The position numbers and the translations under genes are program-made. This document shows, one piece after another, positions 1 to 24,008 of a stretch of DNA of 24,008 nt. The notes beneath the pieces were generated by a model. That model had not been told where the DNA came from. It made no database searches and saw only the letters and a program-made list of their open reading frames with translations. Numbering within the stretch: position 1 is the stretch's first letter; every line of letters begins with the position of its first letter. This DNA is from a bacterium (GTDB lineage Bacteria > UBA4055): contig JAKQBN010000083.1 in the NCBI GenBank assembly GCA_029559475.1, forward strand, positions 1 to 24,008, read 5' to 3'.

Positions 1-1758
1 AAGACGATGATCGCTTTCCAGATCGCATGGAAGCTGTTTTATGCCCGCTGGAATCTGAAAAGAGACGGCGAAAGAAGACCGAGGATCTTGTTTCTCGCGG
101 ACAGGAATATTCTGGCTAATCAGGCTTTTAACGCATTCAATTCATTCCCTGAAGATGCGCTTGTAAGGATCAGCCCCGGCGAGATAAGAAAAAGCGGTTC
201 GGTGCCAAAGAACGGCAGCTTGTTTTTTACGATATTCCAGACATTCATGTCAGGCGCGGATAATTTACCCAATTTCGGAGAATACCCGAAAGATTATTTC
301 GATATGGTCATAATTGACGAATGCCACAGGGGCGGAGCCAACGACGAAAGCAACTGGCGCGATATAATGGATCATTTCTCATCTGCGGTACAGCTCGGAC
401 TTACAGCCACTCCCAAGAGAAAAGAAAATTCAGACACATACAAATATTTCGGCGAGCCTTTATATGTCTATTCGCTCAAAGAGGGAATAAATGACGGATT
501 TCTGACTCCGTTCAAGGTGAGAAGGATACAGACCACGCTTGACGAATATTCATATACGCCAGATGATTACATCATTGAGGGCGAGGTTGAGGAAGGCAGA
601 ATTTACAAAGAGACTGATTTTAACAGGATAATCGAAATAAAAGAGCGCGAGGCTAAAAGGGTTGATATTCTTTTATCTGAGATAGATCAGAAAGAGAAAA
701 CGCTCGTATTCTGTGCGAATCAGGATCATGCTGCTGCGGTTAGGGATCTGATAAATCAGAAAAAGAAGAGTTCCGAGCCTAATTACTGCGTAAGAGTGAC
801 CGCGAATGACGGCAAGCTCGGAGACCAGTATCTTGAAGATTTCAAAGATAACGATAAAACGATACCGACAGTGCTGACGACATCTCAGAAGCTTTCGACA
901 GGCGTTGACGCGAGAAATGTCAGAAATATCGTTCTGTTCAGACCGGTGAACTCAATGATAGAATTCAAGCAGATAATAGGACGGGGCACAAGGCTCTTTG
1001 ACGGAAAAGAATACTTTACGATATACGACTTTGTAGGCGCGAGCCGGAATTTCTCAGATCCCGAATGGGATGGAGATCCGCTTGAGCCTGTGATAACTGA
1101 GGGCAGAGTCAGCGAACCCCCAAAAACACCACCCTACGGAAAAGACCCGGACGACGGAAAAGAAGAAAAAGTCAGGCTCAAGATCAGGCTCAGAGACGGC
1201 AAAGAGCGCGAAATTCAGCATACTGCCCAGACATCATTCTGGGATGCGGAAGGAAAGCCGATCACGGCTCAGCAGTTCCTTGAAAGATTTTTCGGAAAAC
1301 TGCCCGAGTTCTTTAAAGACGAGGCTGAGCTGAGGCGCATCTGGTCGGAGCCGAAAACAAGACAAGTGTTCTTAAAGCGGCTTGAAGGTACAGGCTACGG
1401 AATGGAACAGCTCAAAGAGCTTCAAAAACTGATAAATGCAGAGAACAGCGATCTTTTCGACGTACTCGAATACATATCATATTCGGTCAAGCCGATGTCA
1501 AGAGAAGAAAGAGTCGCAAAAGCGCAGCCGTTCATATTCGGCGGACTTGATAATAATCAGAAGGAATTCTTAGAATTCGTACTTTCAAAATACATCGAAA
1601 CAGGCATAGAAGAATTGTTTGAAGATAAAATCCCCGATCTTTTAAAGATTAAATACTTCGCGATCACCGATGCAACCGACCTTCTCGGCGGAGTTGACGG
1701 GATCAGAGGGACTTTTATCAAATTCCAGAAGTATTTATATTCAGCCACCGCGGATTAG
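1..1758 (+). CDS. hsdR: Type I restriction enzyme R subunit, C-terminal part (partial)
   Basis: The frame is open from the first base (Lys-Thr-Met-Ile...), so the window starts inside the gene. The leading Lys-Thr is probably the end of the Walker A motif GxGKT, and the first ATG at 7 is internal. In the 585 visible residues I see the superfamily 2 helicase motifs in order: DECH at about 106-109 (motif II), TATPKR at about 136-141 (motif III), and IIGRGTRL at about 325-333 (motif VI). A charged C-terminal region of the EcoEI-type R-subunit kind follows. The N-terminal nuclease domain lies outside the window. HsdR is the ATP-driven translocase and nuclease of type I restriction-modification; hsdM and hsdS would be expected upstream. 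The reading frame is intact to its TAG. No clear terminator follows it. Confidence 0.93.
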   Translation, partial: KTMIAFQIAWKLFYARWNLKRDGERRPRILFLADRNILANQAFNAFNSFPEDALVRISPGEIRKSGSVPKNGSLFFTIFQTFMSGADNLPNFGEYPKDYFDMVIIDECHRGGANDESNWRDIMDHFSSAVQLGLTATPKRKENSDTYKYFGEPLYVYSLKEGINDGFLTPFKVRRIQTTLDEYSYTPDDYIIEGEVEEGRIYKETDFNRIIEIKEREAKRVDILLSEIDQKEKTLVFCANQDHAAAVRDLINQKKKSSEPNYCVRVTANDGKLGDQYLEDFKDNDKTIPTVLTTSQKLSTGVDARNVRNIVLFRPVNSMIEFKQIIGRGTRLFDGKEYFTIYDFVGASRNFSDPEWDGDPLEPVITEGRVSEPPKTPPYGKDPDDGKEEKVRLKIRLRDGKEREIQHTAQTSFWDAEGKPITAQQFLERFFGKLPEFFKDEAELRRIWSEPKTRQVFLKRLEGTGYGMEQLKELQKLINAENSDLFDVLEYISYSVKPMSREERVAKAQPFIFGGLDNNQKEFLEFVLSKYIETGIEELFEDKIPDLLKIKYFAITDATDLLGGVDGIRGTFIKFQKYLYSATAD

Positions 1759-1837
1759 TACAGTGCCAGTTCAGAAAAGCTAAAGAGAAGATGGCTGAAG
1801 CTAAGCTATCGTATGATAATCGGATATAATCGTATCA

Positions 1838-1874
1838 AATTATCGGCAAAAAACTTGACAAATTGCCGTTAATT
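1838..1874. promoter_or_regulatory. Inverted-repeat operator over the AbiE-type promoter
   Basis: Arms aattatcggcaa (1838-1849) and ttgccgttaatt (1863-1874) are complementary at 11 of 12 positions, with a 13-bp spacer. The spacer contains the -35 box and the right arm lies between -35 and -10. AbiEi antitoxins are known to bind inverted repeats in their own promoter and repress it, so this is the likely autoregulatory site. That it binds this protein is inference. Confidence 0.6.
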
Positions 1875-1883
1875 TGGTATATT
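1855..1883 (+). promoter_or_regulatory. Sigma70-type promoter of the toxin-antitoxin operon
   Basis: TTGACA (1855-1860), a 17-bp spacer and TATATT (1878-1883). The expected transcription start, about 7 bp past the -10, falls on or next to the ATG at 1890, so the message would be leaderless. A perfect TATAAT also occurs at 1825-1830 but has no fitting -35; if used, it would put the inverted repeat into the 5' leader as a hairpin. Confidence 0.7.
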
Positions 1884-1889
1884 GGTTTT

Positions 1890-2624
1890 ATGAATAAAAG
1901 AATTGAAAAAGAAATAATAGTAACATTTTTAAAAAATCGTAAATCAGTCACAAACGGCGAAATATATAATTTATTTTCAAAAAAAGAGCCTGGTATTAAA
2001 AAATCCACAGTCAATTGGAGAATTCATTATCTTACTGACATGGGGTTGATATCGAGGATAGGCCGCGGTATTTATGGTCTTGGTTCAGAAAAAAAATTCA
2101 AACATGGCATTACGGCACATCAAAGAAGGGTTTCCAAAGAAGTTGCTAAACAGTTTCCGTTCATCAAATATTGCGTTTGGGATGTTTCTGTTCTTAAGGA
2201 ATTTGTTTTACATATCTTTAATATCAATTTTCTGATAATTGAAGCAGAAAGAGATGCATCATCATCTGTATTTCAATACATAAAAGATTCAAATAACAGT
2301 ACATTCCTTGATCCTGACGAAAGGGTTATGGAAGAGTATGTTCTGACGGCGAAAAGTCCGATAATAGTCAAACCGCTTATAAGCGAGGCACCAGTTAATG
2401 TACAGGGAGAGATCAAATTGCCGTCCCTTGAAAAAATTCTGGTAGATATAGTATCTGATAAAGATATGTTCTATTTTATTCAGGGCAGCGAGATTATCAA
2501 TATTTATAAGAGCGCTTCTGAAAAGTACACTATCAATTTCGACAGACTTTACAGGTATGCAAAAAGAAGAAACAGCTATGATGATATTAAAAGTATTTTT
2601 GATCAAATAAACGGCAATAAATAA
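1890..2624 (+). CDS. AbiEi-like antitoxin/transcriptional regulator of a type IV toxin-antitoxin pair
   Basis: 244 aa from the ATG at 1890; an in-frame TTG at 1863 is rejected because it would place the promoter inside the gene. The N-terminal 65 residues look like a winged helix-turn-helix: a helix (KRIEKEIIVTFL), 'VTNGEIYNLF', 'KKSTVNWRIHYLTDMGLI', then a short wing 'GRGIYGLG'. This is the usual opening of AbiEi-type antitoxins. The C-terminal domain has 'LPSLEKILVDIVSD', a stretch typical of these proteins. It is followed directly by an AbiEii-type nucleotidyltransferase, which supports the call. AbiEi proteins repress their operon and counter the toxin without binding it. No SD site precedes the ATG. 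The gene is visibly more AT-rich than hsdR, suggesting separate acquisition. Confidence 0.75.
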   Translation: MNKRIEKEIIVTFLKNRKSVTNGEIYNLFSKKEPGIKKSTVNWRIHYLTDMGLISRIGRGIYGLGSEKKFKHGITAHQRRVSKEVAKQFPFIKYCVWDVSVLKEFVLHIFNINFLIIEAERDASSSVFQYIKDSNNSTFLDPDERVMEEYVLTAKSPIIVKPLISEAPVNVQGEIKLPSLEKILVDIVSDKDMFYFIQGSEIINIYKSASEKYTINFDRLYRYAKRRNSYDDIKSIFDQINGNK

Positions 2625-2647
2625 TGAAAAGTGCCAATAATTAGATT

Positions 2648-3703
2648 ATGATTTCTAAAGACTCATTAAATATTGAATGGATAACTCATGTTTCTTCATC
2701 AAACAGGAACGCAGATAAAATTTTGGTTGAGAAAGTAATACGGGCATTATTTCTGCTCGAAGGACTGTCTGAATCAGGTATGTCATTTATCTTCAAAGGT
2801 GGCACTGCAGTAATGCTGCTTCAGGGTATCCCCAAAAGATTTTCGATAGATATTGATATTGTTGTTCCGAAAACAATTAACTTTGAAGTTTATTTTAATA
2901 AATTTGCGTCTCAAAAACACTTTACAAGGTATGAGCTTCAATACAGAACGGCTTCTTCTTCAATTGAAAAGCTTCATTACAAATTTTTTTATAAGCCTGT
3001 CAACCAGAGCAATCTTGACGAAGATAATATTCTTTTGGATATTCTGATAGAATCAAATAAATATGAAAAAATATTTCCGGTTGACATCAATTCTCCATTT
3101 GGAAAGCAGGATGGGTTATCTATACAAGTTAATATCCCCGGTGTTGAAGATATCTTAGGTGATAAACTTACGGCATTCGCTCCGAATACAACAGGAATTC
3201 CCTATGAGAAAAATTCAATAAAAATGGGTATGGAGATCATCAAACAGCTCTATGATATCGGAAACCTTTTTGAAACTGCAAAAGAAATTTCAACAGTTTC
3301 AAAGACTTTTAGAAAAATTGCCGAAACAGAAATGAAATACAGAAATATAAATGATAGCGTTGAAAATGTACTCAATGATATTGTCCAGACTGCGTTTTGT
3401 ATCTCGACAAGAGGTGTGTCAGGTAAAGGTAATTTTACTGATCTACAGAGCGGAATTTCAAAGCTAAAGGCATATATTTTTTCTGAACCTTACAGCATTG
3501 AAAAAGCTATAATTCATTCTTCCCGCGCCGCATATCTTGCTAAGCTGATCATGTTGAATAAAACCGAAATCATACGCTTTAATGACCCTATGCAGATAAA
3601 AGACTGGATTATTGATGATCCTGAAATGAATAAACTCAATAAACTGAAAAAGACCAATCCTGAAGCTTTTTTCTACTGGTATCAGGTGTATGATTGGAAT
3701 TAG
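2648..3703 (+). CDS. AbiEii/AbiGii-family nucleotidyltransferase toxin
   Basis: 351 aa. The nucleotidyltransferase core is clear: 'FIFKGGTAVMLL' (the GG-T/S motif) followed by 'KRFSIDIDIVV', giving the R.S.DID metal-binding aspartates, and later 'LDILIES' with a third acidic residue. A 'GDKLTAFAPNTTG' motif matches the 'DKL.A' segment of this family. AbiEii toxins transfer nucleotides onto cellular targets and cause growth arrest, giving abortive infection against phage. It begins 23 bp after the antitoxin stop with no SD site. An in-frame mini-ORF of six codons (2624-2644, ATG overlapping the antitoxin TAA, ending in TAG) lies just before it and could deliver ribosomes by coupling. AT-rich like its partner. 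The ATG at 2648 gives the usual N-terminal length. Confidence 0.85.
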   Translation: MISKDSLNIEWITHVSSSNRNADKILVEKVIRALFLLEGLSESGMSFIFKGGTAVMLLQGIPKRFSIDIDIVVPKTINFEVYFNKFASQKHFTRYELQYRTASSSIEKLHYKFFYKPVNQSNLDEDNILLDILIESNKYEKIFPVDINSPFGKQDGLSIQVNIPGVEDILGDKLTAFAPNTTGIPYEKNSIKMGMEIIKQLYDIGNLFETAKEISTVSKTFRKIAETEMKYRNINDSVENVLNDIVQTAFCISTRGVSGKGNFTDLQSGISKLKAYIFSEPYSIEKAIIHSSRAAYLAKLIMLNKTEIIRFNDPMQIKDWIIDDPEMNKLNKLKKTNPEAFFYWYQVYDWN

Positions 3704-3754
3704 TTCTTGATTTATACCACACTAAGAAGCAATCCAGGAAGCAAAACCAGCAAT

Positions 3755-3780
3755 AAAAAAGCCCCGATTTTTCGGGGCTT
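3755..3780 (-). terminator. Intrinsic terminator of the asnS operon, possibly bidirectional
   Basis: Stem aagccccga (3759-3767) / tcggggctt (3772-3780) with a TTTT loop. Read on the minus strand it is followed by six T (3755-3760), so it ends the minus-strand operon. On the plus strand the T tract is poor but it may still stop transcription from the toxin-antitoxin operon. Confidence 0.85.
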
Positions 3781-3786
3781 CTAATA

Positions 3787-4248
3787 TTATATCAGCAGAT
3801 TTCGGAGCATGAAATTAGAGTTCTGGATCCTGTCGTAGAGCGTTTCATACAGATTTCTGAGTATCAGGAATCCGGCTTTGTGGTCGTTCTCCAAAAGCTG
3901 AATGAATTTTTTCCCGTTTATCCTTACTAATTCGCAGTCGGTCATAGTTACGGCTGATGCGCTTCTGCGTTTATTTACTATGCTGGACATTTCGCCGAAG
4001 AAATCGCCCGGATTTACCGTGTAAATAGACTTGGAGTCATCGTTCTCTTTTGAGAAATAGCGCGATGAGACGAAGATCTTAACTCTTCCTGCTACAACGA
4101 TGAACAGGTCGCAGTTGTCGGAGCTGTCCTCTTCCAGGACCGTTTCATTGGCTTTTATTTTTTCGAGCTTGGAGAATACGCTGATCTTCTTTAAGATGCT
4201 CTCGTCGATCCCTTCGAACATTTTTGAATTTTTTAAAGTCTCAAGCAT
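3787..4248 (-). CDS. Stand-alone cyclic nucleotide-binding domain protein
   Basis: 153 aa, essentially one cNMP-binding domain. The phosphate-binding cassette is visible: GDFFGEMSS at 81-89 with the key Glu86, then RRSASA at 94-99 with Arg95 in the position that contacts the cyclic phosphate. This predicts real cAMP or cGMP binding. There is no helix-turn-helix, kinase or membrane domain; the C-terminal 30 residues are helical. The SD site cggagg lies 7 bp before the ATG. It is last in the asnS operon, 18 bp after the epimerase gene, and is followed by the terminator. Such single-domain proteins are often regulatory subunits that act on partners encoded elsewhere; the partner is unknown. Confidence 0.85.
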   Translation of the reverse strand: MLETLKNSKMFEGIDESILKKISVFSKLEKIKANETVLEEDSSDNCDLFIVVAGRVKIFVSSRYFSKENDDSKSIYTVNPGDFFGEMSSIVNKRRSASAVTMTDCELVRINGKKFIQLLENDHKAGFLILRNLYETLYDRIQNSNFMLRNLLI

Positions 4249-4266
4249 ACCGGGCCTCCGTAAGAT

Positions 4267-4668
4267 TTATTTTATCTGAGATAATTCCGTGAGTACTCCG
4301 TTCGTGGATTTGGGATGGATGAACGCTATCTTCATTCCGCCCGCGCCTATTCTTGCCTTTTCGTCGATCAGAGCGAATCCCTGAGCTTTGAGTTCTTCGA
4401 GCGCTTTGTCTATATCCTCGACTTCATAAGCTACATGGTGAAGCCCTTCCCTGTTCTTTTCCAAGAATTTCGATATAGGGGAATTTTCAGATTTTCCCTG
4501 CAGAAGCTCAATTCTGCTTTCGCCGACTTCGAACATGGCTACTTCGACATCCTGCTCGGGAACATATTCTGTCTCATAATGTTTTATGCCTGTGATGGCT
4601 ACGTATTTTTCTGCGGCTGCCTTAAGGTCTTTTACCGCTATTCCTATATGGTGTACTTTTTTCAGCAT
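4267..4668 (-). CDS. mce: Methylmalonyl-CoA epimerase
   Basis: 133 aa, the normal length for this VOC-fold enzyme. It interconverts (R)- and (S)-methylmalonyl-CoA in propionate formation or breakdown. Visible family motifs: HHIGIAVKDL at 6-15 (metal His7), SRIELLQ at 51-57, GLHHVAYEV at 75-83 (second His), and 'IGAGGMKIAFIHPKSTNGVL' leading to a C-terminal Glu128 metal ligand. SD ggag lies 8 bp before the ATG. It sits 18 bp after asnS in the same operon. The mutase and decarboxylase partners are not in the window, so the pathway direction cannot be read here. Confidence 0.93.
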   Translation of the reverse strand: MLKKVHHIGIAVKDLKAAAEKYVAITGIKHYETEYVPEQDVEVAMFEVGESRIELLQGKSENSPISKFLEKNREGLHHVAYEVEDIDKALEELKAQGFALIDEKARIGAGGMKIAFIHPKSTNGVLTELSQIK

Positions 4669-4686
4669 TATTATCTCCGTAATTGA

Positions 4687-6075
4687 TTAAAATTCAGCGT
4701 TCTTGGGCGTTCTCGGGAAAGGTATCACGTCCCTGATGTTCTCCACGCCGGTCATATACATTACCATTCTTTCAAAGCCGAGTCCGAACCCGCAGTGTTT
4801 GTTGGTTCCGAATCTTCTCAGGTCTAAGTACCACCAGTAGTCTTCTTTTCTCAGGCCCATTTCAGATATCCTTTTTTCGAGCATGTCGAGCCTTTCCTCT
4901 CTCTGGCTTCCGCCGATTATCTCGCCTACTCCGGGTACAAGAAGGTCCATCGCAGCGACTGTTTTTCCGTCATCGTTCATACGCATATAGAAGGCTTTTA
5001 TATCCTTAGGATAGTTCGTGAGGAATACCGGTCTTTTGTAAACTTCCTCTGTCAGATATCTTTCGTGCTCGGTCTGAAGGTCAATTCCCCATTCCGGCTT
5101 ATAATCGAACTGCTTTCCTGATTTTATCAGCGCTTCCATAGCTTCGGTATAGGTAACTCTGCCGAAATCTGAATTTAATAAGAAGTTCAGCCTTTCGAGA
5201 AGCCCTTTATCCACCCACTGGTTGAAAAATTCCATCTCCTCGGGAGCGTTCTCGAGAACATATCTGATGAGATATTTTACCATCTCTTCGGCCACGTCCA
5301 TGTTGTCGTTCAGATCCGAGAAAGCCATTTCGGGCTCTATCATCCAAAACTCGGAAGCATGCCTCTGAGTGTTCGATCTTTCCGCCCTGAAAGTCGGCCC
5401 GAAAGTATAAACGTTCCTGAATGCCATGCAGAAGTTCTCGACAGCCAACTGTCCGCTTACTGTCAGGTTGGTCTGTTTACCGAAGAAATCCTTCGAATAG
5501 TCGATCTTACCGTCTTCCGTTCTCGGCAGTTTGTCGAGGTCGAGAGTGGTCACCTGGAACATCTCGCCCGCTCCCTCGCAGTCGCTCCCCGTGATTATCG
5601 GGGTATGGACATACACGAAGTTCTTTTCCGTAAAGAATTTATGGATCGCGAAGGCAACGAGGCTCCTTACCTTAAATACAGCTCTGAAAAGGTTAGTTCT
5701 CGGCCTTAAATAAGCGATAGTCCTAAGATATTCGTTGTTATGCCTTTTTTTCTGAAGAGGGAAATCAGGTTCGCAGATACCGGTTATCTCTATCGATGAC
5801 GCGGAGATCTCGAACGGCTGCTTTTCGCCCGGCGATTTTATCAGCTTACCGTTGACATTAATGGATGATCCGAGGGATATTTTAGTCAGCTCATCGAAAT
5901 TATTCAGATTTTCTTCGAATACCACCTGAATATTTTTGAAATGAGTTCCGTCGTTCAGTTCTATGAATCCGAACGACTTGGATGTTCTCGAAGTCCTCAC
6001 CCAGCCGGACAAGGTCACTTCGGTATCGAGCTTTTCCTGATAGCTCTTCCACAGATCATACACCGTCAGCGCCAT
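4687..6075 (-). CDS. asnS: Asparaginyl-tRNA synthetase
   Basis: 462 aa class II synthetase that charges tRNA-Asn. It starts with an OB-fold anticodon-binding domain ('[24 protein letters not shown]'-like opening, residues about 18-40), then the catalytic domain with the AsnRS-type segment '[16 protein letters not shown]', motif 2 ([15 protein letters not shown]) and motif 3 ([15 protein letters not shown]) near the C-terminus. Length and motifs are full and undamaged. The SD site ggag sits 6 bp before the ATG. A UUCG hairpin with a T tract ends only about 28 bp upstream, with no room for a promoter between, so expression probably depends on readthrough from the upstream genes. Confidence 0.97.
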
Positions 6076-6103
6076 TTTTTACTCCGTCAGTAAAGTTAGA
6101 TGT

Positions 6104-6129
6104 AAAAAAAGTGTCCGAAGACACTTTTT
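6104..6129 (-). terminator. UUCG terminator or attenuator just upstream of asnS
   Basis: On the minus strand: arm aaaaagtgtc, loop TTCG, arm gacacttttt, continuing into a 7-T tract (6104-6110). The left arm overlaps the stop codon of the 61-aa gene (6128-6130). By form it is an intrinsic terminator with a stable C(UUCG)G loop, but asnS begins 28 bp later on the same strand, so it may set the ratio between upstream genes and asnS. Confidence 0.75.
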
Positions 6130-6313
6130 ATTTAAGATACGAATCCAATGTCTTGTTCGGGCATTTGCACGCTTTCACCACATTCTCGGTGAATTTGTGG
6201 GTTTTGCCTTCAACGTTTATTGGCGTAACGATCTTTAATATCTGGATCTGCTCTCCGCATACCGGACAGAGACCTCTTGATGCTTTTAGACCGTAAACCT
6301 GTTTTTTTGCCAT
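6128..6313 (-). CDS. 61-aa zinc-ribbon-like protein of unknown function
   Basis: Small basic protein with two Cys pairs: 'CPVC' at 16-19 and 'CKC' at 49-51, the arrangement of a zinc ribbon with one non-standard knuckle. A short 'Met-Ala-Lys-Lys' start and many Lys suggest nucleic acid or ribosome contact, but this is inference. The SD site ggag lies 7 bp before the ATG. It follows the lipoprotein gene by 19 bp and precedes asnS. I do not recognise a named family; it is not L31, L32 or L33 by pattern. Confidence 0.75.
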   Translation of the reverse strand: MAKKQVYGLKASRGLCPVCGEQIQILKIVTPINVEGKTHKFTENVVKACKCPNKTLDSYLK

Positions 6314-6332
6314 TTGTTACTCCGTTAATATT

Positions 6333-6794
6333 TTAATCAGTTATTTTAAATTCCCTGTTCGCCACTTCCATGCTGTCCTGAAAGAGCTTTAGAACATAAT
6401 ACCCTTTCACCCAGTCGGTTTTTATCCCGGCAGTATATTCGAGATACTTTTCCGGTCTGACCGTCATCTGCTTTATAACAGATGAAATTATCCTGTTCTC
6501 GCCGTCGTACCAGACTTCTCTGTATGAAGTGCGGCTCTCTTTATCCGTCATAGGCGAAACGATGAGCTCATACCAGATCCGGTCGACACCGCCTATCCTG
6601 AATGAAGTGTTGTACACCCGCAATTCCTTTTCAGCTCCTTTTTCGCCCGCCGTAAAAAACCTTAATGATTCAAGTTTGAACTTGGGCTGATAAGCGTCAG
6701 GAACGGTTTTCTGTTCGGTGTTCGTCGTGTACTTATTGCATCCCGAAAGAACTATTATAATGAGCGCGGTTATCACAGCCAATGCCTTATTCAT
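6333..6794 (-). CDS. Predicted lipoprotein of unknown function
   Basis: 153 aa from the ATG at 6794 (a TTG one codon earlier is in frame but less likely; aggat lies 9 bp before the ATG). The N-terminus has a Lys, a hydrophobic stretch and the lipobox LSGC, so signal peptidase II processing is predicted. The mature part is beta-rich with no motif I recognise ('VDRIWYELIVSP', 'YREVWYDGENRI'). It heads the minus-strand operon that includes asnS. A possible envelope role is all that can be said. Confidence 0.8.
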   Translation of the reverse strand: MNKALAVITALIIIVLSGCNKYTTNTEQKTVPDAYQPKFKLESLRFFTAGEKGAEKELRVYNTSFRIGGVDRIWYELIVSPMTDKESRTSYREVWYDGENRIISSVIKQMTVRPEKYLEYTAGIKTDWVKGYYVLKLFQDSMEVANREFKITD

Positions 6795-6824
6795 CAATAC
6801 ACATCCTGATTAAATAAGGTCTCA

Positions 6825-6853
6825 AATATAAAACAGACAGATGTCAAAAACAA
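6825..6853 (-). promoter_or_regulatory. Possible promoter of the lipoprotein-asnS operon
   Basis: On the minus strand TTGTTT (6848-6853), 17-bp spacer, TATATT (6825-6830). The -10 is good and the -35 weak. A transcription start near 6818 would leave a leader of about 24 nt containing the SD site. Confidence 0.4.
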
Positions 6854-6885
6854 GAAAAATTTGTACTATTTTAACATTTTATCTC

Positions 6886-6914
6886 TTGAAATAGGCGGGT
6901 TATTTTTTTATCTT
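6886..6914 (+). promoter_or_regulatory. Probable promoter of the AOR operon
   Basis: TTGAAA (6886-6891), 17-bp spacer, TATCTT (6909-6914). The same -10 spelling is used by the outer-membrane protein promoter at 14986. The leader would be about 40 nt and contains the aggatg SD site before the ATG at 6961. Confidence 0.5.
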
Positions 6915-6960
6915 TAACATTCTGCGAGTAATTATAAAAAAATTAAAATAGGATGCGGAT

Positions 6961-9120
6961 ATGAACGTACAGGAACTGAAAGCAAAGCATAAGCTGCTGA
7001 AGGAATTCAGCTATCCTCACAAAGAACTTTTCAGAGGTTATACGGATAAAGTTCTTTATATCAACATGGACACGAACGAAGTTAAAGAAAAAGCGGTTCC
7101 GGCTGCTATGAAAGAAAAATTCATCGGCGGAAAAGGTTACGGACTGAGGCTTTTATGGGACGGAACAAGGCCAGATACAAAGTGGAACGATAATGACAAC
7201 GAGATAATCATTTCTCCCGGGCCGATATCAGGGATCACCCAGTACGCCGGATCGGGCAAATCTCTCGTCGTTTCGATCTCCCCGCTGACCGATATAGTTA
7301 TCGACAGTAATGTGGGCGGTTATTTCGGACCTTTCCTGAAGTTTTCAGGCTTCGATGCTTTGGAAATTCAGGGAAAAGCTAAAAATGATGTGATCATCGT
7401 AATTGACGGCATAAATCATAAGATCTCGATCGAAGAAGCACCGGGCGAGGAGATCGACAGCCACATCATAGCCGAACAGCTTACCGAAATGTATTCCGAG
7501 ACTTCAGATCCGAGGGACATGAAGAACGTTTCGGTAATTTCGGCAGGAATGGCCGCGCAGAACACCCTTATAGGACTCCTGAACTTCAGCTGGTACGACA
7601 TTAAAAGGAAAAAATGCCGATTAAAACAGGCCGGCAGGGGCGGTATCGGCACCGTTTTAAGAGATAAAAAGATCAAAGCGGTCGTAGTTAAGGTTCCGGG
7701 TATATCTCAGGATCCGAACCATGTAGCAGATATGGAACCGATAAAAGAAAGAGGAGCGAGATTCGCCCGCGAGATGAAGGAACTTGATGCTCAGCAGTGC
7801 AGGATGAAGCAAGAGGGTACTGCTCATCTGGTTAATGTTATGAACGATTACGACCTTCTTCCGACGCATAACTTCAAGTTCGGATCTCATAAAGAAGCGG
7901 ACAAAATCCATTCACGCGTATGGAACAGCAAATTCACTCAGGGTATGAACGACGGATGCTGGATCGGCTGCACGATGAACTGCTGCAAGGGCGTCGACGA
8001 TTTCGAACTTAAAACCGGACCGTATAAAGGACACAAAGTTATAGTGGACGGACCGGAATACGAGACCGCGGCCGGCGTAGGGTCGAATATCGGGATATTT
8101 AACCCGGAAGCAATAATCGAACTGAATTTTTACTGCGATACATACGGAATAGACACGATCTCGTTCGGAACTCTTGTAGCTTTCGCTATGGAATGCTACG
8201 AAAAAGGTATCATCAATAAGGAGAGGACAGGCGGACTGGAACTGAATTTCGGGAACATAGACGCCTCGCTTGAACTGATCCATCAGATGGCTAGAGGCGA
8301 AGGTTTCGGCAAGATCGCCGGTTTGGGTGTAAGGAAGATGAAGAATTATTTCGCCGAGCATTACGGCGCAGACATTAATTTCATGAACGACATTGGAATG
8401 GAGAACAAAGGCCTCGAGTATTCGCAGTACGTATCCAAAGAATCTCTGGCCCAGCAGGGCGGATACGCTATGACGAACAAGGGTCCGCAGCATGATGAGG
8501 CATGGCTGATATTCATGGACATGGTAAGCAACAGGATACCGACATTCGAGAACAAGGCTGAAGCGCTCCACTATTTCCCGATGTTCAGGACATGGTTCGG
8601 GCTGATGGGTCTCTGCAAGCTTCCGTGGAACGATGTCGAGCCGGAAAGCAACGCTCTTGAAGCGGAACCGAATAAAGTTCCCGAGCACGTTGATAACTAT
8701 GTCACGATATACAACGCCGTTACAGGCAGCAACATAGACAAGCACGAGCTGATCAGACAATCGGAAAGAGTTTACAACTTTCAGAGGACATTTAATATCA
8801 GACGCGGATACGGACTGAGAAAGCACGACGCTCAGCCTTACAGAGCAGCGGGGCCGGTTACTGCTGAAGAGTACCTGAGCAGGCAGGAACTTTATGACAA
8901 ACAGATGAAAGAACTGATCGGGGTCGACCCGAAAGAAAAAACCGTAGAGGAAAAGGTCGCGATAACAAGGAAATACAGGGAGAACCGTTACGAACAGCTT
9001 CTCGATGCGGTTTATAAGAGAAGGGGATGGACACCGAACGGCGTTCCAACTCTGGAGCATATGAGAGATCTTGGTATGGATCTTCCGGAAGTAGTCGAAG
9101 TTCTTAAGAAACATTTATAG
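6961..9120 (+). CDS. Aldehyde:ferredoxin oxidoreductase family tungsten/molybdenum enzyme
   Basis: 719 aa. Family members oxidise aldehydes or related substrates with a bis-pterin W or Mo cofactor and pass electrons to ferredoxin. The N-terminal pterin-binding domain is clear: 'FIGGKGYGLRLLWD', 'SPGPISGI', 'GSNVGG'-like 'IDSNVGGYFGPFLKFSGFDALEI', and 'GRGGIGTVLRDKKIKAV'. The [4Fe-4S] ligands are C333-x3-C337-x3-C341, with a fourth Cys at about 552 in GLCKLPW. 'VDGPEYETAAGVGSNIGI' follows the cluster as in the family. The cluster spacing is x3-x3 rather than the CxxCxxxC of Pyrococcus AOR. At about 700 aa it is longer than classical AOR (about 600) and closer in length to E. coli YdhV. No signal peptide, so cytoplasmic. 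The substrate is unknown. SD agga; first gene of the operon. Confidence 0.92.
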   Translation: MNVQELKAKHKLLKEFSYPHKELFRGYTDKVLYINMDTNEVKEKAVPAAMKEKFIGGKGYGLRLLWDGTRPDTKWNDNDNEIIISPGPISGITQYAGSGKSLVVSISPLTDIVIDSNVGGYFGPFLKFSGFDALEIQGKAKNDVIIVIDGINHKISIEEAPGEEIDSHIIAEQLTEMYSETSDPRDMKNVSVISAGMAAQNTLIGLLNFSWYDIKRKKCRLKQAGRGGIGTVLRDKKIKAVVVKVPGISQDPNHVADMEPIKERGARFAREMKELDAQQCRMKQEGTAHLVNVMNDYDLLPTHNFKFGSHKEADKIHSRVWNSKFTQGMNDGCWIGCTMNCCKGVDDFELKTGPYKGHKVIVDGPEYETAAGVGSNIGIFNPEAIIELNFYCDTYGIDTISFGTLVAFAMECYEKGIINKERTGGLELNFGNIDASLELIHQMARGEGFGKIAGLGVRKMKNYFAEHYGADINFMNDIGMENKGLEYSQYVSKESLAQQGGYAMTNKGPQHDEAWLIFMDMVSNRIPTFENKAEALHYFPMFRTWFGLMGLCKLPWNDVEPESNALEAEPNKVPEHVDNYVTIYNAVTGSNIDKHELIRQSERVYNFQRTFNIRRGYGLRKHDAQPYRAAGPVTAEEYLSRQELYDKQMKELIGVDPKEKTVEEKVAITRKYRENRYEQLLDAVYKRRGWTPNGVPTLEHMRDLGMDLPEVVEVLKKHL

Positions 9121-9124
9121 ATAT

Positions 9125-9328
9125 ATGGCCGAAATCATTGTCAATGGTCATAAAATAAGCTGGAAAGAGGGTATGACGGTCCAGGATGTTCTGGACGCGA
9201 TGAAGTACACTTTTAAGCTTATAATCGTAAAAGTGAATGGCGAACTTGTAAAAAGGGAAATGTACGGAAGTTATTCTGTTCCCGATAATGCCGATGTTGA
9301 AGTAAATCATTTAATAAGCGGAGGATAA
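9125..9328 (+). CDS. ThiS/MoaD-like sulfur carrier protein
   Basis: 67 aa beta-grasp protein ending in the diagnostic Gly-Gly ('VNHLISGG'), with 'ISWKEGMTVQDVLDAM' and 'VKVNGELVKREMYGSYSVPDNADVEV' as in ThiS/MoaD. The C-terminal glycine is adenylated and thiocarboxylated by an E1-like enzyme. It starts 4 bp after the AOR stop without an SD, so translation is probably coupled. The nearby thiF-type gene is its likely partner. Lying beside an AOR enzyme, it may serve in making or sulfurating the W/Mo-pterin cofactor rather than thiamine; that is inference, since thiG, thiH and thiC are not here. Confidence 0.9.
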   Translation: MAEIIVNGHKISWKEGMTVQDVLDAMKYTFKLIIVKVNGELVKREMYGSYSVPDNADVEVNHLISGG

Positions 9329-9330
9329 AG

Positions 9331-9612
9331 ATGTTCAAGGTGAACGAATATTTTGACGGTAAAGTGAAATCGATAGGCTTTAAAACCGGAGATTTTCCCG
9401 CAACGGCCGGAGTTATGGCGGACGGGGAATATGAATTCGGTACATCATCGAAAGAATTCATGACGGTCACAAGCGGAAAGCTCGATGTTATGCTTCCCGG
9501 CGAATCGAAATGGAAAACGTACGGACCGAACGAGACCTTCATTGTCGATCCGAACGTGAAATTCAAGGTTAAATCACACGGGGACACATCGTATATCTGC
9601 ATCTATAAATAA
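9331..9612 (+). CDS. ppnP: Pyrimidine/purine nucleoside phosphorylase (DUF1255)
   Basis: 93 aa, matching E. coli PpnP (94 aa) nearly end to end by pattern: 'VNEYFDGKVKSIGF', 'AGVMADGEYEFGTSSKEFMTVTSG' (in order), and a C-terminal 'TSYICIY'. PpnP is a small cupin-fold enzyme that splits nucleosides with phosphate to give base and ribose 1-phosphate. The SD site ggagg is formed by the two C-terminal Gly codons of the preceding thiS gene, so the two are tightly coupled. Its position inside an AOR-ThiS-ThiF operon is unusual and suggests a nucleoside- or pterin-related step, or simply co-regulation. Confidence 0.92.
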   Translation: MFKVNEYFDGKVKSIGFKTGDFPATAGVMADGEYEFGTSSKEFMTVTSGKLDVMLPGESKWKTYGPNETFIVDPNVKFKVKSHGDTSYICIYK

Positions 9613-9617
9613 TATCG

Positions 9618-9651
9618 CCGAAGGTATTTTCGGAAAAAATCCCGAAGGGAT
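9618..9651 (+). promoter_or_regulatory. Two small hairpins covering the thiF start
   Basis: Stem CCGAA/TTCGG (9618-9622 with 9629-9633) and stem ATCCC/GGGAT (9639-9643 with 9647-9651, triloop GAA). The second contains the first bases of the ATG at 9650. They could limit initiation or serve as a processing site between ppnP and thiF. Stems are short, so this is tentative. Confidence 0.3.
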
Positions 9652-10225
9652 GACCGATAAACTCTCCCGTTCGGTCGTGGCAGTCGCAGGCTGCGGCGGG
9701 ATAGGTTCGAACGCGGCAGTTTCGCTCGTTCGGGCAGGGATAGGCGAGCTCATCATCGCCGATATGGACATTATAGAAGCTTCCAATCTGAACAGACAGT
9801 ATTTTTTCGCTGATGAGATCGGGTTAAAAAAGGTATTCACGCTCAAATCAAGGCTGAACAGCATTAATCAGGACTGCAGGATCACTGCTTATAACGTCGA
9901 GATCGTCAGGGAGGATGTTAAAAAGCTGTTCGGCGCGGCGGATATTCTTATCGAAGCTTTCGATAATGCTGAGAGCAAGCAGTGGCTAATTGAAGAATGG
10001 GCATCGCTTTATCCCGACAGGCCTGTAGTTTCAGGCAACGGTCTTTCCGGGTATGGAAATTTCGAGAGCATCAAGATACGGAGAAGCGGTAATATTTATT
10101 TTTGCGGCGACGGGACTTCAGAACTGGCGGACGGGTTGTGTTCAGCAAGAGTAGCGATCATATCGAATATTCAGGCGAATCTTGCTATTGAACTTTTAAT
10201 GAAAATTAAAGAGGCGGCTGTATGA
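9650..10225 (+). CDS. ThiF family 2 (short E1-like) adenylyltransferase
   Basis: 191 aa. The ATP-binding glycine motif GCGGIGSN is at 15-22, followed by 'IIADMDIIEASNLNRQYFF' with the conserved Asp and Arg, and 'EAFDNAESKQWLIEE' and 'VVSGNGLSGYG' as in the short ThiF class found in anaerobes. It adenylates the C-terminal Gly of a ThiS/MoaD-like carrier, here most likely the protein encoded at 9125-9328. The frame is open upstream to 9560 but has no ATG/GTG/TTG there; residues before the ATG (Asn-Ile-Ala-Glu-Gly-Ile-Phe...) look somewhat like the usual lead-in, so a non-standard start is possible. Its stop overlaps the next ATG (ATGA). Confidence 0.88.
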   Translation: MTDKLSRSVVAVAGCGGIGSNAAVSLVRAGIGELIIADMDIIEASNLNRQYFFADEIGLKKVFTLKSRLNSINQDCRITAYNVEIVREDVKKLFGAADILIEAFDNAESKQWLIEEWASLYPDRPVVSGNGLSGYGNFESIKIRRSGNIYFCGDGTSELADGLCSARVAIISNIQANLAIELLMKIKEAAV

Positions 10226-10614
10226 AAAAGACCAACATTTATCTTGAGGTTCTTAAGTTCGGTGCTGAGAACATGAGTATGGGTATCAGCTATAACGAGG
10301 CTTTGAAGCATCTTGGCTATAATGCTCCGAAAGGCGATTTTGAGCTTTATTTTAACAACTGGTTCTACGATAATTTTCATTCCGAATGCGTTCCTGTACT
10401 TAAAAAGAAACAGAATGAGAGCGTTATTCTGACAAGGGATGATCTTAATGAAGCTAACGGACATAAGGTTTTTCTTACGAGCAGTGCTTATTTTAAGTAT
10501 ATGTCCTATACTAGCGACGGTGTTTCGAAAGGAACTCTGGTAGGTATTATTCTGGCTTCGGTCTCTCTTGTTATCAGTCTGGCTACATACCTGTTTATTC
10601 TTATCAGGTTATAG
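10222..10614 (+). CDS. Unknown protein with one C-terminal membrane segment
   Basis: 130 aa. The ATG overlaps the thiF stop by 4 bp (ATGA), and gaggcgg provides the SD, so it belongs to the AOR operon. The soluble part of about 100 residues has no motif I recognise ('GISYNEALKHLGYNAPKGDFELYF'-like opening, single Cys at about 55). Residues about 105-128 form one hydrophobic helix ending in 'LIRL', a tail-anchor layout. It might tether the AOR system to the membrane, but nothing in the sequence proves this. It ends the operon. Confidence 0.75.
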   Translation: MKKTNIYLEVLKFGAENMSMGISYNEALKHLGYNAPKGDFELYFNNWFYDNFHSECVPVLKKKQNESVILTRDDLNEANGHKVFLTSSAYFKYMSYTSDGVSKGTLVGIILASVSLVISLATYLFILIRL

Positions 10615-10994
10615 ATTTATATAACTTATACTGATTTTTTTCAATTATTATTTATTGCTCGACATAACTTCATTTCCAAACGAACCCTGCCTCATCAGGC
10701 CGATCACTACTTTAAAGCATTTACCGCACCGGCAGGTAAAGAGGTGTAACGGGATCCGTTTGTATCTGAATTATGTCTCGCGGCATGACCGATGGAGGTG
10801 ATAGTACCCGATATAATTCATGAAGGATCGACATCCGTTACGTTTTTGATCTAGCCGGTACGTGTTAATATCAAAAAAAGCGATTGAACGGATGGCTGCA
10901 GGATGAGATACTTAATGAAGTTATACCGGGTATTCTATTAATGTCGGTTCTAGCTGGTTGCGGCCTGTTTAGAAAAATGATATGACGAGACAGT
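10615..10994. other. Gene-free 380-bp stretch rich in complementary arms; candidate structured RNA or decayed element
   Basis: No convincing gene on either strand. Nested complementarity is seen: GTAACGG (10746-10752) with CCGTTAC (10835-10841), GATCC (10753-10757) with GGATC (10825-10829), and TGAATTAT (10767-10774) with ATAATTCA (10813-10820), forming one long interrupted hairpin. Neighbouring stems are TTTACC/GGTAAA (10720-10740), CCTG/CAGG (10686-10699) and TTTTTGAT/ATCAAAAA (10843-10877). On the minus strand one frame is open from 10911 to a stop at 10648 except for one TAA at 10771-10773, and reads Cys-x-Cys-Gly-Lys-Cys near 10720-10737. Both an ncRNA and a decayed mobile-element relic fit. 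It does not show RNase P, tmRNA or SRP signatures. Confidence 0.45.
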
Positions 10995-11441
10995 TTACGA
11001 CTGACAGGTGTAGAGTCTGGCGGGTTTCTCGCCTGCGACAACACTGCGGATTATTTCCGGCAGAATGTCAGGTTTGAGATTAAAATCATCAATATCATCA
11101 ACATCGGCCCAAATGAACTCAATGTGAGGTTCTTTTGAGACAAAGTCAGATTCTTTCAGTTTTTTATCAGGGTGAAATAAAAAATAATATGCTATCTCAT
11201 GGCATTTTACGCCTTTCGCATCCGTAAAAATATTCTCGATAACGGTAATGAACTTGCCGCATCTGCCGTTTATCCCCAATTCCTCCAATATCTCCCTGAT
11301 CAGTGCCGATTCCGCCTTCTCGCCGAATTCGATATGGCCGCCCGGCAGAAAAGTATAATCATGTCCGACCTGACGCACAAGAAGCAGTCTGTCGTTTTTT
11401 AAAATTAATGCTCTGGAGATATTTTCTATAACAGATTCCAT
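10995..11441 (-). CDS. Nudix hydrolase
   Basis: 148 aa from the ATG at 11441, which has ggggg/gaag 8 bp upstream; a TTG at 11468 would add nine poor residues. The Nudix box is complete: GHIEFGEKAESALIREILEELGI fits Gx5Ex7REUxEExGU (the motif spans about residues 36-58 of the short form). It hydrolyses a nucleoside diphosphate linked to another group; the exact substrate cannot be told. It is transcribed away from the histidine kinases, and its promoter overlaps theirs. Confidence 0.9.
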   Translation of the reverse strand: MESVIENISRALILKNDRLLLVRQVGHDYTFLPGGHIEFGEKAESALIREILEELGINGRCGKFITVIENIFTDAKGVKCHEIAYYFLFHPDKKLKESDFVSKEPHIEFIWADVDDIDDFNLKPDILPEIIRSVVAGEKPARLYTCQS

Positions 11442-11469
11442 TTGCACTTCCCCCGGACCGATATACAAT

Positions 11470-11491
11470 ATAATGTAATTTAATACATTAT
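11470..11491. repeat. 22-bp palindrome upstream of the Nudix gene
   Basis: ATAATGTA (11470-11477), 6-bp spacer, TACATTAT (11484-11491): perfect 8-bp arms. It lies in the leader of the predicted Nudix transcript, or in the spacer of an alternative TTAACA...TATATT promoter, and has the form of a repressor operator. Confidence 0.5.
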
Positions 11492-11508
11492 GTTAAAAAT
11501 TCATAATA

Positions 11509-11537
11509 ATATTACAGCTTTAAAATTAACTTGTCAA
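11509..11537 (-). promoter_or_regulatory. Probable Nudix promoter
   Basis: Minus strand TTGACA (11532-11537), 17-bp spacer, TAATAT (11509-11514). Its -35 overlaps, on the opposite strand, the -35 of the kinase promoter, so the two promoters should compete for RNA polymerase. Confidence 0.5.
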
Positions 11538-11559
11538 ATTTTATAATGAAAGTTATATT
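11531..11559 (+). promoter_or_regulatory. Promoter of the first TPR histidine kinase
   Basis: TTGTCA (11531-11536), 17-bp spacer, TATATT (11554-11559). The -10 ends 25 bp before the ATG at 11585. The second kinase has the same boxes, spacer and distance, which supports both. Confidence 0.65.
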
Positions 11560-11584
11560 CCTGCGAATCTAAATGGCCGAAGAG

Positions 11585-13243
11585 ATGGAGAAACTGAAAA
11601 AAGAGCTGGATGAAGCGGTAAAGCAATTAAAGAACGAACTCGTAAAAAATTTCAACGGGAAAAACTTCGAAAGGATCTCAGAAACCGCGAATTACATACT
11701 GATGAAAGCATCGGAGATCGATTATCATAATGCGAAATGTGAAGCTCTGAATATTTTGGGAGGCGCGTGTTTTAATATATGCGACTATGCTAAATCGCAA
11801 AGCTATTATATCGAATCAATAAACATAGCTGAAAATATTAAGAACGAAGAATACCTTGCAGCAGGATATAACAACATCGGGATAATTTTTTTCACGCTTG
11901 AGCAGTTCGATAAAGCTCTGGAATACTATCTGAAAGCTCTCGAAATTAAACTGAAGTCTGAAAATAAAGCCAGCATATCTACAGCCTACAACAATATCGG
12001 GCTGATATATAATGTAATGAAAGATCAGGATAAAGCGCTGGAATATTTCAACAGGTCTTTGGAGCTTGACTCAGAAGCTAATAACAGGTTTGCCCTATGC
12101 CGCGACTACAATAACATCGGTCTTGCATACGATGAAAAAGAAGAGTATGATAAAGCTCTGGATTATTTCAGTAAGTCTTACGATATAAGCCGAGATGAAA
12201 AAAACAGCAAATGGGTGGCGGCTTCATTACTCAATTTGTCGAAAACATATTTGAATAAAGACGATCCCGAAAGCGCGCTTGTCAAAGCTCTCGAAGGCGA
12301 GAATATAGCTATCATCATCAATTCCAATTCACATCTGCTAAGATTGTATAAGCTGATATCTGAAGCTTATAAGAAAAAGTGCGATTTTAAAAACTCACTT
12401 GAATATTATGAAAAATACATCGACCTGAAAGAATCCATATACAAAGATGAATCGAAGAATAAAATAATCGAGATGCAGATAAAGTATGAATCAGAGAAAA
12501 AACAGAGGGACGCGGAAGTATTCAGGCTGAGAAATGAAGAGCTGTCAATTCTGAACACGACTAAGGACAAATTCTTCAGGATCATACACCACGACCTTTT
12601 AAACCCGTTCACCGCGATACACACAACATCGGAGTTTCTCGACAAATACTACGAAAAGATCGATGAGAAGAAAAGGCGGAACTACATAAAAGGGATCTCT
12701 GAATCCTCGGAACGCCTTTTAAAGCTGATGGACAATCTTTTCGAATGGGTGAAAACGCAGACTGGGCAGCTTGATCATAAACCCGAGGAAGTAAACATCA
12801 GAGACATTGTCGACCATAATCTGTCACTATTAAAAAACAACATTCACGGAAAAGATATTAACGTAGAGTTAAAACTTCCGAAAAAATGCTCTGTGCTAGC
12901 AGACAGGAACATGACAGACACGATCATCAGAAATCTGATAGCGAACGCGATCAAGTTCACTCATAACAAAGGCAACATTTCAATTTCGGGAAAATGCAGG
13001 AACGGAATATTCAGCCTTACTGTAGAGGATGACGGAACAGGTATGACGAAGGATCAGCAGAACAGACTTTTTAAAGTGTCCGAAACTTTTACCACTCCCG
13101 GAACGAATGATGAGAAAGGAACAGGTCTGGGTTTGATACTGGTAAAAGAATTTCTGGATATAAATAACGGAAACATTAGTGTCAAAAGCAGGCCCGGAAA
13201 AGGGAGCAGTTTTACTATATCTCTACAATCGCCAAAAAATTAA
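11585..13243 (+). CDS. TPR-repeat cytosolic sensor histidine kinase (copy 1)
   Basis: 552 aa from the ATG at 11585. This start is chosen because it aligns with copy 2 and lies the same 25 bp from the -10; an ATG at 11573 is possible but leaves almost no leader. The N-terminal half carries tetratricopeptide repeats of the 'YNNIG' type (about residues 40-280, three clear repeats), then a helical linker, the H box FRIIHHDLLNPF with the phospho-acceptor His before Asp (about residue 336), the N box NLIANAIKFT, and G boxes 'DDGTGM' and 'GTGLGL'. There is no membrane segment, so it senses an internal or protein-borne signal through the TPRs. No response regulator lies nearby, so it is an orphan kinase. 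Confidence 0.92.
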   Translation: MEKLKKELDEAVKQLKNELVKNFNGKNFERISETANYILMKASEIDYHNAKCEALNILGGACFNICDYAKSQSYYIESINIAENIKNEEYLAAGYNNIGIIFFTLEQFDKALEYYLKALEIKLKSENKASISTAYNNIGLIYNVMKDQDKALEYFNRSLELDSEANNRFALCRDYNNIGLAYDEKEEYDKALDYFSKSYDISRDEKNSKWVAASLLNLSKTYLNKDDPESALVKALEGENIAIIINSNSHLLRLYKLISEAYKKKCDFKNSLEYYEKYIDLKESIYKDESKNKIIEMQIKYESEKKQRDAEVFRLRNEELSILNTTKDKFFRIIHHDLLNPFTAIHTTSEFLDKYYEKIDEKKRRNYIKGISESSERLLKLMDNLFEWVKTQTGQLDHKPEEVNIRDIVDHNLSLLKNNIHGKDINVELKLPKKCSVLADRNMTDTIIRNLIANAIKFTHNKGNISISGKCRNGIFSLTVEDDGTGMTKDQQNRLFKVSETFTTPGTNDEKGTGLGLILVKEFLDINNGNISVKSRPGKGSSFTISLQSPKN

Positions 13244-13246
13244 GTC

Positions 13247-13275
13247 TTGTCAAAAAAATAGCGGCTGATTATATT
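13247..13275 (+). promoter_or_regulatory. Promoter of the second TPR histidine kinase
   Basis: TTGTCA (13247-13252), 17-bp spacer, TATATT (13270-13275), directly after the stop of copy 1. Same boxes and 25-bp distance to the ATG as for copy 1. Confidence 0.65.
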
Positions 13276-13300
13276 ATCTGTAACATTTGGAAAAGAAGCG

Positions 13301-14956
13301 ATGGAATCGGTTAAAAAGGAAATAGACAGTACGATCGGCAGCATTAAAGAAGAATTTCAGAAAAATTTTAATAAAAACAGCTATACTCATATTACCGGGA
13401 CGGCGAACTGTCTTTTAAAACAGTCCAGAGACATTAATTATCTGAAAGGACAATACGGCGCTCTGAATCTTCTGGGGAACGCAAGTTTTCATATCTGCGA
13501 TTACGAGAATGCACAGAAATATTTCCTCGAATCCGTACATATCGCAGAGAAGATGAAGGATGATAAAAGTCTGGCGTACGGTTACAATAATATCGGAATA
13601 ATACTTTTCAGGCTTAAGCAGTTCAGTAAAGCTCTCGAATTCTACGAAAAAGCGCTAAAACTAAAGCTGGGTACGGATGATAAAGCCGGGATTTCTACAT
13701 CTTACAATAACATCGGGCTTATCTACAACAACCTCGGCGACTACGATAAAGCGCTTGAATATTTTCAGAAAGCTTTAGATATCGACAAAGAGACCGGAAA
13801 TGACTATGCCCTATCCCGCGAACTTAATAATATCGGACTTGCCTGGAAATATAAAAAGGATCTGAAAAGATCTGCCGAATCTTTTGAAGAATCTTATAAT
13901 GTGAGCGTAAAAGCAGGATACAACAAGGGTATGGCTACTGCACTTTCCAACATTTCAAATTATCATCTTGATGCAGGCGATGCAGAAAACGCTCTTGCTA
14001 AATCCCTGGAAGGCGAGAAGATCGCGACCGCAATTGATTCTACGAACCATCTGCTCAATTTTTACGCCATAATTTCGGAAGCGTATGAAAAATTGAACGA
14101 CAATAAAAACGCGCTTGAATATTTTAAAAAAATGTCAAACCTGAAAGATAAAGTTTTTTCGGAAGAATCTCAGACCAGAATATTCGAGATGCAGGCTAAA
14201 TACGAATCTGAGAAAAAGGAAAAGGAAGCCGAATTATACAGACTTCAGAACGAAGAGCTTTCAATACTTAACACTACCAAGGACAAGTTCTTCAGGATAA
14301 TCCATCACGACCTTTTAAATCCGTTCACCGCTATACATTCCACAGCAGATTTTCTCGATCAGTATTACGAAAAAATGGGTGAGGAGAAAAGGAAGTACTA
14401 TATAGGACTTATTTTGAATTCATCAGAACGTCTTTTAAAATTAATGGACAACCTTTTTTCCTGGGTGAAAACACAGTCGGGCGAGATCGAATTCAAGCCG
14501 GAAAAGATAGATCTGAAAGAGATCACAGAACGTAATCTGGAGCTGTTAGCCAATAATCTTGATTCCAAACAGGTTTCGGCAGAGATAAGATTCCCTAAGA
14601 AATGTTTCGTAAATTCAGACAGGAACATGACGGATAACATTGTAAGAAATCTTATAGTCAACGCCATAAAGTTCTCTTACCCTAACGGAATTGTAAAAAT
14701 TTCCGCCCGCGCGAACGGCAATATGATGAAGCTGACGGTCGCGGATAAAGGAACCGGTATGAACAAAACCGATCTTTCAAAGCTTTTTAAAGTATCGGAG
14801 ACTTTCTCGACTCCTGGAACCGGCAACGAAATGGGTACGGGACTGGGTCTGATTCTGGTAAAGGAATTTCTTGATATCTGCAAAGGAAGTATATCGGTAA
14901 AAAGCAACCCCGGAAAGGGAAGCAGTTTCACTATTGAACTACCCAAATATTATTAA
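13301..14956 (+). CDS. TPR-repeat cytosolic sensor histidine kinase (copy 2)
   Basis: 551 aa, co-linear with copy 1 over the full length. TPR repeats with 'YNNIGI' and 'YNNIGLIYNNLGDYDKALEY' cover about residues 45-290. The H box FRIIHHDLLNPF has the phospho-acceptor at about His336; the N box is NLIVNAIKFS and the G boxes are 'DKGTGM' and 'GTGLGL'. The linker and H-box region is almost identical to copy 1, while the TPR repeats differ more, as expected for a tandem duplication in which the sensor has diverged. All catalytic motifs are intact in both copies. It has its own promoter and is not simply the second gene of an operon. Its response regulator is not in the window. Confidence 0.92.
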   Translation: MESVKKEIDSTIGSIKEEFQKNFNKNSYTHITGTANCLLKQSRDINYLKGQYGALNLLGNASFHICDYENAQKYFLESVHIAEKMKDDKSLAYGYNNIGIILFRLKQFSKALEFYEKALKLKLGTDDKAGISTSYNNIGLIYNNLGDYDKALEYFQKALDIDKETGNDYALSRELNNIGLAWKYKKDLKRSAESFEESYNVSVKAGYNKGMATALSNISNYHLDAGDAENALAKSLEGEKIATAIDSTNHLLNFYAIISEAYEKLNDNKNALEYFKKMSNLKDKVFSEESQTRIFEMQAKYESEKKEKEAELYRLQNEELSILNTTKDKFFRIIHHDLLNPFTAIHSTADFLDQYYEKMGEEKRKYYIGLILNSSERLLKLMDNLFSWVKTQSGEIEFKPEKIDLKEITERNLELLANNLDSKQVSAEIRFPKKCFVNSDRNMTDNIVRNLIVNAIKFSYPNGIVKISARANGNMMKLTVADKGTGMNKTDLSKLFKVSETFSTPGTGNEMGTGLGLILVKEFLDICKGSISVKSNPGKGSSFTIELPKYY

Positions 14957-14962
14957 AATCTA

Positions 14963-14991
14963 TTGACAATAGGCATAAATCAAATTATCTT
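14963..14991 (+). promoter_or_regulatory. Promoter of the outer-membrane protein gene
   Basis: TTGACA (14963-14968), 17-bp spacer, TATCTT (14986-14991). A start near 14998 leaves a leader of about 35 nt that contains the strong SD site ggaggag before the ATG at 15033. Confidence 0.75.
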
Positions 14992-15032
14992 GCATATTAT
15001 AGAAATTCGAAAATAAATTCACGGAGGAGTTT

Positions 15033-16526
15033 ATGAAAAGGTTTTTGATTTTATTTCTGATAATTATTTCGCTTGTACTTTATTCACAGGACGCGCCGGC
15101 TTCAGATGATAATGCAGCTCCCGGATCTGATGAAGTAACGAACGCTCCTTCAGAACCCGGATCAGAATCCGATGAAAAGACAGTCGGATCGATAATAATC
15201 GGAGGAGTGAACATTGACGGAAAGAACTATCAGCAGATAGGTATGAGGCTCGACATTCCCATAGGCAAACTTGGTATCGGGGCGGATATTCAGCTGCTTA
15301 TCGACGAGGAGGGAAAGATCAGAGAAGATGACTGGGATGAATTCGAGGATTATCTCGACAAGATCTTTTATCTGAGATGGGCGCACAAAGGCGATCCTTT
15401 TTACGTCAAAGTAGGCGGGCTCGATTATACATATCTCGGCTATAATATCCTCGTTGACGGATACTCGAACATGATAGAATATCCGACATACAAGCGGATA
15501 GGTATGGAACTTGCTTTCGAAGGGGATAAATTCGGAGGAGAGCTTTTAATCAACAACTATAAAGAGCTTTTTTCGGATGAACCGGGACTTTTACTGGGCA
15601 TGAGAGGCTATTATAAAGTATGGGGCGATCTGTCTTTCGGAGCAACTTTCGCATCAGATTTCAATGAATACAACGGACTAAGGGATAACGACGAGGACGG
15701 ATATCCGAACGAGATCGACAGATATCCTGAAGAAGAGAAATACGCTACGGAATACGATTATTTCCTCGATCAGTCAGGCAGTACCGCATTTGCCGATTCG
15801 GCTGTAGTTTACGGTATAATCGACGGTCTTAAGAGAGAAGACCTTGAGAACTTTAATAATAAAACCAAACAGTCGGTAGCCTGGGGATTCGACATAGGCT
15901 ATCCTCTCTACAAAGGCAGTTTCGCGAACATTGACGTTTACGGACAGTGGGCGCAGATAAAGGATTACGGGAACGGTTTTTCAGCTCCCGCTTTCAGAAT
16001 AACTGCAGGACCGTTCGTATTCAGAGCAGAATACAGGCACACTGACGGAGAATTCCTGTTCGGATATTTTAATCAGGCGTACGAGCTTGAAAGAGCTGTT
16101 TACCGCGGTACAACTTATGTAACAAAACAGGAAACTCTGGAAGGCGTACCGTCACTTGACGGATATTTCGTGGGAATGCATTTTGACGGATGGGGTATCT
16201 TCAGACTCAATGTTAATTATCAGGATCTGATCGGCGAAGACGATGTCAGCTGTAAATCGCTTTCAGGCGAGCTTGCGATCGATGAAAATCTTTTCAAAAA
16301 ACTGGCTGCAGCAAAAGCTTATTACATGCAAAGCAATATCGAAGACATACAGTGGAAAACCCCGAGCACGGTTTTCGGCTACGTTCTGGGATATAATGTC
16401 AGCGAAGGCACAGCTGTTCTCTTTGACTACAGATACACCTTCAAAGACAAAGACGGTGACGGCGACGTGAACAGCGATGACGAGATGATCAAGTCTATAA
16501 GCGTGACGACCAAGATCGTTTTCTAA
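15033..16526 (+). CDS. Predicted outer-membrane beta-barrel protein with calcium-loop motifs
   Basis: 497 aa. A signal peptide is clear (MKRF followed by a 13-residue hydrophobic run, cleavage near residues 18-20). An acidic, Pro/Ser-rich linker follows to about residue 50. The rest alternates aromatic and polar residues as in barrel strands and ends 'TTKIVF', the C-terminal Phe signature for the BAM machinery. Two DxDxDGxxxxxD calcium loops are visible: DNDEDG... at about 217-228 and DKDGDG... at about 472-483, the second in the last hairpin of the barrel. Specific porin family not recognised. Single-gene unit with its own promoter, strong SD and terminator, so probably well expressed. Confidence 0.8.
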   Translation: MKRFLILFLIIISLVLYSQDAPASDDNAAPGSDEVTNAPSEPGSESDEKTVGSIIIGGVNIDGKNYQQIGMRLDIPIGKLGIGADIQLLIDEEGKIREDDWDEFEDYLDKIFYLRWAHKGDPFYVKVGGLDYTYLGYNILVDGYSNMIEYPTYKRIGMELAFEGDKFGGELLINNYKELFSDEPGLLLGMRGYYKVWGDLSFGATFASDFNEYNGLRDNDEDGYPNEIDRYPEEEKYATEYDYFLDQSGSTAFADSAVVYGIIDGLKREDLENFNNKTKQSVAWGFDIGYPLYKGSFANIDVYGQWAQIKDYGNGFSAPAFRITAGPFVFRAEYRHTDGEFLFGYFNQAYELERAVYRGTTYVTKQETLEGVPSLDGYFVGMHFDGWGIFRLNVNYQDLIGEDDVSCKSLSGELAIDENLFKKLAAAKAYYMQSNIEDIQWKTPSTVFGYVLGYNVSEGTAVLFDYRYTFKDKDGDGDVNSDDEMIKSISVTTKIVF

Positions 16527-16547
16527 CACCTTTTAAAATACAATAGG

Positions 16548-16574
16548 AAAAGGGCTTTTTATCAGAGCCCTTTT
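16548..16574. terminator. Bidirectional intrinsic terminator
   Basis: Arms aaaagggct (16548-16556) and agccctttt (16566-16574), with T runs on both strands. It lies between the converging outer-membrane protein gene and the binding-lipoprotein gene; the stop codon of the latter (16562-16564) is in the loop. Confidence 0.85.
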
Positions 16575-17407
16575 TCTTTTAATTCCTTAATAAAATCGAA
16601 TATCCTCGGACCAGGGATCGTCGTATGGTCGCCTGAGAAAATTAAAATACCACCGTTTTTAAAAGCTCGGGTATTTTCAAGTAAACTCCAGTCTTTCAAT
16701 AGTTCTTCTGGCGAGAGATTCACATTAGATGGAACCAGGTCAAGTATGATATCAGGATCTAGGGTCATAATAGTTTCAACACCGATCTTGGGATAAGGAA
16801 CATCCGTATCAAGCGCGTTCCCGTATCCGAATAGTTCAATAATGTCATTCAGAAATCCATTTCTGCCGTTCGAGAAAATGTAAGTTACAGCAGTTCCGTA
16901 TTCTCTTCCGACAGAGATCATGATCTTTTTGCCTGTAAGCGGCTTTTTATAACCGGCTGCCAGTGTTCTCAACGAGTCGCTGATAAATTTTCCCCGCTCC
17001 GCTTTTCCCAGTTCGTATCCGATCACTTCGAATGAATGTAAAATATCATCAAGGCTTTCCTGTGAAACGATCGATGTTCTGATATTAAGAAGGCTGAGTT
17101 TATCGGCGATATCTTTCTGTGACGGCATCAGGAACAAAACATCCGGCTGCATTTTTAATACAAGCTCCGTATTAATATCGGTTACGTTCGCCACGACGGG
17201 GATCTTTTTCACTTCTTCGGGAAAGCTGCAGAAACTGCTGACGCCGGCCAGATCATCTCCTGATCCGAGGTAAAATACGGTTTCGGCGAGTGAAGGCGAA
17301 AGCGCGATAATTTTTGGCCCGTCTTTTTTCCCGATTTCAGTTTTTGAACAGCCTGAAAAAGCGATCAGCACAGTTATAATAAGGTATTTCAGGAGTTTAA
17401 ATTTCAT
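16562..17407 (-). CDS. BtuF/FecB-like substrate-binding lipoprotein
   Basis: 281 aa. Lipobox FSGC at about 17-20 after a short hydrophobic segment predicts a lipid anchor. The mature part shows the helical-backbone metal-receptor pattern: 'IIALSPSLAETVFYLGSGDDLAGVSSFCSFPEEV' segments, 'NTELVLKMQPDVLFL', and 'GVETIMTLDPDIIL'. Such proteins deliver vitamin B12, haem or iron chelates to an ABC importer; the motif 'CSFPEEVKKIPVV' resembles the corrinoid (BtuF) branch. No permease or ATPase gene is adjacent, so it is an orphan here. B12 use would fit methylmalonyl-CoA chemistry suggested by mce, but that is only circumstantial. SD ggcgga before the ATG. Confidence 0.85.
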   Translation of the reverse strand: MKFKLLKYLIITVLIAFSGCSKTEIGKKDGPKIIALSPSLAETVFYLGSGDDLAGVSSFCSFPEEVKKIPVVANVTDINTELVLKMQPDVLFLMPSQKDIADKLSLLNIRTSIVSQESLDDILHSFEVIGYELGKAERGKFISDSLRTLAAGYKKPLTGKKIMISVGREYGTAVTYIFSNGRNGFLNDIIELFGYGNALDTDVPYPKIGVETIMTLDPDIILDLVPSNVNLSPEELLKDWSLLENTRAFKNGGILIFSGDHTTIPGPRIFDFIKELKEKGL

Positions 17408-17451
17408 TCAATTCCGCCTGATATATAATGCGAAAAAAAGATATTAAATTA

Positions 17452-17480
17452 TTGCGGAAATACAAGGTTTTATTTAATTT
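17452..17480 (+). promoter_or_regulatory. Possible promoter of the 191-aa gene
   Basis: TTGCGG (17452-17457), 17-bp spacer, TAATTT (17475-17480). Both boxes are imperfect. The leader would be about 25 nt and contains the agggag SD. Confidence 0.35.
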
Positions 17481-17511
17481 ATTTATCGGGAAAAAAAGGG
17501 AGAAATACTCC

Positions 17512-18087
17512 ATGAAAGAAATTAACGTCGCGGTAATACACGATGCCTCGATCTTCCACGAAGACATACTCATAGGCGTCAATACCCAGATTAATTACGA
17601 GCCTCAGAAGCTTCACACGACCCATATGCTTATAAAAAATCAGATATTAAAACAGATAAGCGAATATGAGAAAAACCCACAGATGTATCAGATGGCTATG
17701 AAACTTAAATCGAATCTTGCTGATCTGATATACTGTCATAAAGAAGGGATAATCGGCTTCGAAGATATAGAAATGAACAAGGACAGCACGAACGTTCAGT
17801 TCGACAATAAAATAGTCAGCACGGGATATAATCTTATAAAAAAGGACGAAGTCGATATAGTTTTCATAGCCACCAAATTCGGTGTGATCAAATACAACGT
17901 AAATACCTTGGCTCTCGAGAACGATCTGCACATAACGACGGTTTCATCGCAGCTGGAATTCCATCACAAATTCGACCGGTTTCTTGCTACACTTAAGGAC
18001 GACTATTTAAGGCATCATAAGATACGGGTAAAAATAATGAACGAGATCAAGATCAGAGAGGATATGTTCAAAGTTCAGGAAGAATAG
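17512..18087 (+). CDS. Unknown 191-aa cytoplasmic protein
   Basis: 191 aa from the ATG at 17512, preceded by agggag at 9 bp. The frame runs 28 codons further upstream to 17428, but that part is Lys-rich low-complexity sequence overlapping the promoter zone and is left out. No signal peptide or membrane segment. Alternating beta ('INVAVIHDASIF', 'VDIVFIATKFGVIKYNV') and helix segments suggest an alpha/beta fold; His-rich spots ('KLHTTHM', 'LEFHHKF') are notable. I do not recognise the family. The 3' end overlaps the end of pdxA by 20 bp, tail to tail. Confidence 0.8.
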   Translation: MKEINVAVIHDASIFHEDILIGVNTQINYEPQKLHTTHMLIKNQILKQISEYEKNPQMYQMAMKLKSNLADLIYCHKEGIIGFEDIEMNKDSTNVQFDNKIVSTGYNLIKKDEVDIVFIATKFGVIKYNVNTLALENDLHITTVSSQLEFHHKFDRFLATLKDDYLRHHKIRVKIMNEIKIREDMFKVQEE

Positions 18088-19078
18088 AGCTTCTGTTTTT
18101 TAAAAAGATCTTCGCTTTTTCTACAGCATTTTTAAAACTTCTGAAATCCGCAATTCCTTTCCCGGCAATATCGTAAGCGGTACCGTGATCGGGCGATGTT
18201 CTGACAATTTTCAAACCTGCGGTAAAATTCACTGCCGAGCCGAATGAAAGCAGTTTTAAGGGTATAAGTCCCTGATCGTGATACATTACGAGATAAGCGT
18301 CTGTTTTAGCGAGGAAATTTTCCGTAAAAAGAGTATCGGAAGGCATCGGTCCTGTAAAATGTCCTTCTTTTATCATTCCGTTAAGTTTATCAACGGCCGG
18401 TTTAATGATCTTGTCCTCCTCATCGCCGAAAAGACCGCTGTCCCCCGCATGGGGATTTAATGAACAGACGGAGATTCGCGGAGAGTTTATCCCGTAATCC
18501 TGCTTCAATGAATTGTAAAGCAGGCTTCCTTTATTTACGATCGACGGAATATTTAGCGCAGCCGGAACATCTTTTATAGCAAGATGGGTCGTTACGAGAG
18601 CCACTTTGATCTTTCCACCGTCAAGTATCATCAGATAATCATCAGTGTGTAAAAGTTCGGCTATAAATTCAGTGTGTCCGGGATAATTGAATCCTCCAAG
18701 ATGAAGAGAATATTTATTTATCGGACAGGTCACAAGTGCTCCGCCGTATTTTACTGCAAGCCCGACGCCCGTTTTAATCGCTTCGCCCGAAAGCTTTCCG
18801 GCCTCTTTTTCCGCATGCCCGACATCGAGTTTAAGACCCGGCGCCGGGATATCAAGGAAATAAAACCCGCTGTTGATGCCTTCTATCTGTTCTTCGGAGA
18901 TCGTTTGAATATCATCAGTTTTAAAGTTCAAAAGACCGGCAGTTTCATCGAAGATCCTTCTGCATCCGATAACGATGTAAGTGACGTCTGTTCCGCGTGT
19001 TAACGAATGAAAGAATTTAAGGATAAGTTCATTCCCTATGCCGTTGACATCACCTGAGGTAATGAATATTCTGCTCAT
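18068..19078 (-). CDS. pdxA: 4-hydroxythreonine-4-phosphate dehydrogenase
   Basis: 336 aa from the ATG at 19078, which has aggag 8 bp upstream; an earlier ATG at 19129 is rejected because it precedes the family N-terminus and has no SD. It oxidises 4-phosphohydroxy-L-threonine in pyridoxal phosphate synthesis with NAD and a divalent metal. The metal-binding His lie in GHTEF, NPHAGD and MYHDQG; 'GPMPSDTLF' and 'TSPDHGTAYDIAG' are family signatures. The N-terminal loop reads TSGDVNGIGNE instead of the common TPGxPAGIGPE, so two prolines are replaced. pdxJ is not in the window. The gene runs alone on its strand with a CRP/FNR-like palindrome upstream. Confidence 0.95.
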   Translation of the reverse strand: MSRIFITSGDVNGIGNELILKFFHSLTRGTDVTYIVIGCRRIFDETAGLLNFKTDDIQTISEEQIEGINSGFYFLDIPAPGLKLDVGHAEKEAGKLSGEAIKTGVGLAVKYGGALVTCPINKYSLHLGGFNYPGHTEFIAELLHTDDYLMILDGGKIKVALVTTHLAIKDVPAALNIPSIVNKGSLLYNSLKQDYGINSPRISVCSLNPHAGDSGLFGDEEDKIIKPAVDKLNGMIKEGHFTGPMPSDTLFTENFLAKTDAYLVMYHDQGLIPLKLLSFGSAVNFTAGLKIVRTSPDHGTAYDIAGKGIADFRSFKNAVEKAKIFLKNRSSILPEL

Positions 19079-19101
19079 TTTAAACTCCTGACAGTTGACT
19101 A

Positions 19102-19129
19102 AAGTTAACCAAATCAGAGCCTGTTTCAA
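19102..19129 (-). promoter_or_regulatory. Possible pdxA promoter
   Basis: Minus strand TTGAAA (19124-19129), 16-bp spacer, TAACTT (19102-19107). The start near 19095 would place the palindrome at 19143-19158 about 55 bp upstream, so the same site could influence pdxA. Confidence 0.35.
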
Positions 19130-19142
19130 AGAAAAAAAGCTT

Positions 19143-19158
19143 TGTGATGTAAATCACG
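19143..19158. promoter_or_regulatory. CRP/FNR-family binding site, class II position
   Basis: TGTGA-tgtaaa-TCACG matches the E. coli CRP consensus TGTGA-N6-TCACA at 9 of 10 half-site positions. Its centre (19150/19151) is at -41.5 from the start predicted by the TATAAT at 19180-19185. This is exactly the class II activation geometry. Which CRP/FNR-type protein binds it is unknown. Confidence 0.7.
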
Positions 19159-19191
19159 GTTTCATAAAGACAATTTTTGTATAATTTATAC
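19157..19191 (+). promoter_or_regulatory. Activator-dependent promoter of the candidate small RNA
   Basis: Perfect TATAAT (19180-19185) with no recognisable -35 at the expected place (cggttt, overlapped by the CRP-like site), as typical of class II activated promoters. Start expected at the A at 19192. The -10 lies inside a 13-bp palindrome GTATAA-T-TTATAC (19179-19191), which could be a second protein site. Confidence 0.6.
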
Positions 19192-19265
19192 AGGGGGAGG
19201 TTTAATATACAGAGGTGGAATTAAACCGAACAAAAAAGAGCCTGTAAAAAGGCTCTTTTCAATTT
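19192..19265 (+). ncRNA. Candidate small RNA, about 70 nt, CRP/FNR-regulated
   Basis: Between a good regulated promoter and an intrinsic terminator lies only about 70 bp. The RNA would begin AGGGGGAGG, fold a first hairpin TTTAAT/ATTAAA (19201-19206 with 19220-19225) whose loop shows GAGGUGGA, and end in the terminator stem at 19234-19259. Two GGA-containing purine-rich segments, one in a loop, could pair with SD-like targets in reverse or bind a CsrA-type protein. A possible 10-codon ORF from GTG at 19215 exists but runs into the terminator stem and has poor SD spacing. No family match known to me. It faces ffs tail to tail. Confidence 0.5.
19234..19259. terminator. Intrinsic terminator between the candidate small RNA and ffs
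   Basis: Stem AAAAGAGCC (19234-19242) / GGCTCTTTT (19251-19259), loop tgtaaaaa. Plus strand continues TTTTCAATTTTT; the minus strand has a cleaner six-T tract, so it probably ends both the candidate small RNA and any ffs readthrough. Confidence 0.8.
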
Positions 19266-19271
19266 TTATAA

Positions 19272-19372
19272 AAAATTAAGCCGGGATGACTGCAACACAT
19301 GACAATTCCGGTGTGGCTGCTACCGCTAGGTCCTGACCCGTTCCCGGTATGCCATTGCGCAGGTCCCGGCAG
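19272..19372 (-). ncRNA. ffs: Signal recognition particle RNA, small bacterial type
   Basis: The minus strand shows the conserved Ffh-binding domain: GGGTCAGG-ACC-TAGC-GGT-AGCAGCC, i.e. the asymmetric and symmetric loops around an apical stem with a UAGC (URRC-type) tetraloop. The ends pair: GCCGGGA (19364-19370) with TCCCGGC (19280-19286), giving a single closed rod of about 91 nt, followed by a T-rich tail. With Ffh and FtsY it targets nascent membrane and secreted proteins. Exact ends are inferred from the closing stem and promoter. Confidence 0.93.
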
Positions 19373-19378
19373 AGGGCA

Positions 19379-19407
19379 AAAGTAACAATAAAAGAGTGTT
19401 AAGTCAA
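19379..19407 (-). promoter_or_regulatory. Promoter of ffs
   Basis: Minus strand TTGACT (19402-19407), 17-bp spacer, TACTTT (19379-19384); start expected near 19372, one or two bases before the closing stem of the RNA. It begins 4 bp past the ackA stop. Confidence 0.65.
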
Positions 19408-19411
19408 GAAA

Positions 19412-20611
19412 TTATATTTTTCCGACAAGCCTGTAAGTAGCTTCAGCAATGACAAGCTCCTCGTTAGTCGGGATGACCATAACCTTTACTTTCGAATCAG
19501 GCGCAGAGATCATTCCCTGTCCTTTTAGAGATACGTTCAGGTCATTATCTATCTTTAATCCGAGATAATCAAAATCCCTGCAGATGTCTTTTCTCACATC
19601 GGCGGAATTTTCGCCGATACCGCCCGTAAATATGATAGCATCCACACCGTTCATGACAGCGGAATATGAGCCTATATATTTTCTTATCCTGTACACGAAC
19701 ATGTCGTAAGCCAGTTTCGCCCTGTCCCCGCCGTTCGAGATCGCCGTCCGTATGTCCCTCATATCGAACGAAATCCCCGAGATACCCAGAAGTCCGCTCT
19801 GTTTATTGATGAGATTGTTTATTTCCGTCACGTTAAGATTTTCGGTCGTCATGATGTGCAATAGCGCTCCCGCGTCTATGTCTCCCACCCTTGTGCCCAT
19901 CATAAGACCTTCAACCGGCGTCATACCCATTGAAGTATCCACAGAATTTCCGTTATGTACAGCAGTGATCGAAGCGCCGTTGCCCAAATGGCAGGTGATC
20001 ACTTTCGAATTCTTTTTTTCGATTCCGTATTCAGCGTAGGCTCTTCTGGATACGAAGTAATGGCTGGTTCCGTGGAACCCGTAGCGCCTTACTTTGTCTT
20101 TCATATATATAGAATACGGTAAAGGATACATATAAGAATATGACGGTATGGTCTGATGGAAAGCGGTATCGAAAACTGCTACCTGCGGAATGCCTGGCAG
20201 AACCTGTTGGGCAGAAAGGATCCCGCGGATATTCTGGGGATTATGCAACGGCGCGAGGTTACTCAGATGTTCGAGCGCATCTATCATTTCATCGGTTATC
20301 AGAGTATGATCCTTGAAAACTTCTCCGCCGTGCACTACCCTGTGACCGACGGCTTTTATTTCAGAAAGGTCTTTTATAACACCCAGCTCGGGATCTACAA
20401 GCAGCTTCAGTATTTCTTCTATTCCTTTCTGATAATCCGGAATTTCTCTGTCGAGCCTGATCTTTATATTTTTACAGTTCTCGTGCGAAATATAGGTACC
20501 GAGAAGTCCTATTTTCTGAACGTTCCCTTTTACAAGCCAGTTTTTCTCGACCATATCGAAAAGCTGGTATTTTATGGATGAGCTGCCGCAGTTTAATACG
20601 AGTATCTTCAT
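19412..20611 (-). CDS. ackA: Acetate kinase
   Basis: 399 aa, standard length. It interconverts acetyl phosphate and acetate with ADP/ATP, the ATP-yielding step of acetate fermentation. Signatures: LVLNCGSSSIKY at the N-terminus, 'GHRVVHGG', 'VFDTAFHQT', 'RRYGFHGTSH' (catalytic His), 'HLGNGASI', 'TRVGDIDAG' (catalytic Arg) and 'FTGGIGENS' near the C-terminus. SD aggaaaa. The start overlaps the stop of the upstream glycosyltransferase gene by one base (TAATG), so translation is coupled. pta is not adjacent. Confidence 0.97.
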   Translation of the reverse strand: MKILVLNCGSSSIKYQLFDMVEKNWLVKGNVQKIGLLGTYISHENCKNIKIRLDREIPDYQKGIEEILKLLVDPELGVIKDLSEIKAVGHRVVHGGEVFKDHTLITDEMIDALEHLSNLAPLHNPQNIRGILSAQQVLPGIPQVAVFDTAFHQTIPSYSYMYPLPYSIYMKDKVRRYGFHGTSHYFVSRRAYAEYGIEKKNSKVITCHLGNGASITAVHNGNSVDTSMGMTPVEGLMMGTRVGDIDAGALLHIMTTENLNVTEINNLINKQSGLLGISGISFDMRDIRTAISNGGDRAKLAYDMFVYRIRKYIGSYSAVMNGVDAIIFTGGIGENSADVRKDICRDFDYLGLKIDNDLNVSLKGQGMISAPDSKVKVMVIPTNEELVIAEATYRLVGKI

Positions 20612-21678
20612 TACTTTTCCTGTTCTTTTAATTTACTGTCAAGTACGGTTTTTACATCTTCAACCGAAATGTCTTTTATGCATTTATACTGATCCTGCTG
20701 TACGCATTTCAGCGGTGTCCGCGAATATTCAAAACAGGGAATGCAGGCATAATCTTTTTTTATGACTGCGCTTCCTTCATTCAAAGGCCCGGCATAAACA
20801 GAGCTTGTGGGGCCGAATATGGCTATGACCGGAACATTTAACGCGGCTGCTGTATGCATCAGCCCGGTGTCGCCGCAGATAAAAAGCCCGCATTTTTCAA
20901 TGATTGCGGCCGAATGAAAGAACGGCGTATTTTTTACAGCTGTCGAATTGGCAGACGATCCGGAATGGATAGCGTCCATCAGAAGATTTTCGGGTTTCGA
21001 TCCGAAGATAAGGAAGTGAACTTTATCGTTGTCAGAATAACTTTTCATCAGAGCTGAATATTTTACCGGATCCCATCTTTTCTTTTCCATATTCTTAAAC
21101 AGATCGCTTCCGGGATGAATTCCTATAAGTGTTTTTCCGTTCAGGCTGTGCGAAGAAACAAAACCATCTGCGATCTTTCTGTCGGTATCGCTGATATTTA
21201 ATGTCATTTTATGATCGCGTTCAAGCTTAATATTCAGAGCGGTCTCGAAAAGCCTGAAATTCTGTTCTATGGCGTGCAGCGAACGGTCCTCTTTAATTAA
21301 TTTGCCAGACAGAAATTCAAGATCGGGGAAATTTTTTGTTCCGTAGGATATACCGTAACGCTTTTTGCTGCCGGTGAGAAAATGAACTATCCTGTATTTG
21401 TAATGGTTCGAAGGATAAACAAGGATCGACAGATCGTATTTTTCTTTTTCGACCGCGCAGAGCAAACTGAAGCTGGATGTCAATTTATCTTTCAGGAAAT
21501 TTATCAGGTAAACACGCTTAAAACAGCCTGAATTTTCCATTATTTCCTTTATCTGGGGGCTGATCGTCAGAGCGTGGAATTCATAGCCGTCCAAACTTTT
21601 GATCTTATTGAGGACGGGAGTGACCATCAGCGAATCGCCGATCCCGATGGTAAAAAATATTAAGCACTTTTTATTCAT
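20611..21678 (-). CDS. Glycosyltransferase family 9 (LPS heptosyltransferase-like)
   Basis: 355 aa. GT9 proteins transfer heptose or similar sugars from ADP-sugars to the inner core of lipopolysaccharide on the cytoplasmic face. Visible: 'FFTIGIGDSLMVTPVLNKIK' at the N-terminus (the G.GD acceptor-side loop), 'GIHPGSD' in the middle, and 'CGDTGLMHTAAALNVPVIAIFGPT' segments at about 270-295, the nucleotide-sugar binding motif. A C-terminal cluster of four Cys ('CIPCFEY', 'KCVQQDQYKC') is typical of many family members. Specificity is not assignable. First gene of a two-gene operon with ackA, driven by a consensus promoter. Confidence 0.9.
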   Translation of the reverse strand: MNKKCLIFFTIGIGDSLMVTPVLNKIKSLDGYEFHALTISPQIKEIMENSGCFKRVYLINFLKDKLTSSFSLLCAVEKEKYDLSILVYPSNHYKYRIVHFLTGSKKRYGISYGTKNFPDLEFLSGKLIKEDRSLHAIEQNFRLFETALNIKLERDHKMTLNISDTDRKIADGFVSSHSLNGKTLIGIHPGSDLFKNMEKKRWDPVKYSALMKSYSDNDKVHFLIFGSKPENLLMDAIHSGSSANSTAVKNTPFFHSAAIIEKCGLFICGDTGLMHTAAALNVPVIAIFGPTSSVYAGPLNEGSAVIKKDYACIPCFEYSRTPLKCVQQDQYKCIKDISVEDVKTVLDSKLKEQEK

Positions 21679-21704
21679 TTTCCCGGCTTATTTTTTCAAA
21701 AGAG

Positions 21705-21733
21705 ATTATATATAAAGTCATATATTTTGTCAA
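21705..21733 (-). promoter_or_regulatory. Full-consensus sigma70 promoter of the GT9-ackA operon
   Basis: Minus strand TTGACA (21728-21733), 17-bp spacer, TATAAT (21705-21710): 12 of 12 consensus bases. The leader is about 20 nt. It should be strong and constitutive. Confidence 0.85.
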
Positions 21734-21746
21734 ATAATAAGATTAC

Positions 21747-21775
21747 TTGTTTATTATAAAAATAATTGTTAATGT
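21747..21775 (+). promoter_or_regulatory. Possible promoter of the TraB/GumN gene
   Basis: TTGTTT (21747-21752), 17-bp spacer, TAATGT (21770-21775). Weak match; the leader would carry the gagaggggg-like SD before 21805. Confidence 0.35.
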
Positions 21776-21804
21776 TATCATGATTTTTTTAAGAGAGGGG
21801 ATTT

Positions 21805-22698
21805 ATGAGAAAAATATCTGCAATAGCAGTTTACGTAATACTCACCGCATCCGTCTTATATTCTACCGTTAAAGCGAATTTTTTGTGGAAGGTTTCCGGA
21901 GCTGACGGGAAAGAAAAAGTGTATCTTCTCGGTTCGATCCATATCGTTCCTGATGATGTGTATCCTTTAAGTAAAAAGATAAATGACGCCTATGAAAGTT
22001 CGGGTTTTGTCGTGGTCGAAGCTGATGTAAATTCGATCGATCAGGCTGAAATTCAAAAACTGATGATCGAGAAAGGGATGTATTCCGATGGCGGTTCGCT
22101 TTCGGACGATCTTAATGAAGATCAGGTAAAAAAGCTTGAAAAAGCTCTCAAAAAAACAGGAATACTTGGTTTTGAACAGGTAAAAATGATGAAACCGTGG
22201 CTGATCGCACTTACAGTTCCTCAGCTTATAATATTAAAGTCCGGTTTGAAAGCCGATAACGGCATAGACATGCACTTTCTGAAAAAAGCATCAAAGGATA
22301 AGAAAAGGATCCTTGAGCTCGAATCGGCGGATTTTCAATTAGACCTTCTCAGCAGCTTTTCCGATGACCTGCAGATAAAATTCTTAGAAAGCACTCTTGA
22401 CGAACTCGATACTTTTAAGGAGGAGTACGATTCCATGGTCAAAGCATGGAAGGATGACAATGTCGCGAAGATGGAAAAGATAGTTAATGATGAATACGAT
22501 GAGAATCCCGGTCTGAAAGATATTTACAGGAAGCTTGTTTATGACAGGAACGTGAGCATGACGTCCAAGATCGACGGATATATGAAGGACAAAAGAAAGG
22601 ATAAATTCTTCGTCATAGTAGGCGCGGCTCATCTTATCGACAAGGACGGGATCGTTAAGATGCTCGAGAAAAAGGGCTATAAAGTTCAAAAAATGTAA
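21805..22698 (+). CDS. TraB/GumN family protein, secreted
   Basis: 297 aa. An N-terminal signal peptide of about 24 residues (MRK plus a hydrophobic stretch, cleavage near 'VKA-N') predicts export. Family motifs: 'LLGSIHIV' at about 40-47 (GxxH), 'YPLSKKINDAYESS', 'VVVEADVNSID', and near the C-terminus 'FFVIVGAAHLIDKDGIVKML' segments with the second conserved His. These two GxxH motifs are shared with the TIKI metalloprotease-like clan, so a metal-dependent hydrolase is likely but unproven. SD gaggggat. It ends 35 bp before the probable start of earP. Confidence 0.9.
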   Translation: MRKISAIAVYVILTASVLYSTVKANFLWKVSGADGKEKVYLLGSIHIVPDDVYPLSKKINDAYESSGFVVVEADVNSIDQAEIQKLMIEKGMYSDGGSLSDDLNEDQVKKLEKALKKTGILGFEQVKMMKPWLIALTVPQLIILKSGLKADNGIDMHFLKKASKDKKRILELESADFQLDLLSSFSDDLQIKFLESTLDELDTFKEEYDSMVKAWKDDNVAKMEKIVNDEYDENPGLKDIYRKLVYDRNVSMTSKIDGYMKDKRKDKFFVIVGAAHLIDKDGIVKMLEKKGYKVQKM

Positions 22699-22733
22699 AC
22701 TGCGGATCTTTTACGGAATTCAAATATAAAAAT

Positions 22734-23849
22734 ATTGATATTTTCTGCGATGTGATCGACAATTTCGGCGATGCGGGAGTTACTTACCGGCTTGTGCGTA
22801 ATCTTATAATTGAACTGTCCGGTGTCAGGATCAGGCTTTTTACGAACGGGCTGAAAGCTTTTTCTGAATTGAATGGAGATATAGATTCATGCAGCAAAAG
22901 TCAAAGTATAGGCGGAGCGGAATATTATTCATACGAAGTGATAGATGAAGAGTTTTTAAGAAAATATCCGCCGGCCGAACTTGTTATAGAAGCTTTCGCG
23001 TGCAATATTCCTCAACTGTATTATCAGACAGCGTTAAATTCAGAATGTCTGATTATCAATATCGATCATCTTTCGGCGGAGAAATGGATCGAAGGAATTC
23101 ACTTAAAAGAATCACTTACAGGAGCGAAAGCGAAAAAGTTCTTTTTCATGCCGGGATTTACATTGAATTCGGGAGGTCTGATACTGGACAGGATTCATAG
23201 TGTATCAGAAAAAAAGCAGTTCAGAAAAGACCTGTGCCGTTTTTTTAAGCTCGACGGGGATGCGCTGATCGGTACTGTCTTTACTTATGAACACGATTTT
23301 TCAGGTTTAATATCAGATATTTTTACTTACGGCAAAAAGACTGAGCTTATCATTTTCGGAGAAAAGAGCAGATCTTCTTTTGAGCCTCTGCTGATGAACT
23401 TCGGTTTTGACCGTATGGGCAACAGGTTTTCTAAGAAGAACATGACGGTTATTTTTGCCGGATTTATTCTGCAGGAGAATTACGATCTGCTGCTTAAAGC
23501 CGCCGACTTTAATTTCGTTCGGGGCGAGGATTCATGGGCGAGAGCCTGTCTTTCCGGAAGACCTTTCATCTGGCACAGTTATTTTCAGAAAGATAATTAT
23601 CAGCTTGTTAAAGTTAAGGCGTTCAACGATCTTTTAAAGAGTTATTACGCCGATACGGAACTTTTTGGCAAACTGTCGGAATATCAGACAGTATTTAACG
23701 ACCGTTCAGACGGCGTAAAAGATCTGCCATTTTCATTTTTCCTGGAGAACCTTGAGCCTATTTCAAGCTCAAATGAGGATATGAGTGAATTTTTATTTAA
23801 GAATTGCAATTTGATTAATAATTTATTATTTTTCGCCGATTCTTTATAA
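22734..23849 (+). CDS. earP: EF-P arginine rhamnosyltransferase (EarP)
   Basis: EarP attaches rhamnose from dTDP-L-rhamnose to a conserved Arg of elongation factor P, activating it to relieve polyproline stalling. Signatures: 'DIFCDVIDNFGDAGVTYRL' at the N-terminus with the two conserved Asp, and 'VRGEDSWARACLSGRPFIWH' near 255-275 with the conserved Glu. The first ATG/GTG/TTG in frame is GTG at 22752, which would cut off 'IDIFCDV', the first beta strand of the family. The frame is open back to 22683, and an ATT at 22734 gives the best N-terminus, so I place the start there; the ATT start is inference. With it the protein is 371 aa, the normal size. No efp gene is visible in the window. Confidence 0.9.
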   Translation: MDIFCDVIDNFGDAGVTYRLVRNLIIELSGVRIRLFTNGLKAFSELNGDIDSCSKSQSIGGAEYYSYEVIDEEFLRKYPPAELVIEAFACNIPQLYYQTALNSECLIINIDHLSAEKWIEGIHLKESLTGAKAKKFFFMPGFTLNSGGLILDRIHSVSEKKQFRKDLCRFFKLDGDALIGTVFTYEHDFSGLISDIFTYGKKTELIIFGEKSRSSFEPLLMNFGFDRMGNRFSKKNMTVIFAGFILQENYDLLLKAADFNFVRGEDSWARACLSGRPFIWHSYFQKDNYQLVKVKAFNDLLKSYYADTELFGKLSEYQTVFNDRSDGVKDLPFSFFLENLEPISSSNEDMSEFLFKNCNLINNLLFFADSL

Positions 23850-23986
23850 GAATTATAAAAAATTGACATAAAGGAGTCAACTATTAATAAAATGAATTTT
23901 TAGAACCGCCCAAAACCCGTTCATTGACATAGTCAAGACAGTCCAAAAAAATCACGCTATTTCAAAGAGCATAAGACATTGATATT
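23850..23986. other. Intergenic stretch with two TTGAC/GTCAA inverted repeats
   Basis: TTGAC (23863-23867) with GTCAA (23876-23880), and TTGAC (23924-23928) with GTCAA (23932-23936). Each TTGAC is also part of a TTGACA that could be a -35, but I see no matching -10 at 16-18 bp. No gene is seen here. Confidence 0.4.
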
Positions 23987-24008
23987 ATGGCTAAGCATTC
24001 GCAGGACA
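23987..24008 (+). CDS. Possible start of a gene cut by the window end
   Basis: ATG at 23987 followed by seven sense codons (Met-Ala-Lys-His-Ser-Gln-Asp) to the window end. No clear SD. Too short to identify. Confidence 0.3.

Follow-up and report, generated by a model that had tools for sequence, protein, structure and literature searches.

Does the gap between ffs and pdxA in an uncultured member of the Delongbacteria hold a gene for a small regulatory RNA? The window, i.e. the whole stretch of 24,008 nucleotides analysed here, comes from a genome (G000) whose assembly is 2.28 Mb and 92% complete (~8% missing), and the PdxA relatives that carry names in their records are mostly Candidatus Delongbacteria MAGs. 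A first-pass annotation of the window proposed that a small RNA is made in the gap from a class II promoter of the CRP/FNR type. We find that the RNA is very probably real, judging above all from a second copy in another genus. The locus is probably an intergenic small-RNA gene of the Delongbacteria, activated by a CRP/FNR protein, whose product would pair in trans, independently of Hfq and CsrA, through a G-rich 5' end that is conserved.

The element sits in a 197-nt gap, with ackA on the far side of ffs. The features of the region are:

18068 to 19078, minus strand: pdxA (PF04166, E 5e-93), which borders the gap at the operator end
19143 to 19158, either strand: CRP/FNR-type palindromic operator TGTGATGTAAATCACG, centre 19150.5 (-41.5), aligning with TATGATATAAGTCACT in G009 and TGTGAGCTGTGTCACT in G003
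19180 to 19185, plus strand: -10 element TATAAT, no -35 box, predicted start at 19192; TATTAT in G009, equally far from the operator there
19192 to 19262, plus strand: predicted small RNA of ~70 nt, fold z -4.6, covariance match in G009
19194 to 19200, plus strand: 5' GGGGAGG, mostly single-stranded and Shine-Dalgarno-like, identical in G009, a candidate pairing seed
19199 to 19227, plus strand: hairpin 1, stem GGTTTAAT/ATTAAACC; G009 shares seven pairs, two of them changed on both sides
19234 to 19259, either strand: bidirectional intrinsic terminator, common to ffs, four of ten pairs changed on both sides in G009
19276 to 19371, minus strand: ffs, bacterial small SRP RNA (RF00169, 57.8 bits), the convergent neighbour

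The operator and the -10 element

The operator TGTGATGTAAATCACG matches nine of the ten specified CRP positions. From its centre to the last base of TATAAT there are 34.5 nt, which places the start at 19192 and the operator at -41.5. A sigma-70 scan at the element finds no -35/-10 pair. Both the palindrome at this position and the perfect TATAAT without a -35 box are therefore present as the first-pass annotation described them.

The spacing was evaluated over the whole window, on both strands, by counting operators of at least 9/10 combined with a -10 of at least 5/6 at class II distance. This combination is found once in the real window and 1 time in 60 dinucleotide-shuffled windows, while operator, -10 and terminator together never occur in the 60. 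The spacing agreement is unusual, but the argument that three independent elements make chance unlikely goes too far. The terminator is not an independent element, since it is bidirectional and lies directly behind ffs (19371-19276, minus), which it serves.

The palindrome alone is weak evidence in G000, where it is barely enriched. Searching the genome for the same palindrome, as had been recommended, does return 42 sites with at most one mismatch, but the reversed-pattern control already gives 30 and most of the sites inspected fall inside genes. Of the 13 genomes of the family, 11 have more CRP palindromes than control sites, and in several the excess is clear (G009, 51 versus 11; G011, 63 versus 23). 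Elsewhere in the G000 genome a perfect CRP palindrome, TGTGAAAAATTTCACA (L136 1501-1516; G000:C17:4540), lies 47 nt upstream of an ORF that looks NuoE-like by eye, and this site is a possible further member of the regulon.

The RNA body

Downstream of the predicted start, the stem-loop at 19199-19227 and the terminator at 19234-19259 together fold with -22.8 kcal/mol (z -4.6). The picture of ~70 bp followed by an intrinsic terminator, with no fitting protein gene, is borne out. With a predicted promoter of its own, an intrinsic terminator and no conserved ORF, the element has the make-up of an intergenic small RNA. The element is unlikely to be coding, as the window copy contains a single ORF, a GTG frame of 10 codons that G009 lacks, and no peptide is conserved between the G000 and G009 copies. 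At the gathering score no Rfam family matches the RNA, the adjacent ffs being the sole hit.

A homologous element in another genus

The whole element is present in the same gap and on the same strand in Candidatus Delongbacteria STF1_163 (G009; JAQVNT010000089.1), which belongs to another genus and whose PdxA is 62% identical to that of G000 over 206 aligned residues. This homologue was located by comparing ffs-pdxA gaps; a DNA similarity search of the relatives gave chance-length matches only and missed it. The order in G009 is an 8/10 palindrome, TATGATATAAGTCACT, followed by TATTAT (5/6), GGGGAGGUUU, a hairpin, CCGAA and the terminator, and the distance from the operator centre to the last base of the -10 is again 34.5 nt. 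In both genomes a CRP/FNR-type palindrome thus lies near -41.5, over the -35 region, together with a -10. When the two gaps are shuffled, the operator/-10 combination turns up 8 times and once in 20,000.

The local alignment of the two elements scores 64, against 23.2 +/- 3.7 for shuffles with a maximum of 42. This independent test matters because the covariance model was built on the two sequences themselves, which makes its scores for G000 and G009 circular. The segments GGGGAGGUUU and AAACCGAA are identical in the two copies, and the stretch that begins with the first G and ends with the last A measures 37 nt in each. None of the 17 base pairs is lost in G009, where six of them show changes on both sides; slid controls are 32-65% paired; the structure is thus conserved with compensatory changes, as judged from two sequences only. 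The G009 copy, with its identical geometry and compensatory changes in both hairpins, supports the proposal of a class II promoter driving a small RNA. Two purine-rich GGA segments, one of them in a hairpin loop, had also been pointed out; both exist in the window copy, but only the 5' GGGGAGG is kept in G009.

Distribution among relatives

Conservation in relatives that keep the pdxA-ffs order had been put forward as a test of the proposal, and its outcome is divided: G009 has the entire element and G003 an operator-like site, while G001, G002, G005 and G007 lack it. Where ackA-ffs-pdxA is kept, ffs and pdxA are separated by 18 nt in the two genomes of the same genus as G000 (G001 and G002), by 21 in G005, 66 in G007, 96 in G003 and 194 in G009. 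Neither operator nor RNA is found in the gaps of G001, G002, G005 and G007. In G002 (L038 1597-1614), G001 (L037) and G005 (L043), no terminator is visible in the 18-21 nt that separate ffs from pdxA, which suggests that the SRP RNA and pdxA could be co-transcribed there.

In G003 the operator-like TGTGAGCTGTGTCACT is kept upstream of pdxA and the RNA body is absent (L040 1598-1693). The gap matches the pdxA-side half of the G009 gap (score 40, reached in 0/2000 shuffles). The G003 gap ends shortly after TGTGAGCTGTGTCACT, where ffs follows directly, as though the RNA body had been cut out. In this genome pdxA may be under CRP/FNR control, the operator possibly serving pdxA.

Two full copies are known among the 386 genomes searched. 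Four family genomes have no ffs match, and in G004 and G006 ffs and pdxA are on different contigs; no credible match to the model was found anywhere in these six. Covariance matches of up to 30 bits in other family genomes were rejected as ordinary terminators or coding DNA without GGGGAGG, and the only match outside the family, at 34 bits in G033, is unrelated too. In viral contigs the pattern was matched 48 times, which is chance level, with none above ~25 bits with the model.

In the trees G009 lies beside G005 and both are separate from G000. Combined with the patchy presence, these positions require several losses or repeated transfer. The RNA is dispensable, since it is absent from the same-genus G001 and G002 and from the near-sister G005. 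It can tentatively be speculated, at somewhat less than even confidence, that the two copies represent an undescribed small-RNA family of the Delongbacteria, under direct control of a CRP/FNR sensor, which regulates through a 5' Shine-Dalgarno-like GGGGAGG seed with neither Hfq nor CsrA detected, and which has undergone repeated gain or deletion in the ffs-pdxA gap.

Candidate regulators and RNA-binding proteins

CRP/FNR proteins with a recognition helix of the IETAIR type are present in 13/13 family genomes, and the G000 assembly encodes one full-length CRP/FNR protein, which has this helix. At least nine of the 13, G000 not among them, encode a second CRP/FNR protein with an RETLSR helix and a strong cyclic-nucleotide domain. 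The recognition helix of E. coli CRP is RETVGR. TGTGA would be the expected target of the RETLSR type, yet the 92%-complete G000 assembly yielded no such protein; this type is either absent from the genome or missing in the assembly. The element may respond to redox state or to cyclic-nucleotide level, as the first-pass annotation suggested. A search for operators upstream of the CRP/FNR genes revealed no shared autoregulatory site. Within the window, a 153-residue protein (3787-4248, minus) resembles by eye a cyclic-nucleotide-binding domain without a helix-turn-helix.

No hfq was found above the cut-off in any of the 13 family genomes, so the RNA does not qualify as an Hfq-dependent one. Nor does any of the 13 contain a csrA match above the cut-off; there is one weak 22-bit match in G009.

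Proposed mechanism and alternative explanations

We suggest that the palindrome at -41.5 is the binding site of an activator of the CRP/FNR family, which would recruit RNA polymerase to a -10 without a -35 box, a class II activation to which the geometry points. The predicted transcript of ~70 nt would consist of an exposed 5' GGGGAGG, a hairpin, the CCGAA linker and the intrinsic terminator, and the same terminator would also end the convergent ffs. Most likely the RNA acts in trans, by base pairing via the conserved 5' G-rich end, and would do so without Hfq or CsrA.

Of the alternatives, the one that survives best places the function on the minus strand: the terminator ends ffs, and the operator and hairpin are the upstream region or leader of pdxA, through which a CRP/FNR protein regulates this gene. 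The palindrome works in both directions, and G003, without the RNA body, keeps TGTGAGCTGTGTCACT upstream of pdxA in DNA homologous to the pdxA-side half of G009. The conserved class II -10 and the RNA body, on the other hand, are on the ffs side and read away from pdxA, and by eye no good pdxA -10 is found at a canonical CRP distance. The folds of the plus strand are -22.8 (G000) and -25.6 kcal/mol (G009), those of the minus strand -20.8 and -16.2. Read on the plus strand, hairpin 1 and the terminator of G009 each contain a G-U pair, which on the minus strand would be an A-C mismatch; the T-run of G009 is also longer on the plus strand. The G-U pairs, the weak minus-strand fold and the longer T-run favour a small RNA over a pdxA leader, which we regard as unlikely, although the operator may serve both directions.

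The RNA could also be a regulated decoy, whose 5' GGGGAGGU imitates a ribosome-binding site; its partners would then be the 3' end of 16S rRNA or C-rich RNAs instead of particular mRNAs. GGAGGU near the 5' end is a perfect Shine-Dalgarno core with no conserved start codon after it, and GGAGG is the ribosome site of a local gene. Since the predicted pairing with a generic 16S tail does not go beyond shuffles (z -0.7), we give this explanation little credence.

If a palindrome and a -10 had come to lie next to the ffs terminator by chance, the same layout, with its spacing and covarying stems, would have to have arisen a second time at this site in another genus. That makes chance very improbable, even though ~30 such palindromes are expected in the genome from the control and the ffs terminator needs no small RNA to explain it.

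Finally, a role as a sponge that captures a protein of the CsrA/RsmA type, suggested by the two GGA segments of the window copy, is almost certainly wrong, because csrA is not found above the cut-off in the 13 genomes, the hairpin-loop GGA is absent in G009 and the RNA does not have several conserved GGA loops.

Relation to known small RNAs and possible targets

The small RNA proposed here most likely belongs to a previously undescribed family that works like CRP/FNR-controlled small RNAs known elsewhere. FnrS is an FNR-activated small RNA of enterobacteria and, similarly, a short intergenic RNA behind a CRP/FNR-family operator with an intrinsic terminator at its end. It differs in showing no sequence or Rfam match, in seed and in neighbourhood, and no Hfq was found in the Delongbacteria family genomes. 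Spot 42 and CyaR are CRP-controlled small RNAs and share the CRP-type operator near the promoter; however, there is no sequence or Rfam relation, and the regulator of the Delongbacteria element is predicted by class only. RNAs of the CsrB/RsmY type are CsrA sponges and resemble the window copy in its GGA segments, but only one such segment is conserved here and no CsrA was found. To our knowledge, regulatory RNAs have hardly been described in candidate phyla. The only open-access work listed as mentioning both Delongbacteria and small RNA concerns flagellar control in Borrelia. The element offers a concrete, testable RNA, for which a start, a class of regulator and a seed can be predicted, in a lineage without detected Hfq or CsrA.

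Presence and absence among close relatives provide a natural set for finding targets. In a small screen of 15 local regions, the best prediction (z -3.5) falls at the beginning of the 15033 gene, which can be taken as a weak lead only. The window ORFs at 15033-16526 and 17428-18087 (both plus) are long and have no Pfam match.
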